In this document: positions 1 through 64,000 of the stretch, piece by piece | Layout of the letters: each line of letters starts with the position of its first letter | Numbering within the stretch: position 1 is the stretch's first letter | DNA from: Pseudomonas sp. ZH-FAD | GTDB taxonomy: Bacteria > Pseudomonadota > Gammaproteobacteria > Pseudomonadales > Pseudomonadaceae | Direction: 5' to 3' | DNA: 64,000 bases | NCBI RefSeq assembly: GCF_002803095.1 | Contig: NZ_PGLR01000001.1 | Coordinates: forward strand, 1-64,000 | Position numbers and translations under genes: made by a program | The notes under the pieces: model-generated | Databases searched by the model: none | Told to the model about the DNA's origin: nothing | Seen by the model: the letters and a program-made list of their open reading frames with translations, nothing else

Positions 1-1
1 T

Positions 2-208
2 GGCATCAAGACCGGCGTTTCCAGCGGCGACCGCCGCACGCCGGCCTGCACCCGCGTGGTCTGGCAGTACCTGGGCCACGAGATCAACCGGGTCAACGCC
101 TATCGCCAGTTGATGCTCTACGCCCCCGACGACCCACGCATCGACGACGACATCCGCCAGCGCCTGGGCGGCGCGCAGCTGCGTGATGGGTTGTTCGAGA
201 TGGAGTAG
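2..208 (+). CDS. C-terminal fragment of an unrecognised protein
   Basis: An open frame enters from the left edge in the second reading frame and runs 68 codons to a TAG at 206-208. The visible tail is soluble-looking, with charged residues (DDPRIDDDIRQRL) and a C-terminus ending in FEME. I do not recognise the family and the start lies outside the window. The stop is only 3 bases from the stop of the convergent acetyltransferase gene, so the two genes abut tail to tail with no visible terminator between them. Confidence 0.6.
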   Translation, partial: GIKTGVSSGDRRTPACTRVVWQYLGHEINRVNAYRQLMLYAPDDPRIDDDIRQRLGGAQLRDGLFEME

Positions 209-211
209 GCA

Positions 212-883
212 CTATTCGCGTAGCGCCTCCAGGCGCTGCTTCTGCTGCCCCGCCTCGTCGAAGTTATCCACAGCCAGCCAGCGCTGGAACGCTTCCCGGC
301 AACGCGGCCATTCCCCATCGATGATGGAAAACCAGGCCGTGTCACGGTTACGGCCCTTGCGCACCATATGTTGACGGAACAGCCCTTCCTGGCTGAAGCC
401 GAAGCGCTCGGCGGCGCGCAGCGAGCGGGCATTGGCCGCGTCACACTTCCATTCCAGGCGGCGATAACCGAGGTCGTCGAAGGCGTGACGCGCCAGCAGA
501 TAGACGGCCTCGGTCGCGCCCGGGGTGCGCTGCATGGGCGCGCCGAAGGCAACGTGACCGATCTCGATGCTGCCGTCCTGCGCGGTGATACGCAGGTAGC
601 TGAACAGCCCCAGGGCGCGGCCGCTGGCCAGGTCGACCACCGCATAGAACAGCGGGTCGCGGCTCTGTGCATTGCCGGCCAGCCAGGTATCGAATGCGCC
701 TCGCTCAGTGAAGGGGCCGTAGGGCAGATAATCCCAAAGCGCCGGGTCCGGCCCCTGTAGCGCGCGCCACAGATCGTCGCCATGCCGCGCGACATCGAGT
801 GCTTCGAGACGCACGAAACGGCCTTGCAGCGTGCGTTGATCCGGTGTTGGACGGGGTTGCCAGTGAGCGAGATCACGCGTCAT
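212..883 (-). CDS. GNAT family N-acetyltransferase (RimJ/RimL-like)
   Basis: This 223-residue protein has the RimJ/RimL layout of the GNAT fold: an N-terminal GRFVRLEAL strand, a central IEIGHVAF strand, and a C-terminal EWKCDAANARSLRAAERFGF segment, which is the conserved asparagine plus helix motif of this branch. It probably transfers acetyl from acetyl-CoA to an amine or an N-terminus; the substrate is not evident. The frame stays open upstream to 976, but the MTRDLAHW start at 883 is preferred because its ATG overlaps the TGA of the upstream gene in an ATGA arrangement, indicating translational coupling. Confidence 0.85.
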   Translation of the reverse strand: MTRDLAHWQPRPTPDQRTLQGRFVRLEALDVARHGDDLWRALQGPDPALWDYLPYGPFTERGAFDTWLAGNAQSRDPLFYAVVDLASGRALGLFSYLRITAQDGSIEIGHVAFGAPMQRTPGATEAVYLLARHAFDDLGYRRLEWKCDAANARSLRAAERFGFSQEGLFRQHMVRKGRNRDTAWFSIIDGEWPRCREAFQRWLAVDNFDEAGQQKQRLEALRE

Positions 884-1323
884 CAGAAGAGCTTCCTGTA
901 CTGGATGAAACCGGAGCGGTCGCCGATGCGGTCGTAGAGCATACGCCCCTGGTAGTTGCTTTCCTGGGTCAGCCAATGCACGCGGCTGGCGCCAGCAGCG
1001 CGGGCCTCGGCGTAAACATGCTCGATCAGCGCGCGGCCGATGCCGCCACCGCGAATGTGCTCGGCGACGAACAGATCCTGCAGGTAGCAGTAGTCACCAC
1101 TCGTCCAGCAACTGCGGTGGTAGATGAAGTGCACCAGGCCGACCGCCTCGCCGTCCTGCCAGGCCAGGGCGGCGTGCATCGGCTCGGCCGGATCGAGAAA
1201 GCGCTGCCAGGTGAGGGCGCTGGTCTCTGCCGGGATCTCGGCCTGGTAGAAGCGCTGGTATGCCTGCCAGAGCGGCAGCCAGACGGCGTGATCAGCAGGG
1301 GTGACGGGGCGGATGTCGAGCAT
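883..1323 (-). CDS. GNAT family N-acetyltransferase
   Basis: The 146-residue product is a compact single-domain GNAT. Motif A for acetyl-CoA pyrophosphate binding is seen as VAEHIRGGGIGRAL around residues 87-100, after a YLQDLF strand, and the C-terminus carries the typical NYQGRMLYDRIG segment. It lies 19 bp downstream of the PaiB-like gene and its stop overlaps the start of the next acetyltransferase, so the three minus-strand genes probably share a transcript. The substrate cannot be read from the sequence; small-molecule amines such as polyamines or antibiotics are usual for this family. Confidence 0.88.
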   Translation of the reverse strand: MLDIRPVTPADHAVWLPLWQAYQRFYQAEIPAETSALTWQRFLDPAEPMHAALAWQDGEAVGLVHFIYHRSCWTSGDYCYLQDLFVAEHIRGGGIGRALIEHVYAEARAAGASRVHWLTQESNYQGRMLYDRIGDRSGFIQYRKLF

Positions 1324-1342
1324 GATGGCCTTCCTTTGGCGA

Positions 1343-1975
1343 TCAGTCGGTGGGATTCATCTGCGCCGCCAGTTCCTGATCGCGCGGGCTGGCGGACGTG
1401 GCAAGACCCGCACGGACACCGGCCTGGTCGTTGCTCGAACGGTTCTGGCTGAGCTTCCATTTGCCTTCGAGTCGGCGAATCGGCAGGGCGAAACCGACGA
1501 TGGCGCGCAGCATGGTGTCGATGTATTCGCGTGGCGCATCGCTGACCGCCCAGGGCTGCGGGCGCCCTTGTTCGTGGCGCTCGCTGAGGCGGCTGACCAG
1601 TTGCAGCAGGCGCTCGGGCTCGTCGAACACTTCGGCCTGACCCCAGGCATGCACGGCGATGTAATTCCAGGTCGGCACCACCTTGCCGTGCTCGGCCTTG
1701 GCCGGATACCAGCCAGGATGCACGTAGGCGTCCGCACCGCTGAACACCACCAGCGCCTCGGCGCCAGCGGCCAGGTCACGCCAATGCGGATTGGCGCGGG
1801 CGAAGTGGCCGTACAGGGTGCCGAACTCGCCCTCACCAGGCTCAAGCAGCAACGGCAGGTGGCTGGCCTGCAGGCCCTGCGCACCGCTGCTGGTCACGAT
1901 GGCCAGGCCGCTGGCCTGAATCTGCGCGTGCAGGCTGGGCAGGTCGTCCTGGCGAAAGGCGGCGGGGCAGTACAT
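1343..1975 (-). CDS. PaiB-like FMN-binding (negative regulator) family protein
   Basis: The 210-residue protein begins MYCPAAFR and contains LQASHLPLLLEP, YGHFARANPHWR, YVHPGWYPAK, VPTWNYIAVHAWG and a C-terminal FALPIRRLEGKWKLSQNRS. These are the hallmark blocks of the PaiB family, a split-barrel flavin-binding fold named after a Bacillus regulator of sporulation and protease genes. In proteobacteria the function is unclear and FMN-dependent enzymatic roles are possible. The gene is divergent from the MocR regulator at 2073 across 97 bp, and is upstream of two acetyltransferases; MocR-type proteins are commonly encoded back to back with their targets. Confidence 0.88.
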   Translation of the reverse strand: MYCPAAFRQDDLPSLHAQIQASGLAIVTSSGAQGLQASHLPLLLEPGEGEFGTLYGHFARANPHWRDLAAGAEALVVFSGADAYVHPGWYPAKAEHGKVVPTWNYIAVHAWGQAEVFDEPERLLQLVSRLSERHEQGRPQPWAVSDAPREYIDTMLRAIVGFALPIRRLEGKWKLSQNRSSNDQAGVRAGLATSASPRDQELAAQMNPTD

Positions 1976-2072
1976 GGCGGTTTCTCCTGGCGTAATGGAG
2001 CCATGCTAGGCAGGATATTGGCCTGACGTAAGATCCATTCCTGACGACTTCGATAGAGCCAATCTCCCAATC

Positions 2073-3539
2073 ATGAAGTGCTCGCCTGCCCTGCCATTCG
2101 ATCTTTCCGGCATTCATCTGCAGCCCGGTCAGGGCCTGGCACGCCAGCTCTACCAGGCCTTGCGCGAGCGCATCCTCGATGGCCGCCTGGCCAGTGGCAC
2201 GCGCCTGCCGGCCAGCCGTGAGCTGGCCACCCTGCTCGGCATCTCGCGCAACACCGTGACCCGCGCGCTGGACCAGCTGTATGCCGAGGGCTACGTGAAC
2301 GGGCGGGTCGGCGATGGCACCTACGTCGCCGAGCTGACGCGCCGTCGGCCTGCCGCCATAGCAGCCGTCGCCCCGGCAGCGGCCAGCCCGGCACTGCAGC
2401 TGTTGCACAACCATCACCTGGCGATGCCCGCCGCGGGCGCACCGCGCGCCTTTCGTATCGGCGTGCCGGCTTTCGACCTGTTCCCCTTCGAGACCTGGGC
2501 ACGTCTGCAGGCGCGCTTCTGGCGCAAACCCTCGCTGGCCCGGCTGGGCTATGGCGACCCTGCCGGTGACCTGCAGCTGCGCGAACTCATCGCCGCCTAC
2601 CTGCGCAACAGCCGCGGCCTGACCTGCGAGGCGCAGCAGGTACTGATCACCTGTGGTTCGCAGCAGGCCATCAGCCTCTGCGCGCAGTTGCTGATTCAAT
2701 CGGGCGACCGCGTGGCCATCGAAAACCCCGGCTACCGCGCGGCGGGCCATGCCTTCGCGGTGGCCGGCGCGCAGCTGTGCGGCATCACAGTGGATGGCGA
2801 AGGCCTGGACGTTGACGCCCTGCAGCGCCTGGGCGATTGCCGGCTGGCCTATGTCACGCCCGCGCATCAATACCCCACCGGCGTCACCCTGTCTCTGCCC
2901 AGGCGCCTGGCCTTGCTGGAGTGGGCCAAGCGCGTCAACGGCTGGATCATCGAGGACGATTACGACGGCGAGTACCGCTACAGCGGTACCCCACTCGCGC
3001 CACTGGCAGCGCTGGACGAGCAGCTGCGGGTGATCTACATCGGCACCTTCGGCAAGCTCGCCTTTCCCGCGCTGCGCCTGGGTTATCTGGTGCTGCCACC
3101 GGCGTTGGCCGAGAGTTTCGCGAGGCGCCAGGCGCTGGAGATACGCCACTCGGAGGTCGGCACCCAGGCGGTGATGGCCGAATTTATCGCCGCCGGGCAC
3201 TTCCAGCGTCATGTGCGGCGCATGCGCCAGGCTGCGCGCAGCCGCCGCGACGCTCTGATCGAGGCCTGGCCGCAGGCGATTCCCGGATGCTCACCGTTGC
3301 CGGCCGTGGAAGCCGGCCTGCACCTGAGCATCAGGGTCGAGAGCCTGGCCCGTGAGCGTGAGCTGATTGGCGCTGCCCGCGCAGCCGGTATCGAGATGAA
3401 TCCCTTGAGCGATTACTGGCTGCCCGACAGCGAAACCTCTGAGGACGCCCGCGCCGGGCTGGTGCTGGGTTTTGCGGCAGTGCCCGAGGCGCAGATCGTC
3501 GAGGCGGTGCAGACGCTACGCCGGGCGTGGGGGCTGTAA
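2073..3539 (+). CDS. MocR/PdxR-type PLP-dependent transcriptional regulator
   Basis: The 488-residue protein fuses an N-terminal GntR winged helix (about residues 22-88, with [22 protein letters not shown]) to a fold-type I aminotransferase-like domain (about residues 130-485). The presumed PLP lysine is K328 in [15 protein letters not shown], and the [12 protein letters not shown] block is typical of MocR proteins. Such regulators sense PLP or an amino compound through the aminotransferase domain. Divergent placement from the PaiB-acetyltransferase cluster suggests that cluster as a target; this is an inference. The start has several in-frame alternatives near 2073. Confidence 0.9.
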
Positions 3540-3601
3540 CGCAGGTCATCCGACGGTGCGCGCGGCGCACCCTGCGGCGGTCAACCTTGAATGGCAGGCC
3601 A

Positions 3602-3630
3602 CAAAAAAAGGGATGGCCGAGGCCATCCCT
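3602..3630 (-). terminator. Rho-independent terminator of the gltP-like gene
   Basis: A perfect 10-bp stem (3609-3618 with 3621-3630, AGGGATGGCC arm) is followed on the minus strand by a run of seven T residues read from 3609 to 3603. It lies 42 bp past the stop of the symporter gene, which is also on the minus strand. Confidence 0.88.
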
Positions 3631-3671
3631 GAAGGTTGAGGCTGGTGAAGGCCTCCTATGAAAGCGGTTGC

Positions 3672-4925
3672 TCAGGCAGCGTTGTCGCTGTTGTAGATCT
3701 CGCGATCCAGCTCCTTCTCGCTGCTGCCCACCAGGGTGGTGGTCATCAGGTCGCCGGCGACGTTCACCGTGGTGCGCGCCATGTCGAGGATGCGGTCGAT
3801 ACCGGCGATCAGCGCCACGCCTTCCAGCGGCAGGCCGACCGAGGTCAGCACCAGGCCGAGCATGATCAGGCCGGCACCCGGTACGCCGGCGGTGCCGATC
3901 GAGGCCAGGGTGGCGGTGAGGATGATCATCAGGTACTGGCCGGCATTCAGGTCGATGCCGAAGGCCTGGGCGATGAACAGCGCCAGCACGCCCTGGTAGA
4001 TCGCGGTGCCGTCCATGTTGATGGTGGCGCCCACCGGCAACACGAAGCCGGCTACGCCCTGCGACACACCGAGGTTCTTGCGCGCACACTCGATGGACAC
4101 CGGCAGGGTGCCGGAGCTGCTCGAGGTACTGAAGGCCACTGCCAGCGCCGGGGCGATGCCGCGGAAGAAGCGCAGCGGGCTGAGACGCGCCAGGCCGCCG
4201 ATCAGGCCACCGTAGATCAGCAGCATATGGGCGATGCTGGCCAGGTAGATCACCCCGATCACGCCGGCCAGCGGCAGCAGCACCTCGATACCGTGGGAGG
4301 CGACCACGCCGGCGATCAGCGCGAATACGCCGATGGGGGCGAAGCGCATCACCAGATCGGTGAGCTTGTAGAACACCTCGGCCAGGCTGTCGAAGAGACG
4401 GACCACCGGCACAGCCTTTTCGCCAACCAGATTCATGCTCACGCCCAGGGCGATGGCGAAGACGATGATCTGTAGGATGTTGCCTTCGGCGAAGGCGGTC
4501 ACCGGGTTGGTCGGCACCAGGCCCACCAGGATCTGCACCAGCGAGGGCGCCTGCTTGGCCTCTTCACTGCCGCTGGCAACCATGTTCATGCCTTCACCGG
4601 GGCTGAACAGGGTGCCGAATGCCAGGCCGATGCTCACCGCGAAGGCAGTGGTGATCAGGTAGATGGCGATGGTCTTGACGCTGATGCGGCCAAGCTTGGC
4701 GCTGTCGCTCATGGCGGTGATGCCCGCCACCAGGGAGACGAACACCAGCGGCACGATCAGCATCTTGATCGCGTTGAGAAACAGCGCGCCGACCGGCGCC
4801 AGCCCCAGGGCGAGACTCTTGAACAGCATGCCGACGACCACGCCGAGCACTAGGCCGACGAGGATCTGCTGCCACAACGGCACGCGCGCAAGGAAGGAAG
4901 AGGAAGCGGTGTTGCTCTGACTCAT
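3672..4925 (-). CDS. gltP: Dicarboxylate/amino acid:cation symporter (GltP/DctA family)
   Basis: A 417-residue inner-membrane protein of the DAACS family, which imports glutamate, aspartate or C4-dicarboxylates with protons or sodium. Hydrophobic helices run through the first 230 residues. The family signatures are present: FSTSSSSGTLPVSIECA (serine-rich re-entrant loop, about 265-281), the PVGATINMDGTAIYQG motif with NMDGT, and GVPGAGLIML. An in-frame GTG at 4937 also exists; ATG at 4925 is chosen because the protein then begins MSQSN, as relatives do, although neither start has a strong Shine-Dalgarno. Adjacent aspA would convert imported aspartate to fumarate, a plausible functional pairing. 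Confidence 0.88.
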   Translation of the reverse strand: MSQSNTASSSFLARVPLWQQILVGLVLGVVVGMLFKSLALGLAPVGALFLNAIKMLIVPLVFVSLVAGITAMSDSAKLGRISVKTIAIYLITTAFAVSIGLAFGTLFSPGEGMNMVASGSEEAKQAPSLVQILVGLVPTNPVTAFAEGNILQIIVFAIALGVSMNLVGEKAVPVVRLFDSLAEVFYKLTDLVMRFAPIGVFALIAGVVASHGIEVLLPLAGVIGVIYLASIAHMLLIYGGLIGGLARLSPLRFFRGIAPALAVAFSTSSSSGTLPVSIECARKNLGVSQGVAGFVLPVGATINMDGTAIYQGVLALFIAQAFGIDLNAGQYLMIILTATLASIGTAGVPGAGLIMLGLVLTSVGLPLEGVALIAGIDRILDMARTTVNVAGDLMTTTLVGSSEKELDREIYNSDNAA

Positions 4926-5011
4926 GTGGTTGTACACCCGGATTGTCGTTGTTGTGGGGCCGTCTGCGCGGCCTTCAGCGGTGCCGCCCCATGAACAGGC
5001 TCGAGGGCGGA

Positions 5012-5044
5012 AATGAACACGCCGCCCAAAGGGGCGGCGCGTGT
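5012..5044 (-). terminator. Hairpin terminator downstream of aspA
   Basis: GCCGCCC at 5021-5027 pairs with GGGCGGC at 5033-5039 around a 5-base loop, and flanking ACACG/CGTGT bases extend the pairing with a small bulge. On the minus strand the stem is followed by a weak T-rich stretch (TTCATTT). It sits directly after the aspA stop, but the U tract is poor. Confidence 0.6.
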
Positions 5045-5055
5045 CATTCGATCAA

Positions 5056-6480
5056 TCAGCCCTGCAGCGGAACCAGGCGCGGGGCAATCATGTTCTCGGG
5101 GCGCAGGATGTCGGCCAGGGTGGCCTCGTCCAGCAGCTGCTCTTCGCGCACCAGCTCCAGCACACCGCGCCCGCTGTCCAGAGCGACCTTGGCGATGCGG
5201 GTGGCGTTCTCGTAGCCGATGTAGGGGTTCAGCGCGGTGATCAGACCAATGGAGTTTTCCATCAGTTCACGGCAGCGCGCCTCGTTGGCGGTGATGCCGT
5301 CGATGCACAGCTCGCGCAGCATATCCATGGCGCGGGTGAGCAGGCGGATCGAGTCGAAGATCTTGTAGGCGATCAGCGGCTCCATCACGTTCAGCTGCAG
5401 TTGGCCGCCTTCGGCCGCCATGGTCAGGGCCAGGTCGTTGCCGATCACTTCGAAGGCCACCTGGTTGACCGCCTCGGGAATCACCGGGTTGACCTTGCCC
5501 GGCATGATCGAGCTGCCCGGCTGACGCGCCGGTAGGTTGATCTCGTTGATGCCGGTACGCGGGCCGCTGGACAGCAGGCGCAGGTCGTTGCAGATCTTCG
5601 ACAGCTTGACTGCGGTACGCTTGAGCATGCCGGAGAACAGCACGAAGGCGCCCATGTCGCTGGTGGCTTCGATCAGGTCGGCAGCCGGGGTCAGCGGGTG
5701 ACCGCTGATGATGGCCAGGCGCTTGACCGCCAGGGCCTGGTATTTCGGGTCGGCGTTAATGCCGGTGCCGATCGCGGTACCGCCCAGGTTGACTTCGGTG
5801 AGCAGGGTCGGCGCCAGCAGTTTCAAGTGCTGCAGGTCTTCACCGAGGGTGGTGGCGAAGGCGCGGAATTCCTGGCCGAGGGTCATCGGCACGGCGTCCT
5901 GCAGCTGGGTGCGACCCATCTTCAGCACGTGGCCGAACTCCAGACCCTTGGCGGCGAACGACTGGATCAGCTTGTCCAGCGCACCGAGCAGGCTGTCGTG
6001 GCCGAGCAGCAGGCCGAGGCGGATGGCGGTCGGGTAGGCGTCGTTGGTCGACTGCGCCATGTTCACGTCGTTGTTCGGGTGCAGGTGCTGGTACTGGCCC
6101 TTCTCATGTCCCATGGCCTCGAGGGCGATGTTGGCGATCACCTCGTTGGCATTCATGTTGGTCGAGGTGCCGGCGCCGCCCTGAATCATGTCGACCACGA
6201 ACTGCTCGTGGAACTCGCCCTGGATGATGCGTGCGCAGGCGGTGCTGATCGCCGTGTGCTTGGCGGCGGACAGATGACCCAGTTCGCGGTTGGCGTCAGC
6301 CGAAGCCTGCTTGACCATGGCCAGGCCGATCACCAGCTTCGGGTAATGCGACAGCGGCACGCCGGACAGGCGGAAGTTCTGCACGGCGCGCAGGGTCTGG
6401 ATGCCGTAATAGGCATCGGCAGGGACTTCGAGGGTGCCGAGCAGGTCTTTTTCGACGCGAACAGATGCAGCAGAGGACAT
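5056..6480 (-). CDS. aspA: Aspartate ammonia-lyase
   Basis: The 474-residue cytoplasmic enzyme deaminates L-aspartate to fumarate and ammonia. It belongs to the fumarase/aspartase superfamily, with the signature loop GSSIMPGKVNP at about residues 317-327 (catalytic serine and substrate carboxylate binding) and the GGAGTSTNMNANEV block near the N-terminus. The frame is open upstream to 6621, but the MSSAASVRVEKDLLG start at 6480 is chosen because of the AAGAG ribosome binding site 10 bases upstream and because it matches normal aspartase N-termini. A LysR gene is divergent across a 315-bp gap and may regulate it; the GltP-like transporter follows. Confidence 0.96.
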   Translation of the reverse strand: MSSAASVRVEKDLLGTLEVPADAYYGIQTLRAVQNFRLSGVPLSHYPKLVIGLAMVKQASADANRELGHLSAAKHTAISTACARIIQGEFHEQFVVDMIQGGAGTSTNMNANEVIANIALEAMGHEKGQYQHLHPNNDVNMAQSTNDAYPTAIRLGLLLGHDSLLGALDKLIQSFAAKGLEFGHVLKMGRTQLQDAVPMTLGQEFRAFATTLGEDLQHLKLLAPTLLTEVNLGGTAIGTGINADPKYQALAVKRLAIISGHPLTPAADLIEATSDMGAFVLFSGMLKRTAVKLSKICNDLRLLSSGPRTGINEINLPARQPGSSIMPGKVNPVIPEAVNQVAFEVIGNDLALTMAAEGGQLQLNVMEPLIAYKIFDSIRLLTRAMDMLRELCIDGITANEARCRELMENSIGLITALNPYIGYENATRIAKVALDSGRGVLELVREEQLLDEATLADILRPENMIAPRLVPLQG

Positions 6481-6622
6481 GATAGCGATGGCTCTTGGGA
6501 AATGCGGCGAGTGCCGCGATGCCCATAGAATAGGGGCCCCGACCGTCTCGCTACCAATGCCGTTACTTGCTGCCCTATGCACAATCGGCATAATGTCGAT
6601 GTGACTGCGGGATAGCGGCAAA

Positions 6623-6769
6623 CGTAGGGTGGGTTAGCCGCATGCTGCCATTGTCGAACATCACGTCGTTCGAGACGCGGTGTCACCCACCATCGCCTGG
6701 TGGGTTACGCGACGCACCACGGCAGTTGCGTCTGCCGAACCGCGTTCAGCGTCGCTAACCCACCCTACG
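6623..6769. repeat. 147-bp MITE-like element with 15-bp terminal inverted repeats
   Basis: CGTAGGGTGGGTTAG at 6623-6637 is repeated in perfect inverted orientation at 6755-6769. Inside lies a second palindrome around CACCCACCA and TGGTGGGT (about 6687-6707). No open frame of note is contained. The structure is that of a non-autonomous mobile palindromic element of the kind scattered through Pseudomonas genomes. It occupies about half of the aspA-LysR divergent promoter region (6481-6795), so it could influence either promoter. Shorter relatives of the GTAGGGTGG end occur at about 49647. Confidence 0.7.
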
Positions 6770-6795
6770 CCTCGTGCAAGCCTCGGGAGCCTGCG

Positions 6796-7701
6796 ATGAA
6801 CCTGGAAACCAAATGGCTGGAGGACTTTATCGTCCTGGCCGCCACCCGCAGCTTCTCCCAGGCCGCGGAGAAGCGCTTCGTCACCCAGCCGGCGTTCAGC
6901 CGACGCATCCGCAGTCTGGAAGGCATGCTCGGCCTGACCCTGGTCGACCGCTCCTGCACGCCCGTCGAACTCACCGAGGCCGGCCGGCTGTTTCTGGTCA
7001 CCGCGCGCAGCCTGGTCGAACAGCTCGGCGAAGTGGTGCGCCATCTGCACAATCTGGAAGGTCAGCAGGGCGAGATGCTGTCGATTGCTGCCGCCCACTC
7101 GCTGACGCTGGGCTTCTTCCCCGAATGGATCGCCCGCCTGCGGCGCGAAGGCCTGCCCCTGACCACCCGCCTGGTGGCGACCAACGTCGGCGAAGCAGTG
7201 CATTCACTGCGTGAAGGCGCCTGCGACCTGATCCTCGCCTACTACGACCCCGATGCCGCGCTGCAGATGGACCCGGCGATCTTCCCCTCGCTGCACCTGG
7301 GCGCCACCTCGATGTTGCCGGTGTGCGCGGTCGGCGAAGCCGGCACGCCGCTGTTCGACCTCGACGGCGGGCAGAGTGTGCCGCTGCTGGCCTACAGCGC
7401 CGGCGCCTTCCTCGGCCGCTCGGTCAACCTGCTGCTGCGCCAGCGCGCGTTGCGCTCGACCACCGTGTACGAAACCGCCATGGCCGACAGCCTCAAGAGC
7501 ATGGCCCTGCAGGGCATGGGCGTGGCCTGGGTGCCACGGCTGTCGGTGACGGCGGAACTGGGCCGTGGCGAGCTGGCGATCTGCGGTGGCGAGCACTGGC
7601 AGATCCCGCTGGAAATCCGCCTGTACCGCTGCGCCCTGGTACGCAAGGCCGCGGTGCGTTTGCTCTGGCGCAAGTTGGAGACGGGAGAGGTGGGTGGCTG
7701 A
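6796..7701 (+). CDS. LysR family transcriptional regulator next to aspA
   Basis: A 301-residue LysR protein: winged helix-turn-helix at residues about 6-65 (FIVLAATRSFSQAAEKRFVTQPAFSRRIRSLEGMLG) and an effector-binding periplasmic-binding-like domain from about residue 90. ATG at 6796 is preceded by GGGAG with 6-base spacing; upstream in-frame codons come from the repeat element and are discarded. The gene is divergent from aspA, an arrangement recalled for PAO1 PA5428-PA5429, so aspA is the best target candidate. The effector is unknown. Confidence 0.92.
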   Translation: MNLETKWLEDFIVLAATRSFSQAAEKRFVTQPAFSRRIRSLEGMLGLTLVDRSCTPVELTEAGRLFLVTARSLVEQLGEVVRHLHNLEGQQGEMLSIAAAHSLTLGFFPEWIARLRREGLPLTTRLVATNVGEAVHSLREGACDLILAYYDPDAALQMDPAIFPSLHLGATSMLPVCAVGEAGTPLFDLDGGQSVPLLAYSAGAFLGRSVNLLLRQRALRSTTVYETAMADSLKSMALQGMGVAWVPRLSVTAELGRGELAICGGEHWQIPLEIRLYRCALVRKAAVRLLWRKLETGEVGG

Positions 7702-7720
7702 GCGCCCTGCGGGTAAGGCA

Positions 7721-7783
7721 TTCGCGGCTGAAGCCGCTCCTACAGCTTGTGCGGTGTTCCGTAGGAGCGGCTTCAGCCGCGAG
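7721..7783. repeat. Inverted pair of REP sequences
   Basis: A REP unit (TCGCGGCTGAAGCCGCTCC core, 7721-7743) is followed in inverted orientation by GTAGGAGCGGCTTCAGCCGC at 7761-7783. Each unit is itself an imperfect hairpin, and together they form a larger cruciform. It lies 20 bp after the LysR stop, where it can act as an mRNA-stabilising end or a terminator. Confidence 0.8.
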
Positions 7784-8042
7784 CTTTCAGGGCCGCTCAC
7801 TTACCCGACTTGATTGATCGTTCCCACGCTCCGCGTGGGAACGCAGCCGAGGACGCTCTGCGTCCGTTGCCATAGTTACAGTAGCCAGCATCTCCCAACA
7901 TGACGCAGAGCGTCACAAACGCAGGTGCCCACGCAGAGCGTGGGCACCATCGGTTATAGAAGCATCGCGTTTGTAGGAGCGGCTGGGCGGCATTCCGCTT
8001 CAGCCGCGAGCCTTTAGCGACGAATCACTTACCCGACTTGAT
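7771..8042. repeat. Direct duplication of REP end plus 3' end of the potF-like gene
   Basis: The 18 bases that form the last codons and stop of the binding-protein gene (8025-8042, minus strand) recur exactly at 7797-7814, about 228 bp away. Both copies are preceded by the same CTTCAGCCGCGAGC REP arm (7771-7784 and 7999-8012), with a diverged spacer of similar length between. The repeat-rich block 7815-7998 is thus bracketed by two roughly 45-bp direct repeats, one of which is the authentic gene end. Confidence 0.75.
7819..7947. repeat. Symmetric palindromic element between LysR gene and potF
   Basis: The element is nested and roughly symmetric. A hairpin at 7819-7843 (CGTTCCCACG arm) and a related hairpin at 7925-7947 (GTGCCCACG arm) form the two ends. 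GACGCTCTGCGTC at about 7852-7864 and its inverted counterpart GACGCAGAGCGTC at 7902-7914 form an inner pair. There is no coding potential. It resembles dispersed palindromic elements of Pseudomonas intergenic regions. A third REP arm follows at 7973-8011. Confidence 0.65.
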
Positions 8043-9119
8043 CGACGTCCAGGCCCGCGTGCGCACACGCTCGATCTTCTGCGGCAGCGGCTGTACCACG
8101 TACAGCGACTTCTGCTGCTCCGGTGTCGGGGTCAGGTCGTGGTCGTCGGCGATTTCCGCGCCCACCAGCTGCATGCCCGGTACGTTGGGGTTGGGGTAGC
8201 CGAGAAAATCGCTGATCGGCGCGATCACCTTGGGTTCGAGCAGGTGGTTGATGAAGGCGTGGGCTTCGTCCGAATTCCTGGCGCTCTTGGGGATGGCCCA
8301 GGTGTCGAACCAGATCGGCGCGCCTTCTTTCGGCAAACGCCAGTTGATCGTCACGCCGTTGCCGGCTTCCTTGGCGCGGTTGGCGAACTGGTAGAAGCTG
8401 CCCGAATAACCGATGGCCACGCAAATGTCGCCGTTGGCGATGTCGGTCATGTACTTGGCCGAATGAAAGTAAGCCACGTACGGACGCACTTTCAGCAGCA
8501 ATTCGGTGACCTTGTCATAGTCGGCCGGGTTGGTACTGTTGGGGTCCAGGCCCATGTAATGCAGGGCGATGGGGATGATCTCGGTGGGCGAGTCGAGCAT
8601 GGCCACGCCGCAGGATTTCAGCTTCTCCATGTACTCGGGCTTGAACACCAGGTCCCAGCTGTTGACCGGCGCGTCCTCACCGAGCGCGGCCTTGACCTTG
8701 TCCGGGTTGTAGCCGATCAGCACGGTGCCGTACATGTAGGGCACGCCGTACTGGTTGCCCGGATCATTCTTCTCCAGCAGGCCAAGTAGTACCGGGTCGA
8801 GGTTCTTCCAGTTGGGGATCTTCGACTTGTCCAACGGGGCGAACACGCCGGCCTTGATCTGGGTTTCGAGGAACTGGTTGGACGGGATCACCAGGTCATA
8901 GCCGGAGTTGCCGGTGAGCAGCTTGGCCTCCAGCGCCTCGTTGGTCTCGAAGGTGTCCCAGGTGATCTGGATACCGGACTCCTTCTGGAAGTCCTTGGGC
9001 ACCTCCGGAAGGATGTAGTCGGCCCAGTTGTATACGCGCAGCTCCTTGGCCTGCACCGCGCCGCTGAGCAGGGTGGCGCCGCACAGGGCGACGCCGAGCA
9101 TCTGTTTAATGGCTTTCAT
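8025..9119 (-). CDS. Periplasmic polyamine-binding protein of an ABC transporter (PotF/SpuD-like)
   Basis: A 364-residue protein with a cleavable signal peptide (MKAIKQ start, cleavage after AVQA near residue 24) followed by the PotD/PotF fold: LRVYNWADYI, the ligand-pocket region SGYDLVIPSN and the WDLVF and FDTWAIPKSA segments. It should bind putrescine, spermidine or a related amine in the periplasm. No ATPase or permease genes lie nearby, so it must use components encoded elsewhere. It is 52 bp downstream of the acetylpolyamine amidohydrolase gene on the same strand, which supports an acetylpolyamine or polyamine role. The pairing recalls PAO1 PA1409-PA1410. Confidence 0.9.
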   Translation of the reverse strand: MKAIKQMLGVALCGATLLSGAVQAKELRVYNWADYILPEVPKDFQKESGIQITWDTFETNEALEAKLLTGNSGYDLVIPSNQFLETQIKAGVFAPLDKSKIPNWKNLDPVLLGLLEKNDPGNQYGVPYMYGTVLIGYNPDKVKAALGEDAPVNSWDLVFKPEYMEKLKSCGVAMLDSPTEIIPIALHYMGLDPNSTNPADYDKVTELLLKVRPYVAYFHSAKYMTDIANGDICVAIGYSGSFYQFANRAKEAGNGVTINWRLPKEGAPIWFDTWAIPKSARNSDEAHAFINHLLEPKVIAPISDFLGYPNPNVPGMQLVGAEIADDHDLTPTPEQQKSLYVVQPLPQKIERVRTRAWTSIKSGK

Positions 9120-9171
9120 CGTTTCTCACCCCTGAAATATTGCTCTTGTTTGGCAAATTTCTGATTGCTGA

Positions 9172-10200
<1,029 letters not shown>

Positions 10201-10420
10201 GCAAAGCGCTCCAGGCTCGTTGTTGTGCCTGCATTGTTCGCCCGCTGGCAGCGAATCGAGAACGCTGGCAATGGCCAAAAGGGGATCGAAATGGCCAAAA
10301 AATGGCCGAGAGCGATTTTTTAACAGCGCGTAGCGACGCTGCCCGCCGGGTCGCCGCCAGGGAGGGTAGGCCATGAATCTCCCCACCACCCACGGCAGGT
10401 AAATGTAACAACCCGTGATG

Positions 10421-10437
10421 CTTAAGCTTTCCTTAAG
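10421..10437. promoter_or_regulatory. PmrA/QseB-type response regulator box (CTTAAG-N5-CTTAAG)
   Basis: Two perfect CTTAAG hexamers are separated by exactly five bases (CTTTC), giving an 11-bp period. This is the published architecture of PmrA-type (and related QseB-type) OmpR-family binding sites, (C/T)TTAA(G/T)-N5-(C/T)TTAA(G/T). It lies 73 bp upstream of the PepSY gene and 221 bp upstream of the divergent aphA start. CTTAAG is self-complementary, so orientation cannot be decided from the box alone; a TACATT sequence (minus strand, 10402-10407) is a possible -10 for the aphA side. Nothing else was recognised in the 309-bp gap 10201-10509. Confidence 0.6.
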
Positions 10438-10509
10438 CCTGGCGGCCGATGGTGGCAACCTGCCTGGGGCCAAGCCCCTTACCATCAGCCACGCCAAAGG
10501 ATGCCGAGC

Positions 10510-10824
10510 ATGTCGACACCGGCCCGCCGCCCCGTTCGCGCCCTGACGATGCTCGCACTGCTTGCACTATCCAGCGCCGCACTCGCTGATACCGACTGCG
10601 CTCGGCAAGACCGCAGCGCCTGGATGCCCGAGTCGCAGTTCCGCGAGCAGATGAAGCGCCAGGGCGTGCAGATCACCAAGTTCCGCATCACCCCCGGCAA
10701 TTGCTACGAGATCTATGGCTTCGATGCCAACGGCCGCAAGCTGGAGATCTACTACGACCCGGTCGATGCCCGCCCGGTAGAAGAAGTCGCCAGCTCGCAC
10801 CTGGCTTCGCCCAGACACCCCTGA
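10510..10824 (+). CDS. Small periplasmic PepSY domain protein
   Basis: A 104-residue protein with an N-terminal signal peptide (hydrophobic LTMLALLALSSAALA, cleavage about residue 27) and a short PepSY-type domain: a helix (SQFREQMKRQGVQITKFRI) followed by the strand pair CYEIYGFDANGRKLEIYYDPV. Two cysteines remain in the mature protein. PepSY proteins are often controlled by PhoPQ/PmrAB-type systems and may modulate sensor kinases or peptidases. ATG at 10510 has AAAGG nine bases upstream; an in-frame ATG at 10501 is directly attached to that AAAGG and is less likely. It is the first gene of a four-gene operon. Confidence 0.82.
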   Translation: MSTPARRPVRALTMLALLALSSAALADTDCARQDRSAWMPESQFREQMKRQGVQITKFRITPGNCYEIYGFDANGRKLEIYYDPVDARPVEEVASSHLASPRHP

Positions 10825-10834
10825 ACCACCGAAC

Positions 10835-12112
10835 ATGACCTCGACCCTCAAGACCTGCGCCCTGCTGCTGGGCGCTGCCACGGTGTTCACCTGCGCCTGG
10901 TTCGGCGCTGCCCCCCACGCGCTGGCGCCCTTCGCCAGCCAACCACCGGCGCCAGCCGATGCGTCACCGGCCATGGCCGCGCACTTCGCCTCCTCCGATC
11001 TGGAGGATTTCGTCCATTCCGCCTCGATCACCGGCCTGCCCGGCGGCGATCTGATGGCAGCCTGGTTCGCCGGTACTCGCGAGGGTGCCGCCGACGTACA
11101 GATTCGCGCCGCACGCTTCGATGCCAGCAGCGGCCAGTGGAGCGCCGAGCGTGTGTTGGCCAGCCGCGAGTCGACCCAGCGCGCGGTCGGCAAGCACATC
11201 CGCAAGCTGGGCAATCCGGTGATCAGCCTGGCGCCGGACAACCGCCTGTGGTTGTTCTACGTCTCGGTGTCGCTCGGCGGCTGGGCCGGCAGCGCGGTCA
11301 ATGCCATGGTTTCCGACGACCTCGGCGACACCTGGTCGGCGCCCCGGCAACTGGTCACCAGCCCCTTTCTCAACATCAGCACCCTGGTGCGTGCCGCTCC
11401 GGTGTTCCACACCGACGGCAGCATCGGCCTGCCGGTGTATCACGAGTTTCTCGGCAAGTTTCCCGAGTACCTGCACCTGAGCGCGAACGGCGAAGTGCTG
11501 GGCAAGTACCGCATCGGCAAGGGGCGTGATTCCCTGCAACCGACCGTGGTGGCGCTGGACGAACGCCGCGCCGTGGCCCTTTTGCGCTATGCCGGCGAGG
11601 AGCATCACCGCGTGCTGGCCAGCTACAGCGAGGACGCCGGGCGCAGCTGGAGCCATCCGCAGCCGGTCGAGCCGAGCAACCCCAACTCGTCCCTGGCGGC
11701 GGTCGGTCGCCCGGACGGCAGCTTGCTGGTGGCGATGAACGACCTCGAAGACGGGCGCTTTCGCCTGACCCTTTATGCCACCGACGCCAACCTGGCCAAC
11801 TGGCGCACTCTCGGCGAGCTCGACGAAAGCCCCAACCCCTGGGGCGAACCGATTGCGCAAGACGAATTCCCGGCCGTGGTCAGTGAAAAATTCCGCGCCA
11901 GCGGCGGCAAGCCGGAGCAGCAGGCGCAGTTCCTCGAACGAGTGAGCGCGCGCATGTGCAGCGCCGAGGGCTGCACCTTCGATTACGAATATCCCTACTT
12001 CACTCGTGACCGCGAAGGCGCCTACCACCTGGTGTATTCGTGGAACGACATGTTCATCAAGCACCTGAGCTTCAACGAGGTCTGGCTCTCGGAGCGCCGC
12101 CCACATGACTGA
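10835..12112 (+). CDS. Exported sialidase-like (BNR/Asp-box) beta-propeller protein
   Basis: The 425-residue protein starts with a hydrophobic signal or anchor segment (residues about 6-27) and continues as a predicted six-bladed propeller. Two canonical Asp-boxes (S-x-D-x-G-x-x-W) are visible at 160-167 (SDDLGDTW) and 265-272 (SEDAGRSW). The class usually includes exo-sialidases, but many members only share the fold; an FAGTREGA segment near residue 78 may be the family arginine region. Substrate is unknown. The gene follows the PepSY gene by 10 bp and overlaps the next by 8 bp, so it belongs to an operon ending in an LtaS-like enzyme, suggesting action on envelope glycans. Confidence 0.8.
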   Translation: MTSTLKTCALLLGAATVFTCAWFGAAPHALAPFASQPPAPADASPAMAAHFASSDLEDFVHSASITGLPGGDLMAAWFAGTREGAADVQIRAARFDASSGQWSAERVLASRESTQRAVGKHIRKLGNPVISLAPDNRLWLFYVSVSLGGWAGSAVNAMVSDDLGDTWSAPRQLVTSPFLNISTLVRAAPVFHTDGSIGLPVYHEFLGKFPEYLHLSANGEVLGKYRIGKGRDSLQPTVVALDERRAVALLRYAGEEHHRVLASYSEDAGRSWSHPQPVEPSNPNSSLAAVGRPDGSLLVAMNDLEDGRFRLTLYATDANLANWRTLGELDESPNPWGEPIAQDEFPAVVSEKFRASGGKPEQQAQFLERVSARMCSAEGCTFDYEYPYFTRDREGAYHLVYSWNDMFIKHLSFNEVWLSERRPHD

Positions 12113-12695
12113 TTTCTGGCTGCCGCATCTGGCCTTCACCCTGCTCGCATTCCTGATCTTCGCGCGCCTGACGCGCACTGCGACGCAGCGCGGCATCCTG
12201 CTGGCGGGTTGCCTGCTGCTCAGCCTGGTGCCGGTCCAAGGCATCAGCCTGGCGCTGCAGTTGCGCACCTATATCGGCGACCTGTCGGTGGCCAGTCTGG
12301 TGCTGCTTGGCTGGGCAACGCTATGCCGTTTTGGCCTGTCGCACGCCGGCTCCCGTGATCGCCTGGCCAGCCTGGCGCTGTTCACCGGTCTGGCCGTGCT
12401 GCTCTACCCGGCGGCACTGGGCCTGAGCTATGCCGACCCTTACCAGCTGGGCTTCGAACCCCGGCCGATGCTGCTGGTGCTGGGCCTGCTGTGCGCGGTG
12501 CTGATCCTCCAGCGCAGTTGGCTCGGTGCACTGGCGCTGGTGTTGGCGACCCTGGCCTTCGCCCTGCGCCTGGGCGCCTCGGAAAACTACTGGGATTACC
12601 TGATCGACCCCTACCTGGCCCTCTACAGCCTGGGCGCGCTGCTGAGCGCCGCTGTGCGCTGGCTGCTGGCCCGACCGACAAGGAAACTCGCATGA
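12105..12695 (+). CDS. Hypothetical integral membrane protein
   Basis: A 196-residue, very leucine-rich protein with about six transmembrane helices and short loops; no family was recognised and no catalytic motif is visible. The start overlaps the end of the sialidase-like gene by 8 bp, and its TGA overlaps the ATG of the LtaS-like gene (ATGA at 12692-12695). The translational coupling on both sides implies a stoichiometric or functional partnership with those two proteins in the inner membrane. Confidence 0.78.
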   Translation: MTDFWLPHLAFTLLAFLIFARLTRTATQRGILLAGCLLLSLVPVQGISLALQLRTYIGDLSVASLVLLGWATLCRFGLSHAGSRDRLASLALFTGLAVLLYPAALGLSYADPYQLGFEPRPMLLVLGLLCAVLILQRSWLGALALVLATLAFALRLGASENYWDYLIDPYLALYSLGALLSAAVRWLLARPTRKLA

Positions 12696-14728
12696 GCTGG
12701 CTGAAATCACGCCGCCTGCATTACCTGGCAGGCCTGACGGCGCTGCTGTTCGCACTCTTCGCCGCCCTGCGCGGGCTGTTTCTGCTGGGTTTCTCCGCTG
12801 TCGATAGCGTCAGCGACCCGGACGTGCTGCTCACCCTTGGCATCGGCCTGCGCTTCGACCTGCGCCTGGCCCTGCTGCTGATGCTGCCGGCAGGCATCCT
12901 GCTGGCCTTGCCCAGGCTGCGCCTGGCGCGCTTTCGCGCGGTGCGCTGGCTGCTGCGCGGCTATCTGCTGCTGGCCGTGGCCGCGCTAGGCCTGCTCTAC
13001 ATCATCGACTTCGGCCACTACGCCTACCTGGGTGTGCGCCTCAATGCCACGGTGTTGCGCTTTGCCGGTGATGCGCAGATCTCCGCCGGCATGCTCTGGC
13101 AGACCTATCCGGTGCTGTGGATAACCCTGGCCTGGCTGGCCGGTGTGGTGCTGTGGGCCTGGGCGCTGCTGCGCCTGGAGCGCGTCACCCTGGATCGACC
13201 GCAAGCACAACGAGTCGGCGTATTGCCGGCAATCGGCGGTGCGGCGGTGGTGGGCGTGCTGGTCTTCTTCGGCCTGCTCGGCCGCGCCAGCGCGCTGAAC
13301 CTGGAGAACCCGGTGCCGCTGCGCTGGAGCGACGCCTTCTACAGCGGCAACAGCCAGATCGGTGCGCTCGGGATCAATCCGGCGCTGTTTCTCTTCGACA
13401 CCCTCAAGCTCGAACCCGCCGCCTTCGACGAGGCCGCCACGCGCGAGCATTACCAGGTGGTGGCCGATTACCTGGGGGTCAGCGAGCGCGATGCGCAGGC
13501 GCTGAACTTCTTCCGTCACCAGCCGCTGCAGGCGCATCGCATCCAGGCCGAGCGCCCGCCCAACGTGGTCTTCGTCATGCTCGAATCCCTCGGCACCAGC
13601 GCCGTGGGCGCCTATGGCAACCCGCTGAACCCGACGCCGAATCTGGATCGGCTGGCCAAGGAGAGCTGGTTCTTCCGCCACTTCTACGTGCCGGTCACCG
13701 GCACCGCCAAGACGGTGTGGGCGAGCATCACCGGCATCCCCGATGTGTCGCGCCAGGAGACGGCGACGCGCAACCCGCTGATCGCCCGTCAACGCACGCT
13801 GATCAACGCCCTGCCAGGCTACGAGAAGTTCTACATGATCGGCGGCAACGCCGGCTGGGCCAACATCAATGCGCTGATCCGCCAAAGCATCGACGGTGTG
13901 CAGCTCTATGAGGAACGCCACTGGCAGTCGCCACAGGTGGACGTGTGGGGTATCTCCGACCTGGATTTCTTCAAGGAGAGTTCGCAGATTCTCGGCGCCC
14001 TGCCGAAGGACAAGCCGTTCTTCGCCTACCTGCAAACCTCCGGCAACCACCGGCCCTTCACCATCCCCAAGGACAACGACGGCTTCGAGGCGCTCGACCT
14101 GCCGCTGGAGCAGGTGCAGCAGGCCGGTTCGCGCAGCGTCGAGCAGTACAACGCGGTGCGTCTGCTGGACTTCAACATCGGCCGGCTGATGGAGCTGACC
14201 AAGGAGCAGGGTTTTTACGACGACACCATTTTCGTCTTCTTCGGCGACCACAACACCCGCATCAGCCAGATCCCGCACATGGCGCCAGCCTTCGAGCAAC
14301 TGGGGCTGGAGAGCAACAACGTGCCGCTGCTGATTCATGCACCGAAATGGTTGGCGCCGCGCGAGTTCGACGAAGCCGTGGGCCTGGCCGATCTGCTACC
14401 GACCGTTGCCGGGCTGGTCGGCGTGCCCTTCGACAACGGTGGCCTCGGTCGCGATCTGCAATTACCTGCGCCGGAAGGCGAACGCGTGGTGCCGCTGGTG
14501 CTGCAGGAAGGCACCTTCCCGGTGATCGGCGCGGTGACCCGTGACTTCCTCGTGCAGATGCAACACGACGGCAGCTCGCCGACCCTGCACGACCTGCGCT
14601 CGCCGACCCCGCGCGATAACGTCGCCGAGCGCCACCCGCAAGAGTTCCAGCGCCTGCTGGCGCTGAGCCGTGGCTTGCATGAAGCAGCGCGGCTGCAGAT
14701 GTACCGCAACGTGCAGGCGGAGGAATGA
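12692..14728 (+). CDS. LtaS-like membrane-anchored alkaline phosphatase/sulfatase-superfamily enzyme
   Basis: A 678-residue protein with about five N-terminal transmembrane helices (residues 12-200) and a periplasmic sulfatase-fold domain (from about 288). The metal-site glutamate lies in VFVMLES (E298), the likely nucleophile threonine is T341 in GTAKT, and FFGDHNTR supplies C-terminal metal ligands. The layout is that of the lipoteichoic acid synthase/phosphoglycerol transferase group (LtaS, OpgB/MdoB relatives). A Pseudomonas has no lipoteichoic acid, so a phosphoglycerol or phosphoethanolamine transfer to another glycan or glycolipid is more likely. It is the last gene of the four-gene operon; a REP pair follows. 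Confidence 0.88.
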   Translation: MSWLKSRRLHYLAGLTALLFALFAALRGLFLLGFSAVDSVSDPDVLLTLGIGLRFDLRLALLLMLPAGILLALPRLRLARFRAVRWLLRGYLLLAVAALGLLYIIDFGHYAYLGVRLNATVLRFAGDAQISAGMLWQTYPVLWITLAWLAGVVLWAWALLRLERVTLDRPQAQRVGVLPAIGGAAVVGVLVFFGLLGRASALNLENPVPLRWSDAFYSGNSQIGALGINPALFLFDTLKLEPAAFDEAATREHYQVVADYLGVSERDAQALNFFRHQPLQAHRIQAERPPNVVFVMLESLGTSAVGAYGNPLNPTPNLDRLAKESWFFRHFYVPVTGTAKTVWASITGIPDVSRQETATRNPLIARQRTLINALPGYEKFYMIGGNAGWANINALIRQSIDGVQLYEERHWQSPQVDVWGISDLDFFKESSQILGALPKDKPFFAYLQTSGNHRPFTIPKDNDGFEALDLPLEQVQQAGSRSVEQYNAVRLLDFNIGRLMELTKEQGFYDDTIFVFFGDHNTRISQIPHMAPAFEQLGLESNNVPLLIHAPKWLAPREFDEAVGLADLLPTVAGLVGVPFDNGGLGRDLQLPAPEGERVVPLVLQEGTFPVIGAVTRDFLVQMQHDGSSPTLHDLRSPTPRDNVAERHPQEFQRLLALSRGLHEAARLQMYRNVQAEE

Positions 14729-14766
14729 GCGACGCCTGTGGGAGGCGCTTCAGCGGCGAGCTTTTA

Positions 14767-14832
14767 TCGCGGCTAAAGCCGCTCCTACGGAGGTGTGAGT
14801 TGCCGCTCTTGTAGGAGCGGCTTCAGCCGCGA
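14767..14832. repeat. Inverted pair of REP sequences
   Basis: TCGCGGCTAAAGCCGCTCCTAC at 14767-14788 is followed by its near-perfect inverse at 14811-14832. It separates the convergent ends of the LtaS-like operon and the AraC gene and is probably the effective transcript end for one or both. Confidence 0.8.
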
Positions 14833-14847
14833 ATGCCATCGCTCGTC

Positions 14848-15840
14848 TCAGGCACGAAAGCGGCTCGGCGGCACGCCGCTCCAGCGTTGGAAAGCATGGC
14901 GAAAACTGGCCGTCTCGCTGAAGCCGAGCACTTCGGCGATGCGATACACCGGCCATTGCTCCTCGCTGAGCAGCGCCTTGGCGCGCTCGAAGCGCAGCTC
15001 GTCGAGCAAGCCCTGGTAGCTGGTGCCCAACTCCTGCAGGTGACGACGCAGGGTGCGCGGCGAGCAGTGCATCTGCTGCGCCAGGTTCTCCAGCCCCGGC
15101 GGCTCGGCCAACTGCGCGGCGAGCAACTGGCGCACCCGCTCCAGCCAGGCCTGGCGGCTGCTGAACTCGGCGTTCAGACGGCGGCAGCGTTCCACCATAT
15201 CGCCGTGGGTGACGCTGTCGGCCAGCGGCAGCCGGCGCTCCAGCAACGCGGCGGGAAAGGCGAAGGCATTGCGCTGTGCCGAGAAACGCAGCGGGCAGGG
15301 AAAGCTCTGCGCATAGCGCGAGACGTAGTCTGGCCGAGCGTAGGTGAACTCGGCGCCTTCCAATGACAGCGGCTGGCGTAGCAGTTCGTCACCGATCAGC
15401 TTCAGCGAGGCCAGGCACATCTCCACGTTGAACACTTCCAGCGCCTCGGCATCGCGGTAACCGCTGGCGCAGATCCAGGCCAGCTCACCTTCCACCTGCA
15501 TGTCGAGGCGAAAATAGGTGCCGAGTAGCGCCGGGTACTGCAGCAACAGACGCCAGGCGTCACCAAAGGTGGCAGCCGAGAGTGCGGCGTAACCCAGCAG
15601 CCCATAGGAGGAAACATGCAGGCTGCGCCCCAGGTCGAGCCCCAGATCAGCGCGCAGGGCCAGGGCATTGGCACAGACCTGCAGCTCCTGCACCCGGGTG
15701 ATGCGCGCGTCGGCATTGTCCAGATCAGCCGCACCAATGCCGCTCCCAGCCAGCAATTGCGGGCGTAGTTCGGGCTGCTCGGCGAAGCGCTGGAGGATCA
15801 GGGAAACCACATGCAGGGTGGTCAGTGGGGCGTGCAGCAT
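14848..15840 (-). CDS. AraC family transcriptional regulator (OruR/ArgR-like architecture)
   Basis: The 330-residue protein has an N-terminal AraC-type effector domain of the kind found in OruR and related regulators (LDLGRSLHVSSYGLLGYAALSAATFGDAW, about 68-96) and a C-terminal pair of helix-turn-helices (about 235-328). The second carries the family signature AEVLGFSETASFRHAFQRWSGVPPSRFR. Activators of this branch usually control amino acid or alcohol catabolism. It is upstream of the periplasmic protein and alcohol dehydrogenase genes as they lie on the chromosome, but transcribed away from them, so the target is not obvious. Confidence 0.9.
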   Translation of the reverse strand: MLHAPLTTLHVVSLILQRFAEQPELRPQLLAGSGIGAADLDNADARITRVQELQVCANALALRADLGLDLGRSLHVSSYGLLGYAALSAATFGDAWRLLLQYPALLGTYFRLDMQVEGELAWICASGYRDAEALEVFNVEMCLASLKLIGDELLRQPLSLEGAEFTYARPDYVSRYAQSFPCPLRFSAQRNAFAFPAALLERRLPLADSVTHGDMVERCRRLNAEFSSRQAWLERVRQLLAAQLAEPPGLENLAQQMHCSPRTLRRHLQELGTSYQGLLDELRFERAKALLSEEQWPVYRIAEVLGFSETASFRHAFQRWSGVPPSRFRA

Positions 15841-15921
15841 GATGCGTTCCGTAAGCGTGATCAGGCAAAGGAACGCAAGAAATATGCCGCGAGACGGCGG
15901 GCCGTAGCCCGCCCGAGAGGA

Positions 15922-16716
15922 TCAGCGATTACGCAGAATGGCGTTGATGAAGTCGCCCTGATTCGGTTCGTCCTTGAGGGTGGTGAACTGCAGTTGGCCG
16001 TCCTGCTCGCGCAACTTCATGCTCTCGCCGAAACGGCAGTCGACACCCTTGAGGGTCTTGGCTTCGGCCTTGTAGCGGTCGTCCTTGCCACACAGGTAGG
16101 CCATCTGGTTGACCACTTCACCGCAGAAACTCGGCACGCTGAGGCCGATCAGTTGTTCATCGGATATCGCGCTCCAGTCCACCTGGGTGCTCAGCGGGGT
16201 GGCGCAGGCTTTGGAGGCTTCGCCGTCGATCTCCTGCAGGCGCGCGCTGTAATCGGCAACACGCTGCTTGCGGTCGAAGGCGGCGAGGCGCGCCTGCAGG
16301 CCATCCTTCTCCTGCTTCTGGTAAATCGCCAGGAGGTCCTTCGGCTTCAGCGCCTTGGTCTTGTCCTCGTTGTAGCTGAGCTCGAAGCCCTGGGTGTTCG
16401 GCAGGTTGAGCTGGTAGCTCTCGCCGCTCCAGGCGCGGCGCTTGTTCAGCAGGTTGTAGTCGCGGCCATCGAGACGGATGCCATAGTCGCGCTGCTCGTT
16501 GCCCAGCTCGCGAACGTCGGTAAGGAACACCACTTCGTCGAGCGGGTGATTGATGCCGCGCACCTGCACCAGCGCCTGCGTGCCGTCAGCGGAAGGGGCC
16601 AGCGCCAGGCTCACGCCCTGGCCGGCATCGAATACCTGCGGATGCTTGGCCAGATCCAGCGCAGCGGCTTGAAGGGAAAGCAGGGAGAGGGCAACGAGCG
16701 AAACGTACTGTTTCAT
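15922..16716 (-). CDS. Exported protein of unknown function
   Basis: The 264-residue product has a clear signal peptide (MKQYVSLVALSLLSLQAAA, cleavage near residue 20). The mature part has no recognised family; it is rich in polar residues, contains a charged central stretch (KTKALKPKDLLAIYQKQEKDG) and four cysteines that could form periplasmic disulfides (C in SKACATP, SFCGEV, YLCGKD and GVDCRFG). The frame is open to 17052 upstream, but only the 16716 start gives a signal sequence. It lies alone between the AraC and alcohol dehydrogenase genes. Confidence 0.75.
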   Translation of the reverse strand: MKQYVSLVALSLLSLQAAALDLAKHPQVFDAGQGVSLALAPSADGTQALVQVRGINHPLDEVVFLTDVRELGNEQRDYGIRLDGRDYNLLNKRRAWSGESYQLNLPNTQGFELSYNEDKTKALKPKDLLAIYQKQEKDGLQARLAAFDRKQRVADYSARLQEIDGEASKACATPLSTQVDWSAISDEQLIGLSVPSFCGEVVNQMAYLCGKDDRYKAEAKTLKGVDCRFGESMKLREQDGQLQFTTLKDEPNQGDFINAILRNR

Positions 16717-16834
16717 GACGACACGTCCTTGTTCGGATGAAGAGCGCACAGTATAGCCCGCCACCTGGCGGCGATCTGTGCGCCCGTCCGCGTCCGTTCT
16801 GTAGGAAAGTTGCCAGTCCGTGGCCTTGCTCGAA

Positions 16835-17857
16835 TCAGAACTGCAACACCACCCGCCCCTCGATCTGCCCACCGCGCATTTGATCGAAGATGCCATTGAT
16901 GTTGTCGAGCTTGTCGCTGTGCACCGTGGCCTTGACCAAACCCTCGCCAGCGAAATCCAGCGCTTCCTGCAGATCGGCGCGAGTCCCGACGATCGAGCCG
17001 GTGATGGTGATGGCCTTGAGCACCACATCGAAGATCGGCGTGGGGAAGTCACCCGGCGGCAGGCCGACCAGGGCCACCGTACCGTGCCGGCGTGCCATAC
17101 CGATGGCCTGGCCGAAGGCAGCGTTGGACACCGCAGTGACCAGCACGCCGTGAGCGCCGCCGATATCGCGCTGCACCACCCCGGCGGGGTTTTCCTTGCG
17201 CGCGTTGATGGTCAGGCTGGCGCCGAGCTTGCGCGCCAGTTCCAGCTTGGCGTCGTCGACGTCCACCGCAATCACGTGCAGGCCCATGGCGCGGGCATAC
17301 TGCACCGCAACGTGGCCGAGGCCGCCAATACCGGAGATCGCCACCCACTGGCCGGGGCGCGCCCTGGTTTCCTTGAGGCCCTTGTATACCGTCACGCCGG
17401 CGCAGAGGATCGGCGCGATCTCGAGGAAGTCGACATTCTTCGGCAAAATGCCGACGTAGTTCGGGTCAGCCAGCACGTATTCGGCGTAGCCGCCATTGAT
17501 CGAATAACCGGTGTTCTGCTGACCCTCGCACAGGGTTTCCCAGCCGGTCAGGCAGTGCTCGCAGCAGCCGCAGGCGGTGTACAGCCAGGGCACGCCGACG
17601 CGGTCGCCCTCCTTGACCCGCGTGACGCCGCTGCCGACCGCTGCCACGTAGCCGACCCCTTCATGGCCGGGAATGAATGGCAGGCTCGGCTTCACCGGCC
17701 AGTCGCCTTCGGCGGCGTGCAGGTCGGTATGGCAGACGCCCGAGGCCTCGATCTTCACCAGAATCTGCCCGGGGCCAGGCAGCGGGGTTTTCACCTCCTC
17801 GATACGCAGCGGCTCACCAAAGGCGTGGACAACTGCGGCTTTCATGGTCCGGTTCAT
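16835..17857 (-). CDS. adhP: Zinc-dependent alcohol dehydrogenase (AdhP type)
   Basis: A 340-residue medium-chain dehydrogenase oxidising primary alcohols or reducing aldehydes with NAD. Catalytic zinc ligands are C42 and H65-E66 ([14 protein letters not shown] and FIPGHEGVG); the structural zinc site is C96, C99, C102 and C110; the nucleotide-binding motif is [13 protein letters not shown]. The start at 17857 has AGAGGAA seven bases upstream; longer frames to 17917 lack this. It is next to purE, as adhA is in PAO1 by recall. Confidence 0.95.
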
Positions 17858-18133
17858 GCGCGGTTCCTCTTGCATGCGAGTGTCTGTCCAGTGTGCGCAC
17901 GCAGCCCACGCCGGCATTGCTCCAGAGCAAGGTTTAGGCGGTTTTCACCCTCTGCCACAGCTTGCATGACAAACGGTCATCGCCACTGCCCGCCAGCAGT
18001 GGCTTTGCGTTATACTGCGCGGCCTTCGGCCGGCAGCACCCGGCCAACGAATCATGACAAGCCACGCTGGCCCGCCCGCGTGGCTTGTTGGTTTTTGACG
18101 CGCCGCGAGGCGCCCGAGAGAAGAGGCACGACG

Positions 18134-18625
18134 ATGAGCGCACTGGTTGGCGTGATCATGGGCTCCAAGTCCGATTGGTCCACCCTTAGCCACACCGCCG
18201 AGATGCTGGACAAGCTGGGCATTCCCCACGAGGTCAAGGTGGTCTCCGCCCACCGCACCCCGGACCTGCTGTTCCAGTACGCCGAAGAGGCTGAAGCACG
18301 CGGCATTCAGGTGATCATCGCCGGTGCCGGTGGCGCTGCCCACCTGCCGGGCATGTGCGCGGCCAAGACCCACCTGCCGGTGCTCGGCGTACCGGTGCAG
18401 TCGTCGATGCTCTCGGGTGTCGACTCGCTGCTGTCGATCGTGCAGATGCCGGCCGGCATTCCGGTCGCCACCCTGGCCATCGGCAAGGCCGGTGCAGTCA
18501 ACGCCGCCCTGCTGGCCGCCAGCATCCTCGGTCACCAGCACCCGCAGTTCCATGCGGCGCTGAAGCAGTTCCGTCAGGAACAGACCGATACCGTGCTGAG
18601 CAACCCGGACCCGCGCGAGGCCTGA
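18134..18625 (+). CDS. purE: N5-carboxyaminoimidazole ribonucleotide mutase
   Basis: The 163-residue enzyme converts N5-CAIR to CAIR in purine synthesis. Signatures are MGSKSDWS at the N-terminus, SAHRTPD with the catalytic histidine, and the [11 protein letters not shown] loop. The frame extends far upstream antisense to adhP, but the start at 18134 is the only one giving a normal PurE. The nearby stretch CGTGGCTTG beginning 18078 and its mirror at about 18058 form a hairpin in the leader. purK follows after 146 bp. Confidence 0.96.
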
Positions 18626-18654
18626 GCCCATTCCATCAGGGGCTGCGACACGGC

Positions 18655-18737
18655 GCATTTGCACGCTGTGCGCTGCTCGGAATGCTCATTTACCGGCGTA
18701 AACTCCGCTTCCTGCGCTGCGGGCAGCGTTCAACTGC
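18655..18737. repeat. Palindromic dispersed element, copy 1
   Basis: An imperfect palindrome of about 83 bp is centred on the four bases at 18693-18696; the inner arms ATGCTCATTTAC and GTAAACTCCGCTT match the centre of the longer element at 48544-48677. It separates purE from purK and ends 35 bp before the purK ATG, so it forms part of the intercistronic mRNA. Confidence 0.65.
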
Positions 18738-18771
18738 TTGGTCTCGCCACCTGCTGAAAAGGGGCTTTGTT

Positions 18772-19857
18772 ATGAAAATCGGTGTGATCGGTGGCGGCCA
18801 ACTGGGCCGCATGATGGCCCTGGCGGGCACCCCGCTGGGCATGAACTTCGCCTTCCTCGACCCGGCGCCGGACGCCTGCGCCCAGGCGCTCGGCGAGCAT
18901 ATCCGTGCCGACTACGGCGATCAGGATCACCTGCGCCAGCTGGCCGATGAGGTCGACCTGGTCACCTTCGAATTCGAGAGCGTGCCGGCCGAAACCGTCG
19001 CCTTTCTCTCGCAGTTCGTGCCGGTCTATCCGGGTGCAGAGGCACTGCGCATCGCCCGCGATCGCTGGTTCGAGAAGTCCATGTTCCGCGAGCTGGGCAT
19101 CCCCACCCCCGAGTTCGCCGACATCCAGTCGCAGGCTGATCTGGACGCCGCGGTGGCCAGCATTGGCCTGCCGGCGGTGATGAAGACCCGCACCCTGGGT
19201 TATGACGGCAAGGGCCAGAAAGTCCTGCGCAAGCCCGAAGACGTCACAGGCGCCTTCGCCGAACTGGGCAGCGTGCCGTGCATCCTCGAGGGCTTCGTGC
19301 CCTTCACCGGCGAGGTGTCGCTGATCGCCGTGCGCGCCCGTGACGGCGAAACGCGCTTCTACCCGCTGGTGCACAACACCCACGACAGCGGCATCCTCGC
19401 CCTGTCCGTCGCCAGCACCGATCATCCGCTGCAGGCGCTGGCCGAGGACTACGTCGGCCGCGTACTGGACAAGCTCGACTACGTCGGCGTGCTGGCCTTC
19501 GAGTTCTTCGAGGTGGACGGCGGCCTCAAGGCCAACGAGATCGCCCCGCGCGTGCACAACTCCGGGCACTGGACCATCGAAGGCGCCGAGTGCAGCCAGT
19601 TCGAGAACCACCTGCGCGCCGTCGCCGGCCTGCCGCTGGGTTCCACCGCCAAATTGGGTGAAAGCGCCATGCTCAACTTCATCGGCTCGGTGCCGCCGGT
19701 GGACAAGGTGATCAGCGTTGCCGACTGCCATCTGCACCACTACGGCAAGGCCTTCAAGGCCGGGCGCAAGGTCGGTCATGCCACCCTGCGCTGCGCCGAC
19801 CGCGCCAGCCTGGATGCGCGTATCGCCGACGTTCAGACGTTGATCGCCGAAGTCTGA
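18772..19857 (+). CDS. purK: N5-carboxyaminoimidazole ribonucleotide synthase
   Basis: This 361-residue ATP-grasp enzyme makes N5-CAIR from AIR, bicarbonate and ATP, the step before PurE. N-terminal GVIGGGQLGRMMALAG, central KTRTLGYDGKGQ (ATP-grasp lysine loop) and EIAPRVHNSGHWT are family signatures. ATG at 18772 follows AAAAGGGG with six to nine bases spacing. It is separated from purE by a palindromic element rather than overlapping it. Confidence 0.96.
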   Translation: MKIGVIGGGQLGRMMALAGTPLGMNFAFLDPAPDACAQALGEHIRADYGDQDHLRQLADEVDLVTFEFESVPAETVAFLSQFVPVYPGAEALRIARDRWFEKSMFRELGIPTPEFADIQSQADLDAAVASIGLPAVMKTRTLGYDGKGQKVLRKPEDVTGAFAELGSVPCILEGFVPFTGEVSLIAVRARDGETRFYPLVHNTHDSGILALSVASTDHPLQALAEDYVGRVLDKLDYVGVLAFEFFEVDGGLKANEIAPRVHNSGHWTIEGAECSQFENHLRAVAGLPLGSTAKLGESAMLNFIGSVPPVDKVISVADCHLHHYGKAFKAGRKVGHATLRCADRASLDARIADVQTLIAEV

Positions 19858-19877
19858 CAGATCGATTCGCAGCTAGA

Positions 19878-19905
19878 CTCTTGAACGACGGTGGTCGTTC
19901 AAGAG
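19878..19905 (+). promoter_or_regulatory. Perfect hairpin sequestering the ribosome binding site of the next gene
   Basis: A 12-bp perfect inverted repeat (CTCTTGAACGAC arm, 19878-19889 and 19894-19905) has a 4-base GGTG loop. The 3' arm ends in AAGAG, the only Shine-Dalgarno candidate for the ATG at 19912, six bases downstream. No T run follows, which argues against a simple terminator for purK, although that remains possible. The hairpin could lower translation of the binding-protein gene or be a dyad for a DNA-binding protein. Confidence 0.55.
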
Positions 19906-19911
19906 CCCCCC

Positions 19912-20679
19912 ATGAAGCGTCTTCTTTCCTTACTGCCGCTACTGTTCACGCTGACCTGCGTGGGCGCGCAAGAGGTGCTGCGCGTCGATTTTCGCGAACG
20001 GCCACCGGAGATGCGTGCTGTCGACGGGCTACCCAGCGGCCCGCTGATCAGCGTGCTGGAAACGGCCGCACACCGTGTCGGGGTAGACCTGCAGTGGCGT
20101 GAAGCGCCCTTCCTGCGCAGTCTTGACGACCTGCGCTCCGGACGAGTCGACCTGGTGCCGCGCGTGCTGCTCACTCAACAGCGCCGCGAGTACATCCATT
20201 TCCTGCCCAGCATCGGCAATCAGCAACTGAACGTGCGCTTCGTCGTGCGCCCGGGGGAAGAGGCCAGACTGAGCCGCTACGAGGATCTGTACGACCTGTC
20301 TCTGGGTGTCAAACGCGGTACGGCCTATTTCGAACCTTTCGACAGCGATGACATGCTCGGTCGCGCCTATGCCAGCGACGATGCGCAACTGGCCGCGATG
20401 TTCCGGGCTGGGCGCCTGGACACCATCGCAGTGCTCGACGCCGTACCGATGGAGGCGCAATTCCAGGCCATGAACTTTCGCGCCTACAGCTATGCGCACT
20501 ACGCCCACCAGCAGGTACTGGGCAACCACTTCGGCGCATCGTTGAAGCGCTACCAGAGCGACCGGCGCGAGCTCTACGACCGCCTGGGCGCTGAGCTCAA
20601 ACGCATGCGCGAGGAGGGCGAAGTGGCCCTGATCTACCACCGCTATGGCGTTCTGCCGCCAGACGAGGCGAACCGATAG
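19912..20679 (+). CDS. Periplasmic solute-binding protein family 3-like (transporter substrate-binding domain)
   Basis: A 255-residue exported protein: signal peptide to about residue 19 (cleavage after VGA), then an SBP_bac_3-like fold with LRVDFRERPPEM, a ISVLETAAHRVGVDLQWRE segment and YDLSLGVKRGTAYFEPF. Such Pseudomonas proteins are often orphan amino acid-like binding proteins without an ABC partner; none is encoded here. Start at 19912 is chosen for its AAGAG site and signal peptide; an upstream GTG at 19891 lies inside the hairpin loop region. Confidence 0.82.
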   Translation: MKRLLSLLPLLFTLTCVGAQEVLRVDFRERPPEMRAVDGLPSGPLISVLETAAHRVGVDLQWREAPFLRSLDDLRSGRVDLVPRVLLTQQRREYIHFLPSIGNQQLNVRFVVRPGEEARLSRYEDLYDLSLGVKRGTAYFEPFDSDDMLGRAYASDDAQLAAMFRAGRLDTIAVLDAVPMEAQFQAMNFRAYSYAHYAHQQVLGNHFGASLKRYQSDRRELYDRLGAELKRMREEGEVALIYHRYGVLPPDEANR

Positions 20680-20742
20680 CCCCATTGACTTGTCCCATGC
20701 CGAGCCTGCCGCACGAGCGGCACTCATCAAGGAGACACGCCA

Positions 20743-20988
20743 ATGGGCATTATCGGCACCATCTTCATCGGCCTGATCGTCGGGTTGATCGCACGTTTTC
20801 TCAAACCTGGCGATGACAGCATGGGCTGGATCATGACCATCCTGCTCGGCATCGGCGGCTCCATCGCCGCTACCTATGGCGGTCAGGCGCTGGGCATCTA
20901 CCAGGCCGGACAGGCCGCCGGTTTTATCGGCGCAGTGATCGGCGCCATCGTTCTGCTGGTAATCTACGGCGCGATCAAGAAGGGCTGA
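20743..20988 (+). CDS. GlsB/YeaQ/YmgE family small membrane protein
   Basis: The 81-residue protein has three transmembrane helices with glycine-rich packing (MGIIGTIFIGLIVGLIARFLKPG, then MGWIMTILLGIGGSIAATYGG), matching the transglycosylase-associated family. Members are induced by general stress, but the molecular function is unknown. AAGGAGA lies seven to eight bases before the ATG, a strong site suggesting high translation. Confidence 0.9.
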   Translation: MGIIGTIFIGLIVGLIARFLKPGDDSMGWIMTILLGIGGSIAATYGGQALGIYQAGQAAGFIGAVIGAIVLLVIYGAIKKG

Positions 20989-21000
20989 CAAGCCCCGCTC

Positions 21001-21024
21001 AGGAGCCGACTTGTCGGCTCCTCG
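21001..21024 (+). terminator. Hairpin terminator after the GlsB-like gene
   Basis: A perfect 10-bp stem (AGGAGCCGAC at 21001-21010 with 21013-21022) has a 2-base nominal loop and is followed by CGTT only. The position 12 bp after a stop codon fits a terminator, but the U tract is weak. Confidence 0.6.
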
Positions 21025-21040
21025 TTAACGCCGCCACGAG

Positions 21041-21589
21041 ATGCCATACCCCATGCGCCACCTGCTGCTCGCCCTGCTCTTTTGTACCGGCCTGGCTCAC
21101 GCCGAACTGCCGGAAACCGACTGGCTCGACCTGATGCCACCCGAAGACCGCAAGGCCCTCGAGGAGATGCCCGAGATCAGCCACGACAGTCCTGAAGGCG
21201 ACAGCACCTTCTACAGCGAGGGCGGCCTGCGCCAGCAGGATCAGGATCTGCCGGCAGTGATGTACTCCGCCAAGACCGTGCCCGAACTCGACGGCAAGGC
21301 CATTCGCCTGGGCGGCTACCCGGTACCGCTGGAGAACGACGAGAAAGGCAACAGCACCCTGTTCTTCCTGGTGCCCTATCCGGGCGCCTGCATCCATGTG
21401 CCGCCACCGCCGCCCAACCAGCTGGTGCTGGTGCGCTATCCCAAGGGCATCCCGCTCGAGGACATCTACGCCCCACTGTGGGTCAGTGGCGAGCTGAAGG
21501 TGGAGCAGGTCAGCAACGACCTGGCCGACGCCGCCTATGCCATGGAAGCGGGCGAAGTGCGTCTGGTGACCGACGAAGACCTCTACTGA
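21041..21589 (+). CDS. DUF3299 family exported protein
   Basis: The 182-residue protein has a signal peptide (cleavage after AHA near residue 21) and a mature domain with KAIRLGGYPVPLE and FFLVPYPGACIHVPPPPPNQ, a cysteine-histidine-proline segment characteristic of DUF3299. Function is unknown; it is usually near envelope or metal-associated transporters. ATG at 21041 or 21053 are both possible; the second leaves a more typical signal start (MRHLLLALL). The next gene starts 19 bp downstream and is likely co-transcribed. Confidence 0.85.
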   Translation: MPYPMRHLLLALLFCTGLAHAELPETDWLDLMPPEDRKALEEMPEISHDSPEGDSTFYSEGGLRQQDQDLPAVMYSAKTVPELDGKAIRLGGYPVPLENDEKGNSTLFFLVPYPGACIHVPPPPPNQLVLVRYPKGIPLEDIYAPLWVSGELKVEQVSNDLADAAYAMEAGEVRLVTDEDLY

Positions 21590-21607
21590 TCGCTCTGGAG
21601 TCTGCGC

Positions 21608-22087
21608 ATGAAAGCTGCCGCCCTGTTGTTGCTGTGCCTGCTGTCTACCGCCGTACTGGCTCTGGAGCCCGGCGAACGCCTGGCACCCTGGACGCTGCTG
21701 GATCAGCATGACGTGCCCTACACCCTGAATGACGAGACCCGCATCCTGCTGGTCGCCCGCGACATGGACGGCGCCAAGCTAGTCAACGCTGCACTGGAAG
21801 GCAAACCCAAGGGCTACCTGGACGAGCGCCAAGCGGTCTTCCTCGCCGATATCAGCCGCATGCCCCGCATCATCGCTACCCTGTTTGCCCTGCCGAAGAT
21901 GCGCGACTACAACTACCGCATCCTCCTCGACCGCGATGCACGCATCGCCCCGCGTTATCCGGCTGGCGAGGGTGAGGTGCTGTGGCTACAGCTCGATGGT
22001 CTGCAGATCGTCTCGCAGCAGGTTTTCACTCATGCTGACGATCTGCGACAAGCCTTGGAGGCGCAGGCAATCACTGACGGTCCATGA
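21608..22087 (+). CDS. Exported thioredoxin-like protein of unknown function
   Basis: A 159-residue protein with signal peptide (MKAAALLLLCLLSTAVLA) and a small domain with LAPWTLLDQHDVPYTLN and ILLVARDMDGAKL, then NYRILLDRDARIAPRYP, which follows a thioredoxin-like order (YtfJ type) but has no CxxC motif. A redox role is therefore not supported by residues. It follows the DUF3299 gene by 19 bp, and the pair is followed by a REP unit. Confidence 0.75.
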   Translation: MKAAALLLLCLLSTAVLALEPGERLAPWTLLDQHDVPYTLNDETRILLVARDMDGAKLVNAALEGKPKGYLDERQAVFLADISRMPRIIATLFALPKMRDYNYRILLDRDARIAPRYPAGEGEVLWLQLDGLQIVSQQVFTHADDLRQALEAQAITDGP

Positions 22088-22114
22088 AGAACTGGCAGGC
22101 CGCTAACTGCCTTT

Positions 22115-22164
22115 CGTAGGAGCCCCGCCACGGGGCAAAGCTTCTCAGGTGCGCCGCTCCTACA
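22115..22164. repeat. REP-like inverted repeat
   Basis: CGTAGGAGCCCCGCCACGGGGC at 22115-22136 and a closing CGCTCCTAC arm at 22155-22163 form a composite hairpin between the convergent thioredoxin-like and mutarotase genes. Confidence 0.65.
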
Positions 22165-22188
22165 GGTTCACTGTATCGGTACTGGCTG

Positions 22189-23088
22189 TTAGCCGATCAA
22201 CTCGCTCGAAAGGCGCAGCTCCAGACGATGCCGCTCGTCGGCTTTCAGCTGCACGACATCCTCCAGCACATTGGCCGTCTCGATGCAGAGCATGTTCTGC
22301 CAGGCATCGTCGGGAAATTGCGAGAGGCGCTTGGCCTTGTCGACCCACGGATTCCACAGCACGGCCGAACGTGAACCACGGGCATCCAGATGGATGCGCC
22401 GGCCCCAGCCGGGGTCGACGATACTTAGCCGCGCGGGGGTATCGAGGTAGATGCGATCCGTCTCGGCGCTGAATCCCAGTTCGTCCTGCTGACGCAGCTC
22501 CTGCCAGTCCAGCAGGGTGTCGATGTAGCGACAGGCGTGCAGCCCCTCGACGCTGACCTGGCGCACGTCGCTGACGGCGAAGTAGCTGTGCAGCGCCTGG
22601 CTCAGGGTCAGGGGCGTGTCACCGCGATTGTGGGTTTCCAGGCTCATGCTGAGATCCTGCGCCAGACGCACGACGAAGGTCAGGCCGACATCCCTGGGCC
22701 AGCCCTCCAGCGGCTGATTACGCGTGTCATAGGCAAAGCGCAGAGCGACAGTATCGTCCTCCTCGTCGATGCCCAGCAGCTCCCAGTCCAGCGCGCGCAC
22801 CAGGCCGTGGGCCGGCGCCTGCTCCTGATGATAGTGCGCCTGCACGGCCTGCGGATTGCGCTGCAGGTCACCAAACCAGGGCCAGCACACCGGCACACCA
22901 CCACGCACGCTTTGGCCACGCTGGTAGGCCGCATCCGGGCTTAGCCAGATCAGCGGTGGCTGCTCGCCCTGCTGGTAACTGAGAATCTGCGCACCCTGCT
23001 GAGCCACCAGCAATTCGCTGTCGGCGGCACGGATGCGCCAGCAGACCAGTTGATCCAGTTCCACGCGTTCGACTTGGGCGGTGCTCAT
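22189..23088 (-). CDS. D-hexose-6-phosphate mutarotase (YeaD family)
   Basis: The 299-residue aldose-1-epimerase-like protein contains the YeaD blocks: GAQILSYQ, RGGVPVCWPWFG (sugar-phosphate site), HGLVR with the catalytic histidine, HSYFAVSDV with a second histidine, and a C-terminal WQNMLCIETAN whose glutamate is the likely general base. It interconverts anomers of glucose-6-phosphate and related sugars. ATG at 23088 has GAGAGG five bases upstream; the longer frame to 23133 is not needed. Confidence 0.9.
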   Translation of the reverse strand: MSTAQVERVELDQLVCWRIRAADSELLVAQQGAQILSYQQGEQPPLIWLSPDAAYQRGQSVRGGVPVCWPWFGDLQRNPQAVQAHYHQEQAPAHGLVRALDWELLGIDEEDDTVALRFAYDTRNQPLEGWPRDVGLTFVVRLAQDLSMSLETHNRGDTPLTLSQALHSYFAVSDVRQVSVEGLHACRYIDTLLDWQELRQQDELGFSAETDRIYLDTPARLSIVDPGWGRRIHLDARGSRSAVLWNPWVDKAKRLSQFPDDAWQNMLCIETANVLEDVVQLKADERHRLELRLSSELIG

Positions 23089-23131
23089 GACGACCTCTCG
23101 CTGAGATAGATGACAGATAGTGTGACAACGC

Positions 23132-23169
23132 AAAAAGCAAAACGCCCATCACAAGGACGGGCGTTTTGC
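23132..23169 (-). terminator. Rho-independent terminator of the TRAP membrane-subunit genes
   Basis: An 11-bp perfect stem (GCAAAACGCCC at 23137-23147 with 23159-23169) is followed on the minus strand by TTTTTG. It lies 20 bp downstream of the dctM stop; the A-rich side could also serve the other direction. Confidence 0.88.
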
Positions 23170-23188
23170 CAAACCAGGCCAGCGATGC

Positions 23189-24565
23189 TTACTTGCCGTA
23201 AACCTGTTCCGGCAGCCAGGTGATCAGCCCGGGGAACATGTAGGCGATTACCAGCAGCAGAATCTGGATCAGGATGAACGGCACCACACCCTTGTAGATG
23301 GTGCTGGTGGGAATGCTCGCCGGTGTCACGCCACGCAGGTAGAACAGCGCGAAGCCGAATGGCGGGGTAAGGAAGGACGTCTGCAGGTTCAGTGCGATCA
23401 TCACGCCGAGCCAGATTGGATCGAGGCCCATGGCCAGCAGCACCGGCCCGACGATCGGTACCACCACGAAGGTGATCTCGATGAAGTCGAGAATGAAGCC
23501 GAGCAGGAAGATCACCACCATCACCAGGAAGAACGCACCCAGCACGCCGCCTGGCAGCTGGGCGAACACGTCCTCGATCAATGCCTCACCGCCGAAGCCA
23601 CGGAACACCAGGGAGAACAGCGAAGCACCGATCAGGATCATGAAGACCATGGCACTGATTTCGGTGGTGCCGTAGGCCACTTCCTTGAGCTGGCCGAAGT
23701 TCAGCTTGCCCTTGCTGAAGGCCAGCAACATGGCGCCCACGGCACCCAGTGCAGCAGCCTCGGTTGGCGTGGCATAACCGGCGAGGATCGAGCCCAGCAC
23801 CGCGCCAATCAGGATCAGCGGCGGAATCAGCGCCTTGCCCAGCTTGCCCCACTCGATCGGACCCAGTTCCTCCTGCGGCAACGCCGGCAGTTTCTTCGGC
23901 TGGAGGATGGCGACTGCGATGATGTAGACGATGTACAGACCAACCAGCAGCAGCCCGGGAATCAGCGCGCCGACGAACAGGTCGCCGACCGAAACGGTCT
24001 TCGGCGAGAAGATGCCCATCTTCAACTGCGCCTGCTGATAGGCACTGGACATCACGTCACCCAGCAGTACCAGCACGATCGAAGGTGGAATGATCTGGCC
24101 CAGGGTGCCGGTAGCAGCCAGCGTCCCGGTGGAAATGGCCGGGTCGTAACCACGGCGCAGCATGGTCGGCAGCGCCAGCAGGCCCATGGTCACCACGGTG
24201 GCACCGACGATACCGGTAGAAGCAGCCAGCAGAGCGCCGACCACGCACACGGAAATTGCCAGGCCGCCACGCAGGGTGCCGAACAGGCGCGACATGGACT
24301 CGAGCAAGTCCTCGGCCACCCGTGAACGTTCCAGCATCACGCCCATGAACACGAACAGCGGCACGGCGAGCATGGTCTGGTTGTTCATGATGCCGAACAG
24401 ACGGTTCGGCAGTGCGCTGAGGTAACCGGGGTCGAAGGTGCCCGTTACGACGCCGATAGCGGCGAACAGCAGGGAAACGCCGGCCAGGGTGAACGCCACC
24501 GGGAAGCCGGCCATCAAGGCCACGCAAATACTGACGAACAGCAGAATCGCCATCAACTCAGCCAT
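23189..24565 (-). CDS. dctM: TRAP transporter large membrane subunit (DctM)
   Basis: A 458-residue protein with about twelve membrane helices of the DctM family: MLLFVSICVALMAGFPVAF-like N-terminus, LFVFMGVMLERS, ATGTLGQIIPPSIVLVLLG and NLQTSFLTPPFGFALFYLRG signatures. It is the ion-coupled translocation subunit. It overlaps dctQ by 8 bp and the binding protein gene lies divergently, completing a three-part importer. The charged, enlarged loop (residues 200-260) and partner type point to the subgroup for 2-oxo acids or other monocarboxylates. Confidence 0.95.
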   Translation of the reverse strand: MAELMAILLFVSICVALMAGFPVAFTLAGVSLLFAAIGVVTGTFDPGYLSALPNRLFGIMNNQTMLAVPLFVFMGVMLERSRVAEDLLESMSRLFGTLRGGLAISVCVVGALLAASTGIVGATVVTMGLLALPTMLRRGYDPAISTGTLAATGTLGQIIPPSIVLVLLGDVMSSAYQQAQLKMGIFSPKTVSVGDLFVGALIPGLLLVGLYIVYIIAVAILQPKKLPALPQEELGPIEWGKLGKALIPPLILIGAVLGSILAGYATPTEAAALGAVGAMLLAFSKGKLNFGQLKEVAYGTTEISAMVFMILIGASLFSLVFRGFGGEALIEDVFAQLPGGVLGAFFLVMVVIFLLGFILDFIEITFVVVPIVGPVLLAMGLDPIWLGVMIALNLQTSFLTPPFGFALFYLRGVTPASIPTSTIYKGVVPFILIQILLLVIAYMFPGLITWLPEQVYGK

Positions 24566-25100
24566 GTTTCACCTCCGGAGCCGGCAGGCGACCGCTGAAG
24601 ACGTAGAGCGCCTTGATCAGATTGGAAATACCCTGCAGTACCAGGCTGATGACCAGTACCAGGATGATGCTTTTCTGCAGATAGACGAACTTGAGGCCGC
24701 CGGACTCGCTGGAGGCTTCGAGCGTCGACCAGGCATTGCTGACGTAGTCCCAGCTGGCCCAGCCGAGGAACAGCGCGACCGGCAGCAGGAACAGCAGGTT
24801 ACCGAAAATCTCCACCAGCGCCTGACGGCGGCCGCTGAACTTCTGGTAGAAGATATCCACGCGCACGTGACCGTTGCGCTGCAGCACCCAGGCCGCGGCG
24901 CCCATGAACACCAGTGCGTGAGCGTAAAGCACCGCCTCCTGCAGGGCTGTCGCACCGATACCGAAACCGTAACGCAGTACCACGACAATGGCGGTACCGA
25001 TCACCAAAAATACCGTCAGCCAGGCGCAGGCCTTGCCGAATAGGGCGTTGCACGCATCGATGAAGCGTGCCAACCCGAGTAAAGGGGGGAGATTGGGCAT
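24558..25100 (-). CDS. dctQ: TRAP transporter small membrane subunit (DctQ)
   Basis: This 180-residue protein has four predicted helices and the DctQ-type FMGAAAWVLQRNGHVRVDIFY block around residues 69-89. It pairs with DctM in the inner membrane; overlapping reading frames (8 bp) indicate coupled translation. ATG at 25100 follows an A/G-poor but workable GGTCCTGCC leader, and the divergent dctP start is 187 bp away. Confidence 0.93.
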   Translation of the reverse strand: MPNLPPLLGLARFIDACNALFGKACAWLTVFLVIGTAIVVVLRYGFGIGATALQEAVLYAHALVFMGAAAWVLQRNGHVRVDIFYQKFSGRRQALVEIFGNLLFLLPVALFLGWASWDYVSNAWSTLEASSESGGLKFVYLQKSIILVLVISLVLQGISNLIKALYVFSGRLPAPEVKHG

Positions 25101-25173
25101 GGCAGGACCTTATTTTTATAGCCAAGGGGCTCGGGATTCTAGGGGGCCGCTCAAGAGCGTCGCAACCCGCAAT

Positions 25174-25187
25174 ACTACGTACGTAGT
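25174..25187. promoter_or_regulatory. 14-bp perfect palindrome between dctQM and dctP (candidate operator)
   Basis: ACTACGTACGTAGT is self-complementary and lies near the middle of the 187-bp divergent promoter region. NarL/LuxR-type response regulators often bind short TAC-containing inverted half-sites, and one is encoded 3 kb away with its kinase. A TATGAT -10-like hexamer on the plus strand is at 25214-25219. Binding by that regulator is an inference. Confidence 0.5.
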
Positions 25188-25287
25188 CGCTGCGCTTGAG
25201 TGATGCTACTGCCTATGATAGTCAGAACGCTCCGAATACTGGCGATCCTAGTGTTCGGGTAATTAGTACAACAAGAAGGAGCATTGC

Positions 25288-26388
25288 ATGAAACGTCGCG
25301 ACATACTCGCCGCAGCGGGCGTAGGCCTTGCAGCAACCGCACTGGCTGGCTGTAAAGAAGATTCTAAGAGCGCCGCAGCACCCCAAGAGGGTTCGAGTTC
25401 CCAAACCTTCAACTGGAAGATGGTCACCTCCTGGCCGAAGAACTTTCCAGGCGTCGGCGTCGGAGCCGAGCGCTTCGCCAAGCTGGTCGATGAAATGAGT
25501 AACGGCCGCCTGAAGGTCAAGGTGTACGCAGCAGGTGAACTGGTACCGGCACTGGAAGTGTTCGATGCAGTCTCCCGCGGTACCGCCGAGATGGGGCACG
25601 GCGCACCCTACTACTGGAAAGGCAAGGTCCCGGCTGCGCAGTTCTTCTGCGCCTCGCCATTCGGCCCCAACGCCCAGGAAATGAACGCCTGGCTGCACCG
25701 CGGTGGTGGTCAGCAGCTGTGGGAAGAGGTCTACAAGCCCTTCGGCGTGCTGCCGATGGCCTGTGGCAACACCGGCGTGCAGACAGCCGGCTGGTTCAAC
25801 AAGGAAATGAACTCGGTCGACGACTTCAAGGGCCTGAAGATGCGCACCCCAGGCTTGGGCGGCGAAGTACTGACCAAGATGGGCGGTACCGTGGTCAACA
25901 TGCCGGCCGGTGAAATCTTCACTGCCATGCAGACTGGCGCCATCGATGCCACCGAGTGGATCGGCCCATACAACGACCTGGCCCTCGGCCTGCACAAAGC
26001 AGCCAAGTACTACTACACCCCGGGCTGGCAGGAGCCGAGCGTTCTGTTCGAGCTGGACGTCAACATCAAGGCCTGGGAAACCCTGCCGCCAGACTTGCAG
26101 GCCATCGTTCGCGCAGCCGCCCGTGACGTCAACGGCGACATGCTCGACGACTATAACGCCAAGAACATGGAGGCCATGGAGCAACTCAAGGCCGACGGCG
26201 TGGAAGTTCGCCGCCTGCCGGATGAAGTCCTGGCGCGCCTGAAGGAAGTGGCTGCCGAGGTGGTCGATGCCAGCGCAGCGGCCGACCCGGCGGCAACCAA
26301 GGTGTGGGAACACCAGAAGGCCTACCTCAAGCGCCTGTACGAATACGCGGAAAGCAACGAGAAGGACATCTACAACATCCGTGGCTGA
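25288..26388 (+). CDS. dctP: TRAP transporter substrate-binding protein (DctP, TakP-like)
   Basis: The 366-residue protein begins with a twin-arginine start (MKRRDILAAAG) and a lipobox-like LAGC at residues 19-22, so it may be exported by Tat and lipidated. The mature domain has WKMVTSWPKNFPG, GAPYYWKGK, a GLKMRTPGLGGEVL block containing the conserved carboxylate-binding arginine, and a long C-terminal helix region. This arrangement matches the TakP group, which binds 2-oxo acids in Rhodobacter. Divergent dctQM encode its membrane partners. Confidence 0.93.
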   Translation: MKRRDILAAAGVGLAATALAGCKEDSKSAAAPQEGSSSQTFNWKMVTSWPKNFPGVGVGAERFAKLVDEMSNGRLKVKVYAAGELVPALEVFDAVSRGTAEMGHGAPYYWKGKVPAAQFFCASPFGPNAQEMNAWLHRGGGQQLWEEVYKPFGVLPMACGNTGVQTAGWFNKEMNSVDDFKGLKMRTPGLGGEVLTKMGGTVVNMPAGEIFTAMQTGAIDATEWIGPYNDLALGLHKAAKYYYTPGWQEPSVLFELDVNIKAWETLPPDLQAIVRAAARDVNGDMLDDYNAKNMEAMEQLKADGVEVRRLPDEVLARLKEVAAEVVDASAAADPAATKVWEHQKAYLKRLYEYAESNEKDIYNIRG

Positions 26389-26448
26389 TTCCCGAGCCAC
26401 GAAAATGTCGGCATCGCACTGCGAGCCGTTCGCCTAGCCTGGTGAATA

Positions 26449-26480
26449 CCGAAGACCCGATGAAATCACCGGGTCTTCGG
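26449..26480 (+). terminator. Hairpin downstream of dctP
   Basis: CCGAAGACCCG at 26449-26459 pairs perfectly with 26470-26480 around a 10-base loop, 60 bp past the dctP stop. There is no T run on the plus strand after it, so it may be a processing or stability hairpin rather than an intrinsic terminator. Confidence 0.5.
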
Positions 26481-26816
26481 TCTGACCCAAGGCGGATGGC
26501 CGGTGTCCGTACCGCTCGCTGCAAATCGAGCGGTTTCTCAACTCGATTCGGGCTGTGCGCCAACCCAGCCACTTCATGCGCGGCCAGTCCCACTTGGCCA
26601 ACAGACTCCGTAGCAGAAGCGATTGCGCCCATTCAGTCAGATGACACATCGCCTTCACCAGCTCATGGATGTCTCCAGCACTCAACGCGTCAAGTGAGAG
26701 CCGTCGCGGATCTGCCCTGATCGCCGACGAAGTGCGCGTCTCGGCCAGCCGCACGCCACAAAGCACGCTGAAAATCCGGGTATGATCGACTGCCTGCAGA
26801 TACGCCCCGAAGACAC
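26481..26816. other. Non-coding or degenerate stretch between TRAP and kinase genes
   Basis: No recognised gene lies here. A minus-strand frame of about 110 codons (26434-26766) reads plausibly in its middle (HELVKAMCHLTEWAQSLL) but has no convincing ribosome site and its C-terminal part is the dctP hairpin, so it could be a relic of a small gene. TATGAT at 26781-26786 is a possible -10 for the downstream kinase gene. Confidence 0.35.
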
Positions 26817-26954
26817 ATGGATGCGATGCGCCGTTTCATGTCACTGGGCAGGCGAGTCAGGCCAACGCCTCTCGGACCCGCCAGACTCGGCGATGACCCA
26901 GGTACTCTGCTACGCCAATTTCGCATTCAGTTGGCTGTGTTCTTTCTGGAATGA
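26817..26954 (+). CDS. Possible 45-codon leader ORF ahead of the sensor kinase
   Basis: A short frame (MDAMRRFMSLGRRVR start, hydrophobic AVFFLE end) stops at TGA 26952-26954, eight bases before the kinase ATG, a distance compatible with translational coupling. It is arginine-rich then hydrophobic, unlike a known family. No strong Shine-Dalgarno precedes it, so it may be chance. Confidence 0.25.
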   Translation: MDAMRRFMSLGRRVRPTPLGPARLGDDPGTLLRQFRIQLAVFFLE

Positions 26955-26962
26955 CCTGACCC

Positions 26963-28312
26963 ATGCAGCTCAAACACAAGATAGTCGCACTCAGCGTGCT
27001 GCCGTTGCTGCTGGCCGTGGCGGTGGTCTGTGTTCTGGTGTTCTTCCAGAACCAGCGCCTGGGCGAACAACAGGCGCGCCTGATCGAAGACAGCATCCTG
27101 GCGAGCAAGCGCGTCGAGCTCAAACACTATGTCGAGATGGCCCTGAGCATCATTTCGCCGTTGTACGAAAGCGGCCGCGACGATGCCGAGATCAAACAAC
27201 AGGTGCTGGGAGTGCTGGCCAGAATCAGCTTCGGCAGCGATGGTTACTTCTTCGTTTATGAAAGCAACGGGCGCAACCTGATGCACCCGCGTCAGGGTGA
27301 GCTGGTCGGTCAGGATCTATGGAACATGACCGACCCTCGCGGCCTACTGGTCATTCAAGCCCTGATGCAAAGCGCGCACAACGGCGACGGCTTCCAGCTT
27401 TACGCCTGGCAGAAACCATCGACCGGCGAGGTGACCGACAAGCTGGCCTATGTGGTTATGCTCGAGCGCTGGGGCTGGATGCTTGGCACAGGGATTTACC
27501 TGGAGGATGTCGACCAGGCGATTGCCCAGGTGCATGACGAGGCCTCCAATGGCATCCACGCCACCATGCTGGCGATTGCCGGTCTGGCCCTGGTCGCGGT
27601 GTTGCTGGTATTCGTCGGCGGCCTGGCGCTGAACCTCAGCGAGCATCGCCTGGCTGATCGCAAGCTGCAGTTGCTCACCCAACGCATCGTCAACCTGCAG
27701 GAAGAGGAACGCTCGCGGGTTTCGCGTGAACTCCACGATGGCATCAGCCAGCTGCTTGCCTCGATCAAGTTCCAGTTCGAATTGGCCAGCCTTGAACTTG
27801 CATCAGGCAATGATCAGGGCCTGGAAACGCTATACAAAGGCACCGAGCGGCTAGCAGGTGCTATTGGCGAAGTACGGCGGATTTCTCACGACCTGCACCC
27901 CTCGCTGCTCGACACCCTTGGCCTGCCCGCAGCGATTGGTCAGCTGGTTGCCGAGTTCGAGCAACGCAGCGGCCTGCTGATCGACTACAGGAATGACCTG
28001 GGCGATATATTACTCACCGATGGGATGGCGGTTGCGCTGTTCAGGATTCTGCAAGAAGCGCTGACCAACATCGAGCGCCATGCGCAGGCGAACACCGTTG
28101 CCATCAGCCTCGACGGCAGGGCACGACGGGTACGCTTGCGGGTTCGTGACGACGGCGTCGGTTTCAGCTCCCGGCATTTCGACACCCTCACTGGAGGTAT
28201 CGGCCTACGCAACATCCGTCAGCGTGTCGAACATTTTGGCGGGCGCTTCGCCCTTACATCACAACCCGGCCACACGGAGCTGATGGTGACGCTGCCGTTG
28301 TCAACAACCTAG
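26963..28312 (+). CDS. Cache-domain sensor histidine kinase (NarX/HisKA_3 type)
   Basis: The 449-residue inner-membrane kinase has a first helix at about residues 8-28, an extracytoplasmic sCache-like sensor (about 30-190, with GSDGYFFVYESNGRNLMHP and ERWGWMLGTGIYLEDVD), a second helix (about 197-220), and a HisKA_3 module in which H258 (SRELHDGIS) is the phosphoacceptor. The HATPase has the N-box EALTNIERHA, DDGVGF and GIGLRNIRQRV. Cache sensors of this type commonly bind small carboxylates. Position after a TRAP importer for organic acids suggests it senses the same ligand and controls dctPQM. Confidence 0.92.
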   Translation: MQLKHKIVALSVLPLLLAVAVVCVLVFFQNQRLGEQQARLIEDSILASKRVELKHYVEMALSIISPLYESGRDDAEIKQQVLGVLARISFGSDGYFFVYESNGRNLMHPRQGELVGQDLWNMTDPRGLLVIQALMQSAHNGDGFQLYAWQKPSTGEVTDKLAYVVMLERWGWMLGTGIYLEDVDQAIAQVHDEASNGIHATMLAIAGLALVAVLLVFVGGLALNLSEHRLADRKLQLLTQRIVNLQEEERSRVSRELHDGISQLLASIKFQFELASLELASGNDQGLETLYKGTERLAGAIGEVRRISHDLHPSLLDTLGLPAAIGQLVAEFEQRSGLLIDYRNDLGDILLTDGMAVALFRILQEALTNIERHAQANTVAISLDGRARRVRLRVRDDGVGFSSRHFDTLTGGIGLRNIRQRVEHFGGRFALTSQPGHTELMVTLPLSTT

Positions 28313-28354
28313 CCCTCTCGACCGAAGCAACCAAAACAACAAGAGCACGCACGA

Positions 28355-28984
28355 ATGACCGCTGCCATACGAATTGCCCTGATAGATGACCATGCCCTGG
28401 TGCGCGAAGGTATTCGAGCACTGCTCGAGGTGGTGCCTCATTTCGAGGTCGTCGGGGAGGCGGGCAGCGGTGCCGAGGCATTCGACCTGATACAGAGCAC
28501 CCAAGTCGACATCCTGCTAATGGATGTTGGCTTGCGCGACATCAATGGGCTGGAGCTGACCCGACAGTTGCGCGAGCGTTACCCGGCCATAAAGGTGCTA
28601 ATGCTGAGCATGTATGACAATCAGGAGTATGTGAGCAGCTCGCTGGCGGTTGGCGCCAGTGGCTACGTTCTGAAGGAAGCGCCTTCCCGCGAAATCGTCG
28701 CGGCTATCGAAGCCATTGCCGCCGGTGGCAGCTTCTACAGCGGCGATATCGCACGCAAGCTGGTCAAGCCGGCTCCGAGCGAAGAGGAGCTGACGCCGCG
28801 CGAACGCGAGGTGCTGCTGATGCTCGCCCAAGGCCTTAACAACAAGGTCATGGCCCGCACCCTGCATATCAGCGTACGCACCGTCGAAACCCATCGCCTG
28901 AGCATCAGGCGCAAACTGGCTATCGACAAGCCGGTGGACCTGCTCAAGCACGCCCTGGCCCATGGTTGGGTGCCCTACGACTAG
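28355..28984 (+). CDS. NarL/LuxR-family response regulator
   Basis: The 209-residue regulator has a receiver domain with acidic pair D11-D12, phosphoacceptor D57 (LLMDVGL) and the conserved lysine in GYVLKEA, then a LuxR-type helix-turn-helix (LTPREREVLLMLAQGLNNKVMARTLHISVRTVETHR, about 147-182). It is 42 bp downstream of the kinase gene and is its evident partner. The divergent dctP/dctQM promoter region with its palindrome is a likely target. Confidence 0.94.
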   Translation: MTAAIRIALIDDHALVREGIRALLEVVPHFEVVGEAGSGAEAFDLIQSTQVDILLMDVGLRDINGLELTRQLRERYPAIKVLMLSMYDNQEYVSSSLAVGASGYVLKEAPSREIVAAIEAIAAGGSFYSGDIARKLVKPAPSEEELTPREREVLLMLAQGLNNKVMARTLHISVRTVETHRLSIRRKLAIDKPVDLLKHALAHGWVPYD

Positions 28985-29109
28985 AGGGCCGTTACAACCC
29001 CGGGAAATAGCGTGGATACAGCCCTGTAGCGTCTGATCGCTGAGAAGCAGCAATTGACGGCGGGTGGCTCAAGCCCTTGTCAGCTCAGGCCAAGGCATTC
29101 GTTGCGGTC

Positions 29110-29511
29110 TCAGCGTCGCGGCGGGACCGGACGAGTGCGGCCACTACCATCGATGGCGACGAACACGAATACCGCTTCGGTGACCTTGCGCCACTCGTTG
29201 GACAGCGGATCGTCGCTCCACACCTCGACCATCATCTGAATCGAACTGCGGCCGATCTCCAGTGCCTGGGTGTAGAACGAGAGCTGGGCACCTACCGATA
29301 CCGGTACCAGAAAGGCCATGCGATCGATGGCGACGGTCGCCACGCGGCCACCTGCAACCTTGCTCGCCATCGCGGTGCCGGCGAGATCCATCTGCGATAC
29401 CAGCCAGCCACCGTAGATATCACCGAAACCATTGGTCTCGCGCGGCAACGCAGTGATCTGCAGGGCGAGGTCACCCTGGGGAATCGGGTCTTCCTGTTCG
29501 TAGTCGTTCAT
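29110..29511 (-). CDS. Acyl-CoA thioesterase (YciA-like hotdog fold)
   Basis: A 133-residue hotdog enzyme hydrolysing acyl-CoA to free acid and CoA. The helix signature NGFGDIYGGWLVSQMDLAGTAMA carries the family aspartate and glycine-rich turn, and RVATVAIDRMAFLVPV plus EVWSDDP follow. The start MNDYEQEDP at 29511 gives the usual YciA length; upstream in-frame sequence to 29661 looks non-coding. Confidence 0.92.
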   Translation of the reverse strand: MNDYEQEDPIPQGDLALQITALPRETNGFGDIYGGWLVSQMDLAGTAMASKVAGGRVATVAIDRMAFLVPVSVGAQLSFYTQALEIGRSSIQMMVEVWSDDPLSNEWRKVTEAVFVFVAIDGSGRTRPVPPRR

Positions 29512-29717
29512 CGGTTCGAGACTCGCGGCGCGGTTGTTGTTCTGGGCGCGGAACCCGCATGGCACACGGGCGCAGCGAGTATACCGACTGTGCAGTCGAC
29601 GAGCGACCACTCTGGCGAGGCGTAAAACGTCACAGCCCATGCCGGGTCGGGCAAAACGCACGACCGGGCAAACCTCGTTCGGGCAGTATGCCTGCCTCCC
29701 AAGGCCTTACAAAAAAC

Positions 29718-29776
29718 GTAAATCAATGATTTACAAGGTTTTTATAAAAACAAAAAGTCTGGCACGGGTGCTGCAA
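29718..29776 (+). promoter_or_regulatory. Sigma-54 (RpoN) -24/-12 promoter with upstream dyad
   Basis: CTGGCACGGGTGCTGCA at 29759-29775 matches the RpoN consensus YTGGCACGRNNNTTGCW at 16 of 17 positions, with GG at 29761-29762 and GC at 29773-29774 separated by exactly ten bases. Upstream, GTAAATC-AAT-GATTTAC (29718-29734) is a perfect inverted repeat in an AT-rich stretch. The next gene starts 61 bp after the -12 element. An enhancer-binding protein is required by RpoN promoters and is not encoded nearby. Confidence 0.72.
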
Positions 29777-29836
29777 CGTTCCCAGTGGGTGACCGGTCAT
29801 GCACCGGTTGCAATGCAGAACAAGGAAGAGACGGAT

Positions 29837-30067
29837 ATGCCACGAACCCGAGCTATTCGCCTCCAACGCAACAGGAGAATCGCCATGTGGATAGTTGCTC
29901 TGGTGCTCGCCACCTTGCTGCTTCTGCTCAGCCTGACGCTCGCCAGCGTTGTACTGATTGGCCAGACCCTGTGCGCGAGCCGCAATACCGCCGAGCTGGA
30001 GCTGCCCACGGGCGCTGCGCCCCAGCCTCAGGACCCGAGCAACGCGCAAGACCCCTGGCCTGCCTAG
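29837..30067 (+). CDS. Small single-span membrane protein, unknown function
   Basis: The 76-residue protein has a basic N-terminus ([14 protein letters not shown]), one long hydrophobic helix (about 15-43) and an acidic, proline-rich C-terminus. No family was recognised. ATG at 29837 has GGAAGAG six bases upstream. It is the first gene after the sigma-54 promoter and lies 34 bp from the DUF1328 gene. Confidence 0.68.
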
Positions 30068-30101
30068 GCCATTACCCACTGATCCATCGAGGAGAAACAT
30101 C

Positions 30102-30266
30102 ATGCTTAGTTGGGCAGTCACTTTCCTGATCATCGCCATCATCGCTGCAGTATTGGGCTTCGGTGGTATCGCCGGCACTGCTGCAGGTATCGCCAAGATC
30201 CTATTCGTGGTGTTCCTGGTGCTGTTCATCGTCTCGTTCGTCATGGGCCGCCGCCCGCGTCTTTAG
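30102..30266 (+). CDS. DUF1328 (YtjA) family small membrane protein
   Basis: The 54-residue protein has two helices with the characteristic [25 protein letters not shown] start. Members are abundant stress-linked membrane proteins of unknown function. A strong GGAGAAA site lies seven bases upstream. The Ivy gene begins 10 bp after its stop, indicating co-transcription. Confidence 0.92.
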
Positions 30267-30276
30267 GGAGAGATAG

Positions 30277-30738
30277 ATGCAGTCGATTCACGCCATCGCT
30301 GCCGCCCTGCTGATGGGCGGCGCCCTGGCGGCTCAGGCCGCCGACCGCGACACCAGTTTCCATCCAGGCGAGTTGCTGACCAGCAACGACGAGTACCGCC
30401 AAGCCTGGCAGGACCTGGTAAAGGATGAAGAGCGCCTGCCGGACTGGCTGATCAATCTCAGCGGCCTTTCTACCCCCATGCAGGCAGTGGAAGCCGACAG
30501 TGATCGCTATCTGGTCGGCCAGATCTGCGAAGCGCACAGATGTTTCGGACAGCGCGCCTATGTCGCCTTCGAATGGGAAGACGACGAAGCCTATGCCCTG
30601 TACGTGCAGGTGCCCGATGGTCTGCCCGAGGATCGCGCGCCCAGTGAACACGCCAGCCTGCGCTGGTTGGGCGACCCGGACGAGGAGGTCCAGCAGATGC
30701 TGATGGAACAGCTGCGCAGTGATCCCAACTGGTACTAG
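30277..30738 (+). CDS. ivy: Inhibitor of vertebrate lysozyme (Ivy) family periplasmic protein
   Basis: A 153-residue exported protein with signal peptide (cleavage after AQA near residue 21). The Ivy signature loop is present as CEAHRC at about residues 86-91, the histidine-bearing loop that plugs the lysozyme active site in the family, after the conserved LPDWLINLSGLSTPM. It protects peptidoglycan from C-type lysozyme. The gene follows two small envelope proteins in an apparent operon behind a sigma-54-like promoter. Confidence 0.9.
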   Translation: MQSIHAIAAALLMGGALAAQAADRDTSFHPGELLTSNDEYRQAWQDLVKDEERLPDWLINLSGLSTPMQAVEADSDRYLVGQICEAHRCFGQRAYVAFEWEDDEAYALYVQVPDGLPEDRAPSEHASLRWLGDPDEEVQQMLMEQLRSDPNWY

Positions 30739-30869
30739 GCATGGTGCCCGCTTATCGAGGCTGGGAGCGACCTGACCGCCGAACGACCGCGTAACCGCAG
30801 TTTGCCGGACGTCCCATGGAATGGGGCGACACGTTATCATCCCCCGCCAGAACGACGAGGGGGTACGGC

Positions 30870-32099
30870 ATGCTCAATGGCCTGTGGCTGAGTTTTTTTC
30901 TGGTGGCAGCGGTCGCGGGCTTCTCCCGCTGGCTGATCGGCGATGACCCGGCGGTGTTCGGCGCCATGGTCGAGAGCCTGTTCGCCATGGCCAAGCTGTC
31001 GGTGGAAGTGATGGTGCTGCTGTTCGGCACCATGACCCTGTGGCTCGGCCTGCTGCGCATCGCCGAGCAAGCCGGCCTGGTGGATGCCCTGGCGCGCGTG
31101 CTGGGCCCACTGTTCGCGCGCCTGATGCCGGAAGTGCCGCGCGGCCATCCGGCGCTCGGGCTGATCACCATGAACTTCGCCGCCAACGGCCTGGGCCTGG
31201 ACAATGCCGCCACGCCCATCGGCCTCAAGGCCATGCGCAGTCTGCAGGAGCTGAACCCGGACAAGCTCACCGCGAGCAATGCGCAGATTCTCTTTCTGGT
31301 GCTCAATGCCTCGTCGCTGACGCTACTGCCGGTCTCTATCTTCATGTATCGCGTCCAGCAAGGTGCAGCCGACCCGACCCTGGTGTTCCTGCCTATCCTG
31401 CTGGCAACCAGTGCCTCGACCCTTGTCGGCCTGCTCTCGGTAGCGCTAATGCAGCGTCTGCGCCTGTGGGATCCGGTGGTACTGGCCTACCTGATCCCAG
31501 GAGCGCTGCTGCTCGGTGGCTTCATGGCCCTGCTTGCCGGCCTCAGCGCCACCGCTCTGGCGGCGCTGTCATCGTTGCTCGGCAACCTGACCCTGTTCGG
31601 CGTGATTCTGGCCTTCCTGGTGGTCGGCGCACTGCGCAAGGTCAAGGTCTACGAGCAGTTCATCGAAGGCGCGCGCGAAGGCTTCGATATCGCCAAGAGC
31701 CTGCTGCCGTATCTGGTGGCAATGCTCTGTGCAATCGGCGTGCTGCGGGCTTCCGGCGCCCTGGAGTTTGGCCTCGACGGCATCCGCTGGATGGTGGAAA
31801 CCTTCGGCTGGGACACCCGTTTCGTCGATGCACTGCCCACCGCCCTGGTCAAGCCGTTCTCCGGCAGTGCAGCGCGCGCCATGCTGATCGAGACCATGCA
31901 GACCCATGGCGTGGACAGCTTCCCGGCGTTAGCCGCGGCAACCGTCCAGGGCAGCACGGAAACCACTTTCTACGTGCTGGCGGTTTACTTCGGCGCAGTG
32001 GGTATCCAACGTGCTCGCCACGCCGTCGGCTGCGCTCTGCTGGCGGAGCTGGCGGGAGTGATCGCAGCGATCACCGTCACCTACTGGTTCTTCGGCTGA
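30870..32099 (+). CDS. Nucleoside-recognition (Gate) domain membrane protein, fused SpmA/SpmB type
   Basis: The 409-residue protein has about ten membrane helices and two Gate domains in SpmA-SpmB order: NFAANGLGLDNAATPIGLKAM in the first half and PYLVAMLCAIGVLRASGALEFGLDGIRWM, FSGSAARAMLIETM and TVQGSTETTFYVLAVYFGAVG in the second. Spore maturation proteins A and B are separate in Bacillus; this fused form is common in non-sporulating proteobacteria and its substrate is unknown. ATG at 30870 is near GAGG; the frame continues upstream to 30816. Confidence 0.9.
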   Translation: MLNGLWLSFFLVAAVAGFSRWLIGDDPAVFGAMVESLFAMAKLSVEVMVLLFGTMTLWLGLLRIAEQAGLVDALARVLGPLFARLMPEVPRGHPALGLITMNFAANGLGLDNAATPIGLKAMRSLQELNPDKLTASNAQILFLVLNASSLTLLPVSIFMYRVQQGAADPTLVFLPILLATSASTLVGLLSVALMQRLRLWDPVVLAYLIPGALLLGGFMALLAGLSATALAALSSLLGNLTLFGVILAFLVVGALRKVKVYEQFIEGAREGFDIAKSLLPYLVAMLCAIGVLRASGALEFGLDGIRWMVETFGWDTRFVDALPTALVKPFSGSAARAMLIETMQTHGVDSFPALAAATVQGSTETTFYVLAVYFGAVGIQRARHAVGCALLAELAGVIAAITVTYWFFG

Positions 32100-32120
32100 T
32101 CATCTTCGCGCTGGGGCGGC

Positions 32121-32705
32121 TCAATCGGCGCCCAACCCCAGCTTGTCGCCCGCCCAGCTCAGCAACGGATCGGTGTGCTGGTATTCACGCAACGCCAGCA
32201 GCTTGGGCGTGATGAACGCCTCGAAGTCCTCGGGCTGCTCGAAATACACCCCGGTGAAGATGGTGAACATCGACTTGTTGCCGACCGTGGCATAGAACAG
32301 ATTGCCCACCGGCTCACCGTCCTGGGTCAGCAGCTTGAGGCTGGCGCGACTGGCCAGCTTGGTTTCCAGCGGCAGATCCTGCTGCACCAGCCCGCTGTCA
32401 CGCAGGCCGAACGAGGCGCCGAACGTCTCGGCATAACTGGTCATCAGCGCATCAGCGGCGCGCGGATAGAGAGAGACACCGCTGTAGAGATAGAACCAGT
32501 CGCTGCCCTCGCTCTCGAAACTGAGGTCGATGCTGCGCGCAGCGTAGGTCACCAGCTTCTCGTAGTGCCCTTCGTCCGGCGCCTCGTATGCGGCGAAATC
32601 CTCACCGCTGAGCAGCAGGCGGCGCTCCTCGGCGAGTGGCGGTTCGTTGTCGATGCAGCCGCCGAGCGACAGCGCGACAAACAACACCAGCATCATCCTG
32701 AACAT
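32121..32705 (-). CDS. Predicted lipoprotein, unknown function
   Basis: A 194-residue protein with a lipoprotein signal (hydrophobic MLVLFVALSLGGC with the lipobox cysteine at about residue 16). The mature part has mixed alpha-beta character, with SEGSDWFYLYSGVSLYPRA and NLFYATVGNKSMFTIFTGVYFEQPEDFEAF; no family is recognised. The frame is open to 32897, but only the 32705 start gives a signal. The gene converges with the Gate protein gene across 21 bp. Confidence 0.75.
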   Translation of the reverse strand: MFRMMLVLFVALSLGGCIDNEPPLAEERRLLLSGEDFAAYEAPDEGHYEKLVTYAARSIDLSFESEGSDWFYLYSGVSLYPRAADALMTSYAETFGASFGLRDSGLVQQDLPLETKLASRASLKLLTQDGEPVGNLFYATVGNKSMFTIFTGVYFEQPEDFEAFITPKLLALREYQHTDPLLSWAGDKLGLGAD

Positions 32706-32993
32706 GACTATCCTCCCTGAATAAGCGCGGCCAGCTTGCCTGATCCACGCCTCTATGGCCAGCCGCAACCCTCGTGGCTGTGCGCGGCACCACAGCCTCC
32801 GTGCGCCTGGCGTAAATCGCCACGGCCGCTGGCGACTTCTGCCATTGCCAACTGGCGGTCGTCTGCCTAGCCTGACCTCGGTAAAAACCATAATCACAAG
32901 GCCCGCTTCTCAACGGGCCACGTCCGTCGCACCGGCGCTCTTCCGGTATTTGAACGGACCAGGGCGGACATCAGTATCCGCCGGGAGGCAATC

Positions 32994-33971
32994 ATGCGCG
33001 TTCTGATCACCGGTGCTGCCGGCTTCATCGGCCATCAGCTGCTCGACGAACTGGCCATCCAGCACCCTGAATGGACACTGATCGCCGCAGACATCCGCCC
33101 CCTCGCCAGCCAAGGGCTGAAAGCCAACGTCGAGCCAGTGCTACTGGACATGGGCCGCCCGGCGCAGGTGCGTGCCTGCATCAGCGGCTGGAAACCGGAT
33201 GCCATCGTCCATCTGGCCACGGTGATCCGCCCACCACGCGATATGACCGAAGCCCACCTGCACGCCATCGAAGTCGGTGGTACCCAATGCCTGGTCGATA
33301 GCGCACTCGCCAACGGTGTGCGCCAACTGGTGCTCACCAGCTCCGGTGCAGCTTACGGCTACGCCGCGGACAATGCCGAATGGATCGACGAAGATCAGCC
33401 GCTACGTGGCCACCCGCATTTCGCCTACGCCAAGCACAAACTGGAAATCGAACAACTGTTGGCGCGCTACCGCAAGGAACATCCGCAGCTGCGTCAACTG
33501 GTGCTGCGTCCCGGCACCATCCTTGGCAAGCGCCTGAACAACCCGATCAGCGACCTGTTCAAGAAGCGCACGGTGCTCGGCGTGCTCGGCCACACCAGCC
33601 GTTTCGTGTTCATCTGGGAGCAGGATGTGGTCGGCATCATCCGCCAGGGCCTGGAAGAGAACCGCGAAGGCATCTACAACCTGGCTGGCGATGGCGCGTT
33701 GAGCCTCAAGGAAATCGCCGAGATCCTCGGCAAACCCTACCGGCCGCTACCGGCACCGCTGCTCAGCGGCGTGCTGCGCCTGCTCAAACCACTGGGGCTG
33801 AGCCAGTACGGCCCGGAGCAACTGGATTTTCTGCGCTACCGACCGGTGCTGGCCAATCAGCGCCTGAAGGAGGAGTTCGGCTACCAACCGCGCTATTCAA
33901 GCCGCGAAGCCTTCTACGCCTTCCTCGCCGCCCAGGGCATCAGCTACCACTCAAGCGAAAACCAATCTTGA
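32994..33971 (+). CDS. NAD-dependent epimerase/dehydratase family protein (extended SDR)
   Basis: A 325-residue extended SDR with GAAGFIG dinucleotide-binding motif at residues 7-13, SSGAAYG serine region, YAKHKLE catalytic Y-x3-K at about residues 144-148 and a C-terminal substrate domain. It probably acts on a nucleotide sugar or similar substrate; no sugar-biosynthesis genes flank it. Upstream 32706-32993 (288 bp) holds a small hairpin (GGCCCG at about 32908) but no recognised promoter. The 3' end overlaps the convergent dodecin gene by 32 bp. Confidence 0.88.
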   Translation: MRVLITGAAGFIGHQLLDELAIQHPEWTLIAADIRPLASQGLKANVEPVLLDMGRPAQVRACISGWKPDAIVHLATVIRPPRDMTEAHLHAIEVGGTQCLVDSALANGVRQLVLTSSGAAYGYAADNAEWIDEDQPLRGHPHFAYAKHKLEIEQLLARYRKEHPQLRQLVLRPGTILGKRLNNPISDLFKKRTVLGVLGHTSRFVFIWEQDVVGIIRQGLEENREGIYNLAGDGALSLKEIAEILGKPYRPLPAPLLSGVLRLLKPLGLSQYGPEQLDFLRYRPVLANQRLKEEFGYQPRYSSREAFYAFLAAQGISYHSSENQS

Positions 33972-34155
33972 GCGTGACCTGGTAGTGACCCACCTTGCCA
34001 TTCTCGATATGGCCACGGGTGTCGACGACCTCGAACCAGTCCATGTTGCGCACGCTCTTGGCGCATTCGGCCAAGGCGTTCTCGATGGCCTCCTCGATGC
34101 TGGTGCGGGACGAGCCGACGATCTCGATCTTCTTGTAGGTGTGGTGGTTGGACAT
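33940..34155 (-). CDS. Dodecin
   Basis: The 71-residue flavin-storage protein shows the dodecin pattern: YKKIEIVGSSRTSIEEAIENALA, then the flavin-stacking tryptophan in NMDWFEV and GHYQVTLKIGF. Dodecamers store FMN or FAD or CoA. Its stop lies inside the 3' end of the convergent SDR gene, so the two mRNAs overlap by 32 bases antisense. Confidence 0.95.
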   Translation of the reverse strand: MSNHHTYKKIEIVGSSRTSIEEAIENALAECAKSVRNMDWFEVVDTRGHIENGKVGHYQVTLKIGFRLSGS

Positions 34156-34221
34156 GTCATTGCTCCACGGTGGCTTTACTACCAGCCTAGACCAGCAGCC
34201 AGAGCACGCCCCCGAAATGAC

Positions 34222-35109
34222 CTAAACCCGTAGCTCGCGCTCCAGCCAGCGCGCCAGTTGCTGAGCGCGGCCGTCCCGCGCGCGACCAGGCACCCACAAC
34301 GCCAGGCGCGCCGGCGTTTCGACGAAGCCCCAAGGCGCGACCAGGCGACCAGCGGCCAGGTCGTCGGCTACCAGCATCTGCGGGGCGATAGCCACACCGA
34401 GGCCCGCCGCGGCGGCCTCCAGCAGATAGTAGAGATGTTCGAAGCCCTGCCCATGCTGCAGCTTGTGCGAGTCGAGCCCTTGCGCAAGGGCCCATTGCGG
34501 CCAGGCCTGGGGGCGCGACGCGGTATGCAGCAGCGGCTCATCCAGCAAGGCGGCCGCGGGCGCCGAACCGAGCTGCTCATAACTGGCGTAGCGTGGGCTC
34601 AGCACCGGGCCGATGCACTCTACACCCAGCTCGTACACCTGCATGTCCACCGGCCAGGGCGGGCTGGCGAAGCACAGGGTGGCATCCACTCCAGGGCGAC
34701 GCGGGTCCAGTTCGCCCTCACTGGCGGATAACTGCAGGCGCAGTTCCGGTAACTCGCGATTGAGGCGATCCAGACGCGGGATAAACCAGCGTGCCAGCAG
34801 GCTGCCGGGGCAGCCGAGGACGAAGGGTGCATCGTCCTGGCGCTGGCGCAGCTCGGCACAGACACCGCGCAGGCGCTCGAAAGCATCGCTTGCCGCATCA
34901 CGCAGACGCATGCCGGCATCGGTGAGTTTCACGCCGCGACCATCCTTGTCGAACAGGCTGACCCCAAGCTGTTCTTCCAATGCACGGATCTGCCGACTGA
35001 TCGCGCCGTGGGTAACATGCAGCTCCTCGCCGGCACGGCTGACGCTCTGCAGACGAGCAGCGGCCTCGAAGGCGCGCAGAGCATTCAGCGGGGGCAGTTC
35101 TCGGCTCAT
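34222..35109 (-). CDS. trpI: LysR-type regulator of trpBA
   Basis: The 295-residue protein has a LysR helix-turn-helix ([42 protein letters not shown]) and effector domain. It is divergent from trpBA across 131 bp, exactly the place of TrpI in Pseudomonas, which activates trpBA in response to indoleglycerol phosphate. That substrate rests on family knowledge, not on the sequence. Confidence 0.92.
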
Positions 35110-35125
35110 TGACTTGTGACTTTTA

Positions 35126-35137
35126 CTGACATGTCAG
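35126..35137. promoter_or_regulatory. Palindromic candidate TrpI operator
   Basis: CTGACATGTCAG is a perfect 12-bp palindrome within the trpI-trpB divergent region, 16 bp upstream of trpI and 103 bp upstream of trpB. LysR proteins bind T-N11-A dyads in such positions. A TAGAAT hexamer at about 35175 is a possible trpB -10. Confidence 0.5.
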
Positions 35138-35240
35138 GGCAATCTAATCGCTTTTCAGCCTGCCCGCCAGGGGTAGAATGGCGCCATTGCCAATCCTCCT
35201 GTCCGCTTGTGGGCAGAGGAGCCCAGACAGGAGCTCGATC

Positions 35241-36455
35241 ATGACTTCATTTCGCACCGGCCCCGACGCTCGCGGCCTGTTCGGCCGCTTCGGCGGTCAA
35301 TTCGTCGCCGAAACCCTGATGCCGCTGATCAACTCGCTGGCCGCGGAATACGAGAAGGCCAAGAGCGATCCGGCCTTCCTCGAAGAGCTGGCCTACTTCC
35401 AGCGCGACTACATCGGCCGCGCCAGCCCGCTTTACTACGCCGAGCGCCTCTCCGAGCACTTCGGCGGAGCGAAGATCTACCTCAAGCGCGAAGACCTCAA
35501 CCACACCGGCGCGCACAAGATCAACAACTGCATCGGCCAGATCCTCCTGGCCAAGCGCATGGGCAAGCAGCGCATCATCGCCGAGACCGGCGCCGGCATG
35601 CACGGTGTGGCCACCGCCACCGTGGCCGCGCGCTTCGGCATGCAGTGCGTGGTGTACATGGGCACCACCGACATCGACCGCCAGCAGGCCAACGTCTTCC
35701 GCATGAAGCTGCTCGGCGCCGAGGTGATCCCGGTCACCGCCGGCACCGGCACCCTCAAGGACGCCATGAACGAAGCCCTGCGCGACTGGGTGACCAACGT
35801 CCACAACACCTTCTACCTGATCGGCACTGCCGCAGGTCCCCATCCGTACCCGGCCATGGTGCGCGACTTCCAGTCGGTGATCGGCAACGAAGTACGTGAG
35901 CAGATCCTGGCGAAGGAAGGCCGTCTGCCCGACTCGCTGGTGGCCTGCATCGGCGGCGGTTCCAACGCCATCGGCCTGTTCCACCCCTTCCTCGATGACC
36001 AGGGCGTGCAGATCGTCGGCGTCGAGGCGGCCGGCCACGGCATCGACACCGGCAAGCATGCGGCAAGCATGGCTGGCGGCGCGCCTGGCGTGCTGCACGG
36101 CAACCGCACCTTCCTGCTGCAGGATGACGACGGCCAGATCACCGATGCCCACTCGATTTCCGCCGGCCTCGACTACCCCGGCGTCGGCCCGGAACACGCC
36201 TGGTTGCACGAGATCAAGCGCGTCGAGTACGTGCCGATCAGCGATGACGAAGCCCTCGAAGCCTTCCACCACTGCTGCCGCCTGGAAGGCATCATCCCGG
36301 CCCTGGAAAGCGCCCACGCGCTGGCCGAAGCCTTCAAACGCGCACCCAAGCTGCCCAAGGATCACCTGATGGTGATCAACCTGTCCGGTCGTGGCGACAA
36401 GGACATGCAGACCGTGATGCACCACATGCAGGACAACCAGGAGAAGCACGCATGA
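35241..36455 (+). CDS. trpB: Tryptophan synthase beta chain
   Basis: This 404-residue PLP enzyme condenses indole with serine. PLP lysine K93 lies in [11 protein letters not shown], the phosphate loop is GGGSNAIG, and [10 protein letters not shown] is present. AGGAG lies seven bases before ATG 35241. The start of trpA overlaps its stop by four bases (36452-36455), coupling the alpha and beta subunits of the complex. Confidence 0.98.
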
Positions 36456-37261
36456 GCCGCCTGCAGAACCGTTTCGCCGAACTGAAAGCGGAAAACCGCG
36501 CCGCGCTGGTGACCTTCATCACCGCTGGCGACCCCGACTACGCCACCTCGCTGAGCATCCTCAAGGGCCTGCCGGACGCCGGCGCCGACGTGATCGAGCT
36601 GGGCATGCCCTTCACCGACCCGATGGCCGACGGCCCGGCCATCCAGCTCGCCAACATCCGCGCGCTGGCCGGCAAGCAGGGCATGCAGCAGACGCTGCAG
36701 ATGGTGCGTGAATTCCGCCAAGGCAACCAGAGCACGCCGCTGGTACTGATGGGCTACTACAACCCGATCTTCGTCTACGGTGTGGAGCGCTTCATCAGTG
36801 ACGCCAAGGAGGCCGGCGTCGACGGCCTGATCGTGGTCGACCTGCCGCCGGAGCACAACGACGAGCTGTGCGAACCGGCGCAGAGCGCGGGTATCGACTT
36901 CATTCGCCTGACCACCCCGACCACCGACGACGACCGCCTGCCCACCGTGCTGGCCGGCAGTTCCGGCTTCGTCTACTACGTGTCGGTGGCGGGCGTGACC
37001 GGCGCTGGTGCGGCGACCATGGATCACGTCGAGGAGGCCGTAACGCGCCTGCGTCGCCATACCGACCTGCCGCTGTGCATCGGCTTCGGCATCCGCACCC
37101 CGGAGCACGCCGCCGAAGTGGCCAAGCGTACCGAAGGCGCGGTGGTCGGCTCGGCACTGATCGACAAGATCGCCGAGGCGAAGAGCCCGCAGCAGGCCAT
37201 CGACGGCGTGCTCGGCCTGTGCCGCGAGCTGGCCGAAGGGGTGCGTGGCGCGCGCCGCTGA
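36452..37261 (+). CDS. trpA: Tryptophan synthase alpha chain
   Basis: A 269-residue TIM-barrel enzyme cleaving indole-3-glycerol phosphate to indole. Catalytic E49 ([11 protein letters not shown]) and D60 (MADGPA) are at the classical positions, and the phosphate loops GVTGAG and GFGI are present. It is the last gene of trpBA and a strong terminator follows. Confidence 0.98.
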
Positions 37262-37280
37262 TCCGCTCTCTGGCATACGA

Positions 37281-37318
37281 GAAAGCCGCTGACGGAGCGA
37301 TCTGTCAGCGGCTTTTTC
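37281..37318 (+). terminator. Rho-independent terminator of trpBA
   Basis: GAAAGCCGCTGAC at 37281-37293 pairs with the complementary arm at 37304-37316, followed by a TTTTTC stretch. It begins 20 bp after the trpA stop. A dispersed-repeat fragment (GCCTGAGTCGAGCGTAGCG, from 37331) follows before the HEPN gene. Confidence 0.92.
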
Positions 37319-37410
37319 ATGGCTTTGTAGCCTGAGTCGAGCGTAGCGATACCCGGGGAATTGGTTGATGGGTTTCGCGAGGTTCAACCCATCCTAGGTG
37401 CTCATGTAGA

Positions 37411-37836
37411 TCACGCTACCGCCATGGCTTTCTGTACTTCAGGCAGAAGTGCATCGGTCGCCGCAATCAACTCGGCCAGCAGTGGCTCATCCACATCCAT
37501 ATAACCTTCGTACTCGGCCAGGTTGCGTCGGTCATGGCATAGCGCAAACAGGCGCACTTGCGCCTTGCTGACGGCAAGCGTGTGCGCCAGGCACTGGAAC
37601 ACCAGATAGCGGCGGTCGGAACGATAGCCCTGTAGGCGCAATGCAGTCAGAGCCAGTGCGTGAGCAGCGTTGTAGGCGAGGTCGAAGCGGCTGGCGAATG
37701 ACAGCGCAGGGTTGTGGGCGTCCTGCAGGCGGTCAACGGCCGAACGCAGCAGTCCTTCGCATTCCTTGCGGTCTGGCGGTTCGGCCTTAAGGCCGCCCGT
37801 GCGCAGCAGGTTGTCCAGATTGTCGTTATTGCCCAT
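37411..37836 (-). CDS. HEPN-domain protein (putative toxin/RNase half of a HEPN-MNT pair)
   Basis: A 141-residue helical protein whose partner is a nucleotidyltransferase encoded directly upstream. Long helices (about 25-65, 80-100, 118-138) fit the HEPN fold. The usual catalytic motif RX4-6H appears as R104-N-L-A-E-Y109-E-G-Y112, with tyrosine in the histidine position, so nuclease activity is not assured. In characterised HEPN/MNT systems the MNT protein adds AMP to a tyrosine next to this motif; Y109 and Y112 are candidates here. It overlaps the MNT gene by 11 bp. Confidence 0.75.
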   Translation of the reverse strand: MGNNDNLDNLLRTGGLKAEPPDRKECEGLLRSAVDRLQDAHNPALSFASRFDLAYNAAHALALTALRLQGYRSDRRYLVFQCLAHTLAVSKAQVRLFALCHDRRNLAEYEGYMDVDEPLLAELIAATDALLPEVQKAMAVA

Positions 37837-38428
37837 GCTCGGTTCCCTCCGGATCGTGGCCGATCAGCTCGATCTTGTCTTGCTGCGCCACCCGCAGCAC
37901 GAAACTGTTGCCAGCGACTTTCCTGGCTTGCCACTCGTGCGGAGTATAGAGCGTCGGGTTGATGGTGCGTCCTAGTTGGGCCTCCACCGGCAACAAGCGC
38001 TCCATCACGTCGGAATAGCTGAGTCCGTTGCCGATCAGCATCAGGTCGATATCGCTATCAGCATGTTCACTGCCCTTAGCCAGCGAACCATAGACGAACG
38101 CCCACGTCAGTTGTCCAGCCAACGGCGCGAGTGCTTCACGCAGCGGGGCATCGATTCCGAAGGTCTTGCGCACGATGCCTTGCAGCTCGGTATAGATAGG
38201 GCAGTGCGGGTTAGCCTGGTAATGGGTCTGGTTGCCCTGACGGGTCATGCTCAGGATACCCACCTGCTGCAGACGCTCCAGCTCACGCATCAGGCTGCCT
38301 TTGCCAACCTGAGCATGGCGGGCGATTTCATTGGCATAGAAGCTCTGTTGCGGCTTGCCGTAAAGCAACCCCAATACCTTGCGCTGGGTGCCGCTGAACA
38401 GCGCCTCGCCTAATGAAAGAGTTTGCAT
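37826..38428 (-). CDS. MNT-type nucleotidyltransferase with N-terminal winged HTH (putative antitoxin)
   Basis: The 200-residue protein fuses a winged helix-turn-helix (about 15-65, FYANEIARHAQVGKGSLMRELERL) to a minimal nucleotidyltransferase domain with intact G114-S115 and metal-binding D126 and D128 in YGSLAKGSEHADSDIDL. It is the partner of the HEPN protein, with an 11-bp gene overlap. The HTH suggests autoregulation through the palindromic promoter immediately upstream. ATG at 38428 is preferred over an in-frame start at 38449. Confidence 0.8.
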   Translation of the reverse strand: MQTLSLGEALFSGTQRKVLGLLYGKPQQSFYANEIARHAQVGKGSLMRELERLQQVGILSMTRQGNQTHYQANPHCPIYTELQGIVRKTFGIDAPLREALAPLAGQLTWAFVYGSLAKGSEHADSDIDLMLIGNGLSYSDVMERLLPVEAQLGRTINPTLYTPHEWQARKVAGNSFVLRVAQQDKIELIGHDPEGTEHGQ

Positions 38429-38440
38429 GGGCGGCCCAAT

Positions 38441-38485
38441 GAGTCCCAAAAAAGGAACGATAGTTCCCTTTTAGGGACTCTTCAA
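38441..38485 (-). promoter_or_regulatory. Promoter of the MNT-HEPN operon covered by a 40-bp palindromic operator
   Basis: On the minus strand a -35 TTGAAG (38485-38480) and a -10 TATCGT (38462-38457) are separated by 17 bp. The same stretch is a near-perfect dyad: GAGTCCC arms at 38441-38447 and 38474-38480 and an inner GGAAC-GATA-GTTCC at 38454-38467. Binding by the HTH of the MNT protein would block the promoter. Confidence 0.72.
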
Positions 38486-38558
38486 TGGTTTCTTCACTAA
38501 ATAGCGAGAACACGGCCTGCCTTAGCAGCAGGCAAGGCCCTCAGCCACAGTTGCAACC

Positions 38559-39995
38559 TTATTCGCTCGCCCGCTTGAGCAACTGCTTACAACGCTCGGA
38601 CAGGTGCACCACACGCAAGTGCTTGCCGGCGCGTTCGTAGCGCTCGCGCAGGGTCTTCAGCGCGGCGATGGCCGAGTAGTCGACGAAGCTCAGATGGCGG
38701 CAGTCCAGCGTCACCTGCTGCGGGTCGTCGGCCGGCTCGAACTGCGCCAGGAAGGTGGTGCAGGAGGCGAAGAACAGCGTGCCGTGGGCACGGTAGAGCT
38801 TGCTGCCATCGGTCTGCATATCGCTGTCGGCATACAGCTCGCGGGCGTGCTGCCAGGCGAAATTGAGCGCGGCGATGACGATGCCGCAGAGCACGGCGGT
38901 GGCCAGGTCGGTGGCGACGGTGATGGCGGTCACCGCGACGATCACCAGCACATCGTTGGCCGGCACCTTGCCGGCCACGCGCAGCGAACCCCAGGCGAAG
39001 GTCTGCTGCGCCACCACAAACATCACACCCACTAGTGCCGCCAGCGGGATGCGCTCGATCAGTGGCGAGAGGAACAGCACGAAGAGCAGGATCATCGTCC
39101 CGGCGACCACCCCGGACAGGCGCCCGCGCCCGCCCGAACTGAGGTTGATCACGGTCTGGCCGATCATCGCGCAGCCGCCCATGCCGCCGAACAGGCCGGA
39201 AGTCATGTTGGCCACGCCAAGGGCTACACACTCACGATCCGGGTGGCCGCGGGTGGCGGTGATCTCGTCGGTCAGGTTCAGCGTCAGCAGGGTTTCCAGC
39301 AGACCGACCAGGGCCATCAGCACGGCGTAGGGGGCGATGATGATCAGAGTGTCCAGCGTCCAGGGAATGTCCGGCAGCACCAGGCTCGGCAGGCCGCCGG
39401 CAATCTGCGCCATGTCGCCGAGGGTGTGAGTGGGTAGATCCAGCAGATAGACCAGCGCACCGATGCCGAGAATCGCCACCAGCGCCGGCGGCACGGCGCG
39501 GGTCAGCCGCGGCAGCAGGTAGACGATGACCATGGTCAGCGCCACCAGGCCGAGCATCAGGTACAGCGCCTTGCCTTGCAGCCAGTGGCCGTCGTGCTGA
39601 AAGTGCTCGAGCTGAGCCAGGGCGATGATGATCGCCAGGCCGTTGACGAAGCCCAGCATCACCGGATGCGGCACCATGCGGATCAGCTTGCCCAGGCGCA
39701 ACAGGCCGAACGCCAGCATGATCAGGCCGCCGAGCAGCACCGTGGCCAGCAGGTACTGCACGCCGTGCTGCACCACCAGGGCGACGATCACTACCGCCAT
39801 CGAGCCGGCGGCGCCGGAGATCATGCCGGGCCGGCCACCGAACAGGGCGGTGAGAGTGCAGATGATGAAGGCACCGTACAGGCCCATCAGCGGATTGACC
39901 TGAGCCACCAGGGCGAAGGCGATGCACTCAGGCACCAGGGCGAAGGATGAGGTCAGGCCGGCCAGCAGGTCGGCGCGTAGGCGTGCGGGTTTCAT
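38559..39995 (-). CDS. SulP family inorganic anion transporter with STAS domain
   Basis: A 478-residue SulP protein with about eleven to twelve membrane helices and a C-terminal STAS domain (about 400-475, containing TLDCRHLSFVDYSAIAALKTL). SulP proteins carry sulfate, bicarbonate or related anions. The transport core has LVPECIAFALVAQVNPLMGLYGA and GGMGGCAMIGQTVINLSSGGRGRLSG. The anion is not determined; related proteins are often annotated as bicarbonate or sulfate carriers. It lies between the HEPN-MNT pair and the antiporter gene. Confidence 0.92.
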   Translation of the reverse strand: MKPARLRADLLAGLTSSFALVPECIAFALVAQVNPLMGLYGAFIICTLTALFGGRPGMISGAAGSMAVVIVALVVQHGVQYLLATVLLGGLIMLAFGLLRLGKLIRMVPHPVMLGFVNGLAIIIALAQLEHFQHDGHWLQGKALYLMLGLVALTMVIVYLLPRLTRAVPPALVAILGIGALVYLLDLPTHTLGDMAQIAGGLPSLVLPDIPWTLDTLIIIAPYAVLMALVGLLETLLTLNLTDEITATRGHPDRECVALGVANMTSGLFGGMGGCAMIGQTVINLSSGGRGRLSGVVAGTMILLFVLFLSPLIERIPLAALVGVMFVVAQQTFAWGSLRVAGKVPANDVLVIVAVTAITVATDLATAVLCGIVIAALNFAWQHARELYADSDMQTDGSKLYRAHGTLFFASCTTFLAQFEPADDPQQVTLDCRHLSFVDYSAIAALKTLRERYERAGKHLRVVHLSERCKQLLKRASE

Positions 39996-40119
39996 GGCGT
40001 CTCGGCAAGCCGGCGGGGCCGGGCGATGGCAGCGGAACGAAAAGGGCGCGCATGGTAGCGCCCGAGCGCTCGTCCGTCATGCCCGATGCCGACTGTTCAG
40101 ACGATAGTTGCCACACCTG

Positions 40120-40161
40120 CGGCTATGAAGAAGCCGCTGCTGGATCGCTCCAGCAGCGGCT
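40120..40161 (-). terminator. Hairpin terminator of the antiporter gene
   Basis: A perfect 13-bp stem (AGCCGCTGCTGGA at 40132-40144 with 40149-40161) and TCGC loop lie just after the stop at 40176. On the minus strand a weak T-rich tract (TTCTTCAT) follows. Confidence 0.75.
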
Positions 40162-40175
40162 CGTTCAACGCGGCC

Positions 40176-41906
40176 TCAATGGCTGTGTGCCGGACTCTGC
40201 CCCGCATTTGCCTGGGCCGGGGCAAACTTGGAGAGGACATGGTCCTTCATCCCGCGCGCCAGTTCTTCCTCGTCGAAGAACACCTCGCCGAAACCTTCGC
40301 GGCGGAAGATTTCCATCGCATCGGCGCTGTGCGTGCGGATCACGACTTCCACCTGCGGGTTCAGCGCCCGCGCGGTTTCGACCATGCGCTGCACGTTCAA
40401 CGGATCGGGCGTGGCGATCACCAGCATCGACGCCTTGGCGATATGCGCCTGGATCAGAGTGCCCGGCTCGGCGGAATCACCGCTGACGGCGGCGATGCCC
40501 TGGCCGCGGATCTGCTCGACGCGCTCGCGATTCTGCTCGACCACGACGAAGGGAATGCCGCGCTCCAGCAGGGCCTTGGCGATGCGTCGACCTACCCGAC
40601 CGTAGCCAACCACCACCACTTGCCCCTCGAGGTACCTGCGCTCGGTACTGGCCGGCAGCACTGCCAGCGGGTCTTCACGAAACTCGAGGCGTCTAGCCAG
40701 AGCAGAACGCCGCAGCGCCAGCTCTTTGATCGGTTTGATGCAGGCGAACACCAGTGGATTGAGAGCAATGGAAATCAGCGCGCCAGCCAGCACCAGGCTC
40801 ATGCCCTCGGCCGAGAGCAGACCAAGGTCCTTGCCCAGTCCCGCGAGGATGAAGGAGAACTCGCCGATCTGCGCCAGGCTCGCCGCCACGGTCAGCGCCG
40901 TGCTCAGCGGGTAGCGGAAAGCCAGAACCAGTAGCGCCGCCGCCAGGCCCTTACCGACGATGATGATAGCCACCACGGCAAGAACATGCAGCGGCTCTTC
41001 GACCAGCACGGCCGGCTCGAACAGCATGCCCACCGAGACGAAGAACAGTACCGAGAAGGCATCACGCAGCGGCAGCGACTCCTCGGCCGCACGGTGCGAG
41101 AGGTCCGACTCGCGCATCACCGTACCGGCGAAGAACGCGCCAAGCGCGAAAGACACATGGAACAGCACCGCCGCGCCATAGGCGATGCCGATAGCAGCGG
41201 CGACGACGGAGAGGGTGAACAGCTCGCGAGAACCGGTCTTGGCGATCTGCAGCAGCAGCCAGGGCAGCACGCGGCGCCCTACCACCAGCATCAGTGCGAT
41301 AAAGCCGGCTACCTGCAGCAGGGTCATACCCAGCACCTGCCACAGCGGCGTACCGGCATCGGCACCGATCACCTTGCCGCCCAGCATGCCGGCCAGGGGC
41401 GGCAGCAGTACCAGCACCAGCACGGTGGCCAGGTCTTCCACCACCAGCCAGCCCACGGCGATACGGCCGTTCATCGAGTCGGTGATGCCGCGCGTATCCA
41501 GCGCCTTGAGCAGCACCACGGTGCTGGCGCAGGACAGCGACAACCCCAGCAGGAGACTTTCACCGAAGGTCCAGCCCCACCAACTGGCCACACCAAGCCC
41601 GAGCACGGTGGCCATGCTCATCTGCACTACCGCGCCCGGTAGGGCGATTTTCTTCACGGCCAACAGGTCTTTCAGGGAGAAGTGCAGGCCGACGCCGAAC
41701 ATCAGCAACATCACACCAATCTCCAGCAACTGCGGCGCCAGCTCCATGTCCGCGACCATGCCGGGAGTTGCCGGACCGAGAGCAATGCCTGCCAAGAGAT
41801 AACCCACCAACGCCGGCAGTTTCAGCTTTTCCGCCAAGAATCCGAAGATCAGGGCCAGGCCGAAACCACCGGCCAACATAGTGATGAGGGATATGTTGTG
41901 CTCCAT
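40176..41906 (-). CDS. CPA2-type monovalent cation:proton antiporter with TrkA-N domain (YbaL/KefB-like)
   Basis: The 576-residue protein has a 12-13 helix exchanger domain (about 1-390, with LSLSCASTVVLLKALDTRG and LGAFFAGTVMRESDLSH) and a cytoplasmic RCK_N NAD-binding domain (about 415-535, VVVGYGRVGRRIAKALLERG). It probably exports potassium for protons under envelope or pH stress. The 281-bp upstream gap to the divergent SDR gene is AT-rich at about 41960-42020, which likely holds its promoter; no binding site was identified. Confidence 0.92.
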   Translation of the reverse strand: MEHNISLITMLAGGFGLALIFGFLAEKLKLPALVGYLLAGIALGPATPGMVADMELAPQLLEIGVMLLMFGVGLHFSLKDLLAVKKIALPGAVVQMSMATVLGLGVASWWGWTFGESLLLGLSLSCASTVVLLKALDTRGITDSMNGRIAVGWLVVEDLATVLVLVLLPPLAGMLGGKVIGADAGTPLWQVLGMTLLQVAGFIALMLVVGRRVLPWLLLQIAKTGSRELFTLSVVAAAIGIAYGAAVLFHVSFALGAFFAGTVMRESDLSHRAAEESLPLRDAFSVLFFVSVGMLFEPAVLVEEPLHVLAVVAIIIVGKGLAAALLVLAFRYPLSTALTVAASLAQIGEFSFILAGLGKDLGLLSAEGMSLVLAGALISIALNPLVFACIKPIKELALRRSALARRLEFREDPLAVLPASTERRYLEGQVVVVGYGRVGRRIAKALLERGIPFVVVEQNRERVEQIRGQGIAAVSGDSAEPGTLIQAHIAKASMLVIATPDPLNVQRMVETARALNPQVEVVIRTHSADAMEIFRREGFGEVFFDEEELARGMKDHVLSKFAPAQANAGQSPAHSH

Positions 41907-42187
41907 CGCACCTCCTGTTTGCGTGAGTTTTCCTATCGCAACACCTGTGCCGCGACCAGATATACCCCAATAGAATAAGAAACAAATCTTATATCACGCT
42001 TTCATTATTCCTAATTTTCCAGTCAGCTACTGGTTCAGCAAACGTTGTGCAACGTACCCGTTGGATACCTACAACGCCCGGAATAGACGCGAATGACCGA
42101 TATGTACCATTCATCGGAAGAACCCCGCGCTAGCGAGCCCGCCGCAAATTCAGCAACCTGAATGCAAGCAAGACGAGGAGCCCAGCC

Positions 42188-42931
42188 ATGAGCAAGAATC
42201 TACTGATCACCGGTGCCAGCCGCGGCATCGGTCGCGCTACTGCCCTGCTGGCCGCCGCTAGCGGCTGGACGGTGGGGGTGAACTACCGCAGTGACCGCGC
42301 CGCCGCCGATGAGGTGGTGGCACAGATCGCAGCCATGGGCGGCAAAGCCGTCGCCCTGCCTGGCGATGTCGCCAATGAGGAGGATGTACAGCGCCTGTTC
42401 GAGGCCATGGACAGGTTCGGTCCGCTACACGGCCTGGTGGTCAATGCCGGCATCGTCGCCCCGCCCATGCCGCTGCTGGAAATGAGCGGCGAGCGCCTGC
42501 AGCGGATGTTCGACGTCAATGTGCTGGGCAGCTACCTGACTGCTCGCGAAGGCGCCCGGCGCATGGCCCGTAGCCGCGGCGGCGAGGGTGGCTCGATGGT
42601 GCTGGTGTCGTCGGTGGCCGCCAGTCTTGGCGCGCCCTTCGAGTACGTCGACTACGCCGGCGCCAAAGGTGCGATGGACGTTCTGACTCGCGGCCTGGCC
42701 AAGGAGCTGGGTGGCGAGGGGGTAAGGGTCAACGCCGTGCGCCCGGGGCTGATCGATACCGAGATTCACGCCAGTGGTGGCCAGCCGGACCGCGCCGAGC
42801 GCCTGGGCAAGGCGACACCGTTGGGCCGCGCCGGGCGGGCCGAGGAAGTCGCGGAAGCGATCATCTGGCTGCTCGATGACAAGGCCAGCTACACCACCGG
42901 TGCACTGATCGATATAGCTGGCGGCCGATAG
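42188..42931 (+). CDS. SDR family NAD(P)-dependent oxidoreductase
   Basis: A 247-residue classical SDR: TGASRGIGRA cofactor loop, NAGIV, catalytic serine in LVSSVAAS, YAGAKGA as Y-x3-K at about 155-159, and PGLIDTEI. Function is unassigned; FabG-like 3-oxoacyl reductase annotation would be speculative. AGGAGCCCAGCC places a ribosome site eight bases before the ATG. Confidence 0.9.
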   Translation: MSKNLLITGASRGIGRATALLAAASGWTVGVNYRSDRAAADEVVAQIAAMGGKAVALPGDVANEEDVQRLFEAMDRFGPLHGLVVNAGIVAPPMPLLEMSGERLQRMFDVNVLGSYLTAREGARRMARSRGGEGGSMVLVSSVAASLGAPFEYVDYAGAKGAMDVLTRGLAKELGGEGVRVNAVRPGLIDTEIHASGGQPDRAERLGKATPLGRAGRAEEVAEAIIWLLDDKASYTTGALIDIAGGR

Positions 42932-42940
42932 CGCCCAGAG

Positions 42941-42964
42941 TCGCGGCTAAAGCCCCTCCCACAC
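42941..42964. repeat. Single REP arm
   Basis: TCGCGGCTAAAGCCCCTCCC and following bases match the REP family seen elsewhere in the window (for example 54652 and 62323). It lies between the convergent SDR and aldo/keto reductase genes. Confidence 0.7.
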
Positions 42965-42999
42965 ATTAGTGGTCAGGCCTGCGCACCAAAACCAACGGC

Positions 43000-43803
43000 T
43001 TAATCCCAGCGCGGCGCAAAGCCCGGGTTGGCGACGCGCTCGCCACGCTCCAGCGCCGCGATTGCAGCCATATCTTCGGTGCTCAAACGCAGCTCGGCGG
43101 CGGCCAGGTTGGCGGCCAGATTGTCGCGTTTGGTCGAGGATGGAATCACCGCGTAACCCTGCTGCAGCGACCAGGCCAGGGCCACCTGCGCCGGGCTGAC
43201 GCCATGGGTAGCGGCGATGCGCTGGATCACCGGTTCGGCCAGCACCTTGCCGTAGGCCAGCGGCATGTAAGCAGTCAGATGGATGCCTTGCTGACGGGCG
43301 AATTCCACCAATTTGCGATTCTGCAACAGCGGATGGATTTCCACCTGATTGGTGGCGATTTCGTCCACCCCCACGGCCTCGATGGCCTGGCGCAAATGGG
43401 CGATGGTGAAGTTGGACACGCCGATGGCTGCGGTCAGCCCCTGACGTTTGGCTTCCAGCAGCTCGCCCAGATACTGCGCCACGGGAATCTCATCGTTCGG
43501 CGACGGCCAGTGGATCAGCGTCAGATCGACCCGCTCCAGGCCCAGACGCTGCAGGCTTTCCTGCAAACTGGCAATGACCCGGCCGCTGCCGAGGTTCTCG
43601 GTCCAGATCTTGGTGGTGACGAACAGCTCGTCACGCGCCACATTGCTATCGGCGATGGCCTGGCCGACCGCCGCCTCGTTGCCGTAGATCTGCGCCGTGT
43701 CGATATGCCGGTAACCCAGCTCCAGGCCGGTACGCACCGAGTCGATGGCGACCTGGTCCTTGAGGCGGAAGGTGCCAAGACCGAAGGGGGGAATGAATTT
43801 CAT
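43000..43803 (-). CDS. dkgB: Aldo/keto reductase (2,5-diketo-D-gluconate reductase B type)
   Basis: The 267-residue TIM-barrel enzyme has the catalytic tetrad in [13 protein letters not shown] (D, Y), VTTKIW (K) and LIHWPSP (H), and the length equals that of DkgB. It reduces aldehydes such as methylglyoxal or diketogluconate with NADPH. The frame runs upstream to 43962, but [12 protein letters not shown] at 43803 is the family start. A LysR gene is divergent from it. Confidence 0.92.
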
Positions 43804-44010
43804 GACGAATGTCCTCATCAGGTCGTGAATGGATGGCCGATCAGCAGACCGACGCTGGAACTGAATGGTTCGGCCTGACTCAGCGGATAAAAGTTGCAGG
43901 CCGAAGGCAAAGGGCGGGCCGCAGGCAGGCTTGCTGGGGAGCAGTATCCGCGCCAGACTCATGCGAAAAAACCCAATAAGCCAGCAAACACCTTTGACTG
44001 AAGATCAATA

Positions 44011-44904
44011 ATGAAGACCAGCCTGGAAGAAATGCTCGCCTTCGTCAGCGTGGTCGACTGCGGCTCGATCAGCGCCGCCGCCGAGCAGCTCGAGCAAACC
44101 GCGTCCGGCATCAGCCGTGCCCTCAGCCGGCTGGAGGAAAAACTCGCCGTTACCTTGCTACGCCGCACCACGCGGCGTCTGGAATTGACCGAGGAGGGAG
44201 AGGTGTTCCTGGCTCAGGCACGGCGCATCCTCGCCAGCGTCGAGGAAGCGGAGGAGCAGATGACCCTGCGCCGCCAGGCACCGGCCGGGCGCCTGAGGAT
44301 CAACACTGCCTCGCCTTTCATGCTGCACGTGATCGTGCCGCTGATCGGCGAATTTCGTGCGCTCTATCCACAGATCGAACTGGAGCTGCACAGCGACGAC
44401 CGCATCATCGATCTGCTGGAACGCCGCACCGACCTGGCCATCCGCATCGGCAACCTGCCGGACTCCAGCCTGCACGCCCGACCGCTGTGTCACAGCCGCC
44501 GCCGCGTGCTGGCCAGTCCCGATTACCTGCGCCGCCATGGCACGCCGGCGCGTACCGAGGATCTGATCGGGCACAGCCTGATCGGCTTCACCGAGCCGGA
44601 CAGCCTCAACGAATGGCCGCTACGTCACGCCCTCGGCGAGCGCTGGCGCATCACCCCGAGCCTGCGCGCCTCCAGCGGCGACACCATTCTCGAACTGGCC
44701 CTGGCGGGCGAAGGCCTGGTGTGCCTGTCGGATTTCATGACCGATGCCACCCGCGCCAGCGGCGCGCTGGTGGAGGTGCTGGCCGAGCAACGCGTGGAAG
44801 TGCGCCAGCCGATCAACGCGGTGTACTACCGCAACACCGCGTTGGCGTCGCGCATCACCTGCTTTCTCGATTTTCTCAGCGAACGGTTGGGCTGTCCGAG
44901 CTGA
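44011..44904 (+). CDS. LysR family transcriptional regulator (DkgB-linked)
   Basis: A 297-residue LysR protein with helix-turn-helix MLAFVSVVDCGSISAAAEQLEQTASGISRALSRLEEKLA and an effector domain of the CrgA/AaeR-like subgroup. The divergent dkgB gene, about 207 bp away, is the expected target. The start at 44011 lies close to a long AT-rich leader. Confidence 0.9.
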   Translation: MKTSLEEMLAFVSVVDCGSISAAAEQLEQTASGISRALSRLEEKLAVTLLRRTTRRLELTEEGEVFLAQARRILASVEEAEEQMTLRRQAPAGRLRINTASPFMLHVIVPLIGEFRALYPQIELELHSDDRIIDLLERRTDLAIRIGNLPDSSLHARPLCHSRRRVLASPDYLRRHGTPARTEDLIGHSLIGFTEPDSLNEWPLRHALGERWRITPSLRASSGDTILELALAGEGLVCLSDFMTDATRASGALVEVLAEQRVEVRQPINAVYYRNTALASRITCFLDFLSERLGCPS

Positions 44905-44913
44905 GACACCACG

Positions 44914-44944
44914 AAAAAGGGCGACTCACCGAGTCGCCCTTTTT
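44914..44944. terminator. Bidirectional terminator between LysR gene and pbpG
   Basis: AAAAAGGGCGACTC at 44914-44927 and its complement at 44931-44944 form a near-perfect hairpin with A run on the left and T run on the right, so it can stop transcription from both converging genes. Confidence 0.92.
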
Positions 44945-44956
44945 GTCACGCCTGCA

Positions 44957-45859
44957 TCACTGCGCGGCCTGCAGACTCCACTCGGCCAGCTTCTGCTGCT
45001 TGTAGCTGAGCGCCGCAGCCGGCACCGGAGTGACCTTGCCAGTCTCCATCCAGCGCTTGAGGCGGTTGGCGTCGGCCATATGGGTGTACTTGCCGAACGC
45101 GCCGAGTACCACGAAGGCCACCGGGCGGTTGGCGATGGTGGTGGCCATCACCAGGCAGCGACCGGCGGCATTGGTGAAGCCGGTCTTGCTCAGGTTGATG
45201 TTCCAGTCGGGTTTGCGCACCAGGGCGTTGGTGTTGCGAAAACCCAGGGTGTAATTGGGCTTGCGGAAAGCCACGGTGGCTTCGGAGTCGGTGCTGAACT
45301 GGTGGATCAGCGGGTACTGGTTGGCCGCCTTGACCATCAGCGCCAGGTCACGCGCCGTGGCGACGTTCAGCTCGGACAGGCCGGTGGGTTCGACGAAGTG
45401 GCTGTTGTGCATGCCCAGCGCCTTGGCCTTGGCGTTCATGGCTGCGACGAAGGCGGCGTGACCACCCGGGTAATGGTGCGCAAGACTGGCGGCAGCGCGG
45501 TTCTCCGAGGACATCAGCGCCAGGTGCAGCATTTCGCGGCGCGTGATTTCACTGCCGATGCGCACGCGGGAGAACACGCCCTGCATCTCCTGGGTGTCGC
45601 GGATGGTGATGGGCAATACCTGGTCCAGCGGCAACTTGGCGTCGAGCACCACCATGGCGGTCATCAGCTTGGTGACCGAGGCAACCGGCAGGCGCAGGTC
45701 CGGGTTGCTGGAATAGAGCTCCTGGCCAGTCTTCAGATCGATCAGCAATGCACTACCGGCGGCCAGTTCCTGCTTTGGCTGAGCAGGTGCGGCCTGGAGG
45801 TTCGAAACAACAAGGCTGCCGCATAGCAGCAGGCCCAAAATCGAATGACGGAGTTTCAC
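44957..45859 (-). CDS. pbpG: D-alanyl-D-alanine endopeptidase (PBP7)
   Basis: A 300-residue periplasmic serine peptidase cleaving cross-links of peptidoglycan. It has a signal peptide (cleavage about residue 23) and penicillin-binding motifs S61-V-T-K64, S118-E-N120 and K225-T-G. Length and motifs fit PbpG rather than carboxypeptidases PBP5/6, which carry an extra C-terminal domain. Confidence 0.94.
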
Positions 45860-45971
45860 GGTTCACTTCACCGGTTGGAGTGTGGGGGCCGCTGGCAGAC
45901 GTGGAAAACGACCGGCTAGAGCGGCGGCGATCAGTATAAGGATCACGCTTGGCTATTGCAGTATGGCCCGA

Positions 45972-46892
45972 TCAAACGGTTGCTGCTGGCGAATCCAGCT
46001 CGGCCTGCAACCAGTCGACGAAACGCGCGGTCAGGCGCTGGCGACGCTTGCGCTCGGGTAGCACCAGGTAATAGCCAAGTGCCGAATGCGCCTCGGCCTC
46101 ACCCAGACGACAGAGCAGCCCCTGAGCGAGAAGTTCATCCACCAGATGGCGCCAACCAATGGCCACGCCCTGCCCGGCAATCGCCGCCTGGATCAGCAGG
46201 GTGTAGTTGTCGAAACGCAACGCGCCGGGTGTCGGCAGGCTGGCGATGCCGAGGGCTCGGAACAATCCCTCCCAGTCGAACCAGCGCGAGCGGTGCTCGG
46301 GGCGCAGGTGCAGCAGCGGCAGCTCGGTCAGAACCTCCGTCGGCAGCGGTAGCTGACGCTCGCCGAGCAGACGCGGGCTGCACACCGGAAACACCTCTTC
46401 GCGGAACAGCAGGTGCGCTTCGCCATGCTTGAAACGACCGTCGCCAAAACGGATCGCCACGTCGATATCGCTGGGTACCGTGGCCGGGTCGCGCTCGCTG
46501 GTGATCAGGCTGACGTCCACCTCCGGGTACAGGCGGTTGAAGCGCTGCAGGCGCGGCATCAACCAGTAGGCGGCGAAGGCGAAGTCGGTGGCCACCTGCA
46601 GCACTTCATGCTGCTGGCGCGCGGTGACGGCGACGAGCCCGGCATCGAGGCTGGCCAGCCCTTCCTGCACATGCGCCAGCAACAGCTCGCCGGCCTCGGT
46701 CAGCACGATGCCGCGATAGACGCGATCGAACAGCCGCGTGGCCAGTTGCTGCTCCAGACGCTTGATCTGCTGGCTGATCGCCGGCTGGCTGCTGCCCAAC
46801 TCACTGGCGGCGGCGGTGAAACTGAGCTGGCGCGCGGCCGACTCGAACACCCGCAGCGCGTCGAGCGACAGCCCATCGATGGCTTTAAACAT
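45972..46892 (-). CDS. LysR regulator of choline-sulfate utilisation
   Basis: The 306-residue protein has a GcvA-like LysR HTH (LSLDALRVFESAARQLSFTAAASELGSSQPAISQQIKRLEQQLA) and effector domain. It is divergent from the choline sulfatase gene across 113 bp, matching the recalled PAO1 order PA0032-PA0031, where this LysR gene is annotated with choline sulfate use. The effector is inferred to be choline-O-sulfate or choline. Confidence 0.88.
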   Translation of the reverse strand: MFKAIDGLSLDALRVFESAARQLSFTAAASELGSSQPAISQQIKRLEQQLATRLFDRVYRGIVLTEAGELLLAHVQEGLASLDAGLVAVTARQQHEVLQVATDFAFAAYWLMPRLQRFNRLYPEVDVSLITSERDPATVPSDIDVAIRFGDGRFKHGEAHLLFREEVFPVCSPRLLGERQLPLPTEVLTELPLLHLRPEHRSRWFDWEGLFRALGIASLPTPGALRFDNYTLLIQAAIAGQGVAIGWRHLVDELLAQGLLCRLGEAEAHSALGYYLVLPERKRRQRLTARFVDWLQAELDSPAATV

Positions 46893-47005
46893 AAGTTCTG
46901 CTTATCCGAGGCATGTTTCACAGCCGGGTTTACCCTGCTGCCGTTCTACCGGAATCATGGGGCCAGCACTGTCGCATAAACCAACAGTATGGAATACCCG
47001 CCACC

Positions 47006-48514
47006 ATGAAGCGCCCGAACATCCTCTTCATCATGGCCGATCAGATGGCCGCGCCGATCCTGCCGCTGCACGACGCCGCCTCGCCGGTGCAGATGCCCAA
47101 CCTGATGAAGCTGGCCGAGCAGGCCGTGGTGTTCGACTCGGCCTACTGCAACAGCCCGCTCTGCGCGCCGTCACGCTTCACCCTGGTCAGCGGGCGGCTG
47201 CCATCGAAGATCGGCGCCTATGACAATGCCGCCGATTTCCCCGCCGATGTGCCGACCTATGCCCATTACCTGCGCCGCCTCGGCTACCGCACTGCGCTAT
47301 CGGGCAAGATGCACTTCTGCGGCCCGGACCAGCTGCACGGCTACGAAGAACGCCTGACCAGCGACATCTATCCGGCCGACTATGGCTGGGCAGTGAACTG
47401 GGACGAGCCGGAGGTACGCGCCAGTTGGTACCACAACATGTCCTCGGTACTGCAGGCCGGCCCCTGCGTGCGCAGCAACCAGCTGGATTTCGACGAGGAG
47501 GTGGTGTTCAAGGCCCGCCAGTACCTCTACGACCACGTGCGCATGACCCCGGATCAGCCGTTCTGCCTGACCGTGTCGATGACCCACCCGCATGACCCCT
47601 ACACCATCCCGCGCGAATACTGGGATCGCTACGAGGGCGTGGACATTCCTCTGCCGCGCCAGCACATCGAGCAGAGCGAGCAGGACCCGCACTCGCAGCG
47701 TCTGCTCAAGGTCATCGACCTGTGGGACAAACCGCTGCCCGAGGACAAGATCCGCGACGCCCGCCGCGCCTACTTCGGCGCCTGCAGCTATATCGACGAC
47801 AACATCGGCAAGCTGCTGAAGACGCTGGAAGAATGCGGCCTGGCCGAGGACACCCTGATCGTCTTCTCCGGCGACCACGGTGACATGCTTGGCGAGCGCG
47901 GCCTCTGGTACAAGATGCACTGGTTCGAGATGGCCGCCCGCGTGCCACTGCTGGTGCATGCGCCGCAGCGCTTCGCCGCGCGCCGGGTCAGCCAGTCGGT
48001 CTCCACTCTCGATCTGCTGCCAACACTGGTGGAACTGGCCGGCGGCCAGGTCGAGCAGGGCCTGGAGCTGGAGGGTCACTCGCTGCTGCCGCACCTGCAA
48101 GGCAAGGGTGGCCACGACGAAGTACTCGGTGAATACATGGCCGAAGGCACGGTCAGCCCGCTGATGATGATTCGCCGCGGGCCATGGAAGTTCGTCTATT
48201 CCGAACAGGACCCGCTGCTGCTGTTCAACCTGGACAATGACCCGCTCGAGCGTCAGAACCTGGCCGATTGCAGCGAGCACAAGGGCTTCCTCGCCGGCTT
48301 CCTGGCCGAGGCCCGCGAGCGCTGGGATATTCCGGCCATCCACGCCGCCACCCTGGCCAGTCAGCGCCGCCGCCGCCTGGTGGCCGAAGCACTGAGCCAG
48401 GGCAAGCTGACCAGTTGGGATCACCAGCCCTGGGTCGATGCCAGCCAACAGTACATGCGCAACCATATCGATCTCGACGACCTGGAACGCCGCGCTCGTT
48501 TTCCCCAGGTATGA
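47006..48514 (+). CDS. betC: Choline-sulfatase
   Basis: The 502-residue sulfatase hydrolyses choline-O-sulfate to choline and sulfate. C53 in the C-x-P-S-R signature (LCAPSRF) is the formylglycine precursor; metal-binding aspartates are in NILFIMADQ, and FSGDHGDMLGERG follows. The C-terminal WDHQPWVDASQQYMRNHIDLDDLE tail is the choline sulfatase extension. ATG at 47006 gives the family start; an upstream frame to 46913 is not needed. Confidence 0.95.
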   Translation: MKRPNILFIMADQMAAPILPLHDAASPVQMPNLMKLAEQAVVFDSAYCNSPLCAPSRFTLVSGRLPSKIGAYDNAADFPADVPTYAHYLRRLGYRTALSGKMHFCGPDQLHGYEERLTSDIYPADYGWAVNWDEPEVRASWYHNMSSVLQAGPCVRSNQLDFDEEVVFKARQYLYDHVRMTPDQPFCLTVSMTHPHDPYTIPREYWDRYEGVDIPLPRQHIEQSEQDPHSQRLLKVIDLWDKPLPEDKIRDARRAYFGACSYIDDNIGKLLKTLEECGLAEDTLIVFSGDHGDMLGERGLWYKMHWFEMAARVPLLVHAPQRFAARRVSQSVSTLDLLPTLVELAGGQVEQGLELEGHSLLPHLQGKGGHDEVLGEYMAEGTVSPLMMIRRGPWKFVYSEQDPLLLFNLDNDPLERQNLADCSEHKGFLAGFLAEARERWDIPAIHAATLASQRRRRLVAEALSQGKLTSWDHQPWVDASQQYMRNHIDLDDLERRARFPQV

Positions 48515-48543
48515 ACCTTTACCGACTGCCGCCCCCAAAAGGA

Positions 48544-48677
48544 CACCTCTAAAAACTACCTGCGTTGCCATCACTGCGTTAAAAACAGGCTCAAAATGCT
48601 CATTTACAGCTCGTAAACTCCGCTTTTTCGCCTGTTTTTGCCTTGCGCTGGCTGCCTCGCCTACGTTTTTAGAGGTG
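48544..48677. repeat. 134-bp palindromic element with 13-bp perfect terminal inverted repeats, copy 2
   Basis: CACCTCTAAAAAC at 48544-48556 is inverted at 48665-48677. Between them the two halves are imperfect complements around the centre ATTTAC-AGCTC-GTAAAC (about 48602-48618). The same core occurs upstream of purK (18655-18737). It ends 31 bp before the choline-binding-protein gene. Confidence 0.72.
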
Positions 48678-48707
48678 CCCAACACAGAAGAAAAAAGGAG
48701 AGACGCC

Positions 48708-49628
48708 ATGAACCGATTCAGTGTGCTGTTACTCGCGGCAGCGCTCACCAGCGCCGGCAACGTCCGGGCCGAGGACGCCGCCTGTGCCACGGTCAAGCTG
48801 GGTGACCCGGGCTGGAGCGACATCGCCGTGACCAACGGCATCGCCAGCTTCCTGCTCGACGGCCTGGGCTACAAGGCGCAAACCCAGACCCTGGCCGTGC
48901 CGATCATCTTCGCCGGGCTGCAGAAGGGCCAGGTCGACGTCTTCCTCGGCAACTGGATGCCGGCGCAGCAGAGCAATTACGACAAGTTCGTCGCCAGCGG
49001 CGAGGTGGACAAGCTGGCGCAGAACCTCGAAGGCACCGAGTACACCCTGGCCGTACCAACCTATGCCTATGAGGCCGGGGTGAAGACCTTCGCCGACCTC
49101 GACAAGCACGCCGACCAGTTCGGCAAGAAGCTCTACGGCATCGCTTCCGGCTCACCCGCCAACGAGTCGATCAGGCAGATGATCGCCGCCGACGAATTCG
49201 GCCTGGGCGACTGGACGCTGGTGGAGTCCAGCGAACAGGCGATGCTGGTGCAGGTCGGTCGCGCGGTGAAACGCGACCAGTTCGTGGTGTTCCTCGGCTG
49301 GACGCCACACCCGATGAACGTGCAGTACGACATGAAGTACCTGAAAGGCGGCGAGAAGTATTTCGGCGACAGCGGCCAGGTCAACACCCTGGCGCGCAAG
49401 GGCTACGCCGCGCAGTGCCCCAACGTCGGCAAGCTGCTGAGCAACCTGACTTTCACCCAGGAGATGGAGAACAGCATCATGGATCAGGTGCTGAGCAAGC
49501 AGGCCAGCAACGACGCCGCGATCAAGGCCTGGCTTCAGGCCAACCCGCAGGTACTCGATGGCTGGCTGCAGGGCGTGACCACCCGCGACGGTGGCGACGG
49601 TCTGGCCGCTGTGAAGGCGCGGCTTTGA
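48708..49628 (+). CDS. Choline/betaine ABC transporter substrate-binding protein (ChoX-like)
   Basis: A 306-residue exported protein with signal peptide (cleavage near VRA, residue 21) and the OpuAC/ChoX fold: KLGDPGWSDIAVTNG with the ligand-cage tryptophan, VFLGNWMPAQQ and VVFLGWTPHPMN with further aromatic cage residues. It should bind choline or a quaternary amine in the periplasm. AAGGAGAG lies six bases before the ATG. No ATPase or permease is nearby; it must share a system elsewhere or act as sensor. Confidence 0.92.
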   Translation: MNRFSVLLLAAALTSAGNVRAEDAACATVKLGDPGWSDIAVTNGIASFLLDGLGYKAQTQTLAVPIIFAGLQKGQVDVFLGNWMPAQQSNYDKFVASGEVDKLAQNLEGTEYTLAVPTYAYEAGVKTFADLDKHADQFGKKLYGIASGSPANESIRQMIAADEFGLGDWTLVESSEQAMLVQVGRAVKRDQFVVFLGWTPHPMNVQYDMKYLKGGEKYFGDSGQVNTLARKGYAAQCPNVGKLLSNLTFTQEMENSIMDQVLSKQASNDAAIKAWLQANPQVLDGWLQGVTTRDGGDGLAAVKARL

Positions 49629-49686
49629 ATTAACCGCGGCAAGTGAGTAGGGTGGAGTCGCCTGCGGCCCACCCTCGACCCAAATC

Positions 49687-51258
49687 ATGCGCCTACCTGA
49701 CCGACAGACCCTGCTGCCGTTTCTCCGCTGGTTACCTGGCACCAGCCGCAAGACCCTCGGCAACGACCTGCTGGTGGGCCTGACCGGTGCCATCCTGGCC
49801 CTGCCGCAATCGCTGGCCTACGCGCTGATTGCTGGCCTGCCCGCCGAATACGGCCTGTACGCCGCCATCGTGCCGGTGATCATCGCCTGTCTGTGGGGCT
49901 CGTCCTGGCACCTGATCTGCGGGCCGACCGCCGCGATCTCCATCGTCCTGTTCACCAGCGTCAGCCCCATGGCGCGCATCGGCAGCGACGAATTCATCGC
50001 CCTGATCCTGCTGCTGACCTTTCTCGCCGGGCTGTTCCAGTGGCTGCTAGGTATGCTGCGCTTCGGCGCCCTGGTGAACTTCGTCTCGCAGTCGGTGGTG
50101 CTCGGCTTCACCCTCGGCGCGGCGCTGGTGATCGCCATCGGGCAGATGCCCAATCTGCTCGGTGTCGAGGTCGCCAGCCAACCCACGGCCCTGACCAGCC
50201 TGCTGCAGATCGGCCAGCACCTGCCCGAGGCGCACTGGCCGAGTCTGGCCCTGGCGGCCTTCACCCTGCTGCTCAGCGTGGCCGTGCGCAAGCTCTGGCC
50301 AAAAGCGCCTGCACTGTTGATCGGCCTGGTCTGCGGCAGCCTGCTGGCCTGGTTGCTGCCGGCACGTTTCGTCGATGAAATCGCCCTGGTGGCGCCGTTC
50401 GCCGGTGGCCTGCCGCCATTTACTGTGCTGAGTTTCGACCTCGACGACGTGCTCCGTCTGCTACCGGCAGCGGTGGCCTGCGGCATGCTCGGGCTGGTCA
50501 CCAGCCTGTCCATCGCCCGTGCGCTGGCGGTGAAATCGCACCAGTTCCTCGACGCCAACCAGGAGGTACGCGCCCAGGGCCTGTCGAACATGCTCGGGCC
50601 GTGGTTCTCCGCCTCGCTGTCGGCCGGCTCCTTCACCCGCTCGGCGCTGAACCTGCAGGCTGGCGCGCGTACGCCGTTGGCCGGGGTGTTCTCAGCGCTG
50701 CTGGTGGCGTTGTTCGCGGTGTTCGGCGCAGCGCTGCTGACACATATCCCGCTGCCGGTGATGGCGGCCGGCATCCTGCTGATCTGCTGGGGTCTGGTGG
50801 ACCTGCCGGCGATCCGTGCACTACGTCGGGTCAGTCGCTCCGAGTTCATGGTGATGCTGCTGACCTTCGCCGCCACCCTGGTGCTGGAGCTGCAGACGGC
50901 AATCTACGCCGGCGTGCTGGCCTCGCTGTTCTTCTACCTCAAGCGCACCTCGCAGCCGCGCGTGCGCCTATGGCAGGACGGCGAAGACGAGGTGCTGCGC
51001 ATCGAGGGCTCGATCTTCTTCGGCGCCTGCCAGTACATCCAGCAGTTGCTGCAGCGCAGCCGCGGCCAGCGCCTGGTGATCGACGCGCGGCACATCAACT
51101 TCATCGACTACGCCGGGGTGGAGATGCTGCACCAGGAGGCACGCCGCCTGCAGGCGCTAAAGCGTAGTCTGGTGCTGCGTCAGGCACGGCCGCCAGTGGT
51201 GGAGGAAATCCTCAAGCTGGAAGGCGCCGAGCGCTGCCCGGTGCAGTTCGAAGACTGA
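49687..51258 (+). CDS. SulP family sulfate transporter with STAS domain (choline-sulfate cluster)
   Basis: The 523-residue transporter has about twelve helices and a C-terminal STAS domain (about 440-515, LVIDARHINFIDYAGVEML). LPQSLAYALIAGLPAEYGLYAAIVP and SASLSAGSFTRSALNLQAGARTPL are SulP transport-core motifs. Being downstream of choline sulfatase, it could import choline sulfate or manage the released sulfate. PAO1 keeps a SulP gene beside betC (PA0029, from recall), supporting a linked function. Confidence 0.9.
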   Translation: MRLPDRQTLLPFLRWLPGTSRKTLGNDLLVGLTGAILALPQSLAYALIAGLPAEYGLYAAIVPVIIACLWGSSWHLICGPTAAISIVLFTSVSPMARIGSDEFIALILLLTFLAGLFQWLLGMLRFGALVNFVSQSVVLGFTLGAALVIAIGQMPNLLGVEVASQPTALTSLLQIGQHLPEAHWPSLALAAFTLLLSVAVRKLWPKAPALLIGLVCGSLLAWLLPARFVDEIALVAPFAGGLPPFTVLSFDLDDVLRLLPAAVACGMLGLVTSLSIARALAVKSHQFLDANQEVRAQGLSNMLGPWFSASLSAGSFTRSALNLQAGARTPLAGVFSALLVALFAVFGAALLTHIPLPVMAAGILLICWGLVDLPAIRALRRVSRSEFMVMLLTFAATLVLELQTAIYAGVLASLFFYLKRTSQPRVRLWQDGEDEVLRIEGSIFFGACQYIQQLLQRSRGQRLVIDARHINFIDYAGVEMLHQEARRLQALKRSLVLRQARPPVVEEILKLEGAERCPVQFED

Positions 51259-51280
51259 GCGAGGCCGCTCGTCCTGGCCA

Positions 51281-51631
51281 TCATTCGTCTGCGAGCGTGC
51301 TCAGATCCAGCGGGCGCACCTGACCGAGCCATAGCGGCCAGTCGCGGTGGTCACGCAGCTCGTTGTCAGTGATCGGGTGCACCAGCACGTTGAGGCCATT
51401 GCGGTGTTGCATCAGCCAGGGCACCAGTTCGCCGAACAGCTCAGGACGAAAGGCCAGCTGACAGCTCCAATCCGGGTGTGGCCCGACTGGACGCTCGTGC
51501 ATCCGTCCCATCTTCAGAGGAAAAAGCCGCGCGGCTTCTTCGCACAGCGCACGGGCCTGATCGAGGGTACTGGCGTCGAAGTAAACATGGGCGTGATAGC
51601 CCCTGATCCTCGGCAGCGCTTGCTCGTCCAT
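51281..51631 (-). CDS. DOPA 4,5-dioxygenase family protein
   Basis: The 116-residue protein has the small DOPA-dioxygenase-like fold: GYHAHVYFD at the N-terminus and RPVGPHPDWSCQLAF followed by NVLVHPITDNELRDHRDWPLWLG, with conserved histidines H14, H51 and H85 likely to bind iron. The true substrate in bacteria is unknown. It sits 6 bp downstream of aroE on the same strand and is probably co-transcribed. Confidence 0.85.
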   Translation of the reverse strand: MDEQALPRIRGYHAHVYFDASTLDQARALCEEAARLFPLKMGRMHERPVGPHPDWSCQLAFRPELFGELVPWLMQHRNGLNVLVHPITDNELRDHRDWPLWLGQVRPLDLSTLADE

Positions 51632-51637
51632 GCCCGC

Positions 51638-52459
51638 TCAGCCTGCCAGTTGACGGCGCAGCTCAGCCAGCACCGGCGCGGTGTCCGGACGCACGCCACG
51701 CCACAGCTCGAACGCCTCGGCCGCCTGCTCGACCAGCATGCCCAGCCCGTCCAGGCAGCGCGCCGCGCCCTGCTCGGCTGCCCAGCGGTTGAAGGCGGTC
51801 GCCTCAAGGCCGTACATCATGTCGTAGCAGACGGTATGGCCAGGCAGGATCAGGCTTGGCGCAATCGGCGGCAACTCACCACCGAGGCTGGCGGAAGTAC
51901 CGTTGACAATCAGGTCCACCGGCGCATCGATCCAGTCGAAGCCAGCGGCGACCAGCCGGCCGAGGTCGGCAAATTCACGCACCAGTTGTTCGGCCTTGGC
52001 CACGGTGCGGTTGGCAATCACCAGCACCGCCGGCTTCTGCGCCAGGAAGGGTTCCAGCACGCCGCGCACGGCACCACCGGCGCCGAGCACGAGGATGCGC
52101 TTGCCCGCCAGGCTGAAACCGGCGTTGTCCTGCAGGTCACGGGTCAGGCCGGCGCCATCGGTGTTGTCGCCGAGCAAACGGCCATCCTCAAGTTTCTTCA
52201 GGGTGTTCACTGCGCCGGCGCGTCGCGCACGCTCGGTGAGCTCGTCGGCCAGGCGAAAGGCCTCTTCCTTGAACGGTACGGTGACGTTGCCACCTTGGCC
52301 CTCGGCGAAGAAGGCGCGGGCATCGCCGACGAAGTCATCCAGCGGCGCCAGGCGCGCGTCATAGGTCAGCGCCTGGCCGGTCTGCTCCGCAAACAGGCGG
52401 TGGATCAGCGGCGATTTGCTATGGCCGATGGGGTTGCCGAAGACGCAGTAGCGGTCCAT
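51638..52459 (-). CDS. aroE: Shikimate dehydrogenase
   Basis: The 273-residue NADPH enzyme reduces 3-dehydroshikimate to shikimate. N-terminal [10 protein letters not shown], catalytic lysine in [20 protein letters not shown] and the cofactor loop GAGGAVRG are all present. It follows hemF on the same strand but after a 144-bp gap with a REP-like repeat. Confidence 0.97.
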
Positions 52460-52504
52460 GGAAAGTCCTGTAACGGTAGAAATCTACGAAACTGACGCCG
52501 TCCT

Positions 52505-52588
52505 GTAGGAGCCCCGCCTCGGGGCGAAGCCTTTGCTTTGCCTCGGTAGCACACGCCGCCGTCATTCGCTGCGGGGCGCAGCTCCTAC
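52505..52588. repeat. REP-like inverted repeat between hemF and aroE
   Basis: GTAGGAGCCCCGCCTCGGGGC begins at 52505 and a complementary GCGGGGCGCAGCTCCTAC closes at 52571-52588, giving a long-range hairpin within the 144-bp gap. Confidence 0.7.
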
Positions 52589-52603
52589 AAGAGAAAATGG
52601 AAG

Positions 52604-53647
<1,044 letters not shown>

Positions 53648-53665
53648 TCAGACAAGGAATCCGAG

Positions 53666-54643
53666 ATGGCAAAGCGTATCGAGTTCAGCCAGCATGGCGG
53701 CAGCGACGTGCTGCAGTACCGTGACTACCAGCCGGCAGCACCAGGCCCGCGCGAGGTGCGCGTGGCCAACCAGGCCATCGGCCTGAACTTCATCGACACC
53801 TACTTCCGCAGCGGTCTGTACCAGCCACCCGCGCTGCCTTCGAGCCTGGGCACCGAAGGTGCCGGCGTGGTCGAAGCGATTGGCAGCGAGGTCAAAGGCA
53901 TCAAAGTCGGTGACCGCGTCGCCTACGCCACCGGCCCGCTCGGCGCCTACAGCGAACTGCACGTGCTGCCCGCCGACAAGTTGGTGAAACTGCCGGACAA
54001 CATCAGCTTCGAGCAGGCCGCTGCGGTGATGCTCAAGGGCCTTACCGTGCAGTACCTGTTGCGCCAGACCTATGAGCTCAAGGGCGGTGAGACCATCCTG
54101 CTCCACGCTGCGGCCGGCGGTGTGGGTTCCTTCGCCTGCCAATGGGCCAGAGCGCTGGGTGTGAAGCTGATCGGCACCGTCAGCTCGGCCGAGAAAGCGG
54201 CGCGGGCCAAGGAACAGGGTGCCTGGGCGACCATCGACTACAGCCATGAAAACGTCGTGCAGCGCGTACTGGAACTGACCGACGGCGCCAAGTGCCCGGT
54301 GGTCTACGACGGCGTCGGTAAGGACACCTGGGAAACCTCGCTGGACTGCGTGGCACCGCGCGGCCTGCTGGTCAGCTTTGGCAATGCCTCGGGCGCGGTA
54401 ACCGGCGTCAACCTGGGCATCCTCGCGCAGAAGGGCTCGCTGTACGTCACCCGCCCGACCCTGGCCGGCTACGCCACCAGCGCGCAGCGCCTGCAGGCCA
54501 TGGCCGACGAGCTATTCGGCATGATCGCCAGCGGCAAGCTGCAGGTGGAAATCAGCAACCGCTACGCGCTCAAGGACGCCGCCGCCGCGCAGGATGCGCT
54601 GAGCTCAAGGCAGACCACCGGCTCGACCATTTTGTTGCCGTAG
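53666..54643 (+). CDS. qor: NADPH:quinone oxidoreductase (zeta-crystallin type)
   Basis: The 325-residue MDR-superfamily enzyme lacks zinc ligands, as Qor does. The quinone reductase signature is GLNFIDTYFRSGLY, the cofactor loop is HAAAGGVGSFACQWARALG, and it ends SRQTTGSTILLP. It reduces quinones by single electrons. ATG at 53666 is preceded by a weak AAGGAA site. Confidence 0.94.
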   Translation: MAKRIEFSQHGGSDVLQYRDYQPAAPGPREVRVANQAIGLNFIDTYFRSGLYQPPALPSSLGTEGAGVVEAIGSEVKGIKVGDRVAYATGPLGAYSELHVLPADKLVKLPDNISFEQAAAVMLKGLTVQYLLRQTYELKGGETILLHAAAGGVGSFACQWARALGVKLIGTVSSAEKAARAKEQGAWATIDYSHENVVQRVLELTDGAKCPVVYDGVGKDTWETSLDCVAPRGLLVSFGNASGAVTGVNLGILAQKGSLYVTRPTLAGYATSAQRLQAMADELFGMIASGKLQVEISNRYALKDAAAAQDALSSRQTTGSTILLP

Positions 54644-54651
54644 AACAGTCA

Positions 54652-54693
54652 CGGCTAAAGCCCCTCCCACGATCGTGGGAGGGGCTTTAGCCG
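54652..54693. repeat. Perfect 42-bp REP palindrome
   Basis: The whole stretch is self-complementary, centred on CACGATCGTG, with CGGCTAAAGCCCCTCCC arms. It lies 9 bp after qor and 14 bp before the tsaC stop, between convergent genes, and can act as a shared terminator-like hairpin. Confidence 0.85.
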
Positions 54694-54707
54694 CGAGCAT
54701 TGGCCAG

Positions 54708-55265
54708 TCAGGACGGGCGAATCACATCGCCCGTACGCAGATCGCGGATCAGGCTGGGATTCTTGCGTCCACCCAGGGCGCCGCCAAGGACCTTGTCCAG
54801 TTCGCCCGGGAAATATTGCTCGACGCGCAGACGCGAACGCGCTGAAGGGCGCCCCGCCGGGTTGGCCGAGGTGGAGATCAGCGGCCCGGTGTAGCGGCAC
54901 AGCGCACGCACCAGCGGATGGTCACTGACGCGCAGGGCAACGGTATCGTGCTGACCTGTGACCCACTCGGGCAGACGATTCTGATGCGGCACCAGCCAGG
55001 TGTTCGGACCTGGCCAGCTGCCGGCCAGACGCTCCTGCCAGACCTCTGGCAGATCATCGAGCAGAAAGTCGAACTGTTCGATGTCGTCGGCCACCACGAT
55101 CAGCCCCTTGTGCATCGGCCGCTCCTTGAGCGCCAGCAGACGATCCACCGCCGCTTCGTTCCAGGGATCGCAGCCCAGGCCCCAGACCGCCTCGGTCGGA
55201 TAGGCGATCACGCCCCCCTCACGCACCACTCGCGCCGTTTGCTGTATCTGCCAGTTGCTGGCCAT
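54708..55265 (-). CDS. tsaC: L-threonylcarbamoyladenylate synthase (Sua5/YrdC family)
   Basis: A 185-residue YrdC-type protein without the Sua5 C-terminal domain, so TsaC. It makes threonylcarbamoyl-AMP for the t6A37 modification of ANN-reading tRNAs. [42 protein letters not shown] and [12 protein letters not shown] are diagnostic blocks. It precedes dprA in the chromosome as in PAO1, but the two have a 65-bp gap and are on the same strand. Confidence 0.95.
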
Positions 55266-55330
55266 CGACTGTCTCCCGCGGAATCAATGGGCGGCAGTCT
55301 ATCCAAGCCAATCGAGACCTGCCACGGCCC

Positions 55331-56446
55331 TTAACGGCTGCGCGCCAGCCAACGCCCAGCCTCGTTGCACACCAGGCCATCGAGCTCCAGCTCGGTCAAA
55401 GCCGCCAGCACCTGTGACAACGGCCAGCCGCTGGCCTGCACCAGCGCCTCGGTGCTGTGCGGCGCGGCATGCAGCAGGGCCAGCAATGGGTGCTCGACGC
55501 TGGCGATGGGCATCGATGCGGGTTCGACGGCTTGCGCCTGCCAGCCACGCAGAGCTTCGAGGATATGTTCGATGCTTTCCACCAGGGTGGCTCCATCACG
55601 GATCAGCTGATGGCAACCACGCGCGCCAGGATGATGGATCGAGCCAGGAATGGCGTAGACCTCGCGCCCCTGCTCGGCGGCCAGGCGCGCAGTGATCAGT
55701 GAGCCACTGGAGGGGCTGGCCTCGACCACCAGTACACCCAGCGACAACCCGCTGATGATCCTGTTGCGCCTCGGGAAATTACTGGCCTGCGGCGGACAGT
55801 CCAGAGGCAATTCTGAGACCAGCGCGCCACCTTGCTCGACGATCTGCGCCGCCAGCCCCACATGCCGCCGCGGGTACAGGCACTGCAAGCCAGTGCCCAG
55901 CACGGCCACCGTTTTGCCGCCGCCCTCCAGCGCCCCCTGATGCGCGGCGCCATCGATCCCCAATGCCAGACCGCTGGTGATGACGAAACCACCGCCAGCA
56001 AGGCTACGGGCAAAGGCCCGCGCGTTATCCAGGCCGGGCTGCGAGGCGCGTCGACTGCCGACCATGGCCAGTTGCGGCGCCTCCAGCACACCCGGATCGC
56101 CCGCCACGAACAACAGCGGCGGCGCATCCACCAGCTCGCCGAGCAGAGCCGGATAGGCTGGATCGTCCCACATCATCACATGCTGATCAGGCTCACCCAG
56201 CCAGTGCAGGGCAGCGGCAGCTCGCTCGCGGATATCCGCACTGCGGCGGGGCTCGGCACAGGCGGCCGGCAAGCCCAGCGCACGCCAGGCACTGGCCGGC
56301 GCGCTGAGCGCAGCCGAGGCACTATCGAAAGCGCTCAGGAGTTTGCGAAAACGTCGCGGCCCCAACTCCGGTAGCAGATGCAGACGCAAGCGGGCTTCGA
56401 GCTCGGCAGGAGAAACGGCGAGGGAAAGCGAGAAGGATGCAGGCAT
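55331..56446 (-). CDS. dprA: DNA processing protein DprA (Smf)
   Basis: The 371-residue protein loads RecA on incoming single-stranded DNA during transformation. It has an N-terminal SAM-like helical region (about 10-70), a Rossmann-fold DprA core with MVGSRRASQPG, SGLALGIDGAAHQGAL and GTGLQCLYPRRH, followed by FPRRNRIISGLSLGVLVVEA, and a C-terminal winged helix (about 305-370). ATG at 56446 has GGAAGAG six bases upstream. Confidence 0.95.
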   Translation of the reverse strand: MPASFSLSLAVSPAELEARLRLHLLPELGPRRFRKLLSAFDSASAALSAPASAWRALGLPAACAEPRRSADIRERAAAALHWLGEPDQHVMMWDDPAYPALLGELVDAPPLLFVAGDPGVLEAPQLAMVGSRRASQPGLDNARAFARSLAGGGFVITSGLALGIDGAAHQGALEGGGKTVAVLGTGLQCLYPRRHVGLAAQIVEQGGALVSELPLDCPPQASNFPRRNRIISGLSLGVLVVEASPSSGSLITARLAAEQGREVYAIPGSIHHPGARGCHQLIRDGATLVESIEHILEALRGWQAQAVEPASMPIASVEHPLLALLHAAPHSTEALVQASGWPLSQVLAALTELELDGLVCNEAGRWLARSR

Positions 56447-56487
56447 GGCGACTCTTCCCTGAAAAGTTGCACCGCCATCCTGGCGGC

Positions 56488-56520
56488 CAGAAAGCACGAG
56501 CCCCGCATTCGCGGGGCTCG
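56488..56520 (-). terminator. Rho-independent terminator of the LysM gene
   Basis: CGAGCCCCGC at 56497-56506 pairs perfectly with 56511-56520 around ATTC, followed on the minus strand by a T-rich TGCTTTCT. It separates the LysM and dprA genes and lies just upstream of the dprA start. Confidence 0.82.
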
Positions 56521-56527
56521 TCGGGTA

Positions 56528-57565
56528 TTACGGGTTGCGGACCTTGTCCATCACCGCCAGTTGGCGGCTGGCCTGCAGTACCAGACCGTAGCTGAGCTTG
56601 TCATAGGTGCGGAACACCATCAGCAAGCCGGAGCGCTCGTCCGGAATTTTCACGTTTTCGCCGGTAACGCGGTCACGTACGGTCTCACCAGTCTTGAACA
56701 CCGCCAGCACGTTGCCGATTTCCAGGCCGTCACGCAGCCCCTTGTTCAGGGTGACCACGTCGAACTGGCCGATCTGGCTCACACCGCGCGGCACATCGAG
56801 GATCAAGCCATCGATATCGGTTATCGGCTCGCTGGGCATGAAGGTGGAGTTGATCGCACGTTCCTCGGTGGGGAACAGGCGATCTCCCAGGCGTACTTCC
56901 TGAGTCGAGCGCTTCAGCAGCAACGTACCGACATCACCTTCTTCGGCGACAATCTCGCCAGAACCGACATCATCGGCGTTGATACCGAGGAATTCCTGAG
57001 TCTCAGGGTCCACGTAGGTCTTGCCCTGACGGAAGATGCCGTAGACCGGGTTCTGTTCGTCGAACTCGCCACGGGCGTAGACACGATCGCCAGCGCCGCT
57101 GACCACGCGCTCGGCGTTGCCGGCAACGATATAAGGCTTGCCGTTGAATTCTTCCGGCGTGTCGACGATACGGTTGCTCAGCAGGAAGCTGTTGATCGCC
57201 TCCAGCGGGATGGTCGGGATCGCTTCGGCCATCGGCGTGCTGCGCACCTGCGGCGACAGCTTGATGGTGCCGCGCGACTCGCCGCGGTTGAGCATCAGGC
57301 GCGGCTGGCCGTCAACGTAGACCAGGTTGAGAGTATCGCCAGGGTAGATCAGGTGCGGGTTGGCCACCTGTGGGTTGGCGTGCCAGATCTCCGGCCATTT
57401 CCACGGCTGGCGCAGGAACTTGCCGGAAATGTCCCAGAGGGTATCGCCCTTGACCACTGTGTAGCGGTCCGGGTGACCGTCCTTGAGTTGCACTTCGGCC
57501 TGAGCCAAGCTGGTCAGGGCCAGTCCGCCAGCTGCAAAGAGCAGGGCGAGTAGTGATTTCCTCAT
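56528..57565 (-). CDS. Exported LysM domain protein
   Basis: A 345-residue protein with a signal peptide (cleavage after AQA, about residue 22) and one LysM motif (about 33-82, DRYTVVKGDTLWDISGKFLRQPWKWPEIWHANPQ) that should bind peptidoglycan. The rest (about 100-345) is a beta-rich domain without a catalytic motif. It keeps its PAO1 place between dprA and def. ATG at 57565 has AAAGGGA eight bases upstream; the frame is open to 57670. Confidence 0.92.
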   Translation of the reverse strand: MRKSLLALLFAAGGLALTSLAQAEVQLKDGHPDRYTVVKGDTLWDISGKFLRQPWKWPEIWHANPQVANPHLIYPGDTLNLVYVDGQPRLMLNRGESRGTIKLSPQVRSTPMAEAIPTIPLEAINSFLLSNRIVDTPEEFNGKPYIVAGNAERVVSGAGDRVYARGEFDEQNPVYGIFRQGKTYVDPETQEFLGINADDVGSGEIVAEEGDVGTLLLKRSTQEVRLGDRLFPTEERAINSTFMPSEPITDIDGLILDVPRGVSQIGQFDVVTLNKGLRDGLEIGNVLAVFKTGETVRDRVTGENVKIPDERSGLLMVFRTYDKLSYGLVLQASRQLAVMDKVRNP

Positions 57566-57718
57566 ACGGTGAATCCCTTTATTATGTGCCTTCACGTGAA
57601 GCGCCCTAGCGCCGCGTGCCAAACCCGCTGAATACGCGGCGTGAAGCCGTTTTTCAATGCTGTTCATCATCTTAGCAGCGGATTTTGACTTTATTCCACA
57701 AGTGCATCACAAACGCAT

Positions 57719-58225
57719 ATGGCGATCCTGAATATCCTTGAATTTCCTGATCCACGCCTGCGTACCATCGCCAAACCGGTGGACGTTGTGGATGACTCCA
57801 TTCGTCAGCTGGTCGACGACATGTTCGAGACCATGTATGACGCTCCTGGTATCGGCCTGGCGGCGACGCAGGTCAACGTGCACAAGCGCGTGGTGGTCAT
57901 GGACCTGTCCGAGGACAAGTCCGAACCCCGGGTATTCATCAACCCCGAGTTCGAGCCTTTGACCGATGAGATGGACCAGTACCAGGAAGGCTGCCTGTCG
58001 GTGCCTGGCTTCTACGAAAACGTCGACCGCCCGCAGAAGGTCAAGATCAAGGCACTGGACCGCGATGGCCAGCCCTACGAGCTGATCGCCGAAGGCCTGC
58101 TCGCCGTGTGCATCCAGCATGAGTGCGATCACCTCAACGGCAAGCTGTTTGTGGATTACCTGTCCAACCTCAAGCGCGACCGCATCAAGAAGAAGCTGGA
58201 AAAACAGCATCGCCAGCGCGCCTGA
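57719..58225 (+). CDS. def: Peptide deformylase
   Basis: The 168-residue metalloenzyme removes formyl from nascent protein N-termini. Motif 1 is GIGLAATQ, motif 2 is EGCLSVP with ligand C92, and motif 3 is QHECDH with ligands H134 and H138 and catalytic E135. It is divergent from the LysM gene and is followed by a terminator before fmt. Confidence 0.97.
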
Positions 58226-58237
58226 CGCCCCATCTTG

Positions 58238-58266
58238 AAGGCTTGCTACGGCAAGCCTTTTCTTTT
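58238..58266 (+). terminator. Rho-independent terminator between def and fmt
   Basis: AAGGCTTGC at 58238-58246 pairs perfectly with 58251-58259 around TACG, followed by TTTCTTTT. It lies 12 bp after def and ends 12 bp before the fmt ATG, so fmt may need partial read-through or its own promoter. Confidence 0.88.
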
Positions 58267-58277
58267 AGCGAGCCTCC

Positions 58278-59222
58278 ATGCCTGACTCATTGCGTATCGT
58301 CTTTGCCGGCACCCCGGAATTCGCCGCCGAGCACCTCAAGGCCCTGCTGGCCAGCCCGCACCAGATCATCGCCGTCTACACCCAGCCGGATCGCCCGGCC
58401 GGCCGTGGCCAGAAGCTGATGCCGAGCCCGGTCAAGCAGCTCGCCGTCGAACATGGCATCCCGGTCTACCAACCGCCCAGCCTGCGTAACGAAGAGGCCC
58501 AGGCCGAGCTGGCGGCGCTCAAACCGGACCTGATGGTGGTGGTTGCCTATGGCCTGATCCTGCCGCAGGTGGTGCTCGACACGCCGCGTCTGGGCTGCAT
58601 CAACAGCCACGCATCCTTGCTCCCGCGCTGGCGCGGCGCCGCGCCGATCCAACGCGCCGTGCAGGCCGGTGATCTTGAGTCCGGCGTCACCGTGATGCAG
58701 ATGGAAGCGGGCCTGGACACCGGGCCGATGCTGCTCAAGGTCAGCACGCCGATCTCGGCAGAAGACACCGGCGGCAGCCTGCATGACCGCCTCGCCCAGC
58801 TTGGTCCGCAAGCGGTGCTGCAGGCCATCGACGGTCTGGCCGCCGGCACCCTGATCGGCGAAGTACAGGACGACGCCCAGGCCAACTACGCGCACAAGCT
58901 AAACAAGGACGAGGCGCGCCTCGACTTCAGCCTCCCGGCCGTGGAATTGGAGCGCCTGGTGCGCGCTTTCCATCCCTGGCCGATCTGCCATACCACGCTG
59001 AACGGCGAGGCTTTGAAGGTGCATGCGACCGAGCTCGGCGAGGGCAGTGGTGCCCCCGGCACCATTCTCACCGCCGACAAGCACGGTCTGACCGTGGCCT
59101 GCGGCGAGGGCGCGCTGCGCCTGACACTTCTGCAGTTGCCTGGCGGCAAGCCGCTGGCCTTCAGCGATCTGTACAACAGCCGCCGCGAGCAGTTCGCGCC
59201 CGGCCTGGTGCTCGGTCAATGA
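58278..59222 (+). CDS. fmt: Methionyl-tRNA formyltransferase
   Basis: The 314-residue enzyme formylates initiator Met-tRNA. N-terminal [12 protein letters not shown], the catalytic N109-S-H111 in [18 protein letters not shown] and D147 in GLDTGPM are present, with a C-terminal tRNA-binding domain (about 208-310). It overlaps rsmB by four bases (59219-59222). Confidence 0.97.
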
Positions 59223-60532
59223 ACCCACGCCTGGCCGCCGCCCGCGCCCTGACCGCCGTACTGTCCGGCAAGGCTTCGCTGGGCAGCAGCCTGCCGCCGC
59301 AGCTGGACAAGGTCGAACACCACGACCGCGCCCTGGCGCAGGACCTGGCCTTCGGCGCCGCGCGCTGGCAGCCACGCCTGCAACTGCTGGCCGACAAGCT
59401 GCTGGAAAAGCCCTTCAAGACCGCCGACAAGGATGTGGAAGCGCTGCTACTGATCGGTCTCTATCAACTGCTGCACAGCCGCATCCCCGAGCACGCCGCC
59501 ATCGGCGAGACGGTCGGCTGCGCCGGCGCGCTGAAAAAGCCCTGGGCCAAGGGCCTGCTCAATGCCGTGTTGCGCCGCGCTCAGCGCGAGCACGAGGCGC
59601 TGTACGCCGAACTGGATCGCGACCCGGTGCTGCACAGCGCGCACCCACGTTGGCTGCAGAAGGCACTCAAGGCGCATTGGCCGCAGCACTGGCAAGCCAT
59701 CTGCGCCGCCAACAACGCGCATCCGCCGCTGATCCTGCGAGTCAATCGCCGCCACGGCAGCCGCGACGCCTACCTCAACGAGCTGCGCGAGGCCGGCATC
59801 GAAGCCGAACCCTGCACCTATAGCCGCGACGGCGTGCGTCTGTTGCAGCCCTGCGACGTGACCACCTTGCCCGGCTTCAAGGAAGGCCGCGTCAGCGTCC
59901 AGGACGAAGCCGCGCAACTGGCCGCCGACCTGCTCGAGCTGGCGCCTGGCCAACGTGTGCTGGACGCCTGCGCCGCGCCGGGCGGCAAGACCTGTCACCT
60001 GCTGGAAGTCGAGCCGAGCCTGGGCGAAGTGGTCGCCGTGGACCTGGAAGCCAAGCGCCTGGCGCGCGTGCGCGAAAACCTCGAGCGTCTGCATCTGGAA
60101 GCCACGTTGATCGCCGCCGACGGCCGCGATACCGGCGCCTGGTGGGACGGCCAGCCGTTCCAGCGCATCCTGCTCGATGCGCCCTGTTCGGCCACCGGCG
60201 TGATCCGCCGCCACCCGGATATCAAACTGACCCGCAAGCCCGAGGACATTCCCGCCCTGGCGCAGTTGCAAGGCGAGCTGCTCGACGCCCTGTGGCCGAC
60301 TCTCGCGCCTGGCGGCATTCTGCTCTACGCCACCTGTTCGGTGCTGCCGACGGAAAATAGCGAGACCATCGCCGCCTTCCTCGCCCGCACCCCCGACGCG
60401 CAGGAAGTCGCCATCGCTGGCGAGTTCGGCCTGCAGCCAGCCCACGGTCGCCAGTTGCTGCCACAGCTGGACGGCCACGACGGCTTCTACTATGCCAAGC
60501 TGATAAAGACCGCTGTGACCAGCCACAGCTAA
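59219..60532 (+). CDS. rsmB: 16S rRNA m5C967 methyltransferase
   Basis: A 437-residue protein with an N-terminal NusB-like domain (about 1-135), then a SAM-dependent RNA m5C methyltransferase domain. The SAM loop is [15 protein letters not shown], and the two catalytic cysteines are in [19 protein letters not shown] and [16 protein letters not shown] overlap with fmt indicates coupled translation. Confidence 0.96.
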
Positions 60533-60543
60533 CGGAGCGATCA

Positions 60544-61917
60544 GTGAAAATCATCATTCTCGGCGCCGGCCAGGTGGGCGGCACCCTGGCGGAACACCTC
60601 GCCAGCGAGGCCAACGACATCACCGTGGTCGACACCGATGGTGACCGCCTGCGCGACCTAGGCGACCGCCTGGACATCCGCACCGTGCAGGGTAAGGGCT
60701 CCTTCCCCACCGTACTGCGCCAGGCTGGCGCCGATGATGCCGACATGCTGGTGGCGGTGACCAACAGCGACGAAGTCAACATGATGGCCTGTCAGGTGGC
60801 CTACACCCTGTTCCACACCCCGACCAAGATCGCCCGGGTGCGCGAGGCGGCCTACCTGACCCGCGAGGCGCTGTTCGACAACGAAGCGATTCCGGTCGAT
60901 GTGCTGATCAGCCCCGAGCAGGTGGTGACCAACTACATCAAGCGCCTGATCGAATACCCCGGCGCCCTGCAGGTGATCGACTTCGCCGAAGGCAAGGCGC
61001 AGCTGGTGGCGGTCAAGGCCTACTACGGCGGCCCGCTGGTGGGCCAGCAACTGCGCCAGTTGCGCCAGCACATGCCCAACGTCGACACCCGTGTCGCCGC
61101 GATCTTCCGCCGCAACCGGCCGATCATGCCCAAGGGCGACACCGTGATCGAGGCCGATGACGAGGTGTTCTTCATCGCCGCCAAGGCCCACATTCGCGCA
61201 GTGATGAGCGAGATGCGCAGACTTGAGGACAGCTACAAGCGCGTGGTGATCGCCGGTGGCGGCAATATCGGCGAGCGTCTGGCCGAGGCCATCGAAAGTC
61301 GCTACCAGGTGAAGATCATCGAGATGAACCCAGCGCGCTGCCGCTACCTGTCGGAGAACCTCGACAGCACCATCGTGTTGCAGGGCAGCGCCTCGGATCG
61401 CGACCTGCTGGTGGAAGAGAACATCAACGATGCCGACATCTTCCTCGCCCTGACCAACGACGACGAGGCCAACATCATGTCCTCGCTGCTGGCCAAGCGC
61501 CTGGGTGCGCGCAAGGTGATGACCATCATCAACAACCCGGCCTATGTCGACCTGGTGCAGGGCGGCGAGATCGACATCGCCATCAGCCCGCAGCTGGCCA
61601 CCATCGGCACCCTGCTGACCCACGTGCGCCGCGGCGATATCGAAAGCGTGCATAGCCTGCGCCGCGGCGCAGCCGAGGCGCTGGAGGTGATCGCCCATGG
61701 CGATGCCAAATCGAGCAAGGTGATCGGCCGCGCCATCGAAGACATCGCCCTGCCACCGAGCACCACCATCGGCGCCATCATCCGCGACGAACAGGTGCTG
61801 ATCGCCCACGACGACACGGTGATCGAGTCTGGTGACCACGTGATCCTGTTCCTGGTCGACAAGAAGTACATCCGCGACGTCGAGCGCCTGTTCCAAGCGG
61901 GTCTGACGTTCTTCTGA
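60544..61917 (+). CDS. trkA: Trk system potassium uptake regulatory protein
   Basis: A 457-residue cytoplasmic protein with two tandem RCK units: NAD-binding [13 protein letters not shown] at the N-terminus and [13 protein letters not shown] near residue 239, each followed by a TrkA-C domain. It gates TrkH/TrkG potassium channels, encoded elsewhere. The start is 11 bp after rsmB. Confidence 0.97.
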
Positions 61918-61925
61918 ATAAAACC

Positions 61926-61988
61926 GTAGCCCGGATGCAATCCGGGGATGAATCGCGCCGGGCCTCACCCGGATTGCATCCGGGCTAC
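61926..61988. repeat. Dispersed hairpin element (21-bp inverted repeats)
   Basis: GTAGCCCGGATGCAATCCGG begins at 61926 and is perfectly inverted at 61968-61988, with a 21-bp loop. This is a common proteobacterial intergenic hairpin. It immediately follows trkA and reaches within 7 bp of the ribosome site of the TPR gene. Confidence 0.75.
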
Positions 61989-62005
61989 ATCAGCGGAGAA
62001 ACTTG

Positions 62006-62332
62006 ATGAGCACAGAGGCACTGGAAAAGATGCTGGCCAAGGGCATGGACAACGCCCTGCTGCGCTTCGGCCTGGGCAAGGCCCACCTGGATGGTGGTAA
62101 CGCCGCCCAGGCTGCCGAGCACCTGCAACGTTGCGTCGAATTCGACCCCGGCTATTCCGCTGCCTGGAAACTGCTGGGCAAGGCGCTGCAGGCCGAAGGC
62201 AACGCTGAGGCAGCGCGCCAGGCCTGGCAGCAGGGCCTCAAAGCCGCCCAGGCCAAGGGTGACAAGCAGGCCGAGAAGGAAATGACCGTGTTTCTGCGCA
62301 AGCTGGACAAGCCAGAGAGCAATCGCGGCTAA
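62006..62332 (+). CDS. Small TPR-repeat protein
   Basis: A 108-residue cytoplasmic protein with two tetratricopeptide repeats (about 18-51 and 52-85: ALLRFGLGKAHLDGGNAAQAAEHLQRCVEFDPGYSAAWKLLGKAL). It probably mediates a protein interaction. ATG at 62006 is preferred over TTG at 62003 because GGAG lies seven bases upstream. The last codons NRG and TAA lie inside a REP sequence. Confidence 0.85.
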   Translation: MSTEALEKMLAKGMDNALLRFGLGKAHLDGGNAAQAAEHLQRCVEFDPGYSAAWKLLGKALQAEGNAEAARQAWQQGLKAAQAKGDKQAEKEMTVFLRKLDKPESNRG

Positions 62333-62484
62333 AGCCCCTCCCACAAGCTCAGTACTACCCCGCTGATCGAAAAGCCCGCCGCGGACTGTGGGAGGCACTT
62401 CAGCGGCGAGCTTCTAGGCATTCCTGGAGGTCGCCGATCCGGGATCAGGGCTCAAGCCGTCACGGCTGAAGCCCCTCCCCCAGG
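62323..62484. repeat. Three REP arms after the TPR gene
   Basis: REP-like units at 62323-62345, 62387-62410 (inverted) and 62459-62484 lie in the gap to the aminotransferase gene. The first overlaps the end of the TPR reading frame. Confidence 0.75.
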
Positions 62485-62509
62485 ACGGCAACCTACTGCT
62501 CTAGCGAGC

Positions 62510-63886
62510 TCAAAGCACCTCGCTGGCCACCGCATCCACCGCCGCCTTGGCAATCCCCACTACCTCGTCCGCCTCAGCCTTGGTCAGCACCAACGGCGGG
62601 GCAAAGCCGAGGATGTCGCCGTGCGGCATGGCGCGGGCGATCATGCCGCGCTCCAGGCAGGCAGCGGAAACCCGCGGGCCGACCTTGAGCGCCGGGTCGA
62701 AGGGCGTGCGCGCCTCCTTGTCGGCCATGAACTCCAGCGCGGCGAGCATGCCGACGCCGCGTACCTCGCCCACCAGCGGATGGCCTTCGAAGGTCTGGCG
62801 CAGTTGCTGGTTGAGGTAGGCGCCGACGTCGGCGGCGTTGGCAGAGATATTTTCCTTTTCGAGAATATCCAGGTTGGCCAGTGCGGCGGCAGCGCAGATC
62901 GGGTGACCGGAGTAGGTCCAACCATGGCCCATGGCGCCGTCGCGACTGGACGCCTCATCGATCACGTTCCACACCTTCTCGCCGACGATCACTGCCGACA
63001 GCGGCGCGTAGGCGCTGGTCAGGCCCTTGGCGGTGGTGATCAGGTCCGGCTGCATGCCGAACATCTGGCTGCCCATCGGCGTGCCCAGACGGCCGAAGGC
63101 GCAGACCACTTCGTCGGCGATCAGCAGGATGTCGTACTTGGCCAGCACCGCCTGGATCGCCTGCCAGTAACCGGTGGGCGGGACGATGATGCCGCCGGTG
63201 CCCATCACCGGCTCGCCGATGAAAGCCGCCACGGTCTCCGGCCCCTCGGCCAGGATCAGACGCTCCAGATCCTCGGCGCAGTGGCGCACGAACGCCGCTT
63301 CGTCCATACCGGCCGGCGCCTTGTAGAAGTGCGGGCAGGCGGCGTGCTTGATGTCCGCGTGGGGCAGGTCGAAATGCTGGTGGAAGCTGGCCAGGCCGGT
63401 GAGGCTGCCGGTCATGATGCCCGAGCCGTGATAGCCGCGCTGGCGGGAGATGATCTTCTTCTTCGCCGGACGGCCGAGCACGTTGTTGTAGTAACGCACC
63501 AGCTTGATCTGGGTCTCGTTGGCGTCGGAGCCGGACAGACCGTAATAGACCTTCTTCATGCCCTTGGGCGCCCAGTCGATGATACGCGCCGACAGTTCGA
63601 TGATCGCCTCGGTCGAGTGGCCCACGTAGGTGTGGTAGTAGGCCAGCTCCTTGGCTTGCTTGTAGATGGCCTCGGCGACCTCGGTGCGGCCGTAGCCGAT
63701 GTTCACGCAGTACAGCCCGGCGAAGGCGTCGAGCAGCTCGCGGCCTTCATGGTCACGAATACGGATACCCGAGGCGCCGGTGATGATGCGGCCCTTGAGG
63801 GCGCCGCTGGCGTGGTCGTGGGCGTGGGTGGACGGGTGCATGAAGTGGGCACGGTCCTGCTCGAACAGGTTCTGGTAGTCGGTCAT
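62510..63886 (-). CDS. Class III PLP-dependent aminotransferase (SpuC/omega-transaminase type)
   Basis: The 458-residue enzyme transfers an amino group from an amine or omega-amino acid to pyruvate or another keto acid. PLP contacts are GLSGSDANETQIKL, D258 in LIADEVVCAFGR and lysine K287 in ITTAKGLTSAYAPLSA. The length and start (DYQNLFEQDRAHFMHPS) resemble putrescine:pyruvate aminotransferase SpuC, which could use products of the polyamine genes at 8-10 kb. ATG at 63886 has GGAG five to eight bases upstream. Substrate is not proven. Confidence 0.88.
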   Translation of the reverse strand: MTDYQNLFEQDRAHFMHPSTHAHDHASGALKGRIITGASGIRIRDHEGRELLDAFAGLYCVNIGYGRTEVAEAIYKQAKELAYYHTYVGHSTEAIIELSARIIDWAPKGMKKVYYGLSGSDANETQIKLVRYYNNVLGRPAKKKIISRQRGYHGSGIMTGSLTGLASFHQHFDLPHADIKHAACPHFYKAPAGMDEAAFVRHCAEDLERLILAEGPETVAAFIGEPVMGTGGIIVPPTGYWQAIQAVLAKYDILLIADEVVCAFGRLGTPMGSQMFGMQPDLITTAKGLTSAYAPLSAVIVGEKVWNVIDEASSRDGAMGHGWTYSGHPICAAAALANLDILEKENISANAADVGAYLNQQLRQTFEGHPLVGEVRGVGMLAALEFMADKEARTPFDPALKVGPRVSAACLERGMIARAMPHGDILGFAPPLVLTKAEADEVVGIAKAAVDAVASEVL

Positions 63887-63938
63887 GGCGATCTCCATCT
63901 AATTCGCTGAGGTAGCGTTAAAGGTAATTCACACGCTC

Positions 63939-63957
63939 GTGGGAGGGGCTTTCGGCT
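63939..63957. repeat. Partial REP arm at the right edge
   Basis: GTGGGAGGGGCTTTCGGCT resembles the REP units at 42941 and 54652. It is upstream of the aminotransferase gene near the window end; nothing else was recognised in 63887-64000. Confidence 0.55.
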
Positions 63958-64000
63958 CGGGCATCCTGCTTCGCTCTACCTCCTGCATCCATGCAGTCGT

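Follow-up and report, generated by a model that had tools for sequence, protein, structure and literature searches.

A putative PmrA/QseB/BqsR-type operator in front of a conserved PepSY-to-LtaS-like operon in Pseudomonas

A perfect direct repeat lies between a putative aphA gene and a divergent operon in Pseudomonas sp. ZH-FAD. Based upon the architecture of this repeat, its conservation and the geometry of the adjoining promoter, we propose that it is the operator of an OmpR-family response regulator belonging to the PmrA/QseB/BqsR subgroup, and that this regulator would activate the operon at 10510-14728 and not aphA; we put the probability of this reading at roughly 0.7. Positions are those of the window, the whole stretch of 64,000 nucleotides that was analysed, and its relevant features are as follows.

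9172-10200, minus strand: divergent gene of the histone-deacetylase fold (putative aphA), judged not to be a target of the box
10272-10299, no strand assigned: two TGGCCAAA copies, at 10272 and 10292
10404-10409, no strand assigned: TGTAAC, 12-17 bp upstream of the box, candidate -10 of a divergent transcript
10421-10437, plus strand (taken from the -10): direct repeat CTTAAG-CTTTC-CTTAAG (TTAAG-N6-TTAAG), putative operator of a PmrA/QseB/BqsR-type response regulator
10448-10453, plus strand: -10-like hexamer GATGGT (xAxxxT), 10 nt after the box, without a -35 match
10510-10824, plus strand: small PepSY_2 protein, encoded by the first operon gene (PF13670, 6e-25)
10835-12112, plus strand: BNR_2 (sialidase-like repeat) protein (BNR_2, 2e-80)
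12105-12695, plus strand: hydrophobic protein, transmembrane (TM) by eye, overlapping the genes on both sides
12692-14728, plus strand: LtaS-like phosphotransferase of the sulfatase fold (Sulfatase domain, 2e-39)

Results

The repeat and its promoter

Both hexamers (10421-10426 and 10432-10437) and the 5-bp spacer (10427-10431) were confirmed in the letters of the window, and two YTTAAK-like hexamers in the same orientation, 5 bp apart, form the PmrA/QseB-type box that the preliminary description had recognised here. Because CTTAAG is its own reverse complement, the box is a direct repeat on both strands and has no direction of its own.

We compared 50 box promoters: that of the window, 19 from loci in which the operon also adjoins aphA (aphA-type) and 30 from loci in which it stands beside a divergent response regulator (adjacent-regulator). 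On the operon side, an xAxxxT hexamer starts at offset 10 from the box in 45 of the 50 promoters and at offset 11 in the other 5, and at no other offset from 0 to 29 is it found in more than 19. Judged from sequence, the downstream half of the box takes the -35 position in all 50, as in a PmrA/QseB-type operator. The missing -35 match is typical of activator-dependent promoters, and no consensus sigma-70 promoter was found in 10150-10900. By eye, a similar spacing of 10-11 nt is seen in this genome at the bqs promoters, at the promoter of an operon on contig C57 and at that of a PepSY-cytochrome b561 pair. In P. aeruginosa, the downstream half-site of BqsR promoters overlaps the -35 (PMC4682146, in the parts available).

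The opposite side of the box has a different geometry. In none of the 20 aphA-type promoters (window included) does xAxxxT start at offset 10 or 11 on the aphA side; a weaker -10-like word occurs at offset 13 in 9 (TAxxxT in 8) and at offset 15 in 13. On the regulator side of the 30 adjacent-regulator loci, TAxxxT is found at offset 13 in 21. TGTWAC stands upstream of the box in 19 of the 20 aphA-type loci; in all 30 adjacent-regulator loci GTWAC is found there instead, shifted upstream by one base. TGTAAC at 10404-10409 is possibly the -10 of a divergent transcript. A divergent promoter is thus possible on these sequences, without the operon-type spacing. At one locus that has no box (L049), ATGTAAC is also present upstream of PepSY. 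Since the fixed 10-11 nt spacing is confined to the operon side, the most plausible role of the box is to activate 10510-14728, and we infer activation in preference to repression through the same box, which is also possible.

Conservation of the box across Pseudomonas loci

Named genomes were scanned with the LtaS-like protein, and the loci compared are the best 80 of 151, the nearest being from Pseudomonas chengduensis (99%). Among these 80, the operon adjoins aphA at 19 loci and has a divergent response regulator at 30; the box is present with at most two mismatches in 19/19 of the former (none in 10, one in 8, two in 1), and exactly one YTAAG-N6-YTAAG box lies within 240 bases of the regulator start in 30/30 of the latter, although the loci within each group are related and these counts are not independent events. 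At 29 further loci, neither aphA nor a regulator stands beside the operon (27 are without a PepSY match; L049 and L053 have one), and the box is absent within about 450 bases upstream in all 29. Two loci (L048 and L071) were too short to judge. Taken together, these counts indicate that the box goes with the operon and the regulator beside it and is independent of aphA. Loss of the box from orthologous loci in related Pseudomonas had been named in the preliminary description as one result that would refute its proposal; the box is kept at every aphA-type and adjacent-regulator locus.

Conservation is concentrated in the half-sites. Across the 20 aphA-type promoters, the ten pentamer columns have a mean pairwise identity of 0.99, against 0.44 upstream and 0.48 downstream (computed over the 173 promoter pairs less than 85% alike), and each of the six top-ranking 5+5 registers overlaps the box.

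Several loci vary in gene content. Two tandem PepSY genes follow the box in 8 of the 19 aphA-type loci (L019, L021-L026 and L028, at about 3460-4130), compared with one in the window. Two adjacent-regulator loci (L034 and L040) have no PepSY match, and there the box faces the BNR gene. P. toyotomiensis (L018, L091) carries a second BNR-TM-LtaS locus with neither a PepSY match nor a box. In P. anguilliseptica (L031), the LtaS-like protein is 96% identical to that of the window and the PepSY protein 58%, a contrast that may reflect mosaic exchange of the operon.

The operon at 10510-14728

The four genes are separated by 10, -8 and -4 bases, and on account of these short gaps and overlaps they probably form one operon. 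For the PepSY_2 gene, whose open frame runs from 10501, the ATG at 10510 was chosen as the start, with AAAGG upstream of it. In the PDB, the BNR_2 protein matches sialidase A only weakly (E about 0.009), and the 12105-12695 protein has no Pfam or NCBIfam match. The nearest solved relatives of the product of 12692-14728 are VP1736 and a lipoteichoic acid primase; because it scores 67.7 bits against NCBIfam LtaS, where the cut-off is 970, we call it LtaS-like only. This LtaS-like enzyme points to decoration or remodelling of an envelope polymer as a possible role of the operon. A PepSY protein can bind a sensor kinase and hold it in check, which has been shown for DbfQ-DbfS and is a prediction for PA2658-BqsS (PMC12714742, in the portion seen), and by analogy the PepSY protein of the operon may be a feedback component acting on a sensor kinase. 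In a literature search mostly outside subscription journals, no work on the regulation of this operon was recognised.

A candidate regulator of the box: the C57 system

The genome is a draft of 123 contigs (6,176,533 bases), so absences from it are provisional. It encodes 22 OmpR-type regulators as judged by the Trans_reg_C domain, and 21 of them entered a tree that also includes one reference sequence taken as P. aeruginosa PmrA (L116 was dropped, having no match to the probe). To place the regulator that stands beside the operon elsewhere, we used locus L035. For its response regulator the highest score comes from the PmrA model (254 of 330 bits), and for its kinase from QseC (249 of 475 bits); as both scores are under the cut-off, the operon-adjacent system is PmrA/QseB-like and not a named member. 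The nearest relative of this regulator in the genome is L108 on contig C57 (66%; next best 48%). The adjacent regulators group together in the tree as a 20-row clade (100/99), with L108 outside it, and the branching at the base of the L108 group is not resolved. In one genome (G044), an adjacent regulator occurs alongside a relative of L108 (70%); given this and the clade without L108, the two are probably paralogues.

Both candidate regulators, L108 and BqsR/CarR, were sought in 18 genomes of the window's group, representing 18 of the 19 aphA-type loci (L032 was left out). The L108 probe found one match at E 1e-60 or better in each. With a single match per genome, and with the adjacent regulator scoring in the same range, the adjacent regulator is absent from this group. 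L108 and BqsR/CarR are both present in 18/18 genomes, and therefore co-occurrence cannot choose between them. Two features outside the window bear on L108.

L124 2263-8721, genes on the same strand: C57 run of a thermostable-hemolysin-family gene followed by SDR, TPR, response regulator and kinase genes
L121 6855-6871 (contig C11): box of a stand-alone PepSY_2-cytochrome b561 pair, conserved in 10/10 copies

L108 lies downstream of the thermostable-hemolysin-family gene (PF12261), and a box of this class is found just upstream of that gene. Such a box precedes the C57-system operon in 8/8 genomes examined; it reads CTTAATACAGCGTTAAG in this genome and is a perfect CTTAAGACTGCCTTAAG in Stutzerimonas. 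The C57 system's own promoter has a box of the architecture of 10421-10437, but the C57 boxes of the window's group have YTAAT as first half and mostly ACAGC-like spacers, against TTAAG and CTTTC in the window, a point against L108. Among the best 80 of 151 loci, 28 of the 30 with an adjacent regulator have a PepSY-cytochrome b561 pair after the box. In the window's group such a pair is found by itself, and all ten copies are preceded by the box CTAATASRGYCTTAAG (PepSY confirmed in ten); no copy was found in 4 of the 14 genomes searched. The operon thus appears to be divided into two parts, each carrying a box, which favours L108. Its recognition helix, SNALEVHVHHLR, keeps N188, H193 and H195 of the PmrA contacts and has Ser for T187, the contact residues being those of Klebsiella PmrA (PMC3973317, as far as its available text goes). 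No work on the C57 system was recognised in the same mostly non-subscription literature. On these sequence grounds L108 is a likelier regulator of the box than BqsR/CarR, at a little under even odds, and both may bind it.

BqsR/CarR as an alternative regulator

Alternatively, BqsR/CarR, which responds to ferrous iron (and calcium), could be the main user of the box, and the operon would then belong to its cation-stress regulon in this lineage. The box is identical to the published operator TTAAG-N6-TTAAG, and in P. aeruginosa a T-to-C change of the first base in the upstream pentamer lowers expression nearly 10-fold (PMC4682146, parts seen). Both half-sites begin with T in all 20 aphA-type boxes, compared with 0 of the 30 adjacent-regulator boxes, of which 24 have C in both and 6 are mixed. 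The genome carries an orthologue, L104 on contig C110 (PDB 8gc6 for the receiver, 1e-71; 9yfa for the DNA-binding domain, 1e-48), with two PepSY genes upstream. The spacer begins with YTT in 18 of the 20 aphA-type boxes, as at bqs promoters; however, NTT also begins the spacer of 29 of the 30 adjacent-system boxes and is hence not BqsR-specific, and in the part of the published work that we saw, spacer changes shift BqsR output at most twofold.

BqsR's own sites argue against this reading. The upstream half is TTCAG in 7/7 bqs promoters examined in these genomes, whereas operon boxes have TTAAG, TTAAT or CTAAG, so that 10421-10437 does not match their form TTCAG-N6-TTAAG. The carO-like gene has an array of four pentamers that read TTCAG, TTAAG, TTCAG and TTCAG. 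In the portion available of the P. aeruginosa BqsSR regulon list, carO and PA0321 are present, a point in favour of BqsR, but the operon is missing, an absence whose weight depends on P. aeruginosa carrying the operon. We consider BqsR/CarR possible but the less probable of the two candidates; joint use of the box, or another regulator, takes up what they leave. The array of the carO-like (BOF-domain) gene lies at L125 4161-4199 (contig C90) and resembles the four-pentamer BqsR promoter described, in the text accessible to us, for PA14_04180. The preliminary description had recognised a PmrA/QseB box architecture, which was confirmed; BqsR/CarR, whose published operator the box matches, was missing from that account.

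A possible change of regulator in the window's group

The two arrangements of the operon allow a further, more tentative reading. At 28 of the 30 adjacent-regulator loci in other Pseudomonas, the genes PepSY-cytochrome b561-BNR-TM-LtaS form one operon, transcribed away from a two-component system of its own; the window's group has the operon in two parts and aphA where that system, here absent, would stand. The operon could have passed from the adjacent system to another regulator already resident, either BqsR or the C57 system, which we hold to be conceivable but doubtful. On such a hand-over, the T at both position 1s (20/20 against 0/30) would give the perfect consensus of the resident regulator. 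The direction of the change is one that we infer.

A strict PmrAB regulon is improbable

Read strictly, the box would belong to the PmrAB regulon, rank with the arnB and pmrAB promoters and drive aphA too. Its hexamer-N5-hexamer form is indeed that of Salmonella and Klebsiella PmrA boxes, the enterobacterial box being given as CTTAAG or CTTAAT, N5, then XTTAAT or CCTAAG (PMC3973317, sections seen). Searches of the genome gave no ArnB above the threshold of the family (146 of 631 bits at most; 1 of 14 control genomes was over it) and no EptA N-terminal domain (the E. coli control was positive), and consequently there are no arn or ept promoters to share the box; the arnB promoter, the yardstick of the preliminary description, was not found. 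In the ArnT domain search no control genome gave a match, so that this search does not bear on the question. The PmrA reference in the tree was a sequence taken as P. aeruginosa PmrA (PA4776), and none of the 21 genome regulators groups with it; it pairs instead with L177, from another species (98/93). Among four regulators compared directly with this reference, L108 was the best at 55.5%. The missing -10 at offset 10-11 on the aphA side also speaks against this reading. With a draft genome and this one reference, the tree and the two enzyme searches leave strict PmrAB control largely refuted and, in our estimate, very improbable. The box would work in the manner of a PmrA box, to judge by its letters, and membership of a PmrAB regulon was not borne out; of the regulon inferred in the preliminary description, the link of the box to the operon is supported, the box lying at the place expected for an activator, and the strict pmrAB/arn regulon is not.

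aphA is judged not to be a target

The histone-deacetylase fold of the 9172-10200 product fits the name aphA, as does the extracellular solute-binding protein encoded by the gene after it. The preliminary description had considered that aphA might share the regulon and that the box might link polyamine handling with surface remodelling. Neither proposal held up: the box is kept at the 30 operon loci without aphA beside it, and at least one TGGCCAAA copy lies between aphA and the box in 20/20 loci, where TGGCCA is expected 0.07 times per 200 bases. From this constant presence, aphA is probably under its own regulator, with the TGGCCAAA words probably its control element or operator. On account of the separate element and the absent 10-11 nt spacing, aphA is rejected as a target of the box, and the polyamine link is weak. 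The available part of the P. aeruginosa BqsSR list holds another acetylpolyamine amidohydrolase, PA0321, next to carO, a suggestive analogy although it is a different locus from the aphA of the window.

Chance origin rejected

That an A+T-rich word was repeated here by accident has a very low probability, and conservation in 19/19 and 30/30 of the best 80 of 151 loci, with a fixed -10 spacing, rules it out. Loose matches do carry no significance: with up to two mismatches the window has one match, the repeat itself, against a mean of 0.49 in shuffled windows, and the weight of the repeat therefore rests on its exactness and conservation. With three mismatches, a reversed control pattern had 1133 matches in this genome and the box 521; with at most one, the box matched in 33 of 40 genomes of the genus and the reversed control equalled or exceeded it in 35 of 40, and a regulon therefore cannot be delimited by the pattern on its own. 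In contrast, exact YTTAAG-N5-YTTAAG occurs once in the draft genome, at 10421-10437, where base composition of the window predicts 0.0007 copies per window and 0.07 per genome. Ten further genome regions with three-mismatch sites were inspected for their neighbours; some of these sites are intragenic.

Discussion

In the mechanism that we favour, a phosphorylated regulator dimer would sit head to tail on the repeat, with the downstream half-site standing in for the -35 element, and the regulator would recruit RNA polymerase to the -10 at 10448-10453. PepSY-BNR-TM-LtaS would be switched on and aphA would not. The products, through the LtaS-like transferase, would remodel an envelope polymer, and the PepSY protein may feed back on a sensor kinase.

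This arrangement resembles several known systems without coinciding with any of them. The P. aeruginosa BqsR/CarR operator has the same pentamers and spacing, with its downstream half at -35 (PMC4682146, parts available), but the seven bqs promoters examined have TTCAG-N6-TTAAG and nothing found here indicates that the operon belongs to the known regulon. With enterobacterial PmrA, the hexamers, the 5-bp spacer and three of the Klebsiella contact residues (in L108) are shared, to the extent that the source could be seen; unlike in that system, the tree places no PmrA orthologue in this genome, and arnB over the cut-off and eptA were not found. A small PepSY gene accompanies the two-component system in V. 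cholerae DbfQRS and likewise in P. aeruginosa bqsPQRS (PMC12714742, in the part seen), and these modules are resembled by 28 of the 30 adjacent-system loci, in which the regulator lies on one side of the box and a divergent PepSY gene on the other. The operon protein is of the PepSY_2 family (PF13670), whereas the bqsP/Q genes of this genome belong to PepSY (PF03413), and in the window's group the two-component system is not adjacent to the operon.

These results tie a conserved and uncharacterised Pseudomonas envelope operon to a regulator of the PmrA/QseB/BqsR type, and no link to polyamine metabolism is needed to explain the box. The operator has remained with the operon even in a group of genomes without the adjacent regulator genes. 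This makes the locus a compact test case, in which an operon may change its two-component system through one base per half-site. If the hand-over to a resident regulator is true, ferrous iron or another envelope signal would now control this operon.
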